Positions 1-64,000 of a stretch of DNA of 64,000 nt are shown here, one piece after another. The notes below the pieces were generated by a model. It was not told the DNA's origin, made no database searches, and was given only the letters and a program-made list of their open reading frames with translations. The translations under genes and the position numbers were made by a program. Source of the stretch: an uncultured Flavobacteriaceae bacterium (GTDB lineage Bacteria > Bacteroidota > Bacteroidia > Flavobacteriales > Flavobacteriaceae); assembly GCA_913065125.1 (NCBI GenBank), contig CAJYAG010000002.1:744001-808000 (forward strand), given 5' to 3'. Position 1 is the stretch's first letter, and each line of letters begins with the position of its first letter.

Positions 1-281
1 ATAAAAGTCTCAAAATCTTCTGGCTCAGCTTCTATTTTTTTATACACAGCATAAAAATGAAATAATAACTGAATAGAATCCACTTTATGCAATCCAGAAA
101 CTTCTTCAATAAATTGTTCTATATTAAAGATAGTTGGTAAAAAACCGACATTAATAGTTTCCTTTAAAGCTTCTTTTACAAAAACGCCTGCTCTTTGCGA
201 CGGTAACACAAAAATGGTGTTTTCAAACGATTTTTGTTTCGTTAAAACGGAGTGTAATGTTTCTGTAATAAAAGTCTGCAT
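1..281 (-). CDS. PD-(D/E)XK nuclease family / AddB-like protein, N-terminal part (gene runs off the window)
   Basis: The first 93 codons of a minus-strand gene are visible; the rest lies before base 1. The start ATG is at 281-279 and the protein begins MQTFITETLH, followed by a FVLPSQRAGVFVKEAL segment (residues 23-38) and FLPTIFNIEQFIEEVSGL. This opening is characteristic, in my memory, of the Bacteroidota AddB-like protein: an inactive helicase fold with a C-terminal PD-(D/E)XK nuclease, acting in double-strand-break processing. The nuclease domain itself is outside the window, so the call rests on the N-terminus only. It is divergent from the nitrilase-family gene, with an 80-base gap. Confidence 0.6.
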   Translation of the reverse strand, partial: MQTFITETLHSVLTKQKSFENTIFVLPSQRAGVFVKEALKETINVGFLPTIFNIEQFIEEVSGLHKVDSIQLLFHFYAVYKKIEAEPEDFETF

Positions 282-361
282 TTTTAGGAAGCCAATTTTT
301 AGAACAAACAATGTACAAAAAGAACCTATTATTTTTATTATATTGTTAGAAAATTATTTTT

Positions 362-1138
362 ATGCAAACCGATTTACAAATAGCCATTATTCAGAAAGAT
401 TTAGTTTGGGAAAACGTCAAGGAAAACAAGGCTAAACTAGATGTTTTATTGGGAGATCTTCAGAATGTTGATGTCATAATTTTACCAGAAATGTTTACAA
501 CGGGTTTTTCTATGAAACCAAAACCTTTGGCAGAAAAAATGAATGGAGAAACTGTTGGTTGGATGCAACAAAAAGCAGCATATTTTGATGCAGCAATTGT
601 TGGAAGTATCATCATAAATGAAAAAGGAAGATACTATAATAGAATGTTATTTGTGCATCCAAATGGTAACATTGAACATTATGATAAACGACACACGTTT
701 ACCTTGGCAGGAGAACACAAAGAATATGCTTCTGGGGTTTCTAAATTGATTGTTACTTATAAAGACTGGAAAATTTGCCCTTTAATTTGTTACGATTTGC
801 GTTTTCCGGTTTGGTCTAGAAATGTAGAAAGTTATGATTTATTAATTTATGTTGCAAGTTGGCCAAAGCCAAGAATTAACGCTTGGAAAACACTTCTTAA
901 GGCACGTGCAATTGAAAACATGAGTTATTGTGTTGGTGTAAATAGAGTTGGTGTAGATGCAAATGCATATGAATACAATGGTAATTCTATGGCAGTTGAT
1001 TTCTTAGGGAATGAAATTACCGAAGTTGTAGAAAATGAAGAGAAAATTATCTACGCAACATTAAGTAAAAATGAATTGATACACCTTAGAACAAAATTAC
1101 CTTTCTTAGATGATAAAGATCAGTTTGCTATCAACTAA
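362..1138 (+). CDS. Carbon-nitrogen hydrolase (nitrilase superfamily), omega-amidase-like
   Basis: A 258-residue single-domain nitrilase-superfamily enzyme. The catalytic Glu-Lys-Cys triad is visible: E43 in LPEMFTTGFS, K109 in HYDKRHTF, and C143 in LICYDLRFPVWSR. Length and the ICYDLRFP signature match the YafV/Nit2 omega-amidase group, which hydrolyses alpha-keto acid amides (2-oxoglutaramate, or the methionine-salvage 2-oxo acid amide) to the keto acid. No signal peptide, so cytoplasmic. Single gene, divergent from the AddB-like gene and convergent with the desaturase, with a shared terminator just after its stop. The substrate within the amidase family is inference. Confidence 0.85.
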   Translation: MQTDLQIAIIQKDLVWENVKENKAKLDVLLGDLQNVDVIILPEMFTTGFSMKPKPLAEKMNGETVGWMQQKAAYFDAAIVGSIIINEKGRYYNRMLFVHPNGNIEHYDKRHTFTLAGEHKEYASGVSKLIVTYKDWKICPLICYDLRFPVWSRNVESYDLLIYVASWPKPRINAWKTLLKARAIENMSYCVGVNRVGVDANAYEYNGNSMAVDFLGNEITEVVENEEKIIYATLSKNELIHLRTKLPFLDDKDQFAIN

Positions 1139-1163
1139 AAAAGAGCCTTAAAAAGGCTCTTTT
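1139..1163. terminator. Bidirectional rho-independent terminator
   Basis: An 11-bp perfect stem, AAAAGAGCCTT / AAGGCTCTTTT, with a 3-base loop and flanking A and T runs. It sits between the convergent nitrilase-family and acyl-ACP desaturase genes and can serve both strands. Confidence 0.85.
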
Positions 1164-1165
1164 TT

Positions 1166-2149
1166 TTATACTACTGGATTCATCCATTTAAAGTTGTATT
1201 TTGTATCTGGAACAACAATTCTTTCTGTAATTCGATACATTCTTTCGGGTAGTTTTAACAACCAATCTCTTGCTTTTTCTGCTTCTGGAGTTAAATCAGT
1301 TATTTTGTCAATTTCCCAAGTAGTATTTAGCTTCTTTAAAATATCTACATAATCAAAACCTGTATATACACCAACTCTTTGTGCTACCGTTGAGAATTGA
1401 TCAAAAACACTTCCTTTTTCTCCGAAAGATTCTCTTAAATGCATTGCAGGCATTACAATCTTGTGCTTCATCATGTGTTGAAAAGCCAACATCATTTCAC
1501 TAGGATCTATTTTAAAAATTTCTTTAACAAACTCTGCATATGCAATATGATGGCGCATCTCATCACCAGCAATAATTTTAGACATTTTAGCCAACGCTTT
1601 ATGTCCTTTTTTACGTGCAATTTTAGCCACATTATTATGTGAAATATACGTAGCTAATTCTTGAAAACTTGTGTAAATGAAGTTTTTATATGGATCTGTC
1701 GCAGTTCCAATATCAAATCCATCAGCGATTAAATGTTGCGTAGTAATTTCTACTTCTCGCATATTTACTCTTCCCGATAAATACAAGTATTTATTCAATA
1801 CATCTCCGTGTCTATTCTCTTCAGAAGTCCAAGCTCTAATCCACTTTGCCCAACCATTATCAGGTTGTTGAGAAACACCGTCTAAATCTAATAACCAAGA
1901 TTCGTAGGTTGGCAATGCTTCTTCAGTAATAGTGTCTCCAACTAAAACCACCCAAAAATCATCATCTAATTCTTTAGAAATTTCTTGAATTTCTTTTACT
2001 TCATCGATAAAAGTGTCTTTTTGAGAATTGGGTAAAAAATCTGTTGGTTGCCAAATTTTTTCTGGTGTTATTAAAAATTTATCTACAAAAGTATCAATGT
2101 TTTTTTCTAGAGTAAGCATTACTTCTCTTCTAATATTATGTATAGACAT
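1166..2149 (-). CDS. Acyl-[acyl-carrier-protein] desaturase (soluble, ferritin-like)
   Basis: A 327-residue soluble di-iron acyl-ACP desaturase, the plant stearoyl-ACP desaturase/DesA family, which puts a cis double bond into an acyl chain carried on ACP. The two helix-paired iron motifs are present: EENRHG (110-115) and DEMRHH (196-201), plus an acidic ligand pair near 76-77. There is no membrane segment, unlike the membrane desaturase at 55.8 kb. It lies 4 bases downstream of the PlsC gene, so the pair is almost certainly one operon linking unsaturated acyl supply to phospholipid assembly. A second Met at residue 11 is a possible alternative start. Confidence 0.9.
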   Translation of the reverse strand: MSIHNIRREVMLTLEKNIDTFVDKFLITPEKIWQPTDFLPNSQKDTFIDEVKEIQEISKELDDDFWVVLVGDTITEEALPTYESWLLDLDGVSQQPDNGWAKWIRAWTSEENRHGDVLNKYLYLSGRVNMREVEITTQHLIADGFDIGTATDPYKNFIYTSFQELATYISHNNVAKIARKKGHKALAKMSKIIAGDEMRHHIAYAEFVKEIFKIDPSEMMLAFQHMMKHKIVMPAMHLRESFGEKGSVFDQFSTVAQRVGVYTGFDYVDILKKLNTTWEIDKITDLTPEAEKARDWLLKLPERMYRITERIVVPDTKYNFKWMNPVV

Positions 2150-2153
2150 ATTG

Positions 2154-2882
2154 TTATTTTATATGTGAAATTATTTGTGATTCTGTTTCTTTTATTAAGT
2201 CTTCAAAAGGCAAAGAATCTATTTTTATAGGTTTGTGAATTGTAAAAGTAATCGGACTTCCTAATCCAAAAGGATACTTTCCATATTTAAAAACTTTCCA
2301 AGAATTGTTTATGGTAACCGGAACAATATAGCCATCTTTATTGTATTTGGTAATCATTTTTAAGCCGTTTGTAGAAAACGGTTTTGGTTTTCCAGTTCTA
2401 CTTCTTGTTCCTTCTGGGAAAATAATTGCTCCCCATTTATTTTTGTTGATGTTTTTAGAAAACCTTCCAAGTTCGGTTAATGCTTGTTTTGCATCCTTTC
2501 TATTGATTAAAGCAGCTCCTCCGTTTCGTAAATTAAAGGACACACTCGGAATTCCTTTTCCTAATTCAATTTTAGCCACAAATTTTGGGTGATTTTTTCT
2601 AAAAAACCATCCAAAAGGAGGGATGTCAAATGTACTTTGATGATTAGATACAAAAATAACAGATGTGTTTTCTGGAATTTTGTATACATTCTTTATGCGA
2701 ACTACAATGCCTAGTATTAATAATGATTTTACTAGAAAAAAGTTCAATACATCAACAACAAATTTATGTCCTTTGTATCCAAATAAACGCAACCCAATCC
2801 ATTGTAAAGGATGAAAGGTTATTAATAATCCAAAAAATGCTAATGCAAAAATTGGAGATAAAAGATGACTTAGTAATTTCAT
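2154..2882 (-). CDS. plsC: 1-acyl-sn-glycerol-3-phosphate acyltransferase
   Basis: A 242-residue PlsC-family acyltransferase that makes phosphatidic acid from lysophosphatidic acid at the inner membrane. The HX4D catalytic motif is NHQSTFD (H81, D86) and the glycerol-phosphate-binding block is FPEGTRSRTGK (about 155-165). Hydrophobic N-terminal segments at about 5-25 and 45-62 anchor it. It is the first gene of a two-gene unit with the acyl-ACP desaturase, and lies downstream of a terminator that separates it from the next upstream gene. Confidence 0.9.
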   Translation of the reverse strand: MKLLSHLLSPIFALAFFGLLITFHPLQWIGLRLFGYKGHKFVVDVLNFFLVKSLLILGIVVRIKNVYKIPENTSVIFVSNHQSTFDIPPFGWFFRKNHPKFVAKIELGKGIPSVSFNLRNGGAALINRKDAKQALTELGRFSKNINKNKWGAIIFPEGTRSRTGKPKPFSTNGLKMITKYNKDGYIVPVTINNSWKVFKYGKYPFGLGSPITFTIHKPIKIDSLPFEDLIKETESQIISHIK

Positions 2883-2894
2883 TTTTATTATTTT

Positions 2895-2919
2895 AAAAAA
2901 AAACCTAAGAAAACTTAGG
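2895..2919 (-). terminator. Rho-independent terminator (minus strand)
   Basis: Stem CCTAAG / CTTAGG (2904-2909 and 2914-2919) with an A4 loop on the plus strand. On the minus strand it is followed directly by a run of 9 T (2903-2895). It ends the transcript of the 143-aa membrane protein before plsC. Confidence 0.75.
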
Positions 2920-2930
2920 ATGATTTATTT

Positions 2931-3362
2931 TTAAAATTGAAACCATTGATTCCAAGGGATTCTTGCTAAGATTAATATTAGGGCAAGTCCGTAAAAGATG
3001 GTAAAGGTTTTAAATTTAGCAGCGTCTTCTGATTTTTTTTTATGTTTAGACCAACCAATCGTAATCAACACAATAGCGATTACCATCATTAAAGGGTGTT
3101 CTATAGCTAATAATCTTGAAGTTGAGTCTCCCATTACAATAGAACTATCTGCTTTTAATGCTTTATATGCAGGGCTCATAAAGTACCAACCTAAACCTAT
3201 TAATAATTGAATATGAGAGATAATTAATGTGAATAAGCCAACACGAACATCTTTATCTGTAAATTTTTTCTTTTGGGATAATCCTATAAAAGCATTTACA
3301 ACCGCTAATAACAACATTAATAGTACTAAATATGCCCAATATGAGTGAATTTCTTTCATCAT
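2931..3362 (-). CDS. Four-helix inner-membrane protein (flavobacterial 'cytochrome B'-annotated family)
   Basis: A 143-residue protein with four hydrophobic helices (about 8-28, 42-62, 86-104, 120-138). Histidines lie within or beside helices (EIHSYW near 5, ISHIQLL near 50, IEHPLMM near 89), as expected if they bind haem. Homologues in Flavobacteriaceae are, as I recall, often auto-annotated as cytochrome B, but there is no direct evidence for haem here. It starts with two adjacent Met codons. It is a single gene flanked by terminators on both sides, so it is transcribed alone. Confidence 0.6.
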   Translation of the reverse strand: MMKEIHSYWAYLVLLMLLLAVVNAFIGLSQKKKFTDKDVRVGLFTLIISHIQLLIGLGWYFMSPAYKALKADSSIVMGDSTSRLLAIEHPLMMVIAIVLITIGWSKHKKKSEDAAKFKTFTIFYGLALILILARIPWNQWFQF

Positions 3363-3408
3363 GATTACTTCGTTTTTAGTTTATGTAAATGTACTAATTT
3401 TAATCAAA

Positions 3409-3438
3409 AAAAAACCACCTCAATTGAGGTGGTTTTTT
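3409..3438. terminator. Strong bidirectional terminator after the TonB receptor/lipoprotein operon
   Basis: A perfect 30-base palindrome: A-rich arm, ACCACCTCAATTGAGGTGGT core, then T6. It lies 24 bases after the stop of the repeat lipoprotein gene. Confidence 0.85.
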
Positions 3439-3461
3439 AAAATAGTAAAATTATTTTGATA

Positions 3462-4565
3462 TTATTGTTTAACGTAAGCTCCGTTAGTTTTAATAACAGC
3501 TAATTGCCATACTCCGTTAGCTCCATTATAAATGTTGTAAGAAACAATATATTTTTGTCCTTCAGCATCATTTGGAAAGTTGTTTAATAAGATGGTATTT
3601 ATTTTACTAATACGTACACTTTCATCTTCTTCATCTTTACCAGCTCTAACATCAAAATTTCCGTAACGACCATTACCAACTAAAGTATAATCTGCGCCAG
3701 TTAAAGTATATTTAATTGTATTATCTGGAACCCAGTTTGTACCATTATGTCCAAACTTAATTGTTTCATTAATGATGTTATCATAATTAGACCAGTTTAC
3801 ACCGTCAAAGATTACGTAGGTTACAAAACTGTATACAGTTTTGTCGTCTGTTCTACCATCCTCATCAACATCTTGAGTATCTGTCACATATAATTTGTAC
3901 ATAATGCCTTCAATATCTCCAGCTTTTTTGTTTTCATATTGAAATTTAGTACCTGCATACACTGGAATTTTTTGTAATGCTTCTGTTTCACTATCAAATT
4001 GAGCTCTAGCTTCTCCCATTGCAGTGTATTCAGCATCCGTAATTCCGGTAGCCATTTCCCATTTCCCATTTACAATTATAAACCCATTTTCTAAGGTTTT
4101 TGTTGTGCCAGCGTAATATTCATAGGTTAGATTAACCAACATTCTATCTGGTGCTGCAGGATATTTTGAGTCTAAAAAATCAGAAATATCAGAATAACTA
4201 TCAAAGTTTCCATATGTATGTCCACCAGCGACATAATCTGCAGGGGTAACTTCATATATTTTTAAACTTTTTTCAGTTCTTTTAGGGTTGTATAACTTAA
4301 AAGTTACAGCCGCTAAAGATTCTTTACCCCAAACAGGGAATTTTTTTGACAAAAAGCTAGGTAATTTAGTTTTAGCATCATCTAATGAACTAAAATTCCC
4401 AAAACTTAAACCTAAATCAGTATAATCTGCGTCTGTTAACGTGAAAACTGCTTCACCAGAAATAACGGTTGCATTAGCATCTAATTCTTCATAGATATCT
4501 TCCAATGGGTTACAAGAAGTAAATACCATTGAAAATACTGTTAATAATAAAAATATTTTTTTCAT
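3462..4565 (-). CDS. Repeat-containing lipoprotein partner of a TonB-dependent receptor
   Basis: A 367-residue predicted lipoprotein of no family I can name. It has a lipoprotein signal ending at C18 (VFTSC), followed by acidic residues. The mature part carries four degenerate units that each begin with a T-x-A-D/E-Y motif: FTLTDADY (41), YEVTPADY (104), TGITDAEY (173) and YTLTGADY (286). Three are followed by (F/Y)GNF and a stretch ending in FP or YP, then a beta-strand-rich half. A DVDEDGRTDD loop (232-241) looks like a calcium-binding loop. It lies 11 bases after the TonB receptor gene, so the two form a receptor/surface-lipoprotein pair. It has no SusD-type sequence that I recognise. Confidence 0.65.
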   Translation of the reverse strand: MKKIFLLLTVFSMVFTSCNPLEDIYEELDANATVISGEAVFTLTDADYTDLGLSFGNFSSLDDAKTKLPSFLSKKFPVWGKESLAAVTFKLYNPKRTEKSLKIYEVTPADYVAGGHTYGNFDSYSDISDFLDSKYPAAPDRMLVNLTYEYYAGTTKTLENGFIIVNGKWEMATGITDAEYTAMGEARAQFDSETEALQKIPVYAGTKFQYENKKAGDIEGIMYKLYVTDTQDVDEDGRTDDKTVYSFVTYVIFDGVNWSNYDNIINETIKFGHNGTNWVPDNTIKYTLTGADYTLVGNGRYGNFDVRAGKDEEDESVRISKINTILLNNFPNDAEGQKYIVSYNIYNGANGVWQLAVIKTNGAYVKQ

Positions 4566-4576
4566 GATTCTGTTTT

Positions 4577-7099
4577 TTAAAATTTAATTTTTGCACTAAG
4601 GCTAAAAGTTCTACCAGCTCCATACCACACTAATGGATCAGAAGCATCTAAAGCATCAGAAATATATTCTGTATTGAATAAGTTGTTTACACGTGCTGTA
4701 AAAGTTGTGTCAAAATCACCAATCTTGATACCATGACGTAAACTTGCATCAAATAAGTGATAGTCTGGTGCTTTCCAAGTATCAGAAGGAGTTGTTGTTG
4801 CTCCGATGTAGTTTAAAACATTTACTTGAGCATACATGTCTCCAAAATAGTTATAATCAAATGTCAAACTTGTTTTGTCCCAGAATTTGTAATTTAAACC
4901 TAATGCAGCAGTAGTTTGAGCCGCATCAGAAACACGCAATCCTTTAATTGGTAAATTAACAGTATCTACTTGATTTTGGTTGTCATCAAAAATTGGAACA
5001 TTATCTAAGTCATTATTCCATTTCCAGTTACCTAAAGATGCCATTCCTGTGAATGTTAAATTGTCAGAATATCTGTAAGTATAATCAATTTCTAACCCTT
5101 GGTGTAATGCATTAACTCCTAATAAGTTTGCAATAAAATCTGGACTTGTACCAATTCCTTGAACAGTTCTTGTAAATGTTCTATCGTTCCACTCAGTTCT
5201 ATAAACGTTTACGTTAGCTCTAAGTTTTTCAGTTCTAATTCCGTATCCTAACTCAACACTAAAGATTTTTTGATTTTCAGCATCAGCATTAATGTGATCA
5301 TTATCAAATCCTTGGAATACCGCATCAAAACCAGCTGCTTTTTCAAAGTAACCAATGTTAGCAAATACGTTATGTGTATCGTTTAATCTGTAGTTCAAAC
5401 CTCCTTTTACACCGTATCCGAAAAAGTTATACTTATCTGTTGCGTTGTTTGCAGGTGTGTATTGAAAATAATCTACTCTTCTATAAGATGTATTAGATCC
5501 AGAAACAGAAATAAATGCAGAAATATTATCTTGGTCATACTCTAATTGAGTAAAGAAACCTTGCCATCCTACTTCACCATCATTAAAGTAAGAGTACTTG
5601 TCTCCAACTTTTAATGCTGCATTTGGGTTATTAATGTCGCTGTTGTCAAAGAAATACTGACCTCCTAATAAATCTGTAACCTCTCTAAAGTGTTTTCCTG
5701 TGTAAGATCTAAGATCTATACCAGCTACAAAATCTAAACTACTTGATAGTTTTGTTTTAAAAGTAGATAATACTCCGTACCAGTTATGGTCGTTTCTTGA
5801 AGCTCTTAAAATTGCCTCAGAACCTAAAGCTCCGTTTCCTTTATTAATGTTAACAATATTGTCTAAGTTTACAGGTTGGTCATTACCACCTAAACGAACA
5901 TTGAATAAATCAGTGTTTGTTCCAGCAGTTCCACCACCACCACCAGTACCAAATGATACGTACATTGCAGTAGATAAACTTGTGTCATCACTAATTGTCC
6001 AGTAATGGTTTAAAGATGTTTGAGACTTATTGTAAAAGTTGTCTTCAATATGAGTTACTTGACCATTTTTATACCCCCAATCTGGGTTAAATTTGATTCC
6101 GCTTTGAGCATTTCTATAAGTAGAAATTGTACTTCTGTTTTGTCTTTGTCCGTGTCTTTGTGGAGACCCAAAAGTTGTGAATGCTAATTTATGTTTGTCG
6201 TTAAATTGCTTAGAAAAGTTTACAAAGTAATTGTATCCGTCAAATTGTGTTCCATCAACATATCCTTCACCTGAAGTTTTAGATAAAGAAACAGTAGCAG
6301 CAAAACCACTATCCATCAATCCTGTAGAAACAGTAGCTCCAACTTTTTGGTAACCATCGTTTCCATGTGTCATAGAGATACTTCCTCCTTTATTAATATC
6401 TGTTGTTTTAGAAACAATGTTGATTGTTCCACCAATAGATGGTACCGCAACTTTAGAAGCTCCTAACCCTCTTTGAACCTGCATTGCAGAAGTTACGTCA
6501 GAAAGCCCAGCCCAGTTAGACCAATAAACTCTACCGTTTTCCATATCGTTAACAGGTACACCGTTAATTAATACAGCTACGTTTTCTGAGTTAAACCCTC
6601 TTAAAGAAATTCTTGAATCTCCAAATCCACCACCACTTTTTGTAGCATAAACTCCTGGAGTTGATTTTAAAATTTCAGGAAATTCTTGAGTTCCTAATTT
6701 TCTTTCAATATCCGCAGCTTTAATTGTAGAAACCGCAACTGGAGTTTTTCTATCAATAGCGAAAGATGTTGCAGTAACAACAATCTCATCTAAAACAGAA
6801 CTGTCTTCAGTTAATTGGATTGTTCCTAAATTTGATTTAGCTGAAGAGAAAGATATTTCCTTTTTGTTGTAACCAACAAAAGAAACTATAATTACTCCAG
6901 AATTTGAATCTGCAGTTAGCGTAAAGTTTCCATCAAAATCGGTAGAAGTACCATTTTGTGTTCCTTTTACCATAACACTTGCACTTGGCAAAGGTTGGTT
7001 GGTTTCATCAACTACTTTCCCAGTTATTTTGGTTTGACCAAAAACAGCAGCTGTTGCAAAAAACAACACTACTAATAATAAATTTTTAAAATTTTTCAT
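4577..7099 (-). CDS. TonB-dependent outer-membrane receptor with N-terminal carboxypeptidase-like domain
   Basis: An 840-residue outer-membrane receptor. It has a signal peptide (1-21), then a carboxypeptidase-regulatory-like beta-sandwich (about 24-108; GKVVDETNQPLPSASVMVKG), a plug domain (about 115-230, including VLINGVPVNDMENGRVYW), and a 22-strand-type barrel ending in the aromatic C-terminus AKIKF. It would move a substrate across the outer membrane using TonB-ExbBD energy. The substrate is unknown. It is shorter than typical SusC proteins (about 1000 aa) and is paired with a repeat lipoprotein rather than a SusD. It heads a two-gene operon; no clear promoter was found in the 218-base upstream gap. 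Confidence 0.88.
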   Translation of the reverse strand: MKNFKNLLLVVLFFATAAVFGQTKITGKVVDETNQPLPSASVMVKGTQNGTSTDFDGNFTLTADSNSGVIIVSFVGYNKKEISFSSAKSNLGTIQLTEDSSVLDEIVVTATSFAIDRKTPVAVSTIKAADIERKLGTQEFPEILKSTPGVYATKSGGGFGDSRISLRGFNSENVAVLINGVPVNDMENGRVYWSNWAGLSDVTSAMQVQRGLGASKVAVPSIGGTINIVSKTTDINKGGSISMTHGNDGYQKVGATVSTGLMDSGFAATVSLSKTSGEGYVDGTQFDGYNYFVNFSKQFNDKHKLAFTTFGSPQRHGQRQNRSTISTYRNAQSGIKFNPDWGYKNGQVTHIEDNFYNKSQTSLNHYWTISDDTSLSTAMYVSFGTGGGGGTAGTNTDLFNVRLGGNDQPVNLDNIVNINKGNGALGSEAILRASRNDHNWYGVLSTFKTKLSSSLDFVAGIDLRSYTGKHFREVTDLLGGQYFFDNSDINNPNAALKVGDKYSYFNDGEVGWQGFFTQLEYDQDNISAFISVSGSNTSYRRVDYFQYTPANNATDKYNFFGYGVKGGLNYRLNDTHNVFANIGYFEKAAGFDAVFQGFDNDHINADAENQKIFSVELGYGIRTEKLRANVNVYRTEWNDRTFTRTVQGIGTSPDFIANLLGVNALHQGLEIDYTYRYSDNLTFTGMASLGNWKWNNDLDNVPIFDDNQNQVDTVNLPIKGLRVSDAAQTTAALGLNYKFWDKTSLTFDYNYFGDMYAQVNVLNYIGATTTPSDTWKAPDYHLFDASLRHGIKIGDFDTTFTARVNNLFNTEYISDALDASDPLVWYGAGRTFSLSAKIKF

Positions 7100-7317
7100 T
7101 TTGAAATTTTAAGTTATTAAATGTTTTGCAAAAATCCTGAATTTTTACAGTTGTAATGTTAATTTAATGTTAAGTATTAACATAAAATTAAGACGGTACA
7201 AATTAGTGAAATAATGTAAAACAGCTTGTAAAATAGCTTATTAAATATCAACAAGGTTGTTAACAATAAGGAACGTAAATGTTAAAAATTCTAGATTGAC
7301 TCTTTTTGAATAAAAAA

Positions 7318-8889
7318 TTAAATTTTATTTAGGTGTTTGTTAGCTAATTCTTTGCCCAACTCTACTCCGAATTGATCAAAACTAAAGATGTTCCAAATAA
7401 CCCCTAGAACAAAAACTTTATGTTCATACAGTGCTATTAATTTACCTAAAGAATTTGGAGTTAATTTTTCAATTAAAATAGCAGTACTAGGTTTGTTGCC
7501 ATGAAAAGTTTTATAAGGAAGCAATGTAGAGATTTCGTTAAGGTGGTTATTGAACTTTAAATCTAAATGAACTTCTTCTGCCGTTTTACCAAAAGCCAAT
7601 GCTTCAGTTTGTGCATAAAAGTTGGCCATTAACTTTTTGTGATGTTCTGTTAAATCCGATACTGATTCTTTAAAACCTATAAATTCTGTCGGAATTAACT
7701 TTGTACCTTGGTGTATTAACTGCATAAAAGCATGTTGCATATTCGTGCCTACATTTCCCCAAATGATTGCACCTGTTTGATACTCAATTTTATTTCCGTC
7801 TCTATCTACACTTTTCCCATTACTTTCCATGCTTGTTTGTTGTAGATATTCAGGAAGTTTTTTTAAATAATGAGAATAGGGTAAAATAGCTTCGGTTTCG
7901 CATCCAAAGAAATTATTGTACCAAATGCTAATTAAAGAAGAGGTTACTGGAATGTTTTGTTCAAACGCTGTGTTTTTAAAATGTGCATCCATTTCTGATG
8001 CTCCGTTAAGCAAAGCTTTGAAATTTTGAAATCCAACTGAGAGACTTATTGATAAACCAACAGGGCTCCATAAAGAAAATCTACCTCCAACCCAATTCCA
8101 CATAGGAAAAATATTCTTGGTGTCTATTTCAAATTCAGTGGCCTTTTTTATGTTTGATGAAACAGCTACAAAATGTTTTGCAATGTCTTTATTGGTTGCT
8201 GATGTTAAAAACCATTCTTTTAGTGTAGTTGCATTTGTAAGGGTTTCTTGCGTGGTAAATGTTTTAGAAACTATTACAAACAATGTTGTTTCTGGGTGTA
8301 GTTTTTTGATAACTTCAGAAATATGATCTCCATCAACATTAGAAACAAAATGCATATTCAGATGGTTTTTGTAAAACTGTAAAGCCTCAACAATCATATC
8401 TGGACCTAAATCAGAACCGCCAATTCCGACATTAACAACATCTGTAATAGGTTTACCTGTGAAACCTTTCCATTTGCCCGAAACGACCTTGTCAGTAAAA
8501 AGACTCATTTTATTTAATGCAGTCTTAATTTCTGATTGAATGTTTCTGTTTTCAACTAGAATTTCTTTAGCTGAATTATTTCTTAATGCTGTATGTGAAA
8601 CGGCTCTTTTCTCTGTGGTATTTATAATGTCGCCAGAGAAATATTTTTCTATGGCATCTTTTAAATTAACTTCATTGGCCAACTCTATTAACAAATCTAA
8701 GGTTTCTTGTGTAATTCTGTTTTTAGAATAGTCTACATTAAAATCATCAAAAGAAAGTGAAAGATCAGAAGTTCTTGTGGCATTTTTTTTAAAGAATTCT
8801 TTTAGGTGAATGTCTTTTATATCAGCAAAATGCGAAGTTAACTTTCTCCAAGCATTGGTTTTAGTTGGGTTCGTATTTTTTAATGCCAT
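7318..8889 (-). CDS. pgi: Glucose-6-phosphate isomerase
   Basis: A 523-residue PGI that interconverts glucose-6-phosphate and fructose-6-phosphate in glycolysis/gluconeogenesis. Signatures: VGIGGSDLGP (154-163), the sugar-phosphate loop SKTFTT (208-213), the GNVGTNMQHAFMQLIHQGTK block carrying a catalytic His, and the C-terminal FDQFGVELGKELA signature. Cytoplasmic. It follows the M23 lipoprotein gene by 11 bases and is probably its operon partner. Confidence 0.95.
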   Translation of the reverse strand: MALKNTNPTKTNAWRKLTSHFADIKDIHLKEFFKKNATRTSDLSLSFDDFNVDYSKNRITQETLDLLIELANEVNLKDAIEKYFSGDIINTTEKRAVSHTALRNNSAKEILVENRNIQSEIKTALNKMSLFTDKVVSGKWKGFTGKPITDVVNVGIGGSDLGPDMIVEALQFYKNHLNMHFVSNVDGDHISEVIKKLHPETTLFVIVSKTFTTQETLTNATTLKEWFLTSATNKDIAKHFVAVSSNIKKATEFEIDTKNIFPMWNWVGGRFSLWSPVGLSISLSVGFQNFKALLNGASEMDAHFKNTAFEQNIPVTSSLISIWYNNFFGCETEAILPYSHYLKKLPEYLQQTSMESNGKSVDRDGNKIEYQTGAIIWGNVGTNMQHAFMQLIHQGTKLIPTEFIGFKESVSDLTEHHKKLMANFYAQTEALAFGKTAEEVHLDLKFNNHLNEISTLLPYKTFHGNKPSTAILIEKLTPNSLGKLIALYEHKVFVLGVIWNIFSFDQFGVELGKELANKHLNKI

Positions 8890-8900
8890 TTGATTTATTG

Positions 8901-10181
8901 TTAATCTTTAGAAGTGATGTTGTTAGAATCCATTTTTAAATCTAAAGAATTATAATTATTAATGTTTTCTAATTGTTCTTTTAAAGGAATGATATGTGTT
9001 AAAAAAGTTGGTTTTAAACTTTCTTTTAAAGGTGCCGCTGCAGGTAATTTTTGTTTAAAAGGGTCTACTTGTTTTCCGTGTTTCCAGAATCGGTAACAAA
9101 CATGATTTCCACTACTGCTTCCGGTTGAACCAACAAAGCCAATAATGTCTCCTTGTTTTACAAATTGCCCTCTTTTTACATTTCTACGACTCATGTGTAA
9201 ATACTGAGTGGTGTATGTGTTGTTGTGTTTTACTTTAACGTAATGTCCGTTTCCTCTTTTTCTATATGCAGATTCAGTTACTACTCCGCTAGCTGTTGCC
9301 ATAATTGGTGTGCCATAATTAGCGGCAAAATCTGTTCCTTTATGCGCTTTTACTCTTCCGTATAGTGCAATTTTTCTTTTTAGATTATATCTTGATGATA
9401 TTCTGTACTGAAACTTAATAGGCGATTTTAGAAATTGTCTTCGCAACATATTTCCTTCTTCATCATAATATTCTACAAGTCCTTTTTTTTCATCAGGTAC
9501 AAATCTATAAGCATATAAATCTCTATTGTTATGCGTAAAAAGAGCTGCTTTGATTTCTCCATATCCAACAAAAGTCGAATCATCTATAAATTTTTCTTCA
9601 TAAATAAGTTTAAATGTATCTCCTTTTTGAAGTTTAAAAAAGTCTAATGTCCAGGCATAAATGTCTGCAACTTTATTTGTTAAATTTGGGGTTAGATGCA
9701 AACTATCCATAGATTGAGAAAAACTAGAGTAAATTTTACCGTGTACTTCTTTTTCTATTGTTTTAATTTCTTTTCTGTATTTAAAACTATGGATGATAGA
9801 GTCGTTAAATTCTACAATAGTTGCTACCGATTTGTTGTTTTTGTAAATAAAAATTTGCGCTTTTTCTGTTGAGTCTTTAGCGGCTAAAATAGTATATGGT
9901 TTTCCTGCTCTTACACGTCTAACATCAAAAGTATCTTTAATTTTTGATGCAATTTTATTAATTATTGGGTAATCTACGTGATGTCGGTCTAAAATTACTC
10001 CAAAACTTTCCCCTTTTTTAATGGTGTCATTTATTACTTTATAATCGTTTAGCTTATAACCATATTCATAAACTACTTTTGGTTCGGGTATTGTTTTAAT
10101 TTCCTCAATATTTTCAGGAGTGTCCTCTTTACAAGAATTAAAGACGATGAGTGTTATTAAAAGAAATAGTATTTTTTTCAA
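8901..10181 (-). CDS. M23 (LytM) family metallopeptidase lipoprotein with an HxC zinc motif
   Basis: A 426-residue lipoprotein: the signal ends in FNSC (C17) followed by KED, which resembles the lipoprotein surface-export signal K-(D/E)2 known from Capnocytophaga. The N-terminal half (about 40-250) is an OapA/CsdB-like region; the LytM domain is at about 260-375. The first zinc motif H280-x3-D284 (HKGTD) is intact, as is the H329 region (YLHMSRR). The usual HxH is H360-V-C362 in GNHVCYRFW, so Cys replaces the third zinc ligand. Either Cys binds zinc or the enzyme is inactive and regulatory. I recall similar HVCYRFW sequences in other flavobacterial M23 proteins. Peptidoglycan-remodelling role inferred. 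Confidence 0.85.
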   Translation of the reverse strand: MKKILFLLITLIVFNSCKEDTPENIEEIKTIPEPKVVYEYGYKLNDYKVINDTIKKGESFGVILDRHHVDYPIINKIASKIKDTFDVRRVRAGKPYTILAAKDSTEKAQIFIYKNNKSVATIVEFNDSIIHSFKYRKEIKTIEKEVHGKIYSSFSQSMDSLHLTPNLTNKVADIYAWTLDFFKLQKGDTFKLIYEEKFIDDSTFVGYGEIKAALFTHNNRDLYAYRFVPDEKKGLVEYYDEEGNMLRRQFLKSPIKFQYRISSRYNLKRKIALYGRVKAHKGTDFAANYGTPIMATASGVVTESAYRKRGNGHYVKVKHNNTYTTQYLHMSRRNVKRGQFVKQGDIIGFVGSTGSSSGNHVCYRFWKHGKQVDPFKQKLPAAAPLKESLKPTFLTHIIPLKEQLENINNYNSLDLKMDSNNITSKD

Positions 10182-10223
10182 AAGAAGTAAATTTTATACG
10201 AGACTTAAACGCAAAAATACAAT

Positions 10224-11000
10224 TTAATCGTATATAATTTTAAAAGAATTTGCAAGACCTTTATAGGCATCTAATTCTGCTCTTAAAGACCCAACTGCTA
10301 AAGAAGCTTTTAGTTTTATAGGTATTTTGTTTTCATCTGCAGTAATCCAAATCGTAAGGCTTTCGTTTTCTTTAAAAACCCTACCAGCTTGTACCATTGG
10401 TCTAAATTTTAAACTCTTAATTTTTCCAAAACTTGTTTTTAATATTTCTTCCCCTAAATAGAGTAATTTAAAAGGATAAATTTGAGAATCCATAAACATA
10501 TCTAAAGCAATTTCATCACCAACTTTTAAGTCACTAACATCTTGATTTCTTAGATAGTAAAATGAAGACATCATGTCTTGTACGTTGTTGATATCAAAAG
10601 TCTCAGTCGTTTGTAATTTAAAATCTAAAACAGTAGCTTTTTTGGTTTCGTAATTAAATTTAATTTCTCTGTTTATTACATAACCACCTTCGTTAATATT
10701 CCGTTTAAAAACATAAGGTTTAATAGTTTCTTTATCAAAATAAGATTGGTAGGTGTCATCAACATCAAAAAACCATTTTATAACTCCGGTTGTCCAACCT
10801 TTTCCAGTAACATGAAACACTTCTTTGCCTTTAATTGTATCTGTGTCTACAGTTAATGTTGCATTTCCAGCTTTCAAAAAACCGCTATAACTCATTTTAT
10901 AACGAAGCCATTCTCCTTTTTTAAAAACGGTGGTTTTTTCTTGGGAAGAGGAATTAAGTACAATAAAAAATGCAATAAAAAGGAAAGTAATTTTTTTCAT
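10224..11000 (-). CDS. DUF3108 domain-containing exported protein
   Basis: A 258-residue protein from the ATG at 11000. An earlier in-frame ATG (11030) would add ten residues before the MKKITFLFIAFF signal peptide and is less likely. The mature protein is beta-rich, with the DUF3108 opening (FKKGEWLRYKMSYSGF) and strand pattern through LKFRPMVQAGRVFKE. DUF3108 proteins are exported and of unknown function, thought to form an open beta-barrel-like fold in the periplasm. It lies 42 bases before the M23 lipoprotein and follows the tryptophan-dioxygenase-like gene, in the same direction. Confidence 0.75.
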   Translation of the reverse strand: MKKITFLFIAFFIVLNSSSQEKTTVFKKGEWLRYKMSYSGFLKAGNATLTVDTDTIKGKEVFHVTGKGWTTGVIKWFFDVDDTYQSYFDKETIKPYVFKRNINEGGYVINREIKFNYETKKATVLDFKLQTTETFDINNVQDMMSSFYYLRNQDVSDLKVGDEIALDMFMDSQIYPFKLLYLGEEILKTSFGKIKSLKFRPMVQAGRVFKENESLTIWITADENKIPIKLKASLAVGSLRAELDAYKGLANSFKIIYD

Positions 11001-11097
11001 ATTCTCAAACATATAAAAAAGGAATGACAATAGCTATTCCAAAAACAAAAAAGCTGCTTGATTTCTCTTACAGCTTCCGTTAAATAGTTCATAATTT

Positions 11098-12018
11098 TTA
11101 TAAAGTTCCCCAGTTTTTAAGCTCCTCTTCAGACCATAAATAAGGGAAAAAGATTCTTCGTTGATATTTTGGATGCATGTATTTTCGCCAATTACTTCCG
11201 CCAGTAGCTTCCAAATCTTTATCGCCACCGCCTAAATACTTTCCTGCCGCATTGTAATGAGCTAAAACCCATTTAACATTAACAGTATAATCATAATGAC
11301 GCATTGCTTTTATCAATTCTGGTTTTTTTTGCACATCTTCAGGAAGTTGTTTGAACTTTTTAGACAAATTACATTCGTTATAATCTTCCATAAAATCGAT
11401 AAAATCTCCCATGTATTTTTTTTCAAACAGTTTTATCAAGATTGATTTTTCTCCGGTTTGATGATTTTTCCCTGCAGCTTGCCAATACAAATGTTCAAAA
11501 GCATTTCTAAAAGAGGAATTCCGATCAATGGTGTCTCTGTATCGTACATCAATTAAATTGATGAGTTCTGTAGAAGCAAATTCAATTTTACGGTATTGCG
11601 CACTTTGAAATCCGCTTGCAGGCGCCAATGTATTTCTAAATTTTAAATATTGCTCAACGTCCATTCCTTCTCCCATCACGCTAAACGAATTACATAGCAT
11701 GTCAAAATACCTGCTAATCCGCATTAGGTGTTTTGAGAATTTTTCTGCTGTAATTGGTTTTTTTGATAATGATATTTGGTCAATTTCCCACAAAACCATT
11801 TTAAACAACAATTCATTTACTTGATGATACATAATAAAAACCATTTCATCTTTTTCTGTGGTTCTCGGAATTTGCAATCCCAATAAAGCATCAGTTTGTA
11901 TATAATCCCAATAGGTAATTGGTGTGCTGTGTAACAAACCCTCCAACATGGTTTCTAAAGGAACGCCAAGCTTTTCGTATTTCTGCTCTATGGCTTTTAA
12001 TAAATCGTCTTTTTTCAT
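11098..12018 (-). CDS. Tryptophan 2,3-dioxygenase family protein
   Basis: A 306-residue haem dioxygenase-family protein. Start chosen at the ATG at 12018 (MKKDDLLKA); the ATG at 12039 lies inside a strong hairpin. Family features: distal His motif YHQVNELLFKM (H65), substrate block APASGFQSAQYRKIE (132-146), proximal haem His in WVLAHYNAAGKYLGG (H254), and TGGSNW (272-277). Canonical enzymes open L-tryptophan to N-formylkynurenine. Its place directly after hppD and hmgA makes it the third oxygenase of an aromatic amino acid catabolic operon. No formamidase, kynurenine monooxygenase or kynureninase gene is nearby, so tryptophan is likely but not proven as substrate. Confidence 0.8.
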   Translation of the reverse strand: MKKDDLLKAIEQKYEKLGVPLETMLEGLLHSTPITYWDYIQTDALLGLQIPRTTEKDEMVFIMYHQVNELLFKMVLWEIDQISLSKKPITAEKFSKHLMRISRYFDMLCNSFSVMGEGMDVEQYLKFRNTLAPASGFQSAQYRKIEFASTELINLIDVRYRDTIDRNSSFRNAFEHLYWQAAGKNHQTGEKSILIKLFEKKYMGDFIDFMEDYNECNLSKKFKQLPEDVQKKPELIKAMRHYDYTVNVKWVLAHYNAAGKYLGGGDKDLEATGGSNWRKYMHPKYQRRIFFPYLWSEEELKNWGTL

Positions 12019-12031
12019 GTTATTCTTGTTT

Positions 12032-12060
12032 TCCTGCAAGGTTTTAAAAACCTTGCAGGA
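12032..12060. repeat. Perfect 14-bp hairpin in the hppD-TDO gap (intergenic palindrome)
   Basis: TCCTGCAAGGTTTT, one A, then its exact reverse complement ending CCTTGCAGGA. It occupies most of the 53-base gap between the hppD stop and the dioxygenase start. It lacks a long T run, so it may be a weak terminator, an mRNA 3'-end stabiliser, or a copy of a dispersed flavobacterial palindrome. Confidence 0.8.
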
Positions 12061-12071
12061 TATTAGAAGGT

Positions 12072-13232
12072 TTACAGCGTTCCTCTGTTTGCTTGTTCTC
12101 TTTCAATAGATTCGAACAATGCTTTAAAATTACCTGCTCCAAATCCACGAGCTCCCATTCTTTGAATGATTTCAAAAAACAATGTAGGTCTGTCTTCTAA
12201 AGGTTTTGTAAAAATTTGCAATAAATACCCTTCTTCGTCAGCGTCAATCATGATCGATAATTTTTGCAATTCGCCGATATCTTCTTTCATCATATCTCTG
12301 TGCGCTCCTAATCTATTTGGAATATCGTCATAATAAGCCTGTGGTGGTGGTGGTAAAAACTCAATTCCGCGTGCTTTTAACTGACTCACAGTTTTGATGA
12401 TGTCATCTGTTGCAACGGCAATATGTTGTACACCAGCTCCTTCATAAAAATCTAAATATTCTTCAATTTGAGATTTTTTTGCTGCTTTTGCTGGTTCGTT
12501 AATTGGAAATTTTATTCTTCCGTTTCCGTTAGACATCACTTTACTCATCAAAGCAGAATATTCTGTATGAATTTGTTTGTCATCAAAGGATAAAAAGTTT
12601 TCGAATCCCATTACATCTTCGTACCATTTTACCCAAACATCCATTTGATTCCAACCCACATTACCAACCATATGATCAATGTATTTTAATCCAACTGGTG
12701 TTGGATTGTAGTCAGATTCCCATTTTCTAAAACCAGGCATAAATGTTCCATTGTAGTTTTTGCGTTCTACAAACATGTGTACTGTTTCTCCGTACGTGTA
12801 AATTCCTGCTTTTACAATTTCTCCATGTTCATCCGTTTCTACCGTTGGTTCTAAATACGATTTTGCGCCACGTTTTGTAGTTTCTTCATACGCAGATCTT
12901 GCATCATCAACCCAAAGCGCAATTACTTTTACTCCGTCTCCATGTTTTACAATATGATCGTTAATAATCGATTTACTGTTCAACGGAGTCGTTAAAACCA
13001 AACGAATTTTGTCTTGTACCAACACATAACTTACCGAATCTCTAGATCCGGTTTCTAGTCCTTTGTACGCTAATGATTGAAACCCGAAAGCGGTTTTGTA
13101 AAAGTGCGCAGCTTGTTTTGCGTTTCCTACATAAAACTCTACATAATCTGTTCCTAACAATGGAAGGAAATCTTGTGCTCCTTCAAATATTTTTTCTAAA
13201 CCGTAGTTTACTGATTTTACTTCTTTTACCAT
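12072..13232 (-). CDS. hppD: 4-Hydroxyphenylpyruvate dioxygenase
   Basis: A 386-residue HPPD that turns 4-hydroxyphenylpyruvate into homogentisate in tyrosine catabolism. It has two vicinal-oxygen-chelate domains (about 25-155 and 180-360). The iron ligands are H187 (YIDHMVGN), H270 (GVQHIAVATDDI) and E354 (TLFFEIIQRMGARGFG). The C-terminal helix GNFKALFESIEREQ is the gating helix. It lies 75 bases after hmgA, which makes the next enzyme of the pathway, in the same direction. Confidence 0.95.
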   Translation of the reverse strand: MVKEVKSVNYGLEKIFEGAQDFLPLLGTDYVEFYVGNAKQAAHFYKTAFGFQSLAYKGLETGSRDSVSYVLVQDKIRLVLTTPLNSKSIINDHIVKHGDGVKVIALWVDDARSAYEETTKRGAKSYLEPTVETDEHGEIVKAGIYTYGETVHMFVERKNYNGTFMPGFRKWESDYNPTPVGLKYIDHMVGNVGWNQMDVWVKWYEDVMGFENFLSFDDKQIHTEYSALMSKVMSNGNGRIKFPINEPAKAAKKSQIEEYLDFYEGAGVQHIAVATDDIIKTVSQLKARGIEFLPPPPQAYYDDIPNRLGAHRDMMKEDIGELQKLSIMIDADEEGYLLQIFTKPLEDRPTLFFEIIQRMGARGFGAGNFKALFESIEREQANRGTL

Positions 13233-13307
13233 TTTCTTTAATTTGATAATTAGTTTCTTTGAAAATAAAATTGATACATTTTCAAATTGTTTTATTGATA
13301 AATTAAT

Positions 13308-14465
13308 TTATTCGAGCCAGGATTTAAAATAATCTTCATCTGCAATCTTCATTGCTTCTTCAGTAACTTGTAATGGTTTAAAAGTGTCAACCATAACCGC
13401 CAACTCTTCTGTTTTTGTATGACCAATACTTCTTTCTGTTGCACCTGGATGCGGACCATGTGGAATTCCGGCTGGATGCAAAGAAATATGACCTTGATCA
13501 ATATCGTTTCTGCTCATAAAATCGCCATCTACATAATACAAAACTTCATCTGAATCAATATTGCTGTGATTGTATGGTGCAGGAATTGAATCTGGATGAT
13601 AATCATACAAACGTGGTACAAAACTGCAAATCACAAATGCATTGGTTTCAAATGTTTGATGTACTGGTGGTGGTTGATGAATTCTACCTGTAATTGGTTC
13701 AAAATCGTGAATTGAAAACGCATACGGAAAATTATAGCCATCGTAACCAACCACATCAAAAGGATGTGAGGCATAAACCATTTCAATAATTTCGCCTTGT
13801 TTTTTTACTTTGATTAAAAAATCGCCTAACTCATTATGGGTTTCTAATTCTTCTGGACGTCTTAAATCACGTTCGCAAAAAGGCGAATGTTCTAACAGCT
13901 GACCAAACCAATTTCTATAGCGTTTTGGAGTATAAATAGGGTGATAAGATTCTACAATAAAAAGTCTATTATTTTCATCATCAAAATCTAGTTTGTAAAT
14001 AATTCCACGCGGAATTACTAAATAATCTCCGTATTTAAAATCGATGTTTCCAAGATGTGTTCTTAGTTTTCCAGTTCCTTTATGAATGAAAATTACTTCG
14101 TCGGCATCTGTATTTTTATAAAAATACTCCTTGGTTGATTTTTTTGGGGCAGATAAAATAATGTTACAATCAGCATTTGTTAACACAACTTTTCTGCTTT
14201 CTAAATAATCGTTTTCTGGTTTTACTTGAAAACCTCTAAATCTGTATGATTGAATGTTATTTGCTTTTGCAATTTTTGGTGCAACAGAATATTGCTTGCG
14301 AATTTCTTTGACCATTGTAGGTCTATGTTCGTGATAACTGTTGGTAGACATTCCGTCGAAACCAATGGTTCCAAATAGCTGCTCGTAATATAAGCTTCCA
14401 TCTTTTTTGCGAAACTGCGTATGTCTTTTTGGTGGAATTTCCCCTAATTTATGATAAAACGGCAT
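13308..14465 (-). CDS. hmgA: Homogentisate 1,2-dioxygenase
   Basis: A 385-residue cupin-type dioxygenase that cleaves homogentisate to maleylacetoacetate. Recognisable blocks: the N-terminal LFGTIGFDGMSTNSYH, the FIHKGTGKLRTHLGN cupin strand pair, and the iron-site region HPAGIPHGPHPGA near 332-344. First gene of the hmgA-hppD-TDO unit; fumarylacetoacetase and maleylacetoacetate isomerase are not in this window. An inverted repeat lies 33-65 bases upstream. Confidence 0.92.
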   Translation of the reverse strand: MPFYHKLGEIPPKRHTQFRKKDGSLYYEQLFGTIGFDGMSTNSYHEHRPTMVKEIRKQYSVAPKIAKANNIQSYRFRGFQVKPENDYLESRKVVLTNADCNIILSAPKKSTKEYFYKNTDADEVIFIHKGTGKLRTHLGNIDFKYGDYLVIPRGIIYKLDFDDENNRLFIVESYHPIYTPKRYRNWFGQLLEHSPFCERDLRRPEELETHNELGDFLIKVKKQGEIIEMVYASHPFDVVGYDGYNFPYAFSIHDFEPITGRIHQPPPVHQTFETNAFVICSFVPRLYDYHPDSIPAPYNHSNIDSDEVLYYVDGDFMSRNDIDQGHISLHPAGIPHGPHPGATERSIGHTKTEELAVMVDTFKPLQVTEEAMKIADEDYFKSWLE

Positions 14466-14497
14466 TTTGTTAATGTATTAGTGAGTTAATAAATACA

Positions 14498-14530
14498 ATG
14501 TAGCAATTTTCGTTCGCCGAATTGTTACAT
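14498..14530. promoter_or_regulatory. Candidate operator: inverted repeat upstream of hmgA
   Basis: Arms ATGTAGCAATT (14498-14508) and AATTGTTACAT (14520-14530) match in 10 of 11 positions around an 11-base spacer. It lies 33 bases before the hmgA start in the 201-base gap that separates the aromatic operon from the ferredoxin gene. A minus-strand TATATTTG (14648-14641) lies further upstream and could be a -7 box with a long leader. No ORF of note occurs in the gap. Confidence 0.35.
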
Positions 14531-14666
14531 TTAAAAATTTATACATTTAATACTCATTCAGGATTGCGTTTTATCAAATGCTTTAAGTGTGACAATAAGT
14601 TTAAATACATTTTTTTAGAGCTTTTAAATTGATTGCTTTACAAATATACAGAAAGTCTTTGAAGTT

Positions 14667-14996
14667 TTAACTTTCTGGAGCTAATTCTACTTCTAAGCCA
14701 TCCATTTCTGGAGTGATTTGAATTTGACAACCCAATCGGCTATTTTCTTGAACATGAAAAGCTTCTGCCAACATCATATCTTCGTCAATTCCTATTTCTG
14801 GTAATTCATGATCTGAGTTCACATAACACTGACATGATGCACACATTGCCATTCCGCCACAAACACCAATGGTTCCTTCTGGAGCTAATTCATAAGAACG
14901 AACCACTTCCATTAAATTCATCGCCATATCGGTTGGAGCAATAATTTCGTGAAGGATTCCTTCTCTATCAGTAATTTTAATTGTAACGTCTTTCAT
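14667..14996 (-). CDS. [2Fe-2S] ferredoxin (adrenodoxin type)
   Basis: A 109-residue plant/adrenodoxin-type ferredoxin. The cluster ligands fit C46-x5-C52-x2-C55 and C90 (GVCGGMAMCASCQC and RLGC); C57 is an extra Cys. An electron carrier in the cytoplasm, it lies 67 bases downstream of the ferredoxin-NADP reductase and is presumably its partner. It may feed the oxygenases or acyl-ACP desaturase; that is inference from context. Confidence 0.9.
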   Translation of the reverse strand: MKDVTIKITDREGILHEIIAPTDMAMNLMEVVRSYELAPEGTIGVCGGMAMCASCQCYVNSDHELPEIGIDEDMMLAEAFHVQENSRLGCQIQITPEMDGLEVELAPES

Positions 14997-15063
14997 AGGG
15001 ATTAGGTATTAGTCAAGTTTATTTTAAGGATTTTATGAAGCCAAAAATCATTCTTGCTATTTC

Positions 15064-16119
15064 TTAATTTATTTTCTTTACAACCGCTTTAGGAGCTTCT
15101 TTTCTCGTTCCGTCAAAACCATCAACACCGCCAACAGTGGTGTATTTCATTACATATTTTTTATCAGGAAAGATACGTTGATAGGCGCTTTGACACATTA
15201 AGGTTGCTTCATGGAATCCGCATAAAATCAATTTCAATTTTCCAGGATAGGTGTTTACATCACCAATTGCATAAATACCAGGAATATTTGTTTGATAATC
15301 TAACGCGTTATTAACTTTAATCGCATTTTTTTCTATTTCTAATCCCCAATTTGCAATTGGACCTAGTTTTGGAGCTAATCCAAAAAGCGGAATAAAATGA
15401 TCGACTTCTAAAACAGTATCTTCTTCGTTTTTTTTAGAAATAACAACTCCAGTTACATGGTTTTCTCCGGTAATTCCTGTTATTTCTGCTGGAGTAATTA
15501 AATTAATTTTTCCAGCATCTTTTAATTCTTGTACTTTGTCAACAGAGTCTAATGCACCTCTAAATTCGTTTCTTCTATGCACTAAAGTTACAGATTTTGC
15601 AACATCTGTTAAAAAGATACTCCAATCTAAAGCAGAATCTCCACCACCAGCAATTACCACATTTTTATCTCTGTATAATTCTGGTTCACGAACCATATAT
15701 TCGACTCCTTTATCTTCGAAGTTTGCAATATTTGGAATTGGAGGTTTTCTTGGTTCAAAGCTTCCTAAACCACCAGCGATTGCTACAATAGGTGCTTTGT
15801 GTTTTGTTCCTTTATTTGTAGTAACAATAAAAGAACCATCTTCTTTTTTTTCAATTGTTTCAGCGCGTTCTCCAAGTGTAAAACCTGGTTCAAACTGCTT
15901 GCATTGTTCTAGTAAATTATCTGTTAAATCGCCAGCTAAAATTTCTGGAAAACCCGGAATATCGTAAATAGGTTTCTTAGGGTAAATCTCTGAACATTGT
16001 CCGCCAGGTTGCGGTAATGCGTCAATTAAATGACATCTTAGTTTTAACAATCCAGCTTCAAAAACTGTAAACAATCCAGTTGGTCCAGCACCAATAATTA
16101 ATATATCTGTTGTAATCAT
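15064..16119 (-). CDS. Ferredoxin--NADP+ reductase (thioredoxin-reductase-like, type 2)
   Basis: A 351-residue FAD enzyme of the TrxR-like FNR group. FAD site G10-x-G12-x2-G15 (IIGAGPTGL), the family motif PGGQCSEIYPKKPIYDIPG (about 38-56), NADP site VIAGGGDSALDW, and the C-terminal FAD motif AIGDVNTYPGK. It lacks a redox CxxC pair, which separates it from thioredoxin reductase. It moves electrons between NADPH and the ferredoxin encoded next. Same direction as nifU-like and mrp upstream. Confidence 0.88.
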   Translation of the reverse strand: MITTDILIIGAGPTGLFTVFEAGLLKLRCHLIDALPQPGGQCSEIYPKKPIYDIPGFPEILAGDLTDNLLEQCKQFEPGFTLGERAETIEKKEDGSFIVTTNKGTKHKAPIVAIAGGLGSFEPRKPPIPNIANFEDKGVEYMVREPELYRDKNVVIAGGGDSALDWSIFLTDVAKSVTLVHRRNEFRGALDSVDKVQELKDAGKINLITPAEITGITGENHVTGVVISKKNEEDTVLEVDHFIPLFGLAPKLGPIANWGLEIEKNAIKVNNALDYQTNIPGIYAIGDVNTYPGKLKLILCGFHEATLMCQSAYQRIFPDKKYVMKYTTVGGVDGFDGTRKEAPKAVVKKIN

Positions 16120-16181
16120 TTCTTTAAAAAAATCGTGTAAAAATAATGCTTGTAAAAACTCTAAAAGCTGATTTTTATCAG

Positions 16182-16418
16182 TTAGCTTACATTCACTACT
16201 TCTAGTATTTGTGGAGCATATTTTTTGATGGTTGCTTCAACACCATTTTTCAACGTCATTTGATTGACCGAACAGCCATTACAAGCGCCTTCTAATTGCA
16301 CTTTTACAATTGAATTTTCGATAGATAATAATTTTATATTTCCGCCATCACTTAATAAAAAAGGGCGAATTTCTTCTAGAGCTTTCTCCACATTTGTAAG
16401 CGTTTCTTGTGCTGTCAT
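16182..16418 (-). CDS. NifU C-terminal-domain Fe-S scaffold protein
   Basis: A 78-residue stand-alone NifU_C domain. The cluster-binding C46-x2-C49 lies in GACNGCSVNQMTLKNGVE. Such proteins carry or deliver [Fe-S] clusters to apoproteins. It begins 6 bases after the Mrp stop, so the two Fe-S delivery factors are co-transcribed, upstream of the Fe-S proteins at 14.7-16.1 kb. Confidence 0.92.
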   Translation of the reverse strand: MTAQETLTNVEKALEEIRPFLLSDGGNIKLLSIENSIVKVQLEGACNGCSVNQMTLKNGVEATIKKYAPQILEVVNVS

Positions 16419-16424
16419 AATTTT

Positions 16425-17555
16425 TTATTTTGTGCTACAACCACTCATCGTTGTAATTCTTACAACTTCTGTTGGTGGTAAATTTTCATTTCGTTTTACT
16501 AATTGAGATAGCATTTCTTTAGTAGTGTCAGAAAAAGCTTTTTCTAATGGTGTGTTTGTTTGCAATGCAACTGGATGACCAACATCACCAGATTCTCGAA
16601 TACTTTGTACCAAAGGAATTTCTCCTAAAAATTGTGTGTTAATATCTTCAGCTAAGTTTTTTGCTCCGCCATTTCCAAAAATATAATATTTATTATTTGG
16701 TAATTCATCTGGAGTAAAATACGCCATGTTTTCTATGATTCCTAATACAGGAACATTGATGCTTTCTTGTTGAAACATCGCCACTCCTTTTTTAGCATCA
16801 GCTAAAGCGATATTTTGCGGCGTACTTACAATTATCGCCCCATTTATTGGCAATGCTTGTACGATTGATAAATGTACATCTCCGGTTCCTGGAGGTAAAT
16901 CAATCAATAAGAAATCTAATTCTCCCCAATCTGCATCAAAAATTAATTGATTTAGTGCTTTTGAAGCCATTGGCCCACGCCAAATTACTGCTTGATCTGG
17001 ATTTGTAAAAAATCCTAAAGACAATAATTTTACGCCATAATTTTCTACCGGTTTCATTTTAGAACGACCATTTACGTTTACTGAAAGTGGTTTTTCTTTT
17101 TCAACATCAAACATTAAGTGCATTGATGGGCCATAAACATCAGCGTCTAAAACACCCACGCTAAATCCCATTTTTACTAATGTAATTGCAGTATTTGCGG
17201 TTATGGTTGATTTTCCAACACCCCCTTTTCCGGAAGCAACAGCAATAATGTTTTTAATATTCGGAATTTCTTTTCCTTTGATTTGATTTGGATTTTCTTT
17301 CTTAGGAACTACTGCTTTTACGGTTACTTTTACAACAATATCTTTGCTAACTTTTGAGCGTAACACGTTTATAATTTCGCTTTCTACTCTTTTTTTAGCT
17401 TGTAAAGACGGATTGCTGATTGTTACATCAACAAGTACTTCGTTTCCGAAAGTTACAACATTTGTAATGTTTTCATTTTCAACTAAACTTTTTCCTTCTC
17501 CGGGTGCTGTTATTGTTTCTAATACCTTGTATATATCTTGCTTTTTAAAGCTCAT
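16425..17555 (-). CDS. Mrp/NBP35-family iron-sulfur carrier ATPase
   Basis: A 376-residue Mrp (ApbC) P-loop ATPase. N-terminal MIP18/DUF59 domain (about 5-85), deviant Walker A SGKGGVGKST (108-117), Walker B region LLIDLPPGTGDVHL, and a C-terminal CSTK. It lacks the CxxC of some relatives near the ATPase end. It binds and transfers Fe-S clusters. Head gene of the Mrp-NifU-FNR-ferredoxin run. Confidence 0.92.
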   Translation of the reverse strand: MSFKKQDIYKVLETITAPGEGKSLVENENITNVVTFGNEVLVDVTISNPSLQAKKRVESEIINVLRSKVSKDIVVKVTVKAVVPKKENPNQIKGKEIPNIKNIIAVASGKGGVGKSTITANTAITLVKMGFSVGVLDADVYGPSMHLMFDVEKEKPLSVNVNGRSKMKPVENYGVKLLSLGFFTNPDQAVIWRGPMASKALNQLIFDADWGELDFLLIDLPPGTGDVHLSIVQALPINGAIIVSTPQNIALADAKKGVAMFQQESINVPVLGIIENMAYFTPDELPNNKYYIFGNGGAKNLAEDINTQFLGEIPLVQSIRESGDVGHPVALQTNTPLEKAFSDTTKEMLSQLVKRNENLPPTEVVRITTMSGCSTK

Positions 17556-17692
17556 TTTGAAATATTAATTAGGATTAATTCTAAACTACAAATATAGTGT
17601 TTAGAGTTCAGATAATAAAGAAGTTGTAATGTGTTTATTGATGAAGGAATCAAAGAAATTTATTTGTAAGTATTTCCTGATTTTTTAAAGAA

Positions 17693-18037
17693 TTAGGAAA
17701 TAGTGGTTAACTCCTCATTTGGGTTCCAAAACACTTTTGTAAACTCTTGAATTTGATTGTCAACAACAACAATTCCTTCGTTTTCTAGTAATTGTTGCAT
17801 TAAGTTTGTGCCATCAAAATGATGTTTTCCGGTCAACAATCCTTTTCGGTTTACTACTCGATGTGCTGGAACTTCTTCCTTCTGATTGTGGGCATTGTTC
17901 ATTGCCCAGCCAACCATCCTTGCAGATCTTGCTGCGCCTAAATAGGTTGCAATTGCTCCGTAACTTGTAACTCTTCCGTACGGAATTAACCGAGCGGTTT
18001 TATATACTTTTTCAAAAAAATTATCTGTTTTGTTCAC
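17693..18037 (-). CDS. Alkyltransferase-like protein (MGMT fold, no catalytic Cys)
   Basis: A 114-residue protein with only the DNA-binding C-terminal domain of O6-methylguanine methyltransferases: IPYGRVTSYGAIA (18-30), recognition helix with RSARMVGWAMNN, then VPAHRV. The reactive Cys of PCHRV is Ala (A58), as in alkyltransferase-like (ATL) proteins that bind O6-alkylguanine and recruit nucleotide excision repair. An active Ogt is encoded separately at 45.3 kb. It lies 65 bases downstream of trmB. Confidence 0.88.
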   Translation of the reverse strand: MNKTDNFFEKVYKTARLIPYGRVTSYGAIATYLGAARSARMVGWAMNNAHNQKEEVPAHRVVNRKGLLTGKHHFDGTNLMQQLLENEGIVVVDNQIQEFTKVFWNPNEELTTIS

Positions 18038-18102
18038 ACCGTGAAGATAGGAATTTCAATCAAATAAATTGAATCTACTTAATACTGTGCTAACGACTAG
18101 AA

Positions 18103-18777
18103 TTATGAATAATTAATTCTAAATTGAATAAAAGTGATTGGTTTTCCTTTTTCTAAATATTGTTTTTCGTAAAAGGTTTGTGTGCCAATTACTTCTTCTG
18201 GAGAATACGTGTTTTTATACACATCGTGATTTGCATGTAAAATTTCATGCCCTTCGCCATGTAATAAACCTAAGGTATAGCCGTGCATAAACTCGCTATC
18301 GGTTTTTAAATTTACCACGCCATTTTCTTTTAAAATATGATGGTATTTTTTTAAAAAGGCTGAGTTTGTTAAACGGTGTTTTGTACGTTTGTATTTAATC
18401 TGTGGATCTGGAAAAGTAATCCAAATTTCATCAACTTCATTTTCTGCAAATAGTTCGTTTATCAATTCTATTTGCGTTCTAATAAAACCAACATTGGTTA
18501 AATTTTCTTCTAATGCAGTTTTTGCGCCACGCCAAAAACGCGCACCTTTAATATCAATTCCGATAAAATTTTTAGTTGCATCTTTCTGTGCTAAAGCAAT
18601 TGTATATTCTCCTTTACCACAACCAAGTTCTAAAACAATAGGATTATCGTTTTTAAAAAATGTATTCCATTTGCCTTTTAGAGAAAAACCATTTAAGATT
18701 TCTTCTCTTTTTGGCTGAACAACATTAGAGAACGTTTCATTTTCATGAAAACGTTTTAGTTTGTTTTTGCTTCCCAA
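18103..18777 (-). CDS. trmB: tRNA (guanine-N7-)-methyltransferase
   Basis: A 224-residue SAM methyltransferase making m7G46 in tRNA. Motif I ELGCGKGEYT (50-59), then GIDIKGARFWRGAK and the family signature IWITFPDPQIKYKRTKHRLT. The extended C-terminus with GTQTFYEKQYL fits TrmB. It is 9 bases downstream of the DUF6341 gene and upstream of the ATL gene. Confidence 0.95.
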   Translation of the reverse strand: MGSKNKLKRFHENETFSNVVQPKREEILNGFSLKGKWNTFFKNDNPIVLELGCGKGEYTIALAQKDATKNFIGIDIKGARFWRGAKTALEENLTNVGFIRTQIELINELFAENEVDEIWITFPDPQIKYKRTKHRLTNSAFLKKYHHILKENGVVNLKTDSEFMHGYTLGLLHGEGHEILHANHDVYKNTYSPEEVIGTQTFYEKQYLEKGKPITFIQFRINYS

Positions 18778-18786
18778 AGTAACTAG

Positions 18787-18996
18787 TTATTCTTCAGAAT
18801 CTTCGATTCCTTCTCTTTTAAAGCGAGCAGATTCTTTCATCCAGTATGCGAACAATACTAGTAAAACAATCATAAACAGCCAGTTTACTACGTTCGAAAC
18901 CCACCAACTTAGATCGTTTAAACGCAATGCTTCAAAAGGAGCAAAAGCCCAATTAAAAAAATCACCAATTAATCTAAAAATATTGCTTGCTATCAT
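18787..18996 (-). CDS. Small membrane protein, DUF6341 family
   Basis: A 69-residue protein with an amphipathic N-terminus (FRLIGDFFNWAFAPFEAL) and a single membrane helix (about 36-53) followed by a charged tail. It matches, from memory, the flavobacterial DUF6341 family; function unknown. It heads the DUF6341-trmB-ATL unit and is divergent from the DUF6427 gene with only 41 bases between starts. Confidence 0.7.
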   Translation of the reverse strand: MIASNIFRLIGDFFNWAFAPFEALRLNDLSWWVSNVVNWLFMIVLLVLFAYWMKESARFKREGIEDSEE

Positions 18997-19017
18997 AACT
19001 TAAGTATCTTTACATTG

Positions 19018-19048
19018 CAAAAATATAAAAACTAATTATGTTAGCCAA
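19018..19048 (-). promoter_or_regulatory. Bacteroidota-type promoter for the DUF6341-trmB unit
   Basis: On the minus strand, TTG (19048-19046), 20 bases, then TATTTTTG (19025-19018), which fits TAnnTTTG. The -7 box is 21 bases before the start codon at 18996. The -33 lies inside the first codons of the divergent DUF6427 gene. Confidence 0.5.
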
Positions 19049-19964
19049 TTTTTTCGGCAAATCAAAACCAGTAAATTTCATCTTAATTATAGTGCTTTTT
19101 TTAAGTTACTATATTTTAGATTTTATTGTGGCTAAAAACGTTGAGTTAAACTTAAATGATTTTTTCAGTTTTTTGTTAACTTTCCCTTTGTTTTTGGTGT
19201 TCTTCATTATGTTTAACTTTATCGTTTCTAAAAATAAATTAACAAAAGATAACTCGTATGCTTTTTTGCTTTTTGTAATTAGTTTAGGCTTTCTAGAATC
19301 TTTAATATTAGAATATTCGATTCTTATTGTTTACGTATTATTGTTTTTGTTTTTTAGAAGAGTGTATAGTTTACGAACCTTAAAGTTTGTGTTTCAGAAA
19401 TTATTTGATAGCGGACTCTGGTTAGGTGTTTTATTTATATTTTCCCCATTATATAGTATCTATTTTATCTTGCTTTATGCAGCAGTTTTTTTGTTTGTTA
19501 AAATCACTATTAGAACTATTTTTATTCCGATATTGGGATTTGTAACACCCCTTTTTCTGTTTTTTACCTATCTTTTTTGGACGGAAGATCTAACAACTTT
19601 TTATCAATTATTTGATGTTGTTTTTACTATTGATTTTAGTTTTTACCAAACCAATTATTACGAATTGTTTTTATTATTATTCGCTGTTTTTACAAGTGTT
19701 TCAATAGTGTTAAGAACAGGAAAAATACTTTCAGTAAGCAATAGGTTTAAAAGAAGTTGGGTGTTGTTGTTACTCCATTTAGTAATTGCTATCGTATTTG
19801 TTTCCTTGGTAGAAAAAAAGAACGGAGTAGAAATCATTTCATTTTTAATTCCGTCTACAATTATCATAGCAAATTGGGTGCAATCCGTTCAAAAGAAATC
19901 AATAGTAAACAGTGTTTTGGTGTTGTTTTTACTACTTTCTTTTGCAATACATTTTATAGTTTAG
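19038..19964 (+). CDS. Polytopic membrane protein, DUF6427 family
   Basis: A 308-residue, almost wholly hydrophobic protein with about nine to ten predicted helices and a short polar N-terminus (MLANFFGKSKPVNF). It fits the flavobacterial DUF6427 family, which I recall next to upp. Function unknown; one could imagine transport or an O-antigen/lipid-linked role, but nothing in the sequence shows it. Its last 11 bases overlap the convergent upp gene. Confidence 0.7.
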   Translation: MLANFFGKSKPVNFILIIVLFLSYYILDFIVAKNVELNLNDFFSFLLTFPLFLVFFIMFNFIVSKNKLTKDNSYAFLLFVISLGFLESLILEYSILIVYVLLFLFFRRVYSLRTLKFVFQKLFDSGLWLGVLFIFSPLYSIYFILLYAAVFLFVKITIRTIFIPILGFVTPLFLFFTYLFWTEDLTTFYQLFDVVFTIDFSFYQTNYYELFLLLFAVFTSVSIVLRTGKILSVSNRFKRSWVLLLLHLVIAIVFVSLVEKKNGVEIISFLIPSTIIIANWVQSVQKKSIVNSVLVLFLLLSFAIHFIV

Positions 19965-20607
19965 ATCCAAACGACAAATCGCCAGCATCACCTAAACCAG
20001 GAACTATATATCCTTTGTCATTTAATTCATTATCAATAGCAGCAATCCATAAATGCGTGTTTTCTGGAAAATGATTTTTGATAAATTCAATGCCTTCTGT
20101 AGCGCCAATTACACAAACGAGATGCAATTCTTTTGGGTTTCCATATTTCTGTATAGCTTCATAAACAGAAACTAAAGATTGACCAGTTGCCAACATTGGA
20201 TCGGCTAAAATCAAGGTTTTATCATCAATTGATGGAGCTGCAAAATATTCTACAACAATTTCAAATTCTGCATCGTTATTTGGGTGATTTCTATAAGCCG
20301 ATATAAACGCATTTTCTGCGTCATCAAAATAATTCAACAATCCTTGATGTAAAGGCAAACCAGCTCGTAAAATAGAACCTAAAACAATATCGTTTGTAGG
20401 TAAAAAACTATCTTTTGTGCCTAACGGAGTGGTAATATTTTTTGATGAATACTTTAAATTTTTACTTAATTCATATCCTAAAATTTCTCCAATTCTTTCA
20501 ATATTTCTTCTAAAACGAAGCGAATCTTTTTGAATAGTAACATCTCTAATTTCTGCAATAAAAGTATTTAAAATAGAATTGGTTTCTTCCAAGTAATGAA
20601 GTATCAT
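19954..20607 (-). CDS. upp: Uracil phosphoribosyltransferase
   Basis: A 217-residue pyrimidine-salvage enzyme joining uracil and PRPP to UMP. PRPP loop LADPMLATGQS (134-144), the SILRAGLPL block (78-86), and a C-terminal uracil site YIVPGLGDAGD. It follows the heptosyltransferase-family gene by 19 bases. Its 3' end overlaps the convergent DUF6427 gene by 11 bases. Confidence 0.95.
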   Translation of the reverse strand: MILHYLEETNSILNTFIAEIRDVTIQKDSLRFRRNIERIGEILGYELSKNLKYSSKNITTPLGTKDSFLPTNDIVLGSILRAGLPLHQGLLNYFDDAENAFISAYRNHPNNDAEFEIVVEYFAAPSIDDKTLILADPMLATGQSLVSVYEAIQKYGNPKELHLVCVIGATEGIEFIKNHFPENTHLWIAAIDNELNDKGYIVPGLGDAGDLSFGSKL

Positions 20608-20626
20608 AAGTATTTTTTTAAGAATT

Positions 20627-21658
20627 TTAATTTAATATGGTTTCTATTTTTTTAATCACATTTTCTGGCAAAATGGTTCGCATTACATCTTCGTATCCGT
20701 CGCAAATTTTATTTCCATAAATAGAACACGGAATGTTCGGGTATTTCTCTAAATCTGGCAATATGCAATTTTCTTTTGGTTGATTAAAAGGTGCAAAACC
20801 TGCAAAAGGATGCGTTGCTCCCCAAAGTGTAATCGTCGGAATTTGTAACATTGCTGCAAAATGAGCATTTCCAGAATCCATTGCCAACATGCAATCTAAA
20901 TGTGCAATTGCATTTAATTCTTCACTTAAATTTAATTTGCCAGCAAGAGAAATGCAATTTGGAAATTTTTCTTCAATTTTTGATAAAAGAGCAACTTCTT
21001 TTTCTCCGCCACCAAAAAGTAAAATGGTATAATTTTTAGATAATTCAGTAATTACTTTTTCCATTAAATCTAACGGATACATTTTAGCCTCATATGCTGC
21101 AAAAGGCGCAATTCCTAACCACTTATTTTTCTTTTCTCCGATTAAATTGAGAACAGAATTTTTCAAATTCGGTTTTTCTAATTTGGTTGGACTTGAAATA
21201 TCAACCGGAAAATCGAGTTTTCTAAAAACATCCGCAGAACGTTCGTGCGATGTTTTTAACTGTTTAAAAACTTTATTTGTTACTCTTGTTAAGGCTTTTT
21301 TCTCGCTTCTTCCTTTATTAATTACAGCAATTTTATTTGTAGAAAATTTAAAAAAACTACGCAAAATTTTAGAACGCAACACATTGTGTACATCCGCAAT
21401 ATGTGTAATGTTTAATTGCTTTAATTCTTTATATAATTTGTGCAAACCTAAAATGCCTTTGTGGGTGTTTGTTACATCAGCTGCGTAAAAATGTACATTC
21501 GGAATGTCATCAAACAACGGTTTTAAAAAAGATTTAGATAAAAACGTAATTTTAATTTCTGGGTATTGTGCAACCAAAGCTCTAATTACAGGAATTGTCA
21601 TGGCAACATCGCCCATTGCAGATAATCTGATAACTAAAATATGTGTGTTTGTTTGCAA
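20627..21658 (-). CDS. Glycosyltransferase family 9 (ADP-heptose:LPS heptosyltransferase-like)
   Basis: A 343-residue GT-B enzyme of family GT9. N-terminal ILVIRLSAMGDVAMTIPVI (8-26) is the family opening; the ADP-sugar site is in the C-terminal half (APFAAYEAKMYP, LLFGGGEKE, LAMDSGNAHFAA). It would add a sugar to lipid A core in LPS assembly on the inner face of the inner membrane. Acceptor and sugar unknown. Upstream gene of the GT9-upp pair. Confidence 0.88.
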   Translation of the reverse strand: MQTNTHILVIRLSAMGDVAMTIPVIRALVAQYPEIKITFLSKSFLKPLFDDIPNVHFYAADVTNTHKGILGLHKLYKELKQLNITHIADVHNVLRSKILRSFFKFSTNKIAVINKGRSEKKALTRVTNKVFKQLKTSHERSADVFRKLDFPVDISSPTKLEKPNLKNSVLNLIGEKKNKWLGIAPFAAYEAKMYPLDLMEKVITELSKNYTILLFGGGEKEVALLSKIEEKFPNCISLAGKLNLSEELNAIAHLDCMLAMDSGNAHFAAMLQIPTITLWGATHPFAGFAPFNQPKENCILPDLEKYPNIPCSIYGNKICDGYEDVMRTILPENVIKKIETILN

Positions 21659-21731
21659 ATTCTGTTGCTATAATTTCTAAAATGTAAAAATAACGAAAAC
21701 AAAATAAGTTCTGTGGTTTTAGCTACGAATT

Positions 21732-21763
21732 CACAAATAAAACTAAAAATCCGTGTATTTGTG
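21732..21763. repeat. Intergenic hairpin, CACAAATA/TATTTGTG
   Basis: An 8-bp stem with a 16-base loop containing AAAAATCCGTG, in the 209-base divergent gap between the GT9 gene and yicC. It resembles dispersed 'ATCCGTG...TTTGTGG' elements of flavobacteria; no other copy was found in this window. The rest of the gap holds the yicC promoter and no gene. Confidence 0.5.
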
Positions 21764-21834
21764 GATAAAATAAAAGTATGAATTTACCTAGCTTATTTAC
21801 ATTTTTAGCAAGAATGATTCCTTAAATATTTATG

Positions 21835-21842
21835 TACCTTTG
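21835..21842 (+). promoter_or_regulatory. Candidate -7 box of yicC promoter
   Basis: TACCTTTG fits TAnnTTTG exactly, 26 bases before the yicC ATG. No good TTG is seen 19-20 bases upstream, so only the -7 element is supported. Confidence 0.45.
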
Positions 21843-21867
21843 CTGCAATATTTTAAAAAAGCATTGA

Positions 21868-22734
21868 ATGATTCAATCTATGACTGGTTACGGGAAATCC
21901 GTATTACAATTGCCAACAAAAAAAGTGACGATAGAAATTAAAACGCTAAACAGCAAAAATTTAGATTTAAACGTTAGAATTCCGTCGTATTATAAAGAAA
22001 AAGAACTAGCAGTTAGAAAAAAATTAGCTTCTGGTTTGGTAAGAGGTAAAATAGATTTTTCTATTTATGTAGAAATGACTTCGGATGAAACCACAACAGT
22101 CATCAATAAAAATGTAGTTTCAGATTATATTCAGCAATTAAGAAACGTGTTGTTTACAAATGATAAAGAAGATGTTGAATTGCTAAAAATGGCAGTAAGA
22201 ATGCCAGATGCGTTAAAAACAGAACGCGAAGAATTAGACGAAAATGAGTGGGAATTAATCAACACAAGTATTGATGAAGCGCTCAAAGAAACAATTCAAT
22301 ACAGAATAGATGAAGCTGCTTCTTTAGAGGAAGATTTTAAATTACGAATTTTAAACATCAAAAAATATCTGGATGAAGTACACGCTTTAGATGAAGAACG
22401 TATCAAAAATGTAAGAGAGAAATTGCAAAAATCGATTGCAGATTTAAAAGTAGAAATCGATGAAAATCGTTTTGAACAAGAGTTGATTTATTATCTAGAA
22501 AAATTAGATATTAATGAAGAAAAAGTTCGTTTAGGAAATCATTTAGAGTACTTTTTACAAGAGTTAGATAGCGAAGATTCTAATGGAAAAAAATTAGGAT
22601 TTATCATTCAAGAAATTGGAAGAGAAATCAATACCACAGGATCTAAAGCAAATTTTGCTTCGATGCAAAAATCGGTGATTCAAATGAAAAACGAATTGGA
22701 AAAAATTAAAGAGCAAATCTTAAACGTACTTTAA
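21868..22734 (+). CDS. YicC family protein (endoribonuclease-like)
   Basis: A 288-residue YicC protein. The N-terminal signature MIQSMTGYGKS and the C-terminal GREINTTGSKAN block with long charged helices are diagnostic. YicC homologues have been reported as RNases acting on small or structured RNAs. It is the first gene of the yicC-gmk-nadD run, an arrangement common in Bacteroidota. Confidence 0.92.
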   Translation: MIQSMTGYGKSVLQLPTKKVTIEIKTLNSKNLDLNVRIPSYYKEKELAVRKKLASGLVRGKIDFSIYVEMTSDETTTVINKNVVSDYIQQLRNVLFTNDKEDVELLKMAVRMPDALKTEREELDENEWELINTSIDEALKETIQYRIDEAASLEEDFKLRILNIKKYLDEVHALDEERIKNVREKLQKSIADLKVEIDENRFEQELIYYLEKLDINEEKVRLGNHLEYFLQELDSEDSNGKKLGFIIQEIGREINTTGSKANFASMQKSVIQMKNELEKIKEQILNVL

Positions 22735-22750
22735 GCAAAGCTTTAAGTAA

Positions 22751-22809
22751 GCTGAACTTGTTTCAGCTTCTCATTATTAATAAAAAAAAGATGCTGAATC
22801 AGGTTCAGC
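22751..22809. repeat. Nested palindromes of the GCTGAAC/GTTCAGC family
   Basis: Two small palindromes, GCTGAACTTGTTTCAGC (22751-22767) and GCTGAATCAGGTTCAGC (22793-22809). The outer arms GCTGAAC and GTTCAGC also pair with each other, making alternative folds. They fill most of the yicC-gmk gap. Related copies lie at 30138, 41190 and 54382. Confidence 0.75.
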
Positions 22810-22828
22810 ACGACAAATAATAAATTAT

Positions 22829-23413
22829 ATGTCAGATTTTGAAGGTAAATTATTTGTTTTTTCTGCACCATCAGGTTCTGGTAAAACAACCATTGTTCGT
22901 CATTTATTAGCACAAGAAAAATTCAATTTAGAATTTTCTATTTCGGCAACCTCTAGAGAACCAAGAGGCGAAGAAGTACACGAAAAAGATTATTATTTTA
23001 TGTCTCTAAAGGATTTTAAACAACATATAAAAAATGAAGATTTTTTAGAATGGGAAGAGGTCTATAGAGATAATTTTTACGGAACCTTAAAAAGTGAAGT
23101 AGAACGAATTTGGGCAAAAGGAAAACACGTAATTTTTGATATTGATGTTGCTGGTGGATTGCGAATAAAAAAGAAATTTCCAGAGAAAACTTTAGCTGTT
23201 TTTGTAAAACCACCAAGTATTGATGAGTTGAAAATACGTTTAAAAAAACGTAAAACAGAAAGCGACGATAAAATTAATATGCGAATTGCAAAAGCATCTA
23301 TAGAGTTAGCAACCGCACCTCAGTTTGATAAAATTATTAAAAACTACGATTTAGATGTTGCTTTTAAAGAAGCAGAAGATTTAATGAGTGAGTATTTAGG
23401 AATACAAGAATAA
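22829..23413 (+). CDS. gmk: Guanylate kinase
   Basis: A 194-residue GMP kinase (GMP + ATP to GDP + ADP). P-loop APSGSGKT (13-20), GMP-site block ISATSREPRGEEVHEKDYYF, and the lid region with a basic RLKKRKTESDDKINMR. Cytoplasmic. Second gene in the yicC-gmk-nadD run, separated from both neighbours by palindromic repeats. Confidence 0.96.
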   Translation: MSDFEGKLFVFSAPSGSGKTTIVRHLLAQEKFNLEFSISATSREPRGEEVHEKDYYFMSLKDFKQHIKNEDFLEWEEVYRDNFYGTLKSEVERIWAKGKHVIFDIDVAGGLRIKKKFPEKTLAVFVKPPSIDELKIRLKKRKTESDDKINMRIAKASIELATAPQFDKIIKNYDLDVAFKEAEDLMSEYLGIQE

Positions 23414-23425
23414 AATAAAATTTAA

Positions 23426-23473
23426 TGTCAGGTCGAGCGGAGTCGAGATCTTTCGACTCCGCTCAAGGTGACA
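23426..23473. repeat. Dispersed palindrome, GAGCGGAGTCGA family (copy 1)
   Basis: TGTCA, then GAGCGGAGTCGA (23435-23446) and its exact complement TCGACTCCGCTC (23453-23464), then TGACA. The 12-bp core stem is GC-rich in an AT-rich genome, so it stands out. It fills the gmk-nadD gap. Other copies: 26489 and 33650. Confidence 0.85.
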
Positions 23474-23486
23474 AATCATTTTAAAA

Positions 23487-24068
23487 ATGAATATAGGTTT
23501 ATACTTTGGAACATTCAATCCAATTCATGTTGGACATTTAATTATTGCCAATCATTTGGTAGAAAATTCTGATTTAGACCAAATTTGGTTGGTGGTTACG
23601 CCACACAATCCTTTTAAGAAAAAAAGTACGTTGTTAGACAACCATCATCGGTTAGAATTGGCACATTTAGCAACAAAAGACTACGATAAAATTAAACCAA
23701 CTGATATTGAGTTTAGTTTGCCTCAGCCAAACTATACAGTACATACCTTAGCGCACATTTCAGATACATATCCGCAACATTCTTTTAGTTTGATTATGGG
23801 CGAAGACAATTTAAAAAGTTTTCATAAATGGAAAAATTATGAAATCATTTTAGAACATCATCATTTGTATGTGTATCCAAGAATCTCTGCTGGAACCGTA
23901 GAAACGCAGTTTGATAATCACCCAAAAATTCATAAAATTGATTCACCAATAATCGAAATTTCATCAACACATATTAGAAACGGAATCAAAGAGAAAAAAA
24001 ACATACAACCAATGTTAACTGAAGCTGTTTGGAAGTATATTGATGAGATGAATTTTTACAGAAAATAG
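23487..24068 (+). CDS. nadD: Nicotinate-nucleotide adenylyltransferase
   Basis: A 193-residue NadD, making nicotinate adenine dinucleotide from NaMN and ATP in NAD synthesis. The nucleotidyltransferase HxGH motif is in GTFNPIHVGH (8-17); C-terminal ISSTHIRNGI is the second signature. Its start is 13 bases after the palindrome. Confidence 0.95.
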   Translation: MNIGLYFGTFNPIHVGHLIIANHLVENSDLDQIWLVVTPHNPFKKKSTLLDNHHRLELAHLATKDYDKIKPTDIEFSLPQPNYTVHTLAHISDTYPQHSFSLIMGEDNLKSFHKWKNYEIILEHHHLYVYPRISAGTVETQFDNHPKIHKIDSPIIEISSTHIRNGIKEKKNIQPMLTEAVWKYIDEMNFYRK

Positions 24069-24087
24069 TTTCCCTATTTTTTCGTTG

Positions 24088-24095
24088 TATATTTG
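24088..24095 (+). promoter_or_regulatory. Candidate -7 box before the envelope M23 peptidase
   Basis: TATATTTG fits TAnnTTTG and lies 20 bases before the GTG start at 24116, in a 47-base gap. The -33 element is not clear. Confidence 0.35.
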
Positions 24096-24115
24096 TAATT
24101 CAAAGAAATAAATCT

Positions 24116-24985
24116 GTGGCAAAAAATAACAAAAAGAAAAGCAAGTTTAGACAACGAATAACCAATAAATTTAGATTGGTTGTTTTAAACGAAGACACTT
24201 TTGAAGAGCGCTTGTCTTTTAAGCTAACGATCTTAAATATCTTTGTGTTAAGCGGTGTTTTTTCTATAGTTTTAATCGCATTAACCACTGTTTTAATTGC
24301 ATATACACCAATTAGAGAATACATTCCTGGATATGCTTCTACACAGTTAAAAAAAGATGCTTCAAGACTTTTATACGAAACAGATTCTATAAAAAATAGA
24401 CTGCAATTAATAGAAAATTACACCAAAATTTTAATTCCGATTCTATCTGGTGATGACCCAATCACAGAAATAGATTTTGATTCATTAAAAAAAGTAAGCA
24501 TTTCTTCAATTGATGAAAAAAAATTAGACGCTTCTAAAACAGATTCTTTGTTTAGAGAAAAGATAGAAAGTAAAGATCGTTTTCCTTTGTTTGATAAAGC
24601 AGAAAATAAAATAGACATGGTGTTTTTTGCACCTTTAAAAGGAAATGTTACACAAGATTTTAATATTACTGACAAACATTTTGCAATGGATATTGTCGCG
24701 GCTACCGGTACACCAGTAAAAGCTGTTGAAAATGGTAGAGTTATCTTTTCTGAATGGACTGCAGAAACAGGTTATGTTCTTATAATTGAACACGGAACAG
24801 GATTTATTTCTGTGTACAAACACAACGGAACTCTGTTAAAACAACAAGGCGATTTTGTAAAGTCTGGAGAAGCAATTGCAACAGTTGGTTCTACCGGAGA
24901 ACTAACAACTGGACCGCATTTACATTTTGAATTATGGTATAATGGATATCCAGTAAATCCGTTGAATTATATAGATTTTAAATAA
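24116..24985 (+). CDS. M23 family metallopeptidase, membrane-anchored (GTG start)
   Basis: A 289-residue peptidoglycan endopeptidase. GTG start at 24116 is required to keep the basic N-terminus (AKNNKKKSKFRQR). One membrane helix (about 37-62) anchors it with the peptidase outside. A helical linker (about 75-160) leads to the LytM domain, whose zinc ligands are all present: H188-x3-D192 (HFAMD) and H268-x-H270 (PHLHFE). So it should be active, in contrast to the M23 lipoprotein at 8.9 kb. The GH3 gene begins at the base after its stop. Confidence 0.9.
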   Translation: MAKNNKKKSKFRQRITNKFRLVVLNEDTFEERLSFKLTILNIFVLSGVFSIVLIALTTVLIAYTPIREYIPGYASTQLKKDASRLLYETDSIKNRLQLIENYTKILIPILSGDDPITEIDFDSLKKVSISSIDEKKLDASKTDSLFREKIESKDRFPLFDKAENKIDMVFFAPLKGNVTQDFNITDKHFAMDIVAATGTPVKAVENGRVIFSEWTAETGYVLIIEHGTGFISVYKHNGTLLKQQGDFVKSGEAIATVGSTGELTTGPHLHFELWYNGYPVNPLNYIDFK

Positions 24986-26482
24986 ATGAGCCTCAAATCT
25001 ATTTTTGCAATACCCTTTGCCAAACAAGCTACAAAGCAAGTTTATAAATGGGCAAAAAAACCACATAAAACTCAAGAAAAAGTATTTAAAAAATTAATTT
25101 CATCAGCAAAAAATACTGCTTTTGGGAAAGATCATGACTTCTCTTCCATTAAAAATTACGAGGATTTTAAAAACCGAGTAAAAGTTCAAGATTACGAAGG
25201 TTTAAGAGCATATGTTGATAGAATTGTTGCCGGAGAAAAGGATGTTCTTTGGAAAGGAAAACCAATTTATTTTGCCAAAACTTCTGGCACAACTTCTGGC
25301 GCAAAATACATTCCGATTACCAAAGAATCAATGCCAACACATATCAAAGCGGCAAAAAATGCATTGCTGTTTTATATCGCAGAAAAAAAGGATGCAAGTT
25401 TTGTAAATGGAAAAATGATTTTCTTACAAGGAAGTCCAGTTTTAGAAACTAAAAACGGAATTCAATTAGGAAGATTAAGCGGAATTGTAGCGCATTATAT
25501 TCCGCAATATTTATTAAAAAACAGATTGCCAAGTTGGGAAACCAATTGTATTGAAGACTGGGAAACAAAAGTAAATGCCATTGTAGAAGAAACGGTTGAT
25601 GAAAATATGACGGTTATTAGTGGAATTCCATCTTGGGTGCAAATGTATTTTGAAAAACTCATCGAAAAAACAGGAAAACCAATTGCAGAGATTTTTCCAA
25701 ATTTTAACTTCTTTGTATATGGTGGTGTAAATTTTGAACCGTATAAAAATAAGTTCGAAAGTTTGATTGGTAAAAAGATTGATTATGTAGAATTGTATCC
25801 AGCTTCAGAAGGATTTATCGCCTATCAAGATTCGCAAACAGAACCAGGAATGTTGTTGCAATTAAACTCAGGAATTTTTTATGAGTTTATTCCTGCAACA
25901 GAATTTTATGATGAACATCCAACAAGAATTTCATTAAAAGAGGTGGAAATGGGCGTGAATTATGTCATTATTTTAAATACAAACGCCGGACTTTGGGGGT
26001 ATAATATTGGTGACACTGTTGAGTTTACATCAACAAAACCTTACAGAATTAAAGTTACAGGAAGAATCAAACATTTTATTTCTGCTTTTGGCGAACACGT
26101 TATCGGTAAAGAAGTAGAAAAAGCATTAAAAGATTCCATCAAAGGAACTGAGATAAACATTAGTGAGTTTACAGTTGCGCCACAAGTAAATCCAGAAAGC
26201 GGTTTGCCGTATCACGAATGGTTTATAGAATTTGAGAACGAACCAAAAAGTTTAGAAGAATTTACAGCAAAAGTGGATGCTTCTATGCAAGCACAAAATA
26301 TCTATTATCAAGATTTAATTGCAGGTAAAGTATTGAGAATGCTGGTGATTAGAAAAGTAAAAAAAGGTGGTTTTCATGAATATATGAAATCGATTGGTAA
26401 GTTTGGCGGACAAAATAAAATTCCACAATTATCTGACAATCGAAAAATTGCCGATGTTTTACAAGGTTTTTTAATTGAATAA
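24986..26482 (+). CDS. GH3 family acyl-adenylate-forming enzyme
   Basis: A 498-residue member of the GH3 family, named from plant auxin-amido synthetases that adenylate a carboxylic acid and join it to an amino acid. ATP-binding motif TSGTTSGAKYIP (99-110), second motif region YPASEGFIAYQD, and the YRIKVTGRIKHF block are present. Bacterial GH3 proteins are common in Bacteroidota but their substrates are, as far as I know, unassigned. It directly abuts the envelope M23 peptidase, which may hint at an envelope or lipid role. Confidence 0.88.
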   Translation: MSLKSIFAIPFAKQATKQVYKWAKKPHKTQEKVFKKLISSAKNTAFGKDHDFSSIKNYEDFKNRVKVQDYEGLRAYVDRIVAGEKDVLWKGKPIYFAKTSGTTSGAKYIPITKESMPTHIKAAKNALLFYIAEKKDASFVNGKMIFLQGSPVLETKNGIQLGRLSGIVAHYIPQYLLKNRLPSWETNCIEDWETKVNAIVEETVDENMTVISGIPSWVQMYFEKLIEKTGKPIAEIFPNFNFFVYGGVNFEPYKNKFESLIGKKIDYVELYPASEGFIAYQDSQTEPGMLLQLNSGIFYEFIPATEFYDEHPTRISLKEVEMGVNYVIILNTNAGLWGYNIGDTVEFTSTKPYRIKVTGRIKHFISAFGEHVIGKEVEKALKDSIKGTEINISEFTVAPQVNPESGLPYHEWFIEFENEPKSLEEFTAKVDASMQAQNIYYQDLIAGKVLRMLVIRKVKKGGFHEYMKSIGKFGGQNKIPQLSDNRKIADVLQGFLIE

Positions 26483-26488
26483 TCGAAC

Positions 26489-26587
26489 TGTCAGTTCGAG
26501 TGAAATTATTTTTTAAGAATTTTGTATCGAGAACAAACAACTTCTCGAAACAATTTTCTTATATCTCGACTCCGCTCGATATGACAG
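26489..26587. repeat. Decayed copy of the GAGCGGAGTCGA palindrome (copy 2)
   Basis: Starts with CTGTCAGTTCGAGTGA and ends with CTCGACTCCGCTCGATATGACAG, with diverged arms and a second TCGAGAA/TTCTCGA pair (26527-26546 region) inside. It lies between the GH3 and MOSC genes, both on plus. The remaining sequence in this 138-base gap is featureless. Confidence 0.65.
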
Positions 26588-26620
26588 AAAATCACTCGAA
26601 GCGACAAAAAAATAAATCAC

Positions 26621-27178
26621 ATGAAAATCATTTCAACAAACATCGGAGAGAAAAGAGAAATTGATTGGAACGGAAAAACCATAACTACAGGAATTTTTAA
26701 GTACCCAATAAAAGAAGCCGTTTTTTTAGGAACCGAAAATGTTTTAAATGATGAGATATCTGACAGAAAACATCATGGCGGAATTGACCAAGCGGTGTAT
26801 GGATATTCGTTAAAACATTACGATTATTTTAAAAAATTGCATCCACATTTAGATTGGCAACTAGGCATGTTTGGCGAAAACTTAACGGTAGATGATTTAG
26901 ACGAAACAAAAATCCATCAAGGAGATACGTTTAAAGTTGGCGATACAATTTTAGAAGCAACAGTTCAAAGAAATCCATGTTATAAATTAGGAATTCGTTT
27001 TAACGATATGAAAATTATAAAACAATTTTGGAACACAAATATGTGCGGCGTTTATTTTAAAGTGTTGCAAACTGGTTTTGTAAAAGAAAATGATGTTTTT
27101 GAACAACTAAAATCATGTCCAGAAAACTTAACAATTGCTGAGGTTTATGAGGCAAAAAGAGTTCGTAAAGGAATGTGA
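26621..27178 (+). CDS. MOSC domain-containing protein (YiiM-like)
   Basis: A 185-residue MOSC-fold protein. It keeps the DRKHHGGIDQAVYGY block (48-62), GEN motif (FGENLTV) and the conserved Cys C120 in QRNPCYKLG. MOSC proteins relate to the C-terminal domain of molybdenum cofactor sulfurase; YiiM-type members reduce N-hydroxylated bases such as 6-hydroxylaminopurine. Which activity applies here is inference. Single gene, convergent with the membrane protein pair. Confidence 0.88.
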   Translation: MKIISTNIGEKREIDWNGKTITTGIFKYPIKEAVFLGTENVLNDEISDRKHHGGIDQAVYGYSLKHYDYFKKLHPHLDWQLGMFGENLTVDDLDETKIHQGDTFKVGDTILEATVQRNPCYKLGIRFNDMKIIKQFWNTNMCGVYFKVLQTGFVKENDVFEQLKSCPENLTIAEVYEAKRVRKGM

Positions 27179-27200
27179 GTTCTAAGGTGTTTCTTTTAGT

Positions 27201-27476
27201 TTAAAAGAAACTCCCAATTGTTACAGCAGAACAACTAGCTAATACTAAAATACTGAATAGCGTTAAGAAATGTATTTTGTTTTTTAGTATAAACTGTATT
27301 CCTAGAACTAAAAACACCAATTGTGCAATTAGAAACGGAATTGTCAATAATTCTCTAAAGACTCCAATTAAAACAAAATTTATTTCATAATAATTAAGCA
27401 AGTAGATTAGAGCAAAAAACAACACAATTACAAAATTTATAATTGTCAAATTTTTATTTGTTAGTAGTTTTTTCAT
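27201..27476 (-). CDS. Hypothetical three-helix membrane protein
   Basis: A 91-residue hydrophobic protein of no recognised family, with three predicted helices (about 10-30, 35-62, 68-88). Its start overlaps the last 23 bases of the 345-aa membrane protein gene, so the two are co-translated and may work together. AT-rich codon use like its neighbours. Confidence 0.55.
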   Translation of the reverse strand: MKKLLTNKNLTIINFVIVLFFALIYLLNYYEINFVLIGVFRELLTIPFLIAQLVFLVLGIQFILKNKIHFLTLFSILVLASCSAVTIGSFF

Positions 27477-28491
27477 TTTCTTGTATAGCGTTTAATAGTA
27501 GATTTTTAAATTCAGTTTTATTGTCAATATGTAACACAATATTTTTGTATTTTCTTTGTATTCCATACAAGCCAATCAATGTGTTTTCATTTTTTAATCT
27601 GATAATAGTATTGTGACTTTCTAATTCACCTAAAAAAGACAACCTTCTAGTTTCTTTATTTGGTTCAATATCTTTTGAAGAAAACTCTATGGTTTCAATA
27701 TCATTGATGTTGATAGTGGTTTCGCACATAATTCCATATCTAAGATATAGTTGATTATTTTCAATTACAATAGGTCTTTTATAGATCGATTTTAAGAAAC
27801 CGAAAATTTGAATACCAGAATAAACGCTTAAAAAAGTTAAAATCCAAGCAGCAATTGTACTCCATTTTTCGAGTAAATTATGCAATACAAATGTTTCTAT
27901 TGCAACAATACATATAATTGCAATTAGTAAAGTAATTGTTCCGCTTTCTTTGTGATAAGAGAACTCATTATCTTTCAGTTTTCTTTTTCTCCAATAGATA
28001 AATCCATAATAAAAAACAGCAATTTCGGTAACAACAGGAATTACAACTCTTTTTGGAAGTATTTCATAACACGTGTTTTTTAAAGTAGTATAAAAATCAA
28101 AAGATTCGGTTTTGCGTGCCTTAAATTTTTTAATGCCTTTTCTAACATTATAAACTACATAGGATAGAATTGAAATTTCTACAATTGGAAGTATCCAAAC
28201 TTTAAAAAGATCTAAATAATATTGATTTTCTGATGGTAAAATAAATGAGCAAACGACAATTCCGAGTATTAAAAAAGGAACAATCGTTGTTTTTGGAATG
28301 CTCGTTTTTCTGATTAATAAAAAATAAACAAACGGAACAGTAATTAATAAATCGAAAGTAATTCCTATTGCTAAACTATTTGAGTTATTTGTAAAGATTG
28401 TTGTTTTAGAAAGCAAAATCATCAATCCAATAATTAGAATTGGTGTTCCAAATATGATTAGGTTTTTAGGAAGGTTTAGAGTTTTGTTCAT
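27454..28491 (-). CDS. Hypothetical polytopic membrane protein with a C-terminal PH-like domain
   Basis: A 345-residue protein of no family I can name. About seven hydrophobic segments span residues 8-240; the remaining C-terminus (IENNQLYLRYGIM ... INDIETIEFSSKD ... ENTLIGLYGIQRKYKN) has the strand pattern of bacterial PH-like (bPH) domains and ends with a helix. Upstream partner of the overlapping 91-aa gene. No close link to MscL upstream, which has its own terminator. Confidence 0.55.
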   Translation of the reverse strand: MNKTLNLPKNLIIFGTPILIIGLMILLSKTTIFTNNSNSLAIGITFDLLITVPFVYFLLIRKTSIPKTTIVPFLILGIVVCSFILPSENQYYLDLFKVWILPIVEISILSYVVYNVRKGIKKFKARKTESFDFYTTLKNTCYEILPKRVVIPVVTEIAVFYYGFIYWRKRKLKDNEFSYHKESGTITLLIAIICIVAIETFVLHNLLEKWSTIAAWILTFLSVYSGIQIFGFLKSIYKRPIVIENNQLYLRYGIMCETTININDIETIEFSSKDIEPNKETRRLSFLGELESHNTIIRLKNENTLIGLYGIQRKYKNIVLHIDNKTEFKNLLLNAIQENEKTTNK

Positions 28492-28520
28492 TTTTGTTTT
28501 TCTTTCATTCTATAAATATA

Positions 28521-28550
28521 AAAAAACCGAAGCATTAATACTTCGGTTTT
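28521..28550 (-). terminator. Terminator after mscL
   Basis: AAAACCGAAG and CTTCGGTTTT form a 10-bp stem with an 8-base loop; on the minus strand the T run continues after the stem. It separates mscL from the membrane protein pair. Confidence 0.85.
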
Positions 28551-28572
28551 AATTTTATAAAAAACAAGAATC

Positions 28573-28986
28573 TTATTTCTTCGCTAATAAATCTCTAATT
28601 TCAGCTAATAAATCTTCTTGGCTTGGGCCAGCTGGTGGAGCAGGAGCCGCAGCTTCTTCTTTCTTCTTAGTTGCGTTAATTCCTTTGATAATCATAAACA
28701 TTACAAATGCTACAATAATAAAATCGATTACATTGGTTAAAAAATCACCGTACAAAATAGCAACTTCTCCAGTTACTTTTCCGGTTGCATCAGCAACACC
28801 TTCGGTAACTACATATTTTAAATCTCTAAAATCTGCCTTAAATACCAAGCCAATTAACGGAGAAACAATTCCGCCTGTAAATGAAGTTACTACTTGTTTA
28901 AAAGCTGCACCCATTACAAAACCAACTGCAATGTCTACCAAATTCCCTTTTACAGCAAATTCTTTAAATTCTTTTAACATTCCCAT
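28573..28986 (-). CDS. mscL: Large-conductance mechanosensitive channel
   Basis: A 137-residue MscL that opens on membrane tension to relieve hypo-osmotic shock. N-terminal LKEFKEFAVKGNLVDIAVGFVMGAAF carries the S1 helix and glycine-rich pore-lining TM1; TM2 is near 85-103; an Ala/Pro-rich linker (PAPPAGP) leads to the C-terminal bundle DLLAEIRDLLAKK. The third codon is also ATG and is an equally good start. Single gene. Confidence 0.95.
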   Translation of the reverse strand: MGMLKEFKEFAVKGNLVDIAVGFVMGAAFKQVVTSFTGGIVSPLIGLVFKADFRDLKYVVTEGVADATGKVTGEVAILYGDFLTNVIDFIIVAFVMFMIIKGINATKKKEEAAAPAPPAGPSQEDLLAEIRDLLAKK

Positions 28987-29030
28987 ATTATTCGTTTTTA
29001 TAGTTAATAAGTAGCCAATTTAAGAAAATT

Positions 29031-30134
29031 TTAACATTTTAGCAATCTTCTTTTTATACGCTGAGAGATTGCGGTTAAGATTTCGTAGGAAATAGTTTCA
29101 GATTTTTGAGCCATTTCGTTCACCATTTCTTGAGAATTAAAGACGATTACTTCGTCACTTTCTTTACAATCAATGTTAGAAACATCAACCATAATCATGT
29201 CCATACACACATTACCAATAATTGGCGCTTTTTTATTGTTGATTAAAACCGAGTATTTTTTATTCCCTAACTTTCTTGAAATTCCGTCTGCATGACCCAC
29301 TGGAATTGTGGCTGTCTTCATGGATTTGTTTGCAGTAAAAGCTCTATTATATCCAATAGATTCTCCAGTCTCAATAGTATGAATCTGAGAAATAATTGAT
29401 TTTAAGGAAAGCACATTTTTAAGTTGTTTTGTTTCCTTTTCGTCATTGCCAAAACCATACAATCCAATTCCCAAACGAACCATGTCAAATTGTGCTTGCG
29501 GATAATTAATGATTCCAGATGTATTTAGCAAATGCACCATTGGTTTGTAATTTAAATGCTGATAAAATTGCTTTACAATAAAGGCAAAATCGTTGATTTG
29601 ATTGACTGTAAATTCTTTTTCATTGGCATCTTCGCTTGCTGCCAAATGCGAAAAAAGTGAAGTAATTTTCACATGACTTGTTGCTGCAATTCTAGATAAA
29701 ATTAACGGAACATCTGTGTGCCAAAAACCAATTCTGTTTAAGCCCGTATTAAATTTTAAATGAATTGGATAGTTTAATAAAACGTTCGTGTCTGCCAATT
29801 CTAAAAAAGCATTAAAAATTTTAAAACTGTATAAGTTTGGTTCTAGTTGATGTTGAATTAGCAACTCTAAATTTGGTATTTGAGGATGCAACACCAAAAT
29901 TGGTTTTTCAATTCCTGCTTTTCGCAAAGCAATTCCTTCATCTGTATAAGCAACTGCAAAATAAGCGACGTTGTTTTCTAAGAGTTTGGCAATTTTTGAA
30001 GCTTCACTTCCGTAACCAAACGCTTTTACAACCACTAAAATTTTGGTGTCTTTTTCTAATTTATCTTTAAAATATTGAAGATTATGCTGTGCAGCCTTTC
30101 CATCAATTTCTAAAATAGTTACATGATTATTCAT
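29031..30134 (-). CDS. alr: Alanine racemase
   Basis: A 367-residue fold-type III PLP enzyme making D-alanine for peptidoglycan. The PLP lysine is K37 in VVVKAFGYGS; other blocks are RIGFWH, MVRLGIGLYG, the ESIGYNRAF tyrosine region and GNVCMDMIMVDVS. It follows tdk by 15 bases, and a palindromic repeat spans that junction. Confidence 0.95.
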   Translation of the reverse strand: MNNHVTILEIDGKAAQHNLQYFKDKLEKDTKILVVVKAFGYGSEASKIAKLLENNVAYFAVAYTDEGIALRKAGIEKPILVLHPQIPNLELLIQHQLEPNLYSFKIFNAFLELADTNVLLNYPIHLKFNTGLNRIGFWHTDVPLILSRIAATSHVKITSLFSHLAASEDANEKEFTVNQINDFAFIVKQFYQHLNYKPMVHLLNTSGIINYPQAQFDMVRLGIGLYGFGNDEKETKQLKNVLSLKSIISQIHTIETGESIGYNRAFTANKSMKTATIPVGHADGISRKLGNKKYSVLINNKKAPIIGNVCMDMIMVDVSNIDCKESDEVIVFNSQEMVNEMAQKSETISYEILTAISQRIKRRLLKC

Positions 30135-30137
30135 TTA

Positions 30138-30173
30138 TGCTGAACTTGTTTATTCTGAACTTGTTTCAGGATC
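30138..30173. repeat. CTGAAC-family palindrome overlapping the 3' end of tdk
   Basis: TGCTGAACTTGTTTA followed by CTGAACTTGTTTCAG and GGATC. It belongs to the same family as 22751, 41190 and 54382. It covers the tdk stop codon (30150-30152) and the last seven tdk codons. Confidence 0.75.
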
Positions 30174-30797
30174 TTTTAAATTAGATTCCAATTTTTCTGA
30201 AGCCAACTTTTCAGCTTTCTGTAATTGCAATGCTTTGTAATACGCAGCTCTACTTAAAGGCTCATATTCGTCAACTTCACCCAATAAGACTAAATTATCA
30301 TTTTGCGCTTTTCTAAAACTATAATGTGCTAAATTCCCGGTATGTGTACAAACAGCATGTACTTTAGTTACGTATTCTGCAGTTGCCATTAAAGCAGGCA
30401 TTGGCCCAAACGGATTTCCTTTAAAATCCATATCTAAACCAGCAACAATTACACGAATTCCTCTGTTTGCTAAATCGTTACAAACCGCAACAATTTCATC
30501 ATCAAAAAACTGCGCTTCATCAATTCCAACAACATCTACATCATTTGCTAACAATCTAATATTTGCTGATGAAGGAACTGGCGTAGAACGAATACGATTG
30601 TCGTTATGAGAAACCACTTCTTCATCGTCGTAACGCGTATCAACCGCAGGTTTAAAAATTTCTACACGTTGTTTTGCAAATTGTGCTCGCTTTAATCTGC
30701 GAATCAATTCTTCTGTTTTACCAGAAAACATTGAGCCACAAATTACTTCAATCCAACCAAATTGTTCTGTATGATTTACCGTATTTTCGAGAAACAT
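30150..30797 (-). CDS. tdk: Thymidine kinase (type II) with degenerate zinc site
   Basis: A 215-residue type II thymidine kinase for dTMP salvage. P-loop GSMFSGKT (21-28), catalytic DEAQFF (D93, E94), and the lasso region. The usual four zinc Cys are not kept: the first pair is C150-T-H-T-G instead of CxxCG, and the C-terminal Cys pair is absent. The final residues DPETSSE are encoded by a dispersed palindrome, so the natural C-terminus has been replaced or extended by the repeat. Divergent from the 261-aa acidic protein gene. Confidence 0.93.
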
Positions 30798-30899
30798 TTT
30801 GTAATTTTATGCTTGAAATATGATTATAATTGTATTTTACTTCAAGTCTTACAAATTTATAAAAATATAGATGCCAAGCATCAATTAATTTATCAACTT

Positions 30900-31685
30900 A
30901 TGCACAAAAAATTAGCAGCCGACTTAACAAGTATTGCACATAGTATTTTGCAACTAAAAAACAAAGAAGATGTTTTAGTGTTGAAAGAAAAAGCCTACGA
31001 AGTTTATGAAAAACTAACCGTTTTGGCTTATGTTGATGAATATATACATACAACTCCGAACGCTACCGAAACAAAAGAAGAAATTATTAAAAAGATAGAA
31101 AATGTGGTTAAAAAAGTTAAAGAACCTACATTAGAAATTGTAGATGATAAACAAGAAAATGAGTTTACAGAAGTAGAACCGATTACAAAAAAAGTAAAAA
31201 AAATTGTTGAAGAATTTGCAATTGATAAAGAAGAAAAAGAAGAGCCAAGCATAAAAGTTGCTGAAGAAATTACAGAACAACCGTTTGATGAATTAGAACA
31301 AACATTGTTTTCTGCTGAAAGTGTTGAAGAAAAATCAGTAACTAAAGACAAAAAAACAATTACTCTAGAAGAAGAGTTAAATGACACTATTTCTATAGAA
31401 GTTGCTGCAGATTTATTTGAAAAACCAGCAATTAAAAAATCGTTAAACGATCAATTACAACAAAATATACATATTGGGTTGAATGACAGAGTTGCTTTTG
31501 TAAAAAACCTTTTTGATGGAAGTCAAGAAGAGTTTAACAGAGTTGTTTCTCAATTAAACACGATTAAAACAGCAAAAGAAGCAAAAAAGTTTATCAATAA
31601 AATGGTAAAACCAGAGTACGATTGGTCTAACCAAGAAGAGTATGAGGAGCGCTTTTTTGAAATTATAGAACGTAAATTCGCATAA
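30900..31685 (+). CDS. Acidic conserved hypothetical protein
   Basis: A 261-residue protein from the ATG at 30900 (MHKKLAADLTS); longer in-frame starts would run into the divergent tdk gene. Not a family I can name. The N-terminus (about 1-60) is helical (LTSIAHSILQLKNKEDVLVLKEKAYEVYEKL shows as heptads). The middle (about 65-165) is low-complexity, rich in Glu/Lys/Val. The C-terminal part (about 170-260) is again ordered (DRVAFVKNLFDGSQEEF and a KPEYDWSNQEEYEERF tail). No signal peptide. Ten bases before DUF6165, likely co-transcribed. Confidence 0.7.
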   Translation: MHKKLAADLTSIAHSILQLKNKEDVLVLKEKAYEVYEKLTVLAYVDEYIHTTPNATETKEEIIKKIENVVKKVKEPTLEIVDDKQENEFTEVEPITKKVKKIVEEFAIDKEEKEEPSIKVAEEITEQPFDELEQTLFSAESVEEKSVTKDKKTITLEEELNDTISIEVAADLFEKPAIKKSLNDQLQQNIHIGLNDRVAFVKNLFDGSQEEFNRVVSQLNTIKTAKEAKKFINKMVKPEYDWSNQEEYEERFFEIIERKFA

Positions 31686-31695
31686 AATATACAGG

Positions 31696-32088
31696 ATGAA
31701 AATTGAAGTATCAAACGGAGAAATTTTAGACAAATACACCATTTTAGAAATCAAACTTTCTAAAATTAAAGACGCAAAAAAGTTAGTCAATATTCAGCAT
31801 GAATATGATACGTTAACACCAGATGTAAAAAATATGTATGCGGTTGCAAAAGATAAATTGCATCTTAAAAAATTACAGAATGATTTGTTAGAAGTCAACA
31901 AGAAATTGTGGAAAATAGAAGACGATATTAGAGAATGCGAACGTGCAAAAGACTTTAGTCAAACCTTTATTGATTTAGCACGTGCTGTGTATTATGTAAA
32001 TGATGACAGATCTGATGTTAAAAAAGAAATTAACACATACACTGGCTCAGATTTGGTTGAAGAAAAATCTTATGAAGATTATAAATAA
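31696..32088 (+). CDS. DUF6165 family protein
   Basis: A 130-residue soluble, mostly helical, charged protein. The N-terminal ISNGEILDKYTILEIKL-like opening and the QHEYDTL helix fit DUF6165 as I recall it, found widely beside glycan or envelope genes; function unknown. Second gene of the plus-strand run from 30.9 to 33.6 kb. Confidence 0.65.
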   Translation: MKIEVSNGEILDKYTILEIKLSKIKDAKKLVNIQHEYDTLTPDVKNMYAVAKDKLHLKKLQNDLLEVNKKLWKIEDDIRECERAKDFSQTFIDLARAVYYVNDDRSDVKKEINTYTGSDLVEEKSYEDYK

Positions 32089-32119
32089 AAAGAGCAAAAC
32101 CATTATAACATACAAATAA

Positions 32120-32593
32120 ATGAAAAGATTAATATTACTTGGTTTAATTTTAGTAACAGGATTTGGTACCGTTAATGCACAAAAAATTGAATCTAAAAAA
32201 GTTCTAGGAAGTTATATATACAAACAAAATGACAGCTATTTATCTAGTAAACAATTGGTTAAATTGATGGGTAGTAATAATGAGGCATCACAATTAATGA
32301 AATCTGCAAACAAAAGTAAAATTTGGGCTACAATATTGGGTGGTGTAGGAGGCGCATTCATTGGTTTTCCAATTGGAACAGCAATTGGAGGAGGTGATGC
32401 AAAGTGGGAACTTGCCGGTGTTGGTGCAGCATTGATATTAGTTGCAATACCAATAAACAATAATTACAATAATAAATCTAAAAATGCAGTAGACTTATAC
32501 AACTCTGGTTTTTCATCAACTTCTTATAGGTTTCAACCTTCATTTAATTTAAATATGAAAGAAAATAGTATTGGAATAACGATGTCCTTTTAA
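32120..32593 (+). CDS. Exported glycine-zipper hypothetical protein
   Basis: A 157-residue protein with a signal peptide ending at VNA (about 1-20). A glycine-zipper membrane segment (about 74-112, GGVGGAFIGFPIGTAIGGG then AGVGAALILVAIP) suggests insertion in a membrane; the end (SFNLNMKENSIGITMSF) looks like a final beta strand. Its stop codon overlaps the start of the DUF3089 gene by one base (TAATG), so translation is coupled. Confidence 0.65.
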   Translation: MKRLILLGLILVTGFGTVNAQKIESKKVLGSYIYKQNDSYLSSKQLVKLMGSNNEASQLMKSANKSKIWATILGGVGGAFIGFPIGTAIGGGDAKWELAGVGAALILVAIPINNNYNNKSKNAVDLYNSGFSSTSYRFQPSFNLNMKENSIGITMSF

Positions 32594-33618
32594 TGATAGT
32601 TAGCCTAAAAACATATTTGAAAACCATAAGTGTTCTATTATTGCTTGTGTTTTTTTTGGTTGGATGTAAAAGCTCGTATCAAACCATTAGTTTTGAAAAA
32701 CAAAACATTCCAGATGCCCCAAATTATGCTGACGCAACTTCTTGGGCAGTTTTACCAACAAAATATCCTGAAAGCTTAGAAAAATATGCAACTACAAATC
32801 TTCAAGATTTAAAAGCAGATGTTTTTTATGTGTATCCCACTTTGTTAATGGATAAAAAAGTTGCTCGTTGGAACGCAGCAATTGATGATGAAATTCAGAA
32901 TGATAAAATTATACATACTGCGGTTAAAAATCAAGCTTCTCCATTTGCAACTTCAGGAAAAATTTATGTCCCAATATACAGACAAGCACATATTAAATCG
33001 TATAATTTATATACTAAAGGCGGAAAAGAAGCTTTTGAAATTGCCTATGCTGACGTAAAAGATGCCTTTGAATATTATTTAAAAAACTACAATAACGGCA
33101 GGCCAATTATTATTGCGAGTCATAGTCAAGGAACAAATCATACCACACAATTATTAAAGGATTATTTTGATGCAAAACCCTTACAAAAGCAATTAATTGC
33201 AGCGTATTTGGTTGGAATGGGAATTCAACCAAACGAATTCAAAACCATTCAACCAATGACAAATCCAACTGAAACTGGTGGTTTTGTTTCTTGGAATACC
33301 CGAAAAAAAGGAAGTTACCCGAAAAACAAAAATGTGTATAAAGGAGCGGTAACAACAAATCCAATTACGTGGGATGCTTCTAAAACAACAACTTTAAATC
33401 AGCACAAAGGATTTTTATATTCTAACGGAAAATTATATACAAAAGCGTTGAAAATTGAAATCACAGACGGAATGGTTTGGTCTACAAATCCGAAGTTTCC
33501 AATGCGGTTTTTCATGTCTTTTATGAAAAATTATCATGTTGGCGACATCAACTTGTTTTGGCAAGATATTAAAGAGAATGTCGAGTTAAGAACAAAAACT
33601 TGGTTGGAGAATAATTAA
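32593..33618 (+). CDS. DUF3089 lipoprotein (alpha/beta-hydrolase fold)
   Basis: A 341-residue predicted lipoprotein: signal ends in LVGC (C25). The body matches DUF3089, a lipase-like alpha/beta-hydrolase family: VFYVYPTL, VPIYRQAH, then the nucleophile elbow ASHSQG (175-180, Ser178). Substrate unknown. Start overlaps the preceding stop by one base. Followed by a dispersed palindrome, then the convergent ArsC-like gene. Confidence 0.82.
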   Translation: MIVSLKTYLKTISVLLLLVFFLVGCKSSYQTISFEKQNIPDAPNYADATSWAVLPTKYPESLEKYATTNLQDLKADVFYVYPTLLMDKKVARWNAAIDDEIQNDKIIHTAVKNQASPFATSGKIYVPIYRQAHIKSYNLYTKGGKEAFEIAYADVKDAFEYYLKNYNNGRPIIIASHSQGTNHTTQLLKDYFDAKPLQKQLIAAYLVGMGIQPNEFKTIQPMTNPTETGGFVSWNTRKKGSYPKNKNVYKGAVTTNPITWDASKTTTLNQHKGFLYSNGKLYTKALKIEITDGMVWSTNPKFPMRFFMSFMKNYHVGDINLFWQDIKENVELRTKTWLENN

Positions 33619-33649
33619 AACGTTTAGTGATTTGAAAAAGCTGAAAAAA

Positions 33650-33714
33650 TGTCTGTTCGAGCGGAGTCGAGAACTATAGATGTTTATTGGGTTTCGACTC
33701 CCCTCAACCTGACA
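33650..33714. repeat. Dispersed palindrome, GAGCGGAGTCGA family (copy 3)
   Basis: TGTCTGTTCGAGCGGAGTCGA... and ...TTTCGACTCCCCTCAACCTGACA: the same arms as copy 1, with one mismatch (CCGCTC to CCCCTC) and a longer loop. It lies between convergent genes, just past the ArsC-like stop, where it could act as a two-way terminator. Confidence 0.8.
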
Positions 33715-33715
33715 A

Positions 33716-34066
33716 TTAATTGGTTAAATATTCTTTCAATCGTTCAACTTCTTTTTTACTATTTCCAATAAAAATTTCATTATCAACAATAAAAACGGGT
33801 CTTTTTAAAAAAGTATATTCATCTAAAATATACTGTCTGTAATCTGCTTCAGAAATGGTTTGATTTTTCAAGTCCATTGCTTTATATAACTTTGCACGTT
33901 TGTTAAACAATGCTTCGTAACTCTTAGAAAATTTGTGCATTTCTTCAAGTTGTTTTACCGAAATTGGATTGGTTTTTATTTCTTGTTTTTCAAATCCATC
34001 AAGATTTACTTCTTTTAAAATTCTTCGGCAAGTATCACAAGTTTGTAAAAAGTAGACTTTTTTCAT
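33716..34066 (-). CDS. ArsC/Spx-family thioredoxin-fold protein
   Basis: A 116-residue ArsC-family protein from the ATG at 34066; earlier in-frame starts would overlap the divergent DinB gene. It begins MKKVYFLQTCDTCRR with a C10-x2-C13 motif and includes RPVFIVDNEIFIGN with the conserved Arg-Pro-cis loop. Relatives are arsenate reductases or Spx-like/YffB-like proteins; no ars genes are nearby, so arsenate reduction is only one option. Confidence 0.8.
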   Translation of the reverse strand: MKKVYFLQTCDTCRRILKEVNLDGFEKQEIKTNPISVKQLEEMHKFSKSYEALFNKRAKLYKAMDLKNQTISEADYRQYILDEYTFLKRPVFIVDNEIFIGNSKKEVERLKEYLTN

Positions 34067-34075
34067 TTTATACGT

Positions 34076-34083
34076 TATATTTG
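34076..34083 (+). promoter_or_regulatory. Candidate -7 box of the dinB-like gene
   Basis: TATATTTG fits TAnnTTTG, 20 bases before the ATG at 34104, in the 37-base divergent gap with the ArsC-like gene. No clear -33. Confidence 0.35.
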
Positions 34084-34103
34084 ATGCTAAATTAGGATAA
34101 AAA

Positions 34104-34559
34104 ATGAAAACACAATTCGAAATATTAATCAAATCGAGAGAACTTGTTTTGCAAGTAATCGATGATTTAACAATTGAACAATTACATTTAATTCCGAAAG
34201 GATTTAAAAATAATATTGCTTGGAATGTAGCGCATTTGGTTGTTACGCAACAATTGTTGCATTATAAGCTTTCAGGTGTAAATTGTTTAGTGCCCGATGA
34301 TTTAATCGCAAATTATAGAAAAGGAACTTTTCCAGAAAGAGAGTTTAACAACGAAGAGTTTGATGAGATAAAAGAGTTGTTAATTGCTTTGCCAGAAACC
34401 TTGATAGAAGATTACGAAGCTGGAATTTTTGAAAATTATGAAGCCTATGAAACTAGTACAGGCTTTGTGTTAGATTCTTTAGAAACTGCCATTGCCTTTA
34501 ACAATTTTCACGAAGGAATGCACTTAGGAATCATAAGATCAATAAAAAAATTAGTGTAA
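34104..34559 (+). CDS. DinB family protein
   Basis: A 151-residue four-helix-bundle DinB/YfiT-type protein. The metal-ligand histidines are visible: H70 region WNVAHLV and the C-terminal NFHEGMHLGII pair. DinB relatives include thiol S-transferases (bacillithiol or similar); the true activity is unknown. It lies 20 bases before the metB-like gene, same strand. Confidence 0.85.
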   Translation: MKTQFEILIKSRELVLQVIDDLTIEQLHLIPKGFKNNIAWNVAHLVVTQQLLHYKLSGVNCLVPDDLIANYRKGTFPEREFNNEEFDEIKELLIALPETLIEDYEAGIFENYEAYETSTGFVLDSLETAIAFNNFHEGMHLGIIRSIKKLV

Positions 34560-34579
34560 ATAATTCAGTTATTTTTTAG

Positions 34580-35731
34580 ATGAAGTTTAACACAAAAGCA
34601 ATTCATGGCGGTCAACAAAACGATCCTTCAACAGGAGCAGTAATGCCGCCAATTTATCAAACATCAACGTATGCGCAATCAAGTCCTGGAAAACACAAAG
34701 GTTATGCATATTCTAGAACTGCAAATCCAACTAGAACCGCATTAGAAAAAAGTTTTGCAGCCATAGAAAACGGAACGCACGGTTTGGCTTTTTCATCTGG
34801 ATTAGCTGCAATTGATTGTGTTTTAAGAACTTTAAAGTCTGGTGATGAAGTTATTGCAGGTGATGATTTGTATGGAGGAACGTATAGAATCTTTACAAGA
34901 ATGTTTGAAAAACAAGGATTGAAATTTTCTTATGTTGATATGAATTCTGTTGAGAATGTTACCAATGCGATTACAGAAAAAACAAAACTAGTTTGGATAG
35001 AAACACCTACAAACCCATTAATGAAAATTGCAGATATAGCAGAAATTACAAAAGCAGTTAAGGCAGTAAATTCTATTATTTTAATTGGAGTAGATAATAC
35101 TTTTGCAACTCCGTATTTACAGCAACCTTTAAATTTAGGTGTAGATATTGTAATGCATTCTGCGACAAAATATTTAGGCGGACATTCTGATTTGGTAATG
35201 GGAGCTTTAATGGTTAACGATGAAAAATTAGCAGAAGAATTACATTTTATTCAGTTTGCTGCTGGTGCAATCGCTGGCCCAATGGATTCATTTTTAGCAC
35301 TTCGAGGCATTAAAACCCTACACATTAGAATGCAGCGTCATTGTGAAAACGGCAGTGCAGTTGCTGCTTATTTAGTAAAACATCCGAAGGTGAAAGAGGT
35401 TTATTTTCCAGGTTTAGAAAACCATCCGAGTTATGAAATTGCAAAAAAACAAATGAAAGATTTTGGAGGAATGGTTTCCTTTAAACTAAAAGATGAAACT
35501 CAAAAAGCTACATTTACTTTTTTAGAAAATACAAAAATATTTACGTTGGCAGAATCTTTAGGCGGAGTAGAGAGTTTGGTAAATCATCCTACAACAATGA
35601 CACATGGAAGCATTCCTGAAGAAGAACGTTTAAAAATCGGAATAACAGATTCGTTAATTCGTTTAAGTGTAGGAATTGAAGATGTTGAAGATTTGTTAGA
35701 GGATTTAGAACAAGCTTTAGATAAATCATAA
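34580..35731 (+). CDS. Trans-sulfuration PLP enzyme (cystathionine gamma-synthase/lyase)
   Basis: A 383-residue Cys/Met-metabolism PLP enzyme. The PLP lysine is K197 in HSATKYLGGHSD; other blocks are YSRTANPTR, SSGLAAID, and the C-terminal ESLGGVESLVNHP and IRLSVGIED. Sequence alone does not separate cystathionine gamma-synthase (metB) from gamma-lyase (mccB); no met genes flank it. Cytoplasmic. Confidence 0.92.
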   Translation: MKFNTKAIHGGQQNDPSTGAVMPPIYQTSTYAQSSPGKHKGYAYSRTANPTRTALEKSFAAIENGTHGLAFSSGLAAIDCVLRTLKSGDEVIAGDDLYGGTYRIFTRMFEKQGLKFSYVDMNSVENVTNAITEKTKLVWIETPTNPLMKIADIAEITKAVKAVNSIILIGVDNTFATPYLQQPLNLGVDIVMHSATKYLGGHSDLVMGALMVNDEKLAEELHFIQFAAGAIAGPMDSFLALRGIKTLHIRMQRHCENGSAVAAYLVKHPKVKEVYFPGLENHPSYEIAKKQMKDFGGMVSFKLKDETQKATFTFLENTKIFTLAESLGGVESLVNHPTTMTHGSIPEEERLKIGITDSLIRLSVGIEDVEDLLEDLEQALDKS

Positions 35732-35768
35732 AAACAAACAAAAAAGAGTTGTGCGTTTTTTTTACATT

Positions 35769-36566
35769 CTATTTTTTACAAAAGATTCCTCCAGCAAAAT
35801 TTAAGTGATAAATAATTCCAACTTGAACATGAATTAGCCATTCATTATTTTTGTTTTCTATTACATCAGCTTGCAAACCATCTACAGCGTCCGAGAAAAA
35901 GAATTGCCAATTAAAATTGGCCGCTAAATCAAACTTTTCTGTTAATTTATAACGCGTTCCAGCACCCAAAATAAAAGAGAATGCTCCGCCGTTTCCAACA
36001 TTTAAATTATCTAGAATTCTATATTTACTTGGTAAAATAGAAATATCGGTTCTCCAATCTCCTAAATCAGAAGTTAAAGTGTTTTTATAGTACGAAAATT
36101 TAAGACCAACACTTACATAGGGGTTCCATTTCATTTCAGAATAAGGAAACATAAATTCCCTTAAATCCTTAAAGTAATATTCAGCTTGTACTCCATAATT
36201 AAGCATGGAAATTGTTCCTTTCATTGCTCTTAACTGTACTGCCAATGGATTACTTCCTTGCGTATATACACCATGATGTTGAAAATCACCTTTGGTCATT
36301 ATGTTAAATTCAGTTTTAACCATTAAATGATTGGCAATATCATCTTCTGCATTCCAACGAGTATCTATATTAAAGAAATGAAGGTAATGTATTAAACTAA
36401 AAGACATAGCGCTATTTCCATAACTGCTTAAAAAGTTGCCTCTTTGGCCATAGTCTGTTTGAACGGTAGCAGTACCAGCAAAGAAACCAACGTCGTGTGT
36501 TAGATGTTGGGCATTTGCAGATAAGGCTATTACGAGAAAGAATAATATTTTTAGGGGTTTCCTCAA
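35769..36566 (-). CDS. Outer-membrane barrel-like protein (probable THC0290_0291 family)
   Basis: A 265-residue exported protein: signal peptide (1-19, ending ANA), then HLTHDVGFFAGTATVQTDYGQRG and a run of amphipathic strands ending with YHLNFAGGIFCKK. The opening reminds me of the flavobacterial THC0290_0291 family; function unknown. The strand pattern suggests an 8- to 10-strand barrel. It sits 62 bases after the Ig-like lipoprotein gene, same direction. Confidence 0.6.
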   Translation of the reverse strand: MRKPLKILFFLVIALSANAQHLTHDVGFFAGTATVQTDYGQRGNFLSSYGNSAMSFSLIHYLHFFNIDTRWNAEDDIANHLMVKTEFNIMTKGDFQHHGVYTQGSNPLAVQLRAMKGTISMLNYGVQAEYYFKDLREFMFPYSEMKWNPYVSVGLKFSYYKNTLTSDLGDWRTDISILPSKYRILDNLNVGNGGAFSFILGAGTRYKLTEKFDLAANFNWQFFFSDAVDGLQADVIENKNNEWLIHVQVGIIYHLNFAGGIFCKK

Positions 36567-36628
36567 GAAATAGTTTTATAAGTTGACAAATATATTAAAA
36601 CGAGGGTAAAACAATAACTCGATTATGA

Positions 36629-38236
36629 TTAATTTATTGTAAATATCTCAGAAAAATTCCAATTTGCTTTTATACTAAATGTAATTGGCAAATAAATTAC
36701 TTTTTCTGGTTCCTTTTTTTTCAAATAATTACCAGTATCCCATTTCTTATTGCTGTTTGTATCTAGAATTGCTCTGATAATATAATTGCCTGGTGGAAGT
36801 AGTTCAAATTTGATGTTTTTAGTATCTGTAACGTACGTTCTTTGAATTACTTTTTTGTCTTTTTCTGATAACAATTCTACAATTACTGAAGATAAAGGTT
36901 TTTTGTTTAGTGTTAAAGAGATGCTTCCATAATCTTCAGGTTCTTTTGTGTTAAAATTATAGTTTAAAGTGTCGTTTTGTGTTTCAAAAATATCTGTTAA
37001 AGCTTTGGGTAAAAGTGTTAATTTATAATTTGTATTGTATTTTTTATCAAATAAAAACTGAATTTTATTTGTAGATTTTTTTAATATATGCTGATAAATT
37101 ACCGCCACAGAATCTTGATCAAAAAAGGCAATCTTAGAGGTGTCTATTTTTATAACAGGATTATTACTCTTTAAAGTTAACGTGTCTTTTAAATCTAAGG
37201 TTCTTGTGATGTTAGAATTTATTTTTAAAGAATCCAATACTTTTTTTCTTAGAAAAACTGTTAACGTATCTATATAATTCTCTTTTTTTACTTTAAAAAC
37301 TAAAGAATCTGTATCAATTTTAGAATGCCAAAGATAAAGGCTGTCTTTTGTATTGTCTAATCTAGATTTACTATTAAAATCCGATGACACATCAGACAAA
37401 ACACTAATATCAATGTTTTCTCGTTCTCCTTCAAAATCAAAAATAATTTTTCCTTTTGAAGTTTCTTTTGCCGAGATTATTTTAAAAGTCGGAGTTTCTT
37501 TAAAAAGCGATAAAGGTTCCTCTAAAATACTATCATTTGGCAATTCTATAAACCGATTGTAAAAACCAATTTTATCTTCTTTCGGATTAAAGGTATAGTT
37601 GTTAGAAACATCTTTTAACGCAACTAAAAGATACTTTCCTTCTTTAATATTTGTAATTTTAAACAGTGAATCTAATGCGTTTGTAATGTAATTTGGTTTT
37701 TGTTTGTAGATAATAGAATCTGAAAATGTAGAATCTACTTCATACAGTAAAATACTAATGTCTTTGTCAAATTTATTATTAAAAGCGTCTTTAATAAATC
37801 CTTTTGTTTTTAGGGAGTCTACATAGTTACCAGTAGAAAAAACGTAGTTAAAACTCTTTAAAACATTCCCTTCATTATTGTCTTCAATGCTATTTCCGAA
37901 ATTAAAAATATAGGTAGTATTTTCTTTTAACGTATCAGTTAATTTTATAGTAATTTCTTTGCTTGGAGATCCTTGCGGACTAATTGTAGGAAAATATTTT
38001 AACGGCGGAGAAATTACCAGTTGTTGATTTACGTTTTTCAACGTAATATATTCATCAAACGAAAGTTTAATTTTTTTGCTATTAAAATGAATGCTTTTAT
38101 AAGGAGGATTTGCAGTTACCATAACCGGAGCTAAACTATCTTTTAGTCCGCCATTTGGTCTTCCTTTTTTTGCGCAATTACTTGTTAAAAGGATTACTGC
38201 AAAAACAAAAATAATATATTTTATAAAAGGTTTCAG
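36629..38236 (-). CDS. Ig-like domain lipoprotein with a non-ATG (CTG) start
   Basis: The first ATG in frame (38122) leaves a truncated protein, but the frame is open back to a stop near 38268 and encodes a full lipoprotein signal: K-P-F-I-K-Y then a hydrophobic run and LLTSNC. The only plausible start is CTG at 38236-38234, giving 535 residues. The mature protein opens with a bacterial Ig-like (Big_5) domain (ANPPYKSIHF ... YVFSTG), then several further beta domains up to a carboxypeptidase-like final domain (PPGNYIIRAILDTNSNKKWD). Family known in flavobacteria; function unknown. A sequencing or true start-codon change are the two explanations. Confidence 0.7.
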   Translation of the reverse strand: MKPFIKYIIFVFAVILLTSNCAKKGRPNGGLKDSLAPVMVTANPPYKSIHFNSKKIKLSFDEYITLKNVNQQLVISPPLKYFPTISPQGSPSKEITIKLTDTLKENTTYIFNFGNSIEDNNEGNVLKSFNYVFSTGNYVDSLKTKGFIKDAFNNKFDKDISILLYEVDSTFSDSIIYKQKPNYITNALDSLFKITNIKEGKYLLVALKDVSNNYTFNPKEDKIGFYNRFIELPNDSILEEPLSLFKETPTFKIISAKETSKGKIIFDFEGERENIDISVLSDVSSDFNSKSRLDNTKDSLYLWHSKIDTDSLVFKVKKENYIDTLTVFLRKKVLDSLKINSNITRTLDLKDTLTLKSNNPVIKIDTSKIAFFDQDSVAVIYQHILKKSTNKIQFLFDKKYNTNYKLTLLPKALTDIFETQNDTLNYNFNTKEPEDYGSISLTLNKKPLSSVIVELLSEKDKKVIQRTYVTDTKNIKFELLPPGNYIIRAILDTNSNKKWDTGNYLKKKEPEKVIYLPITFSIKANWNFSEIFTIN

Positions 38237-38300
38237 TTGCTTTAATTTTACTGCAAAATAACAATTTTTTTACTGTAAAATGATTCATTTTTTAGTTAAA

Positions 38301-38987
38301 TTATTCTGTATATGCCATTGTTACAATACTAATTTTAATGTTTTCTGCTTGTAGCAATTCCTTGCAACAAGATTCTAAAGTTGCTCCAGTTGTAATTACG
38401 TCGTCAATTAATAAGATGTGTTTGTTTTTTAAGGTGGATGGATTTGGTACACTAAATTTTGTATCATTGTTGCTAAATCTTTCGAAACGCTGTTTAAACG
38501 TTTGGGTTTTTGAGCTAGAAGTTCTAATTAAAACATCATCTAGATATGGTTTTTCTAGATGTTTTGACACAGTTAATCCGAAAGTTGTTAGCTGATTGTA
38601 TCCGCGTTTTTTTTGTTTTTTTGGATGTAACGGAACCGGAATAATACAATCGAGGTCAGTAAATTCATTAGATTCTTTTAAAACATGACCAAACCAATCA
38701 CCGATAAAATAACCAACTTCTTGATTGCCTTTGTACTTTAAAGCATGAATTAGGTCTTTTGTTTTTCCGTCTTTTCTGTAAGATAAAAAAGAGTTTGCTT
38801 TTACTATCGAAATTCTTCCATAAAAAGCTTTTGTAATTTTATTATCTTTATAGTCTTTGTAACAAATTATTGGTAAATCATGTCTACAAAGTGTACAGAT
38901 GATTTTTTCGGATTGTAATAACTTTGATTCGCAAGTAATGCATATCTTCGGAAAAAATAAATGCAAAACATCTTGTAAATATTTCAT
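38301..38987 (-). CDS. ComF family phosphoribosyltransferase-like protein
   Basis: A 228-residue ComFC-type protein. N-terminal zinc-ribbon Cys pairs C16/C19 and C31/C34, then a PRPP-binding loop LLIDDVITTGATLESC near the C-terminus. ComF is needed for DNA uptake in competent bacteria; in Bacteroidota its role is less clear. Start ATG at 38987; divergent from the PmtA-like gene. It lies 64 bases before the Ig-like lipoprotein. Confidence 0.9.
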   Translation of the reverse strand: MKYLQDVLHLFFPKICITCESKLLQSEKIICTLCRHDLPIICYKDYKDNKITKAFYGRISIVKANSFLSYRKDGKTKDLIHALKYKGNQEVGYFIGDWFGHVLKESNEFTDLDCIIPVPLHPKKQKKRGYNQLTTFGLTVSKHLEKPYLDDVLIRTSSSKTQTFKQRFERFSNNDTKFSVPNPSTLKNKHILLIDDVITTGATLESCCKELLQAENIKISIVTMAYTE

Positions 38988-39028
38988 TTTCTTAGCTTTT
39001 TAAAGTTAAGATACTAAAAAACATATTA

Positions 39029-39592
39029 GTGGGTAAAAAAATCGACTTTTTTAAAGTAGCTGTAAAGAACATAAAAACTTCTGGGACCGTAACTCCTAGT
39101 TCAAGGTTTTTGGCTCAAAAAATGTTAAAAGAAATCGATTTTTCTTCTTGCAAAGTATTGGTAGAATTAGGTCCAGGAAACGGTGTAATTACAAATCAAA
39201 TATTAAAAAAGTTACAACCAAATTCTCATTTAATTTGCTTTGAAGTAAATGATATTTTTTACGAAAATTTAAAAAAGATAAAGCATCCGCAGTTAACAGT
39301 TTTAAAAGCATCCGCAGAAGAAATACGGCCAGAAATGGAAAAGTTAGGGTATTCAAAAGCCTGCCATATTGTTTCAAGTTTGCCGCTTACAATTATTCCA
39401 AATACAATTTCTGAAGCCATTTTAGAAAATTCGTTAAACTCATTACATAAAAACGGAACTTTTATTCAATATCAATATAGTTTAACCTACTACAAAAAGC
39501 TAAAAGCTGTTTTTAAAGAAAAAATATCTTTAGATTTTGAACTGTTAAATTTCCCGCCCGCATTTGTATATCGATGCAAAAAAGAGCATTAA
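39029..39592 (+). CDS. PmtA/KsgA-like SAM methyltransferase (GTG start)
   Basis: A 187-residue class I methyltransferase beginning at GTG 39029. The start context KTSGTVTPSSRFLAQKML is typical of PmtA-like phospholipid N-methyltransferases; SAM motif I is VELGPGNG (45-52), and SSLPLTIIP replaces the NxPF/Y of true rRNA methylases. So a lipid or other small substrate is likelier than rRNA, though databases often call this an rRNA adenine methyltransferase. Divergent from comF; 45 bases before glyS, which has its own promoter. Confidence 0.75.
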   Translation: MGKKIDFFKVAVKNIKTSGTVTPSSRFLAQKMLKEIDFSSCKVLVELGPGNGVITNQILKKLQPNSHLICFEVNDIFYENLKKIKHPQLTVLKASAEEIRPEMEKLGYSKACHIVSSLPLTIIPNTISEAILENSLNSLHKNGTFIQYQYSLTYYKKLKAVFKEKISLDFELLNFPPAFVYRCKKEH

Positions 39593-39599
39593 TTTTTTC

Positions 39600-39629
39600 T
39601 TGTTAACTTTTTAGATTACTGTATCTTTG
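39600..39629 (+). promoter_or_regulatory. Bacteroidota promoter of glyS
   Basis: TTG (39600-39602), a 19-base spacer, then TATCTTTG (39622-39629): an exact fit to TTG-N19-TAnnTTTG. The -7 box is 8 bases before the glyS ATG, so the leader would be very short or absent. Confidence 0.65.
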
Positions 39630-39637
39630 CACTCATT

Positions 39638-41179
39638 ATGGCAAAACAAGAAGATCAATTTAAAAAAGTGTTATCGCACGCTAAAGAATACGGTTATGTA
39701 TTTCAATCCTCTGAAATTTATGACGGATTAAGCGCTGTGTATGATTACGCTCAAAATGGCGTTGAGTTAAAGAAAAATATTAGAGATTATTGGTGGAAAG
39801 CAATGGTGCAAATGCACGAAAATATTGTGGGTATTGATGCTGCAATTTTAATGCATCCAACAACTTGGAAAGCTTCTGGACACGTAGATGCTTTTAACGA
39901 TCCATTAATTGATAATAAAGATTCTAAAAAACGTTACAGAGCTGATGTTTTGGTAGAAGATTTTAGAGAAAAAATCAACGAAAAAATTGAAAAAGATATT
40001 ATCAAAGCAAAAAAACGTTTTGGCGATGATTTTGATGAGGCAGAGTTTAGAGCAACCAATGCAAATGTGTTGCGTCGTCAAAAACAAATGGATGAAATTA
40101 CAGTTGAATTGACGCGCGTTCAAGAAGAAAGTGATTTAGTTGGTTTTAGACAGCTTATTATAGATTTAGGAATTGCTTGTCCAGCTTCTGGATCTAAAAA
40201 TTGGACAGAAGTAAAGCAGTTTAATTTGATGTTTGGAACACAAATTGGTGCTTCAGCAGAAAATTCTACACAAGTGTATTTACGTCCGGAAACAGCTCAA
40301 GGAATTTTTGTAAACTTCTTAAATGTGCAAAAAACAGGACGAATGAAAATTCCGTTCGGAATTGCACAAACCGGAAAAGCATTTAGAAACGAGATTGTTG
40401 CAAGACAGTTTATTTTTAGAATGCGAGAATTTGAACAAATGGAAATGCAATTTTTTGTAAAGCCAGGAACTCAAAAAGAATGGTACGAAAACTGGAAAGA
40501 AACCAGAATGAAATGGCATCTATCTTTAGGAATGGGAGCAGAAAATTACCGTTTTCACGATCATGATAAATTAGCACATTATGCAGATGCAGCAGCAGAT
40601 ATTGAATTTAAATTTCCGTTCGGATTTAAAGAATTAGAAGGAATTCATTCAAGAACAGATTTCGATTTAAAAGCACACGAAGAATTTTCTGGAAAGAAAT
40701 TACAATATTTTGATCACGAAGAAAATAAAAGCTATGTGCCTTATGTTGTAGAAACTTCTATCGGATTAGATAGAATGTTTTTAGCAGTATTTTCTAACGC
40801 GCTACAAGAAGAAGAATTAGAAAACGGAACCACAAGAACAGTGTTGAAATTACCAGCAGTTTTAGCACCTTTTAAAGCGGCAGTTTTACCGTTGGTTAAA
40901 AAAGATGGTTTGCCAGAAGTTGCTCGTAAAATTATGGATGATTTAAAATGGGATTTCAATGTTTTTTATGACGAAAAAGACGCTGTTGGAAAACGTTATA
41001 GAAGACAAGATGCAAACGGAACGCCATTTTGTATTACGGTAGATCACGATACGTTAAAAGACAATTGTGTAACCATTAGACACAGAGATACGATGGAACA
41101 AAAGCGTGTAGCAATTGCTGATTTAAAAGAGATTATCAAAGCAGAAGTTGACGTAAAAACTTGGTTACAAAAAATGTAA
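39638..41179 (+). CDS. glyS: Glycine--tRNA ligase (homodimeric type)
   Basis: A 513-residue alpha2-type glycyl-tRNA synthetase (class II). Motif 2 region ARQFIFRMREFEQMEMQFF, RPETAQGIFVNF block, motif 3 SIGLDRMFLAVF, and an anticodon-binding domain from about residue 400. This is the eukaryote/archaeal-like single-chain form, as usual in Bacteroidota. Followed by a repeat-derived terminator. Confidence 0.96.
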   Translation: MAKQEDQFKKVLSHAKEYGYVFQSSEIYDGLSAVYDYAQNGVELKKNIRDYWWKAMVQMHENIVGIDAAILMHPTTWKASGHVDAFNDPLIDNKDSKKRYRADVLVEDFREKINEKIEKDIIKAKKRFGDDFDEAEFRATNANVLRRQKQMDEITVELTRVQEESDLVGFRQLIIDLGIACPASGSKNWTEVKQFNLMFGTQIGASAENSTQVYLRPETAQGIFVNFLNVQKTGRMKIPFGIAQTGKAFRNEIVARQFIFRMREFEQMEMQFFVKPGTQKEWYENWKETRMKWHLSLGMGAENYRFHDHDKLAHYADAAADIEFKFPFGFKELEGIHSRTDFDLKAHEEFSGKKLQYFDHEENKSYVPYVVETSIGLDRMFLAVFSNALQEEELENGTTRTVLKLPAVLAPFKAAVLPLVKKDGLPEVARKIMDDLKWDFNVFYDEKDAVGKRYRRQDANGTPFCITVDHDTLKDNCVTIRHRDTMEQKRVAIADLKEIIKAEVDVKTWLQKM

Positions 41180-41189
41180 ACACTAAGTA

Positions 41190-41274
41190 GCTGAACTTGT
41201 TTTTAGCATCTCATTAATATACAAAAAATCACATCTTTATGCTGAATTTATTTCAGTGACAGATGTGGTTTTTT
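41190..41274 (+). terminator. glyS terminator built from CTGAAC-family repeats
   Basis: GCTGAACTTGTTTTTAGC (41190-41207) is a half copy of the dispersed repeat. Then CACATCT (41230-41236) pairs with AGATGTG (41261-41267) around an inner CTGAATTTATTTCAG hairpin (41242-41256), followed by GTTTTTT. This is a rho-independent terminator whose stem contains a repeat copy. Confidence 0.7.
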
Positions 41275-41294
41275 AATTTATAGATCGTTTGGTT

Positions 41295-41795
41295 TTAAAA
41301 TCTCCAACCAATATTTACGCCAGTTCTAGGAACCACTATTGGTGAGTTTTCGCTAAATAAATTTCGTCCAGCACCACCATAAACATCAACGGTAAACCCG
41401 CCTTCAGAAACATATTTTAATCCAACTGCTACACCTAAAGCACCATCTGTATAATCTTCATATGTGATTGGTCCCCCATTCATTAAGTTTTCTTTTTCTC
41501 CAAAGTTTAAGCTAAAAAAACCTTCTCCGAAGAAATTCCAATTGCTATCAGAAGTAAAATAATGACGAAAATATGGAGTTAACGATCTTTGTTCGTTGTA
41601 TCTAAAATCTGCACTGTTCTTTTCAAAATTAATTAAGGCAGAAACTCCAAATGAAGAGGTTTCATCTATGTATTTTTCATAAGAAACTTCGATAGTTTTT
41701 AAAACTAAAGCATCAAAAATATCTAATTTAATTTCTTGTTGTGCTTGTGTATAAGATGCCGATAAAATGGCAATAACGATAAAAAGCTTTTTCAT
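41295..41795 (-). CDS. Exported small beta-barrel-like protein
   Basis: A 166-residue exported protein: signal peptide (1-18, ending TQAQ), then about eight amphipathic strands and a C-terminal WRF. Glycines and aromatic residues alternate as in small outer-membrane barrels (DUF3575-like, tentative). Function unknown. Single gene; a terminator from glyS lies at its 3' side. Confidence 0.6.
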   Translation of the reverse strand: MKKLFIVIAILSASYTQAQQEIKLDIFDALVLKTIEVSYEKYIDETSSFGVSALINFEKNSADFRYNEQRSLTPYFRHYFTSDSNWNFFGEGFFSLNFGEKENLMNGGPITYEDYTDGALGVAVGLKYVSEGGFTVDVYGGAGRNLFSENSPIVVPRTGVNIGWRF

Positions 41796-41905
41796 TTTTT
41801 GGTTTTAAAATTAGTATTGTTTGTTATATAACGTAAATAAGTTGTTACAATTATATGCTACTACAAATCTAATGTTATTTTTTAATAATTATAACCTACT
41901 AAAGC

Positions 41906-44900
41906 TTAAAAATCTGCTCGTAACTGAATTGATCCGTTGTGTATAGTGGTCGAATTTTCTCCTTTCCTGCCTAAATAATTAAAGTTTAAATTGATAAAAG
42001 AATTTATTTTTTGCTGATACATCAAAGACCATGTGTAATTTCTGCCAGCTAGTAAACCTTCTAACATTTGATACGCAACTGGGCTATTTTGATTTCCCAT
42101 AAAATTATTGTGAAACAAATTGATTTCTACTCTAATCAATGCATCTTTTGTTGATTTGTAATAATAAGAACTTCCTAATTTTTGTTGTTGTAAAGTTTCT
42201 AAACTACCAACGTTGTTTTCTTTGTTCTTATAATTGTAAAAGAAAGAAAATTGATGATTTTTATTATATTCAAAAGTAAATTTTGGAGCGATTTCATAAG
42301 CGTCGATTCTGTAATTTTGATTGGTAAAGTTTTCAGTAATAATCTCGTCTTTTGATGTGTTTGTTTTTAAATCAAAAAGCCAAAAAGCAGCTAATTTATG
42401 CGCAAACTCTAATTGATGCAATTTGGTGTTGTTTTCTTGATTACCAATGTTGTATAAATGTTTGTTTTTAGAAGTTGCGTAGGTAAAAATAAGGCTATAT
42501 TTCTGTAGATTTTTGTTTAAATACAAACTGTTTCTAAAACTAAAATTCAATCCTAATAATTTTGATTCATCCAAATCAAACGGATTCAAATTAAAAGAAT
42601 TATCAGTTCTTTTTTGTTCGTTATCAACCACAAAATTGGTTTGATTGTAAAAGTGAGAAAGTACTTTTTTAACGCCGCTTTTAGTTGCCCATTGAGATGG
42701 ATTAATCGTAAAAACTTGTTGCCATTTTGCACGTTGTGTATTTATAAAAGTGATGTTTGGTAAGGCAACGCGCAAATATGCTGCTTGGTCTTTATAAATA
42801 GCAATTTCAAACTCGTTAAATTCTTTAATTCCGTTGTTGTTATAATCAATCCACGTATAATATCCTTGTCCAGGCTCGGTTTTAATATAGACATATTCTT
42901 GTTGCGGAATATTGCCCGAAGAGGTTTCGTAAACAGTATTAAAATTGATAAAATTACGAAAGAGTTTTTGGCTATAAACTATTTTAGAGTTCAACGCCTT
43001 TTCATCAGCTGTAAAAGTGTTTTTTGTACTTCTGTAATTTGCAAAGATCGATAAATTACTAGAGGTGTTTTGTAGAATTCTACTATTGATATAATAGGTT
43101 TTTCGTGAATTTACTTCTGTAAAAGCATTGTTTCTAATACTGTCATTTTGCCTAAAATTAAAACCAATTTTGGTGAACACTTTAGTAGAATCTCCTAAAC
43201 CAATAAAGGTTTCGTATTCTTTAAATTGATGACTTAATGCACTTTTCTGTTGCGTTGATTTAGATTCGATTTTATTGGTTTCTACATTGATAAAACCACC
43301 AAGCCAAGAATTCGAAAATGAATGTTCTATTTTCCCTTTAGCTCTTAAAAATTTATTTTTTTCTAAAGTAGATGAACTGTTTAATAAACTAACAAACGAA
43401 CTAAATTTTGTGTTTTTTATGTTTGTTTGGCTGTTAAAAACGTGTTTAATTCCGTTGTAATTATCGGAATAATTTATTAGGTTAAAACCATAGATATATT
43501 TAGAATTTTGTGTGTTGTCTAAAATAAGTTGTGTGCTAATTTGATTTCTATTTCCTAACGGATTTACAATATTCCAATCGCGTAAAAATTCAACAGCATC
43601 AAAACGTTGTTCGGTCGCAAAATTTTGTTGTACATATTCGAAACCTATATCCGTTGAAAACCTCCATTTTTTATCCACAAAGAGTTGTTGCCATTTTAGT
43701 TTTGCAGCCAACCCTTTGTTTTCAGAATCATCGATTGTAGAAAATAAATTGGCATCAGTATTGCTCAAAGCAATTTCTCCAAAGAAACTTGTTTTCTTAG
43801 TCAGATTTAACGTTGTATTTACAACTGCAACTTGCGATTTTGAAGGAGCAGCTAGTCTGATAATTGGTTGATAATTCCCTAAATTGATTCCAACATATTT
43901 GTAAATATTTCCAATTGCGATGGTTTTATCTAACGTGTAATCTCCTTTATTTGCGCCAACAAACGTAAAAGTAACATTGTATAATTGATCTGTTGCATTT
44001 GTTGAATATTCAAAGTTTTCTGTAACTCCGTTTGTTGCTTTTCTGTACAAAATTCTGTTTTCAGAATACACATCTTCGTAAGCACTATTTGCAAACATTT
44101 TAGATTCATCATTACCAGCATTTGCTAAAATCTGCTTTTGTGAATCCGATAAATTTTGCTGTATTGGCTGATTTTTTGCATCATTTTCGTTATAGAAAAT
44201 TCCGTTGATGGTAAATTTTTCTCCAACATATTTTGCTTTTTCATAAGTAACAAAACGCGTGTAATTTCTGTTAGAATACTGATAATCTAAATGAAAACGA
44301 ATGTCATTTGTAACCGGAAAAGTAGTGTTAAAACGTATTTCGGAATTGTTATAATCGATGGTGTAATCTTTGTTTTCTCCTCTGTTTAACAAAACGCCGT
44401 TTGCATACAAAGCATCGCTTCCGGCAACGATTATAATAAACGCTTCGTTGTTTGGACCAATAATTTTATACGGACCTTGATTTCCTTCTTTACCAAGAAA
44501 TTTAAAACTGGTAAACTTTCCTCTTACAACTGCTCCAGAAGCAAGTACATTTAGATTGTCATTTAGTTTTGCCTCCACTTCTAAACCGGCAACTTTTTTA
44601 GAAAAAGGCATAAAGTAACTGTCTGAATTTGTTAAATCTAAATCTCCTGCTTTTACACGCCAATTTTTGTGTTCAAACTCAATAAAAATACGATCAAAAT
44701 CAGTGATATTTTGAGAATATCCGTTGTCTTGTAACGGAATATTAGTGTCAAAAATATTGGCTTTTATGGTAACATCTTTTGATAAATTTCCTTTAATTGT
44801 TAAGTCTAAAGAGGAGTTTACAACCGAGTTTTGATTGTTGCCAATTGTTAAACCACGTGTAATGTTTCCAGAAGTTTCTAAATTATTAAAAAGCTCTTTT

Positions 44901-45283
44901 CTTTGTTGATTTTTATTGGTTGTTAAACTGTATAATTGTTGTGTATTGTTGGTATTTGGAACAATTATGTTGTCATTATATTTTTGATAGGTTTTGGTGA
45001 TAAAATCAGGAAATCTAAAATATTCAACCCTTATAAAAGGATGTTTTTTTGAATTGATTATCAGTTGTGCTTTTATAAAATCTACTTGATATTCTGAAGT
45101 CGGAATTACCGTTTTATTTTGAGAAAAAACTTTAAATAATTGCGAATTGATACTCACAGAATCTATTTGAACCGTGTCTTTTACCAACGTAAAATCCTTT
45201 GATCTAAAATCTGAAGAACCAGTTTGTGCATAGATTGAAAAACCTATACAAACAAAAATGATAAAAATGATTTTTTTAATCAT
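41906..45283 (-). CDS. Giant SprA_N-like outer-membrane protein
   Basis: An 1125-residue exported protein from the ATG at 45283; a TTG nine bases earlier is less likely. Signal peptide (1-20, ending YAQ). Residues about 138-237 (NITRGLTIGNNQNSVVNSSL ... KVKAGDLDL-type stretch ... SYFMPFSKKVAG) resemble the SprA_N repeat of the T9SS translocon SprA, though SprA itself is about 2400 residues. The remainder is strand-rich with frequent Asn/Tyr and ends in QLRADF, like an outer-membrane barrel. Function unknown; a role in gliding/secretion or as a barrel is inference. Confidence 0.65.
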   Translation of the reverse strand: MIKKIIFIIFVCIGFSIYAQTGSSDFRSKDFTLVKDTVQIDSVSINSQLFKVFSQNKTVIPTSEYQVDFIKAQLIINSKKHPFIRVEYFRFPDFITKTYQKYNDNIIVPNTNNTQQLYSLTTNKNQQRKELFNNLETSGNITRGLTIGNNQNSVVNSSLDLTIKGNLSKDVTIKANIFDTNIPLQDNGYSQNITDFDRIFIEFEHKNWRVKAGDLDLTNSDSYFMPFSKKVAGLEVEAKLNDNLNVLASGAVVRGKFTSFKFLGKEGNQGPYKIIGPNNEAFIIIVAGSDALYANGVLLNRGENKDYTIDYNNSEIRFNTTFPVTNDIRFHLDYQYSNRNYTRFVTYEKAKYVGEKFTINGIFYNENDAKNQPIQQNLSDSQKQILANAGNDESKMFANSAYEDVYSENRILYRKATNGVTENFEYSTNATDQLYNVTFTFVGANKGDYTLDKTIAIGNIYKYVGINLGNYQPIIRLAAPSKSQVAVVNTTLNLTKKTSFFGEIALSNTDANLFSTIDDSENKGLAAKLKWQQLFVDKKWRFSTDIGFEYVQQNFATEQRFDAVEFLRDWNIVNPLGNRNQISTQLILDNTQNSKYIYGFNLINYSDNYNGIKHVFNSQTNIKNTKFSSFVSLLNSSSTLEKNKFLRAKGKIEHSFSNSWLGGFINVETNKIESKSTQQKSALSHQFKEYETFIGLGDSTKVFTKIGFNFRQNDSIRNNAFTEVNSRKTYYINSRILQNTSSNLSIFANYRSTKNTFTADEKALNSKIVYSQKLFRNFINFNTVYETSSGNIPQQEYVYIKTEPGQGYYTWIDYNNNGIKEFNEFEIAIYKDQAAYLRVALPNITFINTQRAKWQQVFTINPSQWATKSGVKKVLSHFYNQTNFVVDNEQKRTDNSFNLNPFDLDESKLLGLNFSFRNSLYLNKNLQKYSLIFTYATSKNKHLYNIGNQENNTKLHQLEFAHKLAAFWLFDLKTNTSKDEIITENFTNQNYRIDAYEIAPKFTFEYNKNHQFSFFYNYKNKENNVGSLETLQQQKLGSSYYYKSTKDALIRVEINLFHNNFMGNQNSPVAYQMLEGLLAGRNYTWSLMYQQKINSFINLNFNYLGRKGENSTTIHNGSIQLRADF

Positions 45284-45314
45284 GTAATACAAACGTTCTA
45301 ATTGTAAAAATAGT

Positions 45315-45854
45315 TTAAAATAACGATTGTTGTTTTACAGGATTTTCGTGAGCTAATAACCATTTTTTACGCCAAATTCCGCCAGCATAACCAGTTAAAG
45401 AACCGTCAGAACCAATAACTCTATGACACGGAATTACAATCCAAATTGGATTTTTACCATTTGCTGATGCAACAGCTCTGATAGCTTTTACGTCGCCAAT
45501 TGCTTTGGTTTGTTCTAAATACGTTCTGGTTTTATTAAATGGAATGTTTAGTAATTCTTTCCAAACTTTTTGTTGAAATTCAGTTCCTTGTGGATTTAAC
45601 TTTAAATCGAATTGGGTTCTTGTTCCTGCAAAATATTCCTCTAACTGAGAAATACAGTTTTTTAAGTAAGTTGGAATATTATTGGATGTTTCTATGTCGT
45701 CATCTAAAACAGAAATAGATTGAATTCCGTCTTCGTCTCCAACAATTTTTGCAGTTCCGATGGGAGTTTTGTAATATATAACGTTGTTAGATTCCAAAAA
45801 TATCTTTTGAGTTTTGAGTTGTAATTTCGGCAATTTCTTCGAAAGAGATTTCAT
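45315..45854 (-). CDS. ogt: Methylated-DNA--[protein]-cysteine S-methyltransferase
   Basis: A 179-residue O6-alkylguanine alkyltransferase. Acceptor Cys C143 in VIPCHRVIG; N-terminal ribonuclease-H-like domain plus the C-terminal DNA-binding domain. Suicide repair of O6-methylguanine. From the ATG at 45854 it overlaps tatD by 68 bases; the domain proper begins near residue 21, so an internal TTG at 45797 is another possible start. Unlike the ATL at 17.7 kb, the catalytic Cys is present. Confidence 0.92.
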   Translation of the reverse strand: MKSLSKKLPKLQLKTQKIFLESNNVIYYKTPIGTAKIVGDEDGIQSISVLDDDIETSNNIPTYLKNCISQLEEYFAGTRTQFDLKLNPQGTEFQQKVWKELLNIPFNKTRTYLEQTKAIGDVKAIRAVASANGKNPIWIVIPCHRVIGSDGSLTGYAGGIWRKKWLLAHENPVKQQSLF

Positions 45855-46551
45855 AAATAGCCGCTAATTTTTCTACAACTTGTGTGATGTAACTGCTTTC
45901 ATTTCGTTTTCCTCTAAAAGGCGTTGGAGCTAAATAAGGCGCATCGGTTTCTAGTACAATATGTTTGATGTCAATTTGATGTAGAAACTGATCTATTTTC
46001 CCATTTTTAAACGTTGCAACACCGCCAATTCCAAGTTTCATATTGTAAGAAATGGCTTTTTGTGCTTGTTTTAAAGTTCCTGTAAAACAATGAAAAATTC
46101 CGAATAAATCATCACTTTTTTCCATTTCTAACACTTCAAAAATTTCATCAAAAGCTTCTCTACAATGAATTACAATAGGTAGTTTTTTTTCTTTTGCCCA
46201 CTGAATTTGAGTTCTAAAAGCTTCTTGTTGTTGCACTAAAAAATTGTTGTCCCAATACAAATCTATTCCTATTTCTCCAATGGCATAAAAATTACGTTGA
46301 TCAATCCATTTTTTTACAATCGCTAATTCTTCTTTGTAATTTTCTTTTACAGAAGTTGGATGCAATCCCATCATTAAAAAAACATCGTCTGGATATTCAG
46401 CTTCTAATTTAAGCATGCTTTCTGTGTACGAAGAATCAATTGCAGGAATAAAAAAACGAGAAACTCCAGCGTCTTTTGCTCGGTTCATCATTTCATTTCT
46501 GTCTTTATCAAATTGATCAGAATATAAATGCGTATGTGTATCAGTAATCAT
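45787..46551 (-). CDS. TatD family hydrolase
   Basis: A 254-residue metal-dependent TIM-barrel nuclease-type hydrolase. Metal motif H6-x-H8 (DTHTHLYS), E91-type GEIGIDLYW block, IVIHCREA and HCFTG, and final ETDAPYLAP. TatD proteins are exonucleases or 3'-phosphodiesterases. Its 3' end overlaps the ogt start by 68 bases, so the two are one transcription unit. Confidence 0.92.
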   Translation of the reverse strand: MITDTHTHLYSDQFDKDRNEMMNRAKDAGVSRFFIPAIDSSYTESMLKLEAEYPDDVFLMMGLHPTSVKENYKEELAIVKKWIDQRNFYAIGEIGIDLYWDNNFLVQQQEAFRTQIQWAKEKKLPIVIHCREAFDEIFEVLEMEKSDDLFGIFHCFTGTLKQAQKAISYNMKLGIGGVATFKNGKIDQFLHQIDIKHIVLETDAPYLAPTPFRGKRNESSYITQVVEKLAAIYEISFEEIAEITTQNSKDIFGI

Positions 46552-46562
46552 TTTTTAGTGTT

Positions 46563-46604
46563 CAGTTATCAGTTATCAATTATCAGTTATCAGTTATCAA
46601 TGTT
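46563..46604. repeat. Tandem heptamer repeat, CAGTTAT
   Basis: Six 7-base units with only point changes: CAGTTAT, CAGTTAT, CAATTAT, CAGTTAT, CAGTTAT, CAATGTT. It lies upstream of tatD and the retropepsin gene in their 126-base divergent gap. A later TGATAATTG can pair with it. Slippage or a binding-site array are possible. Confidence 0.7.
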
Positions 46605-46677
46605 CAATTAAACTGTTTATTGATAATTGTTCATTGTAAATTGAATTGTATTTTAGCAAAAACAAAAGTACTGTTAA

Positions 46678-47175
46678 ATGCCAAGTCTTAAAAAAGTATT
46701 GCAAAAAAAGAAATATATAAAAATCAAGTTGATAAGAATTGCTACAAATCACTTGGAGTTAAAAGCAAAGATAAACGGAGTTAAAGGGCGATTTATCTTA
46801 GATACGGGCGCATCAAACTCTTGTGTTGGAGTAGATTTGATAGACTATTTTAAGTTACATGCAGAAGCATCTGAAACAAAAGCAGCCGGTGCAGGAGCAA
46901 CCGATATGGAAACTCAAAAATCTACCGATAATACCTTACAAATTGGAAAATGGAAAACCAATGAAAGTCATTTAGTACTGTTTGATATGACACATGTAAA
47001 TACCGCTTTAACGCAGCATCACGCAAAAGAAGTTCATGGAATTATTGGTGCAGATATTTTAGAAATGGGCAAGGCAATTATTGATTATAAAACCTTGGAT
47101 TTATATTTAAAAAAAGATCCTATTTTTAAAAATAAAAAAGTGTTTACAGAAGATCAAACAGCACTTCCGTTTTAA
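46678..47175 (+). CDS. Retropepsin-like aspartic protease
   Basis: A 165-residue single-domain aspartic protease of the retropepsin-like clan. Active site D42 in ILDTGASNS; the flap-side VHGIIGADIL and the end YLKKDPIF fit. Such bacterial proteases dimerise. No signal peptide; a basic N-terminus (KKVLQKKKYIKIK). Target unknown. It is the only plus-strand gene of this accessory region and is convergent with the T9SS unit. Confidence 0.82.
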   Translation: MPSLKKVLQKKKYIKIKLIRIATNHLELKAKINGVKGRFILDTGASNSCVGVDLIDYFKLHAEASETKAAGAGATDMETQKSTDNTLQIGKWKTNESHLVLFDMTHVNTALTQHHAKEVHGIIGADILEMGKAIIDYKTLDLYLKKDPIFKNKKVFTEDQTALPF

Positions 47176-47182
47176 AATAAAA

Positions 47183-47210
47183 AAAGGCTCACAAAAATTG
47201 GCGAGCCTTT
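47183..47210. terminator. Bidirectional terminator between retropepsin gene and T9SS unit
   Basis: AAAGGCTC (47183-47190) pairs with GAGCCTTT (47203-47210). On the minus strand the stem is followed by a T8 and a further T run, a good end for the T9SS adhesin/54-aa unit. Confidence 0.75.
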
Positions 47211-47265
47211 AAAAAAATGATTCTCTTTTTCCTCAAAATGAAATCTCATTTTTTACTTTTTTGTA

Positions 47266-47430
47266 TTAAAAACCACTTGGGGCTTCTGGGCTTCTTGCTT
47301 GAGCAGTTTTAGGATTTAATAGCATATAAGTTCCTATAGCGGTTAATGCGGCATATTTTCCGTAGTTACCAATTTTTTGAATAGCTTCTTTGCGAGTAAT
47401 GTTTTCTGATTGTTGTTTTTTATTTTCCAT
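47266..47430 (-). CDS. 54-aa peptide translationally coupled to the T9SS adhesin
   Basis: A 54-residue gene starting at ATG 47430-47428; the adhesin stop codon and this ATG share one base (TAATG). The peptide begins MENKKQQSEN, then ITRKEAIQKIGNYGKYAA, a hydrophobic stretch LTAIGTYMLL (29-38), and NPKTAQARSPEAPSGF. The layout, a basic T-R-K motif, hydrophobic stretch, then A-x-A-like AQA, resembles a Tat signal peptide with RK in place of RR. I recall comparable short flavobacterial peptides (SRKEAL...KYAAL...), often near secreted giants. Function unknown; a mature product of only about 10 residues would remain after cleavage. Confidence 0.7.
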   Translation of the reverse strand: MENKKQQSENITRKEAIQKIGNYGKYAALTAIGTYMLLNPKTAQARSPEAPSGF

Positions 47431-50400
47431 TATTCTAAAATTATTTTTTTAGTAATATTTCCTTTGTTAGATGCTATTTTTACAATATAAATTCCTGCTT
47501 TTAAAGTGTTAGGAACTTGCAAAGTAGCATTGCGAGTAGTTTTGTTTAACAGCTCTTTGCCTAAAATTGAAATTACTTTTACAGTTGCTTTTTGGTTGCT
47601 TAATCCTGTAATAGTTAATGTTCTTTTGTTAGATAAATAAACGTTAAGATTATTTTGGTGTAGCTTTTCTACAGATAATACTTGTGTAGTAATATGTATA
47701 GAAAAACGTTCAGCGGTATTTAAATCTTCTGATACTGTTATTTTGTAAGAAGCATTTTCTTCATCTAATTGATGAAACGTTTTTAAGACGTTGTCTTCTA
47801 AAAACACATGATAGTTATTTGGAATATTTTCTTTCGTTAATGTAAAGGTTATTTCCTTGCCTGCTTTTGCTTTAATTCCAATTGGGATAACCATGTTTTC
47901 ATAATTATCTTTTGGTAAAGATTGAATGGTGAAATTCGTTTTGTTTTTACCATCAACCAAACGAGTAAAAATATCTAAACCATCGCTATTAAAGTTTCCA
48001 ATATCATAACCTTTGTCAAAATCGGCTGTTGCATTGTCAAAGTATTTGATAGCAGTATTTACAGTGTGATTTCCATCACTTAACAATACTTTTATAGCAG
48101 GTGTTGCATTTTTTGTTTTTTCAAAAAGGTTATTTCCTGCGGCTGGTTTTGTACTTCTTTTTTCTTGGTTAAAAGTAATTTCTGTTTGTCCGTTTTTAAG
48201 TTTTACAAAGAAACCTTGTCCCGGAGTTAGAGAACGGCTGGCGTCATCAACCTCAGAAACAACTACATATTTATTTTGAGCATTATCCCACACGTAGATA
48301 CTTTGATACGTGTCATCTAAAGCAGTTAAATTGTCATTTAAAAAACTATTTGAACCGTTTTTATTTGCGGGGAAATACGTTGTAAACGGATTTCCAATTG
48401 CATTCCATTGGTTGGTTGTAACAGTTTTAGTTGTTGTGTCGGTAGTTAAAGTTCCAGTAAATGATATTTCACCATCTGTAGCTCTAGAAATGGCATAACT
48501 TTTACCTACTTCAAACTCTAAGTTTTCATCCATGTCGGCAAAATAATACACCCATTTTTGCCCACTAGGTTGTGAATCGTCATAATAACTTATTGCGTAT
48601 TTGTTTGGCGTAATATCGGTTCTTTTTCTAATGTTATTTGCAACGTTTTCTGCAAACTCTTTTATTTTTTGCCCTGCAACTGGCGGGGTAACAATGCTCC
48701 ATTTATTGGCCAATAAACCACCACGTTTGTAAGTAACAGTTCCTGTACTTGTGCCTTCTACTAATAAAACACCGCTATTTGTTTTGTCAGATGACAACTC
48801 TAAAGTTCCACTGCTATTAAAAGAGTTTTGTATGGTAATTTCTTTGTCTTTCGGAATGCTTAGTACGGCTGTGTTTTCTAAGGTGAAATCATCAATTTTT
48901 AAATCATCAACATCAATGGTAACTGTTTTTCCTGAGTTAATAGTAACTTTATCAACTTGTGTTGGTACTACGCCTAGTCCCCAATTACTTGGAGTTGACC
49001 AATTTCCTGTAGTGGTAAATGTATTGGTTGCTTTTGTTCCGTTTTTAAAAGTACTGATTACTCCTGCTACAAAATTAGAAGTTGCTCCTGTTTTTGCAAA
49101 ATTGTTTAAAGTTCCATTTAGATTATTAGAACTGCTATCAGTAAGTAAAGAAATAGATGAATTATCACCTTCTGCAATTCCTTGATTCATTTTATAATAA
49201 ACTGCTAAACCATTTGCATTAGCAGGAACACTTTTATCTTTTTGATTGTTGATTTCAGTTTCCGTTAAAACACGCGTCCAAATTCTAACTTCATCTATAC
49301 TACCATTAAAAAAGTAAGCATTATTTCTAGCTCCAATTTCTATAGGCGCTGTACTTGCAAACATTGTTCCTGCAACAGCTTTTGTTCCAGCTGCAACCCC
49401 ATTTATATAGGCTTTCATAGTTGTGCCGTCAAAAGTAAGTGTTATGTGAGACCATTCTCCAGCTGCAATTGTAGTTGTAGATTCAAAATATTGATCTGTA
49501 GCTCCATCAGTTGCTACTGTAAACTCTATTCTACCAGAAGCTAATAAGATAAATGCAAACGCTTTTTGATTTGTATCATATTGACTTAAATAGGTTTGAG
49601 TACTTAATTCATCTGGGTTTATCCAGGCTTCTGCTGTAAAACCAGCAGAAAAATCAAAAGCAGGATTATCTGTGATGACAACTCTATCATCAGTGCCATC
49701 AAAATTTAAGGCATTGTTTAATCTAAAGCTTTTAACATCTCCGTATGCTGTACCTTGTGTATTGGTTGCATATGCTCTATAATAATAAATGGTATTTGCA
49801 GTTAAACCTGTAATGTTTTTTGAGAAAACTCCTGTTCCAGTTCCATTTGTATCTTTGGTAACATCTGTATCTCCAATTTTTGGATTGGTATCTGTAGTAG
49901 AATATAAAATACCTCTTTCTGTAACTGCACTTTCTCCTTGATGCGTAATAGTACCTACTAATGTTGCAGAAGTGCTTGTTACATTAGTTGCGTTGGTAGT
50001 TTCTACAACCGGTAAAGTTGGAGGTGTTAATTTTATATATTTTTCATTTGTAGTTGGAGCAGTAGTAGAAAGTGTTATATCTCCTATAAAACTAACAATT
50101 TCTTCTTCAATTTTAATTTTTAAATCAAAGTTTAAATGAGAAGAATTGTTCATTCCTGTAAAAATAGCATGTCCATTTGCATATTCATCAGATTGATTAG
50201 CATTTAAAGCATAGCTGCCTGAACCACTAAAGTTAGTTAACACCACACTATACGTGTTGCCTTGTGTTACATTTACTGTTGATGATACTATAAATTCTTG
50301 ACCACTAGCAACTGTACTGTTTGTGATGTTTATAGATTCTGAATGTATTTCTGTTCCTCCATTGGTTTCATCTCCACTATAAATTTTTAAATCTGCTGTA

Positions 50401-51533
50401 CCAGAAAACGTATGCTCTCCATTATTTGGGTAAAAAGTCACTTTTTTTAGTAAACCATCTACACCAGCCGTATAAGTTTGTCCAATTTTAGCTTGGTTTA
50501 ACCAATCATCACTAGCAGTTTGGTTTACTGTAATGTTTGGAGTGCTTATAGCTAGTGAAGTAATATTATTGATACCAGCAACACCGTTAACGCCTTTTAT
50601 TTGAAGAAACACATCTCCTGTGGTAGTAATATTATTTACTGTTACTTCATACACTGTAGTTGATACTTGGTTTACATTACTAATGGTGGCGCCAGCAGCA
50701 TTTGTTGTAAAATCTGAAACAGTTACATCTTTAACAGGCTTGCTAAAAGTAACTTTATAGGTTACCGTATTTTCGTAGGTGTTTTCTAAAGAAGGATTTT
50801 CTCTTTCTATAGAAGTAACAGAAACTCCTAAAGTTGTAAAACTTTTAATTTCTCCATAACTAGTGCCAGAGCTATTAATTGCATAAGCTCTGTAATAATA
50901 GGTTGTTTCTTCGGTTAAACTACTTATGGTTTCAGAAAAAACACCTGTTCCTGTTCCATTAGTGTCTTTTATAACTCCAGATTCTCCTATTTCTGGAGTA
51001 CTGTCTGTAGAAGAATATATTACACCCCTTTCTGTAACTGCATTTCCATTATCAGAAGTTATATTACCACCTATGACAGTAGAAGTTTTGGTTATTGCTG
51101 TTGCAGTTGAAGTTGAAATATCGGGTGCAAATTTTAAACCACTTACAGAAAAGCTCCATGAGCCAGTTGCAGTTCCAGTATGAAGTCGGACAATATAATA
51201 CTTATTAGGATTTAATGTTACTGTTACTTGCCCTGGGTTTAATGCTCTAGTTAGATAAGTAGATCCATAATTAGAATCATCTTCATAAATATAAAGTCCG
51301 TTTCCTGTTACTGGTGCTGAAATCCAATCAAAAGTAACGTTTCCTACAGCATGACTTTTAATTTTAAAAAATTCTACATCGTATGTATTAAAAGAACCAT
51401 TAAATGTACCGTCTTCAGTTATGGTAATAACACCAGAAGCATCAATATCATTATTAGGTTCTGTTTCAGAAATTTGTGAAAAAGAGTAGCTTATCGTGTA
51501 AAATAGTATAACAAAGAGTATTGTTTTTTTCAT
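47430..51533 (-). CDS. Giant T9SS-secreted adhesin-like protein with LamG and FN3-like domains
   Basis: A 1367-residue cell-surface protein. Signal peptide (1-19); PPC-like beta domain (about 20-135); an FN3-like repeat (about 136-233) and a near-copy (about 505-605), both with KDTNGTGTGVFS and YYYRAYA motifs; an intervening Ig-like segment and a lectin-like segment (WLNQAKIGQTY...); a LamG-type domain (about 607-800: FDGTDDRVVITDNPAFDFS ... DEVRIWTRVLTETEI); a G8-like beta-helix segment (about 830-935); and a type A T9SS C-terminal sorting domain (about 1285-1367: NVYLSNKRTLTITG ... TITKKIILE-type end). It is exported by the T9SS and held on or shed from the surface. Confidence 0.85.
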   Translation of the reverse strand: MKKTILFVILFYTISYSFSQISETEPNNDIDASGVITITEDGTFNGSFNTYDVEFFKIKSHAVGNVTFDWISAPVTGNGLYIYEDDSNYGSTYLTRALNPGQVTVTLNPNKYYIVRLHTGTATGSWSFSVSGLKFAPDISTSTATAITKTSTVIGGNITSDNGNAVTERGVIYSSTDSTPEIGESGVIKDTNGTGTGVFSETISSLTEETTYYYRAYAINSSGTSYGEIKSFTTLGVSVTSIERENPSLENTYENTVTYKVTFSKPVKDVTVSDFTTNAAGATISNVNQVSTTVYEVTVNNITTTGDVFLQIKGVNGVAGINNITSLAISTPNITVNQTASDDWLNQAKIGQTYTAGVDGLLKKVTFYPNNGEHTFSGTADLKIYSGDETNGGTEIHSESINITNSTVASGQEFIVSSTVNVTQGNTYSVVLTNFSGSGSYALNANQSDEYANGHAIFTGMNNSSHLNFDLKIKIEEEIVSFIGDITLSTTAPTTNEKYIKLTPPTLPVVETTNATNVTSTSATLVGTITHQGESAVTERGILYSTTDTNPKIGDTDVTKDTNGTGTGVFSKNITGLTANTIYYYRAYATNTQGTAYGDVKSFRLNNALNFDGTDDRVVITDNPAFDFSAGFTAEAWINPDELSTQTYLSQYDTNQKAFAFILLASGRIEFTVATDGATDQYFESTTTIAAGEWSHITLTFDGTTMKAYINGVAAGTKAVAGTMFASTAPIEIGARNNAYFFNGSIDEVRIWTRVLTETEINNQKDKSVPANANGLAVYYKMNQGIAEGDNSSISLLTDSSSNNLNGTLNNFAKTGATSNFVAGVISTFKNGTKATNTFTTTGNWSTPSNWGLGVVPTQVDKVTINSGKTVTIDVDDLKIDDFTLENTAVLSIPKDKEITIQNSFNSSGTLELSSDKTNSGVLLVEGTSTGTVTYKRGGLLANKWSIVTPPVAGQKIKEFAENVANNIRKRTDITPNKYAISYYDDSQPSGQKWVYYFADMDENLEFEVGKSYAISRATDGEISFTGTLTTDTTTKTVTTNQWNAIGNPFTTYFPANKNGSNSFLNDNLTALDDTYQSIYVWDNAQNKYVVVSEVDDASRSLTPGQGFFVKLKNGQTEITFNQEKRSTKPAAGNNLFEKTKNATPAIKVLLSDGNHTVNTAIKYFDNATADFDKGYDIGNFNSDGLDIFTRLVDGKNKTNFTIQSLPKDNYENMVIPIGIKAKAGKEITFTLTKENIPNNYHVFLEDNVLKTFHQLDEENASYKITVSEDLNTAERFSIHITTQVLSVEKLHQNNLNVYLSNKRTLTITGLSNQKATVKVISILGKELLNKTTRNATLQVPNTLKAGIYIVKIASNKGNITKKIILE

Positions 51534-51545
51534 AATGTAGGATTT

Positions 51546-51806
51546 TTATAACTTTTTTATTTTTTGTTTAATTTTTTTATGAGTATGCCAAAGACTAAAA
51601 ATGGTGTAGCCTAAGTAAATTACATACCCAGAAATTAGTGCTATTATGTACGTGTATTTTTCGTTAAAAAATAAGAATGCAACAGCCAATAGAACAACAC
51701 TTATTAGTGATGAAAAAAAGATTAACCACTTGGTAGTTTGTTTAATTTTTCCTTTGTTTTCTTGTAAAGAATAATACAGTGATTTTTTATGTATGTGTGC
51801 ATGCAT
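51546..51806 (-). CDS. Two-helix membrane protein upstream of the T9SS adhesin
   Basis: An 86-residue protein with a His/Lys-rich N-terminus (MHAHIHKKSLYYSLQENKGK), two hydrophobic helices (about 26-47 and 52-72) and a Lys-rich tail (HKKIKQKIKKL). No family recognised. It lies 12 bases before the adhesin gene and is the first gene of the three-gene unit. Upstream, 183 bases to the peptidase gene contain no ORF and no clear TAnnTTTG on the minus strand. Confidence 0.6.
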   Translation of the reverse strand: MHAHIHKKSLYYSLQENKGKIKQTTKWLIFFSSLISVVLLAVAFLFFNEKYTYIIALISGYVIYLGYTIFSLWHTHKKIKQKIKKL

Positions 51807-51989
51807 CTTGTGATATTTTGATGCAATTTTAAATAAGAATTCTGTTTTTTATCTCATCCTTTTGGGTAGTTTTTTAGTTTTAGCGCCCTTATTTTACTGA
51901 CTTTTGTTAAAAACAGTCTTTGAAGCTATCTAAAAAATCAATATTTTTAGATGTGAAGTAAAAATAGATTGTATACTTTAAATAAAAGG

Positions 51990-52844
51990 TTATTCGGTGT
52001 GTGGTAAGTAGCCAATTAATGCTATATCAGGAGATTCTAATAATTGCCTTGGAGTTACAATTGTTTCTTTTATTGGAGGCCAATTTTCAGAAATAGAAGA
52101 CATATTTGTAATAAAGTTTTTGTGTAATTCGTCTAAAGAGAAATTAGGTAGTTGTAATTCATTATTTTTAAAGACTTCAAATACATTTACTGCCAATTCA
52201 TACCCTGCATTTTTGTACATCATGGCAACTAAAGGACTGCAAGCAACCATATTTCTTTGATTCAGATTGTTAAATTCATTTATATGATATAAAATTTGTT
52301 CAACAATGTAATTGGCTTGATCATTTCCAAAAGAATCTGCTATCAATTTATGTAATGTACCTTTTGTATATCGCAAAGAGCAAATAGCAGCTAATAACCA
52401 AGCAGTTTCAAAAGAATAATAACCTTTTATTTTATAAAAATTTCTGATAGATTGATTAATTTCTTGATGAAAATTAACAGGCCTATTTTTTAATCTGCAT
52501 ACATACACATTCATAACAGCTTCGTGCGCTAAAGTGTCATTTAATGTAGCGATTCCGATTCCGTTTCCTCCCGCTTGTACTACACAATCTTGAAAAGAAA
52601 AAGGCACATCTTTATTGTGAAGATGTATGTCTACATTTCCCCATATACCAGCATGATAAATATTCCGATAATTTTTACCTTCTTTCCCTGGATCAAACCA
52701 CGCAATTAAATAATGTAATAAATAATAGAAAGCATCTTTTTTACCATTTCCACATTTTTCTAGAAAAGTTAAAGGATTGAAATTAAAATCTTCAAAAATT
52801 AAGATATCACCAATTTGTAAATCTGATTCTTTTAATTTTTTCAT
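51990..52844 (-). CDS. Permuted papain-like (YiiX/C92-type) peptidase-fold protein
   Basis: A 284-residue cytoplasmic protein, tentatively a permuted NlpC/P60-fold enzyme. It begins with a DLQIGDILIFEDFNF block; a catalytic-His-like site is H64 in NIYHAGIWGN, and a nucleophile-like Cys is C202 in MVACSPLVAMMYKNAG, the order His before Cys seen in circularly permuted papain-like folds. No signal peptide. It follows the 7TM-LuxR gene by 13 bases. Family members act on lipids or peptides; substrate unknown. Confidence 0.6.
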   Translation of the reverse strand: MKKLKESDLQIGDILIFEDFNFNPLTFLEKCGNGKKDAFYYLLHYLIAWFDPGKEGKNYRNIYHAGIWGNVDIHLHNKDVPFSFQDCVVQAGGNGIGIATLNDTLAHEAVMNVYVCRLKNRPVNFHQEINQSIRNFYKIKGYYSFETAWLLAAICSLRYTKGTLHKLIADSFGNDQANYIVEQILYHINEFNNLNQRNMVACSPLVAMMYKNAGYELAVNVFEVFKNNELQLPNFSLDELHKNFITNMSSISENWPPIKETIVTPRQLLESPDIALIGYLPHTE

Positions 52845-52857
52845 TAGTTGTATTTGG

Positions 52858-53931
52858 TTATTTGTCGAATAAGATTTTTGAGGTAATTTCTGTGCGTTTT
52901 TTTACATCTAATTTTTCATAGACATTACGGGTGTGATATTTTACCGTATTGATAGAAATAAATAACTTGTCAGCAATTTGTTGATTGTTTAAACCTAAAC
53001 TAATTTGTAATAAAATATCGGTTTCCCTTTCTGTTAACTGATGCTTTTCGGCGAGTTTTTCAATTTTATTTTCTGGAGAATCTGCGTCATTATTATTTGT
53101 AGATTTTATTTTCTGTTCAAGGTTAAGCACTTGAGAAATATATGTTTTTAATTGTGTTCTAATTTTAAAATTTTCTTTTTGTAAATTTTTAATACGGTCT
53201 GCTAATGCAAATGATAATAAGACAATTTCAAGCGCTCCTCCAAGTTCTAAAGAAGACATTACGAATGCATTTCCTGGTAACCAACCAGCACCATGTAGTA
53301 CTCTTATAATTAAACCTAATACATAAGGAATCCAGGCGATTAAATAAAACATGGCTGGTCTAAACCCTTTTCTAAAAGCAACGATTCCAACAAAAATATA
53401 AGAAGGAAATGAAAGTAATACCAACCATCTTCCAAACGGCGTAATTTGTTCTATTGTTAGAAATAAACTTAAAACAGTTAATAATAAACTTAGGTAAGCA
53501 ATACCCCACATTAATTTATCTAATAATTTATGGTGTTCTTTTAATTGTAAAAATTCGGAAGTAAATCTACTAGAACAGAACATGCTTAAACCAGCAAATG
53601 TAACGTAGATAATTTCATCTAATTCGGGCCGGTTAGGCCAAAAAAACTGTCCACTAATATTGTTGGTTGCTAATGTTGTTAATATGTTAAAGATTACCGT
53701 ACCAACATACAATAGATATGCTTTGTCTTTTAAAGAGAAATAGAGCAATAAATTATAAATTGCCATTACTAACATAAAGCCAAAGAAGATTCCTAAAAGG
53801 AAACTCCGAGAATCTGTTACGACCCAGACTTTGTCTAAAACATCTATATCTTGAGGTGATATAATTTTTAAACTTAAATATTCAAAAGAAAAAACTATTA
53901 AGTTTAAAGTGTAAGATATAAATGAATGCAT
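52858..53931 (-). CDS. 7TM-DISM membrane protein fused to a LuxR-type DNA-binding domain
   Basis: A 357-residue membrane-bound regulator. Seven membrane helices span about 42-248 (7TMR-DISM type: SRSFLLGIFFGFMLVMAIYN ... ADRIKNLQKENF). A coiled segment (about 250-290) leads to a LuxR/GerE helix-turn-helix at 298-355 (LTERETDILLQISLGLNNQQIADKLFI...). The family normally has an exported ~170-residue sensor domain (DISMED2) before TM1; here only 41 residues precede it and an in-frame stop blocks a longer start. It is upstream of, and likely co-transcribed with, the permuted peptidase gene. Ligand and targets unknown. Confidence 0.82.
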   Translation of the reverse strand: MHSFISYTLNLIVFSFEYLSLKIISPQDIDVLDKVWVVTDSRSFLLGIFFGFMLVMAIYNLLLYFSLKDKAYLLYVGTVIFNILTTLATNNISGQFFWPNRPELDEIIYVTFAGLSMFCSSRFTSEFLQLKEHHKLLDKLMWGIAYLSLLLTVLSLFLTIEQITPFGRWLVLLSFPSYIFVGIVAFRKGFRPAMFYLIAWIPYVLGLIIRVLHGAGWLPGNAFVMSSLELGGALEIVLLSFALADRIKNLQKENFKIRTQLKTYISQVLNLEQKIKSTNNNDADSPENKIEKLAEKHQLTERETDILLQISLGLNNQQIADKLFISINTVKYHTRNVYEKLDVKKRTEITSKILFDK

Positions 53932-54157
53932 AAACTATCTTTAAGTAATAAAGTTTTGGAAGCTAAAAATAATGAAAATTATAGAGAATAAAAATTGAAT
54001 TTTTTTATTTCGTAAACGATACAAAAATTTAATTATATAATTGAAATTCAGTATTTTATTTATTTTTTTTAAGGGTTTAAGGTTTTTTAAAGATTGTTTA
54101 ATTGTAACAAATATTTTAAATCCTCGTCTTTAAAGTATAACATTAAAACTTAAAATC

Positions 54158-54373
54158 ATGAAATTAGCATCACATCCACGAGTCGTTGAAAGAGGAATTT
54201 TAACATCTGCTTATAAACAAGCAATCAGACAAAATATTAGTGAAATGAAGAGAAAATCTTTGTCTCGCATTAAGACTTCAATTTTAAACAGCCACGACAA
54301 ACTTCAAAGTCAGGCCGGAACTGTTTTACAAGTATCACTTTTTGCCATTGTCTTGGTAGTCATTCTTTTTTAG
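54158..54373 (+). CDS. Orphan 71-aa tail-anchored hypothetical protein
   Basis: A 71-residue basic protein: positively charged, helical N-terminal part (SHPRVVERGILTSAYKQAIRQN ... KRKSLSRIKTS) and a C-terminal membrane helix (about 54-71, GTVLQVSLFAIVLVVILF) reaching the last residue, so tail-anchored. No family recognised. Single gene facing away from the 7TM-LuxR gene, with a 226-base AT-rich gap upstream that holds no ORF and no clear -7 box. A repeat-built terminator follows. Confidence 0.6.
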   Translation: MKLASHPRVVERGILTSAYKQAIRQNISEMKRKSLSRIKTSILNSHDKLQSQAGTVLQVSLFAIVLVVILF

Positions 54374-54381
54374 AAAACAAA

Positions 54382-54447
54382 AAAATCTCATTTATGCTGA
54401 ATTTATTTCAGGATCTAACTGAACTCAGCATAAACAAGATTTTATTT
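54382..54447 (+). terminator. Terminator of the 71-aa gene, built from a CTGAAC-family repeat
   Basis: AAATCT and a 2-base bulge then TTTATGCTGA pairs with TCAGCATAAA, bulge, AGATTT, around an inner ATTTATTTCAGGATCTAACTGAAC; T run follows. Same repeat family as 22751, 30138 and 41190. Confidence 0.65.
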
Positions 54448-54455
54448 TTATAATT

Positions 54456-54475
54456 ATTCCTGCGTAGGCAGGAAT
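54456..54475. repeat. Small dispersed palindrome, ATTCCTGC/GCAGGAAT
   Basis: ATTCCTGC (54456-54463), GTAG loop, GCAGGAAT (54468-54475). This matches the well-known 'ATTCCTGCGTAGGCAGGAATCC' intergenic element of flavobacteria, as I recall it. Only copy in the window. The next about 100 bases to the aminotransferase gene are featureless. Confidence 0.65.
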
Positions 54476-54580
54476 CCAAAAGGAACTACTTTAATAGATT
54501 CCTGTTACCCAATCAAGTTGAGCACAGGTTTCACAGTAATGACATTCGTTTTTAAATAAAAAATATAGGAAGTATTTTCT

Positions 54581-55768
54581 TTAACTTAAAACTTCTTTAA
54601 TTCTTTTAATTGCTTCTTGTAGTTGCTCTACAGATGCAGCATACGATAAACGTACACAATTTGGTGCGCCAAAAGCTTCACCAGTTACTGTTGCAACGTT
54701 TGCTTCTTCTAGTAATAACATAGAAAAATCATTGGCATTAGCAATTGTTTTTCCTTTGATTGTTTTTCCAAAAAATGCAGAAATATCTGGAAAGACATAA
54801 AATGCTCCGTCAGGAATATTTAATTTGAATCCGTCAATTTCTCCAAGTAATTCCAGCACCATATCTCTACGGTTTTTAAATTCATCTACCATAAACTGAA
54901 TTTTAGAGACCGGAGCTAACACAGCTGTAATTGCAGCTCTTTGTGCAATACAATTTGTGCCAGATGTAATTTGTCCTTGCATTTTTGTACATGCTTTTGC
55001 AATCCATTCCGGAGCGCCAATATAACCAACTCTCCAACCTGTCATAGCAAAAGCTTTTGCCAATCCGTTTACGGTAATTGTTCTGTCGTACATATTTTCA
55101 ATTGCAGCAAAACTAAATGGTTTTGTTCCGTAATTGATGTGTTCATAAATTTCATCAGATAAAATAAATATCTGTGGATGTTTTTCCAATACTTTTGCCA
55201 ACGCTCTGTATTCTTGCTCGGTATAAATTGTTCCGCTAGGATTATTTGGCGAGTTAAAGAAAATCATTTTTGTTTTTGGCGTAATTGCTGCTTCTAATTG
55301 TGCTGGAGTAATTTTAAAATCAGTCTCAATTGTAGAAGGAATTTCTTTAAAAGTAGCTTCGCATAAAATTGCGATTGCAGAATAACTTACCCAATAAGGT
55401 GCAGGTAATAAAATTTCATCACCAGGGTTTAACAAAACTTGTGCAACATTTGCAATAGATTGTTTTGCGCCTGTAGAAACTACAATTTGATTTGGGTTGT
55501 ATTCTAAATTATTATCGCGTTTAAATTTTACACAAATAGCTTCTTTTAATTCTACATAGCCATCAACCGGAGTATACGTGTTGTAATTCTGATTGATTGC
55601 TTCGATTGCAGCATCTTTAATAAAGTCTGGCGTGTTAAAATCTGGTTCTCCCAAACTTAAACTGATAATATCTTTTCCAGCAGTTTTTAATTCTCTTGCT
55701 TTAGCAGCCATTGCCAATGTCTGAGAAATTGGCAAGCTATTGATTCTGTCCGATAAAGGGTGTGACAT
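54581..55768 (-). CDS. Aspartate aminotransferase-like PLP enzyme
   Basis: A 395-residue class I/II aminotransferase. PLP lysine K238 in VNGLAKAFAMTGWRVGYIG, plus NSPNNPSGT (172-180) and DEIYEH (205-210). Most similar in layout to bacterial AspB-type transaminases (aspartate/2-oxoglutarate, sometimes prephenate). It lies 21 bases after the membrane desaturase gene, same direction. Confidence 0.92.
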   Translation of the reverse strand: MSHPLSDRINSLPISQTLAMAAKARELKTAGKDIISLSLGEPDFNTPDFIKDAAIEAINQNYNTYTPVDGYVELKEAICVKFKRDNNLEYNPNQIVVSTGAKQSIANVAQVLLNPGDEILLPAPYWVSYSAIAILCEATFKEIPSTIETDFKITPAQLEAAITPKTKMIFFNSPNNPSGTIYTEQEYRALAKVLEKHPQIFILSDEIYEHINYGTKPFSFAAIENMYDRTITVNGLAKAFAMTGWRVGYIGAPEWIAKACTKMQGQITSGTNCIAQRAAITAVLAPVSKIQFMVDEFKNRRDMVLELLGEIDGFKLNIPDGAFYVFPDISAFFGKTIKGKTIANANDFSMLLLEEANVATVTGEAFGAPNCVRLSYAASVEQLQEAIKRIKEVLS

Positions 55769-55789
55769 TTTTTAGTTGATGCTTGTTGT

Positions 55790-56881
55790 TTATGCTAATT
55801 CTGGTTGTTTTCCTAAACTACCTAAATGTTTAAAGTGCTCTATAATAGCTCTTCTTGTAGTTTCATATTCGTTGTAGGGTAAATTAAATTCTTTTGCCGT
55901 GTCTTTTACAATTTTTGCTAATTTTTGATAATGTACATGAGAAATATGCGGAAAAATATGATGTTCTACTTGATGATTTAATCCACCAGTATAAAAATTA
56001 ACAATCCAATTGCTAGGTGCAAAATTAGATGTTGTATACAATTGGTGAACTGCCCAAGTATGCTCTAAGTTTCCTTCTTTATCAGGAACAGGCATTGTTG
56101 TTTTAGGAACAATATGTGCCAATTGAAATACCAAACTTAAAATCATTCCTGCTGTATAATGCATAACAAAAAAGCCTATTAAAACTTTCCACCAGGCAAT
56201 GTCTAAAACTAAAAGCGGTAACACAATCCAAAGCGCATAATATACTATTTTAGAGATAATTAGCTTTGTCCATTCTACTTTTGGGTTTGGAAATTTACCG
56301 TATGATAATTTACGTTTTAAATAATTACGCATTTGTTTAATATCGGTTGTAATTGCCCAATTGATGGTTAACAATCCGTATAAAAAAATGGAGTAATATT
56401 TTTGAAATTTATGAACTGGAAACCATTTGGCATGTTGAGAAAAACGAATAATTCTACCAGCATCAATATCTTCATCATGATCTTTTACATTGGTAAATGT
56501 GTGGTGTAAAACATTGTGTTGTACTTTCCAGTTATACACATTTCCGGCAAGTATATAAATACTACTCCCCATTAACTTGTTTACCCATTTTTTGCTAGAA
56601 AAAGATTCGTGATTGCTATCGTGCATCACATTCATTCCAACACCAGCCATTCCAATCCCCGTTACTACCATTAAAAGTGCCATCAACCATTGCGGCATAG
56701 AAACGGTTAAGATTAAAATAAACGGAACTAAAAATAACGAAAACATAACGATGGCTTTCGTATATAATTTCCAATTTCCAGTACGTTTTATATTGTTTTC
56801 TTTAAAGTATGAGTTGACTCTTTTGTTTAGTGTTCTAAAAAATTTTGCTTTGTCTACTCTTGAAAAATTTATTGCTTTCAT
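55790..56881 (-). CDS. Membrane fatty acid desaturase
   Basis: A 363-residue integral-membrane desaturase from the ATG at 56881 (MKAINFSRVDKAKFF); an in-frame ATG at 56977 would add 32 residues and reach the rsmG promoter. Three His boxes are present: HDSNH (87-91), HNVLHH (122-127) and HQVEHH (303-308). No fused cytochrome b5. It desaturates acyl chains on lipid or CoA; position unknown. A CAAAAATA motif (56904-56911), i.e. TATTTTTG on the minus strand, lies 22 bases upstream. Confidence 0.9.
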   Translation of the reverse strand: MKAINFSRVDKAKFFRTLNKRVNSYFKENNIKRTGNWKLYTKAIVMFSLFLVPFILILTVSMPQWLMALLMVVTGIGMAGVGMNVMHDSNHESFSSKKWVNKLMGSSIYILAGNVYNWKVQHNVLHHTFTNVKDHDEDIDAGRIIRFSQHAKWFPVHKFQKYYSIFLYGLLTINWAITTDIKQMRNYLKRKLSYGKFPNPKVEWTKLIISKIVYYALWIVLPLLVLDIAWWKVLIGFFVMHYTAGMILSLVFQLAHIVPKTTMPVPDKEGNLEHTWAVHQLYTTSNFAPSNWIVNFYTGGLNHQVEHHIFPHISHVHYQKLAKIVKDTAKEFNLPYNEYETTRRAIIEHFKHLGSLGKQPELA

Positions 56882-56977
56882 TAATTGTTTTAAAAATAAG
56901 TTACAAAAATATGCTTTTTGAATTTGCTTTATATGATAAACGTCAGTTATTGTTACTAATTGTTTGTTAACAATCAC

Positions 56978-56985
56978 TATTTTTG
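56978..56985 (+). promoter_or_regulatory. Candidate -7 box of rsmG
   Basis: TATTTTTG fits TAnnTTTG, 18 bases before the rsmG ATG. The nearest upstream TTG gives a 15-base spacer, which is short. Confidence 0.4.
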
Positions 56986-57003
56986 TGCTTTTATTACTTT
57001 TTT

Positions 57004-57633
57004 ATGAAAATTATACAAAAATACTTTACAAACTTAACTGAAACTCAATTAGAGCAATTTACAAAATTGCAGGAATTATACAAAGATTGGAATTTAAAAA
57101 TTAATGTGGTTTCTCGTAAAGACATCGACGAATTGTATTTACGGCATGTTTTACATTCATTAGGAATTGCAAAAGTAATTTCTTTTAAACCAGGTTCTAA
57201 AGTATTGGATGTTGGAACTGGTGGTGGATTCCCTGGAATTCCGTTAGCAGTTTTATTTCCACAAACACAATTCCATTTGGTAGATTCTATCGGTAAAAAG
57301 ATAAAAGTAGTTGATGAAGTTGTTGCAGGTTTGGGTTTGGAAAATGTAAAAACTACACATGGAAGAGTAGAAGATGTAAAGGAACAATACGATTATATTG
57401 TAAGTAGAGCCGTAGCACAAATGGAAACTTTTGTAGGATGGACCAAAGGAAAAACGCTTAAAAAACAAAACCACGAACTCAAAAACGGAATCTTATATTT
57501 AAAAGGTGGAGATTTATCTGAGGAACTGGCAAAATATACCTCTGCAACGATTTACGATTTACCAAACTACTTTGAAGAAGAATTTTTTGAAACTAAAAAA
57601 GTAGTGCATTTGGCAATGAAATTTAAAGGGTAA
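57004..57633 (+). CDS. rsmG: 16S rRNA (guanine527-N7)-methyltransferase
   Basis: A 209-residue RsmG (GidB) from the ATG at 57004 (MKIIQKYFTNLT); a start at 56983 would lie inside the -7 box. NVVSRKDIDELYLRHVLHSL (about 31-50) and the SAM motif VLDVGTGGGFPGIPLAV (about 63-79), plus SRAVAQMETF. Modifies G527 of 16S rRNA. Single gene, divergent from the desaturase. Confidence 0.95.
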   Translation: MKIIQKYFTNLTETQLEQFTKLQELYKDWNLKINVVSRKDIDELYLRHVLHSLGIAKVISFKPGSKVLDVGTGGGFPGIPLAVLFPQTQFHLVDSIGKKIKVVDEVVAGLGLENVKTTHGRVEDVKEQYDYIVSRAVAQMETFVGWTKGKTLKKQNHELKNGILYLKGGDLSEELAKYTSATIYDLPNYFEEEFFETKKVVHLAMKFKG

Positions 57634-57731
57634 AATATACGTGTAGTGTATGGTTTTGTTGCTTCGTACTATAGATAGCAAAAAGTACAGTCTATTTATT
57701 CAGTAGCAATGAATTATATATTTGTTGTCTA

Positions 57732-58361
57732 CTAGCTTTTTTTCAAATCAATTATATTTGGTTTTGACTTGTTTTTAGTTATTAAATATGCAATAATGAT
57801 ATTTGGAACCCAACTTAGCCATGCGACAATTCTATAAGCGACAGTAAATCCACCTATTAGATTAATCAATATAGGTAGCCAAATTCTCAAGGTTACAGCA
57901 CCAAAGCATGCAGCATAACTAAAAATCATTAATTTTTCGTGCAATGCAACATTCTTATTTTTAATTGCTATAAAACTAATAATAGTAGTGCTTAACCAAA
58001 TAATACCCAAAGAGTAAAAGCCAAGTATGCTGATAATTCCACCCGTTGCAAAAAAAGCTATATAAAGACCACAAATACCACTTATTAAAACAGAAATAAC
58101 ATAAATTTTTCCAATTGATTTATGCAGTTTAATTCTATTTCTCCTTAACTTTTTACTAAACTGTAACCATCCAATTAATAAAGCAATACCTCCTAAAACT
58201 ATGTGCCCATAAAATGCAATATTCCATAGATTGTTGCTTAAAAGATCCGCAGATTTTGATGATAATAATCCAAATTGCCTGTCAATCAAAAAATAGATAA
58301 TAGGATATAGACCAACGAGCGTTGATAAAATTCCAATTATAATCCAAGAAGTTTTTTTCAT
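57732..58361 (-). CDS. DUF2306 membrane protein
   Basis: A 209-residue protein with about six hydrophobic helices. His motifs of the family are visible at helix ends: YGHIVLGGIAL (near 51), IKLHKSIGKIYV (near 79) and ALHEKLMIFSYAA. This fits DUF2306, a possibly haem-binding membrane family of unknown function. Single gene; the 98-base gap to rsmG and the 152-base gap to the amidohydrolase hold nothing recognisable. Confidence 0.8.
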   Translation of the reverse strand: MKKTSWIIIGILSTLVGLYPIIYFLIDRQFGLLSSKSADLLSNNLWNIAFYGHIVLGGIALLIGWLQFSKKLRRNRIKLHKSIGKIYVISVLISGICGLYIAFFATGGIISILGFYSLGIIWLSTTIISFIAIKNKNVALHEKLMIFSYAACFGAVTLRIWLPILINLIGGFTVAYRIVAWLSWVPNIIIAYLITKNKSKPNIIDLKKS

Positions 58362-58513
58362 TTGTATTTAGTTTTGTTTACCTATAGACAAAACTAAATT
58401 TGAAATGTTACAGTATTTTTTATTTGTTGCTAACTTTAATAATATCGACCGTTTTAATGTTTTAAATTAAGGGTTAGTGAAGTCGTGTTTTTTAAGTTTA
58501 GAAACAAACCAAA

Positions 58514-60040
58514 CTATTTTGGTAACAACACTTTTCCGCTTAACTGAGTTTTTAATTGTTCATTTTCTCTAACTAATTTTCCGTTTACCAAAACCATATC
58601 AAATCCTTTTGCTAGTTGATGTGGATTCACATAATTTGCTGTAGCTTTTACATTCTTTGGATCAAAAATAATAATGTCCGCTTTTTTACCCACTTTTAAA
58701 ACACCTCTGTCTTTTAGTTGCAGAATTTCTGCTGCATAGGAAGTCATTTTTCGCACAGCTTCTACAATACTTAACATATTATCGTCTACAACATAACTTT
58801 CAATAATTTTAGCAAAAGTTCCGTGTCCACGTGGATGGAAACCTGTTTTACTTCCGTCAGAACAAATGCCAATGAGTGCGTCTTTTATCAATGTTTCTTG
58901 TAGTTCATTATTCATTACAAAATACGCGGCAGATGAACCTTGAGGTCCCAAATCTTCTACTAAAAATTTTTCGAAAGGTTTATTTTTTGAAGCAGCAGCT
59001 TCCGCCAGTGTTTTTCCTGTATATGGAGCTGAACCTAATAATGTTGCTTCTGGGCCATTTCGTAGATTTACTCTATTTCTAATATAGGTTTCTAGTTCTT
59101 TTTTTCTATCTCGTTTGGCGATGGCAAATTGTTTCGCTGTTTTAGACCAATCCGGAAAAACAATTGAAATTCCTGTATAACTTGCCATGTACGGATACAC
59201 ATCCGCAGTAAGTTGAACTCCAGATTTTCTGATTTGTTTTATGCTGTCTAAAATGTTTTCTGCACGTTGTGCTCCTTTTCCAAATACCGATTTTAAATGC
59301 GAAATATGTACGCGTGCGTATTTTCCTTGCTTAGCTAATTCGTTGATAGATTTTATAAGTTCTACATCATCTTCATTTCGCATATGGCTCATGATGATTT
59401 TATTGTGTTTACCAACAATTTTTGCTAATTCCATCAATTCACTTTCTTCTGCATACAATCCGGGAGCGTATTCTAATCCTGTTGATAAACCAAAACTGGA
59501 TTTTAATTGTTCTTGTAAAATGCTTTTTAGAGTTTCTAATTCGGTGGTAGAGATATTACTTTTAACGCCAATTCCGGCAAGATTTCGCAACGTTCCATGT
59601 CCAACAAACTCCATAATATTTACACCTAAATTTTGTTGATTTACAGAATTCAAATACGCTTTTAAATCTTTCACATTTGGGCTAGAACCATCTTGCCCTA
59701 AAACAATACTGGTAACTCCCATTGCTAAAAAATTTTCAAAATCTGGAGTTCTTAACGGATTTCCATGTGCGTGTAAATCAATAAAACCAGGACTCACAAT
59801 TTTTCCTTTTGCATCAATTGTTTTGCCAATTTTCAAACCCGGATTTGTTATGTTACCAATATAAACAATGCTATCACCATTAATATAAATAGTAGCATTG
59901 TATGCTTTTTTTCCAGTTCCATCAATAATTTTACCATTTACAATAGCAACATCAACTGATGTAATATTATGCTCAGATTTACAGCTTGTAAGCTGAACAA
60001 CAAGCAATAAAATAACAAGTTGGAATAGTTTGTTTTTCAT
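58514..60040 (-). CDS. Amidohydrolase lipoprotein (N-acyl-D-amino-acid deacylase-like)
   Basis: A 508-residue metal amidohydrolase. Lipoprotein signal ending LTSC (C20). Metal motif H90-x-H92 in GFIDLHAHG; later blocks ISHMRNED and HISHLKSVFG (His ligands) and GSDGS-type ICSDGSKTGFHPRGHGTFAKI. These are features of D-aminoacylases, which cut N-acyl-D-amino acids, or of dihydroorotase-like enzymes. Being a lipoprotein, it would act in the envelope. Separated from the S41 protease gene by a terminator. Confidence 0.85.
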   Translation of the reverse strand: MKNKLFQLVILLLVVQLTSCKSEHNITSVDVAIVNGKIIDGTGKKAYNATIYINGDSIVYIGNITNPGLKIGKTIDAKGKIVSPGFIDLHAHGNPLRTPDFENFLAMGVTSIVLGQDGSSPNVKDLKAYLNSVNQQNLGVNIMEFVGHGTLRNLAGIGVKSNISTTELETLKSILQEQLKSSFGLSTGLEYAPGLYAEESELMELAKIVGKHNKIIMSHMRNEDDVELIKSINELAKQGKYARVHISHLKSVFGKGAQRAENILDSIKQIRKSGVQLTADVYPYMASYTGISIVFPDWSKTAKQFAIAKRDRKKELETYIRNRVNLRNGPEATLLGSAPYTGKTLAEAAASKNKPFEKFLVEDLGPQGSSAAYFVMNNELQETLIKDALIGICSDGSKTGFHPRGHGTFAKIIESYVVDDNMLSIVEAVRKMTSYAAEILQLKDRGVLKVGKKADIIIFDPKNVKATANYVNPHQLAKGFDMVLVNGKLVRENEQLKTQLSGKVLLPK

Positions 60041-60058
60041 GATTCTAAGATATAAAAA

Positions 60059-60089
60059 AATCCTCGAAATAATTTAAGTTTCGAGGATT
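60059..60089 (-). terminator. Terminator of the S41/M16 unit
   Basis: AATCCTCGAAA (60059-60069) pairs with TTTCGAGGATT (60079-60089), 11 bp with a 9-base loop; on the minus strand a T7 run follows (60059-60053). Confidence 0.88.
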
Positions 60090-60097
60090 CTGGCTTT

Positions 60098-63000
60098 TTA
60101 GTTTCCTTTCGTTGGTCTAGGAAATTTTGGAGGTGTTATTTCTTTTTTTCCTTTTAGTTGAGATAACAACTCTTTCACCGCTCTTTCTAACTGAGGATCT
60201 ATTCCTTGTTCTAATGATTTTGCATCTTGTCTAACAGCAATATCTGGAGCAACTCCTTTGTTTTCTGCAACCCAAGTATTTGTTGCTGGATCAAAAACAG
60301 CATTGTCTGGTGCCGTTAAAGAACCACCATCAATTAAACGATAATGTGTAGATGATTTTACCAATCCGCCCCAAGTTGTAGCGCCAATTAGCAAGCCTGC
60401 TTTTTGTTGTCTAAAAACCCACGGGAAAAAATCTCCACCAGACCCTGCAAGTTCATTAATCAATAATACTTTTGGTCCCATAATTCCGGCTGGTAAACGC
60501 ATTGGTTTTCCATTCGGAACTTCATTTGTAAGTGCTGCTCTTGGTTTACGAGTCATTAAATCTACCATATAATCGTCTAACAATCCACCGCCATTAAAAC
60601 GTTCGTCAATTACAGCACCTTCTTTATCTTGTTGTGCAAAATAATATCTATTGAACGATACAAATCCTGGTCCGCCAGTATTTGGCACCCAAATATATCC
60701 TAATCTTCCGCCAGATAATTTATCAACCATCCTACGGTTGTCTTCAACCCAAGTTCTTTGGCGTAAAGAGTTTTCGCTTCTAATTGGTTCTACAATTTCT
60801 TTCCAAGCACCTTCAAAAGATGGTTTTGTATTGATGTGTAACGTAGTTTGTTTTCCAGAAGTGCCATCTAAATACTTGTAAATATTGTCTTTGTCTGTAA
60901 TTTCTTGATTGTTGATTCCAACTAAATAATGCCCAGCTTTGATATTCATTCCAGGTTGATCTAAAGGTCCGTTCAATCCTGGATTCCAACTTTCTGAAGT
61001 ATAAATTCTTTTGATTTGCCATCTCCCTTGTCTAGACATAAAATCTGCACCTAATAATCCGCCTTTTGCTCTATCAATCGTTGGAAAATCTCCGCCACCT
61101 ACAAAACTATGTCCAACAGACAATTCTCCGTTAACTTGGTCTAAAATATAGTTTAAATCTGCTCTGTGTTTTACAAACGGAATTAATGGAGCATAACGTT
61201 TATATACTTTGTTCCAATCTCTTCCGTGCATTCCTGGATCGTAAAAATAATCACGTTCGTAACGCCAAGCTTCTTCAAACATTTGTTTCCATTCGCTAAT
61301 TCTGTTTAGCTTCATGTTTAAATCTAGCTTTAATGTTTTTGCAGCTTTTGCATTTGGAGCAGAAGTGCTCGTAACTTTCCAGCTTCTTCCAGCTCTAACA
61401 ACCATGTGTTTTCCATCCGAAGAAATTGCATAAATTCTTAATCCTTTTCCGAATTCTTTTGATTTCAACTTTTTTAAATCAAATTTATGCACAGTTGCAC
61501 CTTCATTGATAAAAGCAAACCCACTTGGTCCCGCAATAATACTGTTGTAGTTTCCGCGTAAAGGAAGTGCCATAATTCTACGAGCAATTCCATCAAAATC
61601 TATCACAACTTTTTTATCTGCAGGTTTTTTCTTCGCGTCTTTCTTTTTATCGTCTTTTTTGTCTTCTGATTTTTCTTCTTTTACTTTTTCTTCATCACTT
61701 TTTAATTTAAAAGGAGAATCGTCTTTTTTTGCAAGATTGATAACATACGCTGCATAATTTGGTCTCGCGGTCATTGAGCTAGTGTTTGCCCAACCTGAAC
61801 GTAGCGCAACATCTGTACTTGCTAAAAAGTACAAATGTTTGTGGTCTAAATCCCAAGCAGGAGAAAACGAATCTGCAAACGGATCTGTAATTGCTGTAAC
61901 ATTATTAGTTTCTAATGACCAAACTTTAATTTGTTTCATACCATTATCTCCGGCTTTTGCATATGCAAGCCAATTAGAATCTGGAGACCACGTAATTCCC
62001 ATGCTGCCACGTTCTAAATTAGTGCCTGCATTATCAATAGTTTTGATAGATTTTTTTTCTAAGTTGATAACTCTAATACGTGTATCATCATCTACAAAAG
62101 CAATGTGTTTTCCATCTGGAGACCAAGTTGGTTCCCAAGCCATTTTAGAAATTCCGATAGAAATAATTTCTGTTTTTGCTGTTCCGTCTTGATTGGTAAT
62201 GTGTAATGCGTAATTTTTTCCGTTTGCATCAGAAAACCAAGCAATTTTATCTCCTTTTGGAGACCAAATTGGTGCTCTATCTGCAATTCCAGAAGTTTGT
62301 GTAATGTTTCTAGAATCACCAAATTCAACTGGTGTGGTAAAAATATCTCCGCGAGAAGCCATTACAACTCTTTTTCCGTTTGGTGAAATGCTCGCAAAAT
62401 CTACACGATCATTTACGTTCTCCCATTTCGTTGCTGTCCAAGGAAAATCTCCTTTTACAGAAATTTTCAACTGTTTAGAACGATTGTTTTTTAAGTCTAA
62501 CGTGTGTAAATAACCATTTTGTTCAAAAATCAATGTGTTTTTAGATCCGCTTAACGATTTTACTGCAGTTCCTTTAAATTTTGTAATTTGAGTTACTGCT
62601 TTTGTTTTGGTATTGTAAGACCAAACATTTGATGTATGCGTTCTATCCGAAAGAAAATAGATAACATCATTTAACCAAACAGGATGTCTGTCTGTAGTTT
62701 TGTTATTTGGTAATAAAGTTTCGTTTAAAGTTTTTAAATCAACAATTATAAGTGGCGTATTTTGTCCACCACGATAATCTCTCCATTCAACATCCCAACG
62801 TCTCATTTTATCAATAACCATTTCTTTTCCGTTTGAAGAATAGGAACCTGAAGTAGCCCATTGTTCCATCAATTTAGTTGCTGGTCCGCCATTTACAGAA
62901 ACGGTATATAAACGATCAAAAGAAGAAGGAGCCGTATCTCTAGTTGATGCAAAAAGCACATTTTTCCCATCATTTGTCCAACCTTTTACAACATTAGCGC

Positions 63001-63319
63001 TTGTGTGCCAAGTTAATCTTTTTGCTTCTCCGCCATTTACAGAAACAATATATACTGATTGAGAACCAGATCTGTTTGATGTAAACGCAATCCATTTTCC
63101 GTCAGGAGAAAAATGCGGCGTACTTTCTTGTGCAGGAGTACTTGTTAATCTTGTGGTTATGTTGGTTGATAAATTGGTTGTCCAAATATCTCCTCCATAC
63201 GCAAATGCAACTTGATTTGCATGCATTGTTGGTTGACGAAGCAACCTTGTTTCTTGCGCTAACACAATTGTTGAAAACAACAATGCGAAAGCAATAATGC
63301 TTTTGTTGAATAGTTTCAT
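60098..63319 (-). CDS. Tricorn-like S41 family protease
   Basis: A 1073-residue exported protease. Signal peptide (1-21, ending LAQ). N-terminal WD40-like/PD40 beta-propeller (about 30-520; repeats such as HFSPDGKWIAFTSN and WSPDGKHIAFVDD). A very Lys/Asp/Glu-rich linker (about 538-570). Then a helical and PDZ region (about 675-835) and the tail-specific protease core (about 865-1040), with catalytic Ser960 in NELAGSGGD and a likely His at 737 (SVGHSF). Tricorn homologues degrade peptides; here probably periplasmic/extracellular. Five bases after the M16 gene, same operon. Confidence 0.9.
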   Translation of the reverse strand: MKLFNKSIIAFALLFSTIVLAQETRLLRQPTMHANQVAFAYGGDIWTTNLSTNITTRLTSTPAQESTPHFSPDGKWIAFTSNRSGSQSVYIVSVNGGEAKRLTWHTSANVVKGWTNDGKNVLFASTRDTAPSSFDRLYTVSVNGGPATKLMEQWATSGSYSSNGKEMVIDKMRRWDVEWRDYRGGQNTPLIIVDLKTLNETLLPNNKTTDRHPVWLNDVIYFLSDRTHTSNVWSYNTKTKAVTQITKFKGTAVKSLSGSKNTLIFEQNGYLHTLDLKNNRSKQLKISVKGDFPWTATKWENVNDRVDFASISPNGKRVVMASRGDIFTTPVEFGDSRNITQTSGIADRAPIWSPKGDKIAWFSDANGKNYALHITNQDGTAKTEIISIGISKMAWEPTWSPDGKHIAFVDDDTRIRVINLEKKSIKTIDNAGTNLERGSMGITWSPDSNWLAYAKAGDNGMKQIKVWSLETNNVTAITDPFADSFSPAWDLDHKHLYFLASTDVALRSGWANTSSMTARPNYAAYVINLAKKDDSPFKLKSDEEKVKEEKSEDKKDDKKKDAKKKPADKKVVIDFDGIARRIMALPLRGNYNSIIAGPSGFAFINEGATVHKFDLKKLKSKEFGKGLRIYAISSDGKHMVVRAGRSWKVTSTSAPNAKAAKTLKLDLNMKLNRISEWKQMFEEAWRYERDYFYDPGMHGRDWNKVYKRYAPLIPFVKHRADLNYILDQVNGELSVGHSFVGGGDFPTIDRAKGGLLGADFMSRQGRWQIKRIYTSESWNPGLNGPLDQPGMNIKAGHYLVGINNQEITDKDNIYKYLDGTSGKQTTLHINTKPSFEGAWKEIVEPIRSENSLRQRTWVEDNRRMVDKLSGGRLGYIWVPNTGGPGFVSFNRYYFAQQDKEGAVIDERFNGGGLLDDYMVDLMTRKPRAALTNEVPNGKPMRLPAGIMGPKVLLINELAGSGGDFFPWVFRQQKAGLLIGATTWGGLVKSSTHYRLIDGGSLTAPDNAVFDPATNTWVAENKGVAPDIAVRQDAKSLEQGIDPQLERAVKELLSQLKGKKEITPPKFPRPTKGN

Positions 63320-63324
63320 GTTTT

Positions 63325-64000
63325 TTATTGTTTGATTTTTTCTTTGGTCTTATTTAATAAAATTGGAGCGCCAAAACCTAATTCGTTTAATCTGTCTAAT
63401 TGCGTTTCTGCATCACCCACAAAAAGCCAAATCATTTTGTTTGGATTTACATATTTTTTAGACAATTCCTGAATTCTTTCGATGGTCATTTCATTCACGA
63501 TTTTTTCTCTGTCTTTAATATAATCAGAGTTAAATCCGTAAGCACTCATGTCTTGAAGCATGTTTAATTTTGCGCCCATTGTTTCAAATCTACGCGCGTT
63601 ACTTTTAATTAAAAACCCTTTTGTAGTTGCCAAATCTTTCTCAGAATAGTTTTTTGGATAATCAGTAATAATTTTCTTTACTAATTGAGCAGATTCTAAG
63701 GTAACATTGGTTCTAACTCTACTCGAAATCGTAAATGCTCCAGCAGCTTTTGTTCCTGAAAAACCAGAACCAATTCCGTACGTATATCCTTTTCCTTCTC
63801 TTAATTCTTGAGTTAACTGAGAAGCAAATCCACCGCCACCAAGAATGTAATTCATCACCGTTGCCGGATAAAAGTCTTTATCTGTTGCAGCCAAAGCAGG
63901 TGCTCCAAAATTAATTACAGATTGTTTTGCATTCGGAACATCATAAAAATAAACAGTTGGTTTATTTGGTGCTTCTGGTGTTTTGTAATCTGGAATTACC
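63325..64000 (-). CDS. M16 family metallopeptidase, C-terminal part (gene starts beyond the window)
   Basis: 225 C-terminal codons of a minus-strand M16 protein are visible; the reading frame is open through base 64000. The segment includes APALAATDKDFYPATVMNYILGGG and the R-x-x-Y-type substrate block ELREGKGYTYGIGSGF, typical of the C-terminal half of pitrilysin-like proteases. The zinc HxxEH would be in the missing part, so activity cannot be judged. Forms an operon with the S41 protease. Confidence 0.88.
   Translation of the reverse strand, partial: VIPDYKTPEAPNKPTVYFYDVPNAKQSVINFGAPALAATDKDFYPATVMNYILGGGGFASQLTQELREGKGYTYGIGSGFSGTKAAGAFTISSRVRTNVTLESAQLVKKIITDYPKNYSEKDLATTKGFLIKSNARRFETMGAKLNMLQDMSAYGFNSDYIKDREKIVNEMTIERIQELSKKYVNPNKMIWLFVGDAETQLDRLNELGFGAPILLNKTKEKIKQ

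Follow-up and report, generated by a model that had tools for sequence, protein, structure and literature searches.

A conserved peptide gene family behind T9SS adhesins in Flavobacteriaceae, with a kinase and nucleotidyltransferase as its probable modifying enzymes

Introduction

What is the role of a 54-codon open reading frame (ORF) that begins on the last base of the stop codon of a giant adhesin gene? The question is raised by a locus in the 64,000-nucleotide stretch of DNA analysed here (the window), which comes from an uncultured Flavobacteriaceae bacterium. The gene encodes a leader-like sequence with hardly anything behind it, and the answer proposed below draws on two fields, namely the enzymatic tailoring of ribosomally made peptides and the attachment of proteins secreted by the T9SS.

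The nearest known chemistry is that of the phosphorylated and phosphoglycosylated lasso peptides (paeninodin/PadeK, pseudomycoidin/PsmK-PsmN). According to the accessible parts of the reports, PadeK phosphorylates a serine of its precursor, lasso kinases need a His-Lys-Asp-Asp set, and the addition of hexoses to the phosphate is ascribed to PsmN, which carries a nucleotidyltransferase annotation (PMC9266682, PMC8498205); lasso-type tailoring enzymes are also treated for rumen clusters, as far as the accessible text extends (PMC7533575). For T9SS cargo of P. gingivalis, T. forsythia and P. intermedia, the accessible text describes C-termini that are amide-linked to seryl, glycyl or alanyl sugars (PMC7468200, PMC11969387). 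In the open-licence literature, nothing was found on a T9SS-linked precursor peptide/kinase system or on an RRE-HprK fusion, and the word kinase is absent from the main text of the RRE-Finder paper (PMC7470986). The component parts described here are of known kinds; no description of their assembly was found in that literature.

In the present study we describe the peptide gene, its family, its placement and the enzymes encoded with it, and we weigh the explanations for their association with T9SS adhesins.

Results

A 54-aa peptide gene coupled to an adhesin gene

The peptide gene lies on the reverse strand at 47266..47430, stop codon included. Read from 47430 to 47266, the ORF starts with ATG and encodes a precursor of 54 aa, MENKKQQSENITRKEAIQKIGNYGKYAALTAIGTYMLLNPKTAQARSPEAPSGF. 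It follows the adhesin ORF (51533..47430, reverse strand) with an overlap of one base, the last A of the adhesin TAA being the A of the peptide ATG (TAATG). A preliminary description of the locus had claimed this coupling, a terminator 3' of the ORF, and a signal-peptide layout in which scarcely any mature protein follows, and the sequence bears out all three. A terminator-like hairpin (47183..47210, reverse strand) with a 10-bp stem and a T tail, read from 47210 to 47183 and folding at -14.3 kcal/mol (z -4.5), separates the peptide gene from a convergent gene (46678-47175, forward strand). The latter encodes a retropepsin-like aspartyl protease domain (PF13650, E 4.1e-12), and short direct repeats of the type TTATCAGTTATCAATTATCAG are seen by eye in the spacer before it, at 46560-46610.

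The precursor can be divided into a leader (residues 1-45; 47296..47430, reverse strand), a conserved block ending in A-Q-A as the proposed cleavage point, and a core (residues 46-54, RSPEAPSGF; 47269..47295, reverse strand), in which Ser47, invariant in the family, is the candidate modification site. The window peptide matched nothing in Pfam or NCBIfam, and among 26 family members searched against NCBIfam, three models were each touched by one member (best E 0.035). Since the chance of 53 open codons at the local G+C is ~0.014, ORF length by itself is weak evidence, and the ORF is accepted as real because of its conservation.

The adhesin (47430..51533, reverse strand) is a T9SS type A protein of 1,367 aa. 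It contains a LamG domain in residues 612-762 (49248..49700, reverse strand; PF13385, E 1.3e-34) and, in the about 360 residues before its tail (47664..48749, reverse strand), a C-terminal module common to the peptide-linked adhesins, as seen in alignments of 69 and 35 adhesins and in a structural model. Apart from the tail, this module matched no Pfam family, and a structure search with it returned only generic beta-sandwich proteins besides the T9SS tail. The tail itself (residues 1303-1367; 47433..47627, reverse strand) is a type A sorting domain without PNP that scores 36.7 bits against TIGR04183 (cut-off 23) and shares the fold of solved T9SS CTDs (8gl8_D, 8glk_D, 8qb1). TIGR04183 was matched in 29/29 tails at E up to 0.01.

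A conserved family confined to one bacterial family

The window's genome encodes two further paralogues of the peptide, of 58 and 64 aa, and a profile made from the three was used to search 299 genomes of the taxonomic family. Strong matches were present in 32 of them; two more genomes, G129 and G205, gave marginal matches (E about 0.0076) and were not counted as peptide-bearing. An alignment of 26 members (A2), for which L013, L015, L025, L029 and L031 were missed by the selection pattern and the truncated L032 was left out, yielded a profile that recovered 501 relatives from a named genome collection. The 78 named loci referred to below were kept from the best 80 of these 501 matches and therefore lean to close relatives; their titles name Polaribacter, Tenacibaculum, or a Flavobacteriaceae or Flavobacteriales bacterium. 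In a sample of the phylum, strong matches occurred in 5/395 genomes, all from the window's family. Four further phylum matches (E 0.003-0.009), which sit inside open frames of 291-388 aa, were taken as chance.

Judged from a pN/pS of 0.16 over a 38-codon block (79 sequences, 3,081 pairs), the family is under purifying selection. Its commonest form among close relatives is ITRKEAIKKIGNYGKYAALTALGTYMILNPQKAQAxSPEAPGTGF, followed by the stop. The core serine is invariant in 26/26 members of A2 and 78/78 named loci (104/104), and in 77/78 named loci A-x-A stands strictly before it; an A-x-A site after a hydrophobic stretch is the pattern expected of Sec/signal peptidase I substrates. The C-terminal residue is Phe in 76/78 named loci and Ser in none, the conserved serine being internal. 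The core hardly varies between copies of the peptide, and the leader has a mean modal frequency of 0.91 versus 0.26 for the adhesin signal peptides of the same loci, loci that were chosen by leader patterns. We conclude that the peptide ORF is a real gene, belonging to a conserved peptide family of one bacterial family.

The T-R-K-E motif of the leader had been described as of twin-arginine type with RK in place of RR. The counts speak against a plain twin-arginine reading, the second place of the pair being K or N and never R in 104/104 sequences. TatC is present in the window's genome; a plain Tat signal was rejected as the main reading, with RR in 0/104 sequences (78 named loci and 26 in A2).

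Peptide genes follow one type of T9SS tail

The homologues are not only conserved but placed by rule, so that the check on homologues suggested in the preliminary description did not refute the gene, and coupling to T9SS-sorted genes turned out to be general. In 74/76 named loci with upstream DNA, the profile finds a T9SS tail at the end of the gene immediately 5' of the peptide, as it does in 48/50 of the loci left out of profile building. The two exceptions are L036, where a 193-aa barrel gene stands between the T9SS tail and the peptide, and L035, where the upstream frame looks SusC-like by eye. Gaps between the upstream stop and the first in-frame ATG have a median of 25 nt, and 73/76 are of 60 nt or less, although this ATG is a doubtful start in a few cases (L063, L064); a one-base overlap as in the window recurs in L052 and L102, and also in L063 if the first ATG is used. 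Of 29 more distant loci from the wider family sample, 25 show a same-strand tail match on the 5' side of the peptide. Weak tail matches of 21-25 bits precede the peptides in L017, L020, L012 and L028.

The tails concerned are of one kind. PNP occurs in 0/76 upstream C-termini of the named loci, and the nearest tail lacks it in each of the 25 distant ones. Within the window's genome, PNP is found in 17/21 other tail matches versus 0/3 peptide-linked tails (P 0.017), yet four tails of that genome without PNP (L159, L161, L162, L165) have no peptide, so the absence of PNP does not itself imply one. Elsewhere in this genome, two neighbouring T9SS genes (L148 and L149, G000:C1:820426-824755) are identical in their last 95 residues.

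Tail and peptide can also be compared across whole genomes. In three genomes, 21 tails exceed 54 bits against profile A5 and 20 of these have a peptide directly 3', a test that is partly circular because A5 includes tails from genomes under test, namely the three of the window's genome and, apparently from the genome of G693, L040 and L054. The remaining tail (G693 2506581) heads a row of adhesin, adhesin and peptide. Of the peptides in the three genomes, 20/21 come after a T9SS tail, with one orphan in G693 (L197 2140-2331) that has no T9SS gene before it. The peptide family goes with a single type of T9SS tail rather than with promoters at large.

A kinase and a nucleotidyltransferase accompany the peptide

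No enzyme gene stands beside the window peptide. Two kinase loci are found elsewhere in its genome, where both paralogues precede a 374-379-aa kinase and a 363-369-aa NTP_transf_5 protein; the window copy is a satellite peptide. Operon structure was surveyed in 20 regions from 19 genomes of the family sample, 19 of which hold the kinase. In these other genera, kinase and nucleotidyltransferase are adjacent in 19/19 kinase-bearing regions, and in 17/19 adhesin, peptide, kinase and nucleotidyltransferase form a row on one strand, counting L218 with its enzymes in reverse order and L203 with a split kinase frame. An opposite-strand ORF interrupts the row in L216, and in G123 peptide and kinase lie apart, with a weak tail match (23 bits) before the peptide. 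PF14907 was matched in 13/13 nucleotidyltransferases tested. In L200 a single kinase is preceded by two tandem peptides whose cores greatly exceed the usual length, one being rich in Gly-Lys-Pro repeats.

The only extra gene to recur codes for a barrel-like protein of about 200 aa (263 in L216), which adjoins the nucleotidyltransferase in 9/19 regions (L199, L200, L204-L207, L210, L216, L217), in 8 on the same strand, and is a possible fifth operon member. Of three such proteins scanned against PF13505, two gave weak or sub-threshold matches and the third none; the barrel of L036 scored above the cut-off.

Peptide and kinase also occur together at the level of genomes. The 299 family genomes comprise 28 with both, 4 with the peptide only, 1 with the kinase only and 266 with neither (P 5.5e-34, uncorrected for phylogeny; 2e-32 with G129 and G205 added). 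The four peptide-only genomes are 82-92% complete, G295 among them having stops in its match, and the kinase-only genome is 82% complete. For 40 genomes of the genus, the corresponding counts are 33, 2, 2 and 3 (P 0.009). Besides the four of the family sample, the peptide is found without the kinase in G688 (90% complete) and G690, and the kinase without the peptide in G697, G709 and G048. In the phylum sample, a full-length kinase is present in the same five genomes as the peptide only; the other kinase matches there (E up to 1e-6) begin at profile position 172 or later, so the N-terminal, RRE-like part is absent from them.

Peptide copy number varies widely. Within the genus there are up to 17 matches per genome, with 15 in G680 and 17 in G693, of which 16 are among the matches listed and the L198 copy is counted as the remaining one. 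A single kinase match was found in 32 of the 35 kinase-bearing genomes of the genus and two matches in each of two others; in the last, the kinase is in two pieces. One kinase can face up to 17 peptides. The kinase and nucleotidyltransferase probably modify the peptide.

The kinase is predicted to combine a leader-binding fold with an HprK-like domain

A model of the kinase (AlphaFold2, 28 sequences) reached a mean pLDDT of 91.4. In this model, the N-terminal domain resembles RiPP leader-binding (RRE) domains, in particular lasso B1, at modest E-values: the first ~75 residues match 5v1u_B (E 3.2e-3, probability 1.00, TM 0.67 of target, rmsd 2.7 over 75 columns), and also the lasso B1 proteins 5v1v and 6jx3_B, solved with leaders, and the sactipeptide enzyme 5why, in comparisons by one structural aligner, a second having hardly tested this part. 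The C-terminal part matches HprK/P (1kkl_C; Z 11.9, rmsd 3.2, 131 aligned) and PEPCK. H194, K215, D232 and D233 are invariant in 28/28 kinases. With aligned ranges starting at 188 and 134, they would fall on residues 140, 161, 178 and 179 of L. casei HprK/P, which we take to be its catalytic set.

Sequence profiles gave a sparser picture, with PqqD (PF05402) in 1/28 kinases (E 0.0092) and Hpr_kinase_C in 18/28 at E up to 0.01. Scores against HprK-related kinase A (TIGR04352) were 47.2 and 65.3 bits for the pair of kinases in the window's genome, below the curated cut-off of 200 bits. A sequence search of solved structures returned HprK for the kinase and none for the nucleotidyltransferase.

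Discussion

We lean, with some confidence, towards the explanation that the peptide is a RiPP-like precursor which is modified by the kinase and nucleotidyltransferase, exported, and active at the surface together with its adhesin, the window copy being a satellite. The RRE-like domain of the kinase would grip the conserved leader, and its kinase domain would phosphorylate the invariant core serine (Ser47 here) in the cytoplasm. The nucleotidyltransferase would then put a second group on the phosphate, as PsmN puts hexoses. The peptide would cross the inner membrane on its hydrophobic leader, and a cut after A-x-A would leave a modified peptide of 9-10 residues to work at the surface alongside the adhesin produced from the neighbouring gene. 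The export and processing steps are guesses, because the 20 regions show no recurring gene for a leader peptidase or transporter. The window copy would depend in trans on the kinase loci at other places in the genome.

The parallel with PadeK and PsmK-PsmN, as drawn in the accessible text on these systems, extends to an HprK-like kinase with His-Lys-Asp-Asp and a nucleotidyltransferase partner, to a leader-core precursor with a conserved serine, and to a B1-like leader-binding domain. Unlike in lasso systems, however, the conserved serine is internal instead of C-terminal, kinase and leader-binding domain form one fused protein, the gene partnered encodes a T9SS adhesin, and no lasso protease/cyclase (B2 protease, Asn-synthetase-like) recurs in the 20 regions by gene clustering. 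Because the serine is not C-terminal and no lasso enzyme recurs in the operon, we file the system as RiPP-type tailoring and not as a lasso peptide. RRE-bearing RiPP pathways have a tailoring enzyme with a PqqD-like RRE, a likeness that here is predicted from fold and seen by sequence in a single kinase of 28. On the secretion side, the adhesin tail agrees with T9SS type A cargo and the PorU system by profile and fold, but differs in having no PNP, and the accessible parts of the accounts of that system make no mention of a co-encoded peptide with its own kinase. The outer-membrane barrel-like gene beside the nucleotidyltransferase in 9/19 regions recalls type B cargo with PorP-like barrels (SprB/SprF, PG1035/PorP), whereas the tails here are type A and the barrel is of about 200 aa.

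The alternative that survives best, though we consider it unlikely, is that the peptide stays unmodified and serves the adhesin as a small accessory protein, which its leader exports or inserts into the inner membrane and which assists the passage of the PNP-less tail during secretion, the enzymes acting on something else. Such a protein would account for the close pairing with one kind of T9SS tail and for a leader resembling an export signal with an A-x-A site, and TatC is present. Against it stand the absence of RR in 104 sequences, the co-occurrence of peptide and kinase and their shared operons, the RRE-like domain predicted for the kinase, and a leader far more conserved than the adhesin signal peptides, albeit at loci chosen by leader patterns. 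Nothing was found in favour of a chaperone role, which had been suggested at the outset.

A bolder form of the RiPP-like reading, which we regard as quite improbable, holds that the modified peptide itself anchors its adhesin. Once the leader is gone, the amine at the N-terminus of the peptide would accept the adhesin C-terminus in the PorU sortase step, replacing the amino-acyl sugar of Porphyromonas, the group that the two enzymes build on the serine would link to the cell surface, and a PNP-less tail would set apart the cargo that takes this route. The idea arises by analogy, because seryl, glycyl and alanyl amines accept cargo and the peptide is linked to one kind of tail. If it were true, T9SS bacteria would have a second, ribosomally encoded anchoring chemistry.

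It is likewise quite improbable that the peptide is a secreted RiPP natural product, a signal or bacteriocin, whose precursor genes borrow adhesin promoters for expression. The RRE-like kinase, the lasso-type enzymes and the variable precursor copy number would fit such a product. In many multi-precursor RiPP sets the core varies between copies, but here it is nearly constant; the 20 regions contain no recurring gene for immunity or export, and the link is to a tail type, not to promoters generally. That the ORF is a chance reading frame, or matters as RNA only, has practically no probability left and was rejected, since 53 open codons are not very rare here but protein-level conservation across genera and the low pN/pS already contradict it.

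The adhesin-linked peptide and its enzymes suggest a mode of surface-protein assembly or anchoring not described before. If the RiPP-like reading is true, flavobacterial RiPP-like phosphopeptides would be partners of adhesins and not free natural products, each adhesin having its own peptide and a single enzyme pair serving all of them. The reading would predict a separate branch of T9SS cargo, assign to small genes that no family model covers a role open to testing, and make the surface holding of flavobacterial type A cargo experimentally approachable.

Other genes around the adhesin

Two further stretches of the reverse strand flank the genes described here. At 41906-45292 lies an ORF of 1,128 aa for which Pfam gave nothing at E up to 0.001. 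The region 5' of the adhesin (51546-53931) encodes a protein of 86 aa that has hydrophobic stretches, one of 284 aa whose match to Peptidase_C92 is sub-threshold, and a 7TMR-DISM protein that carries a LuxR-type HTH and might regulate the adhesin.
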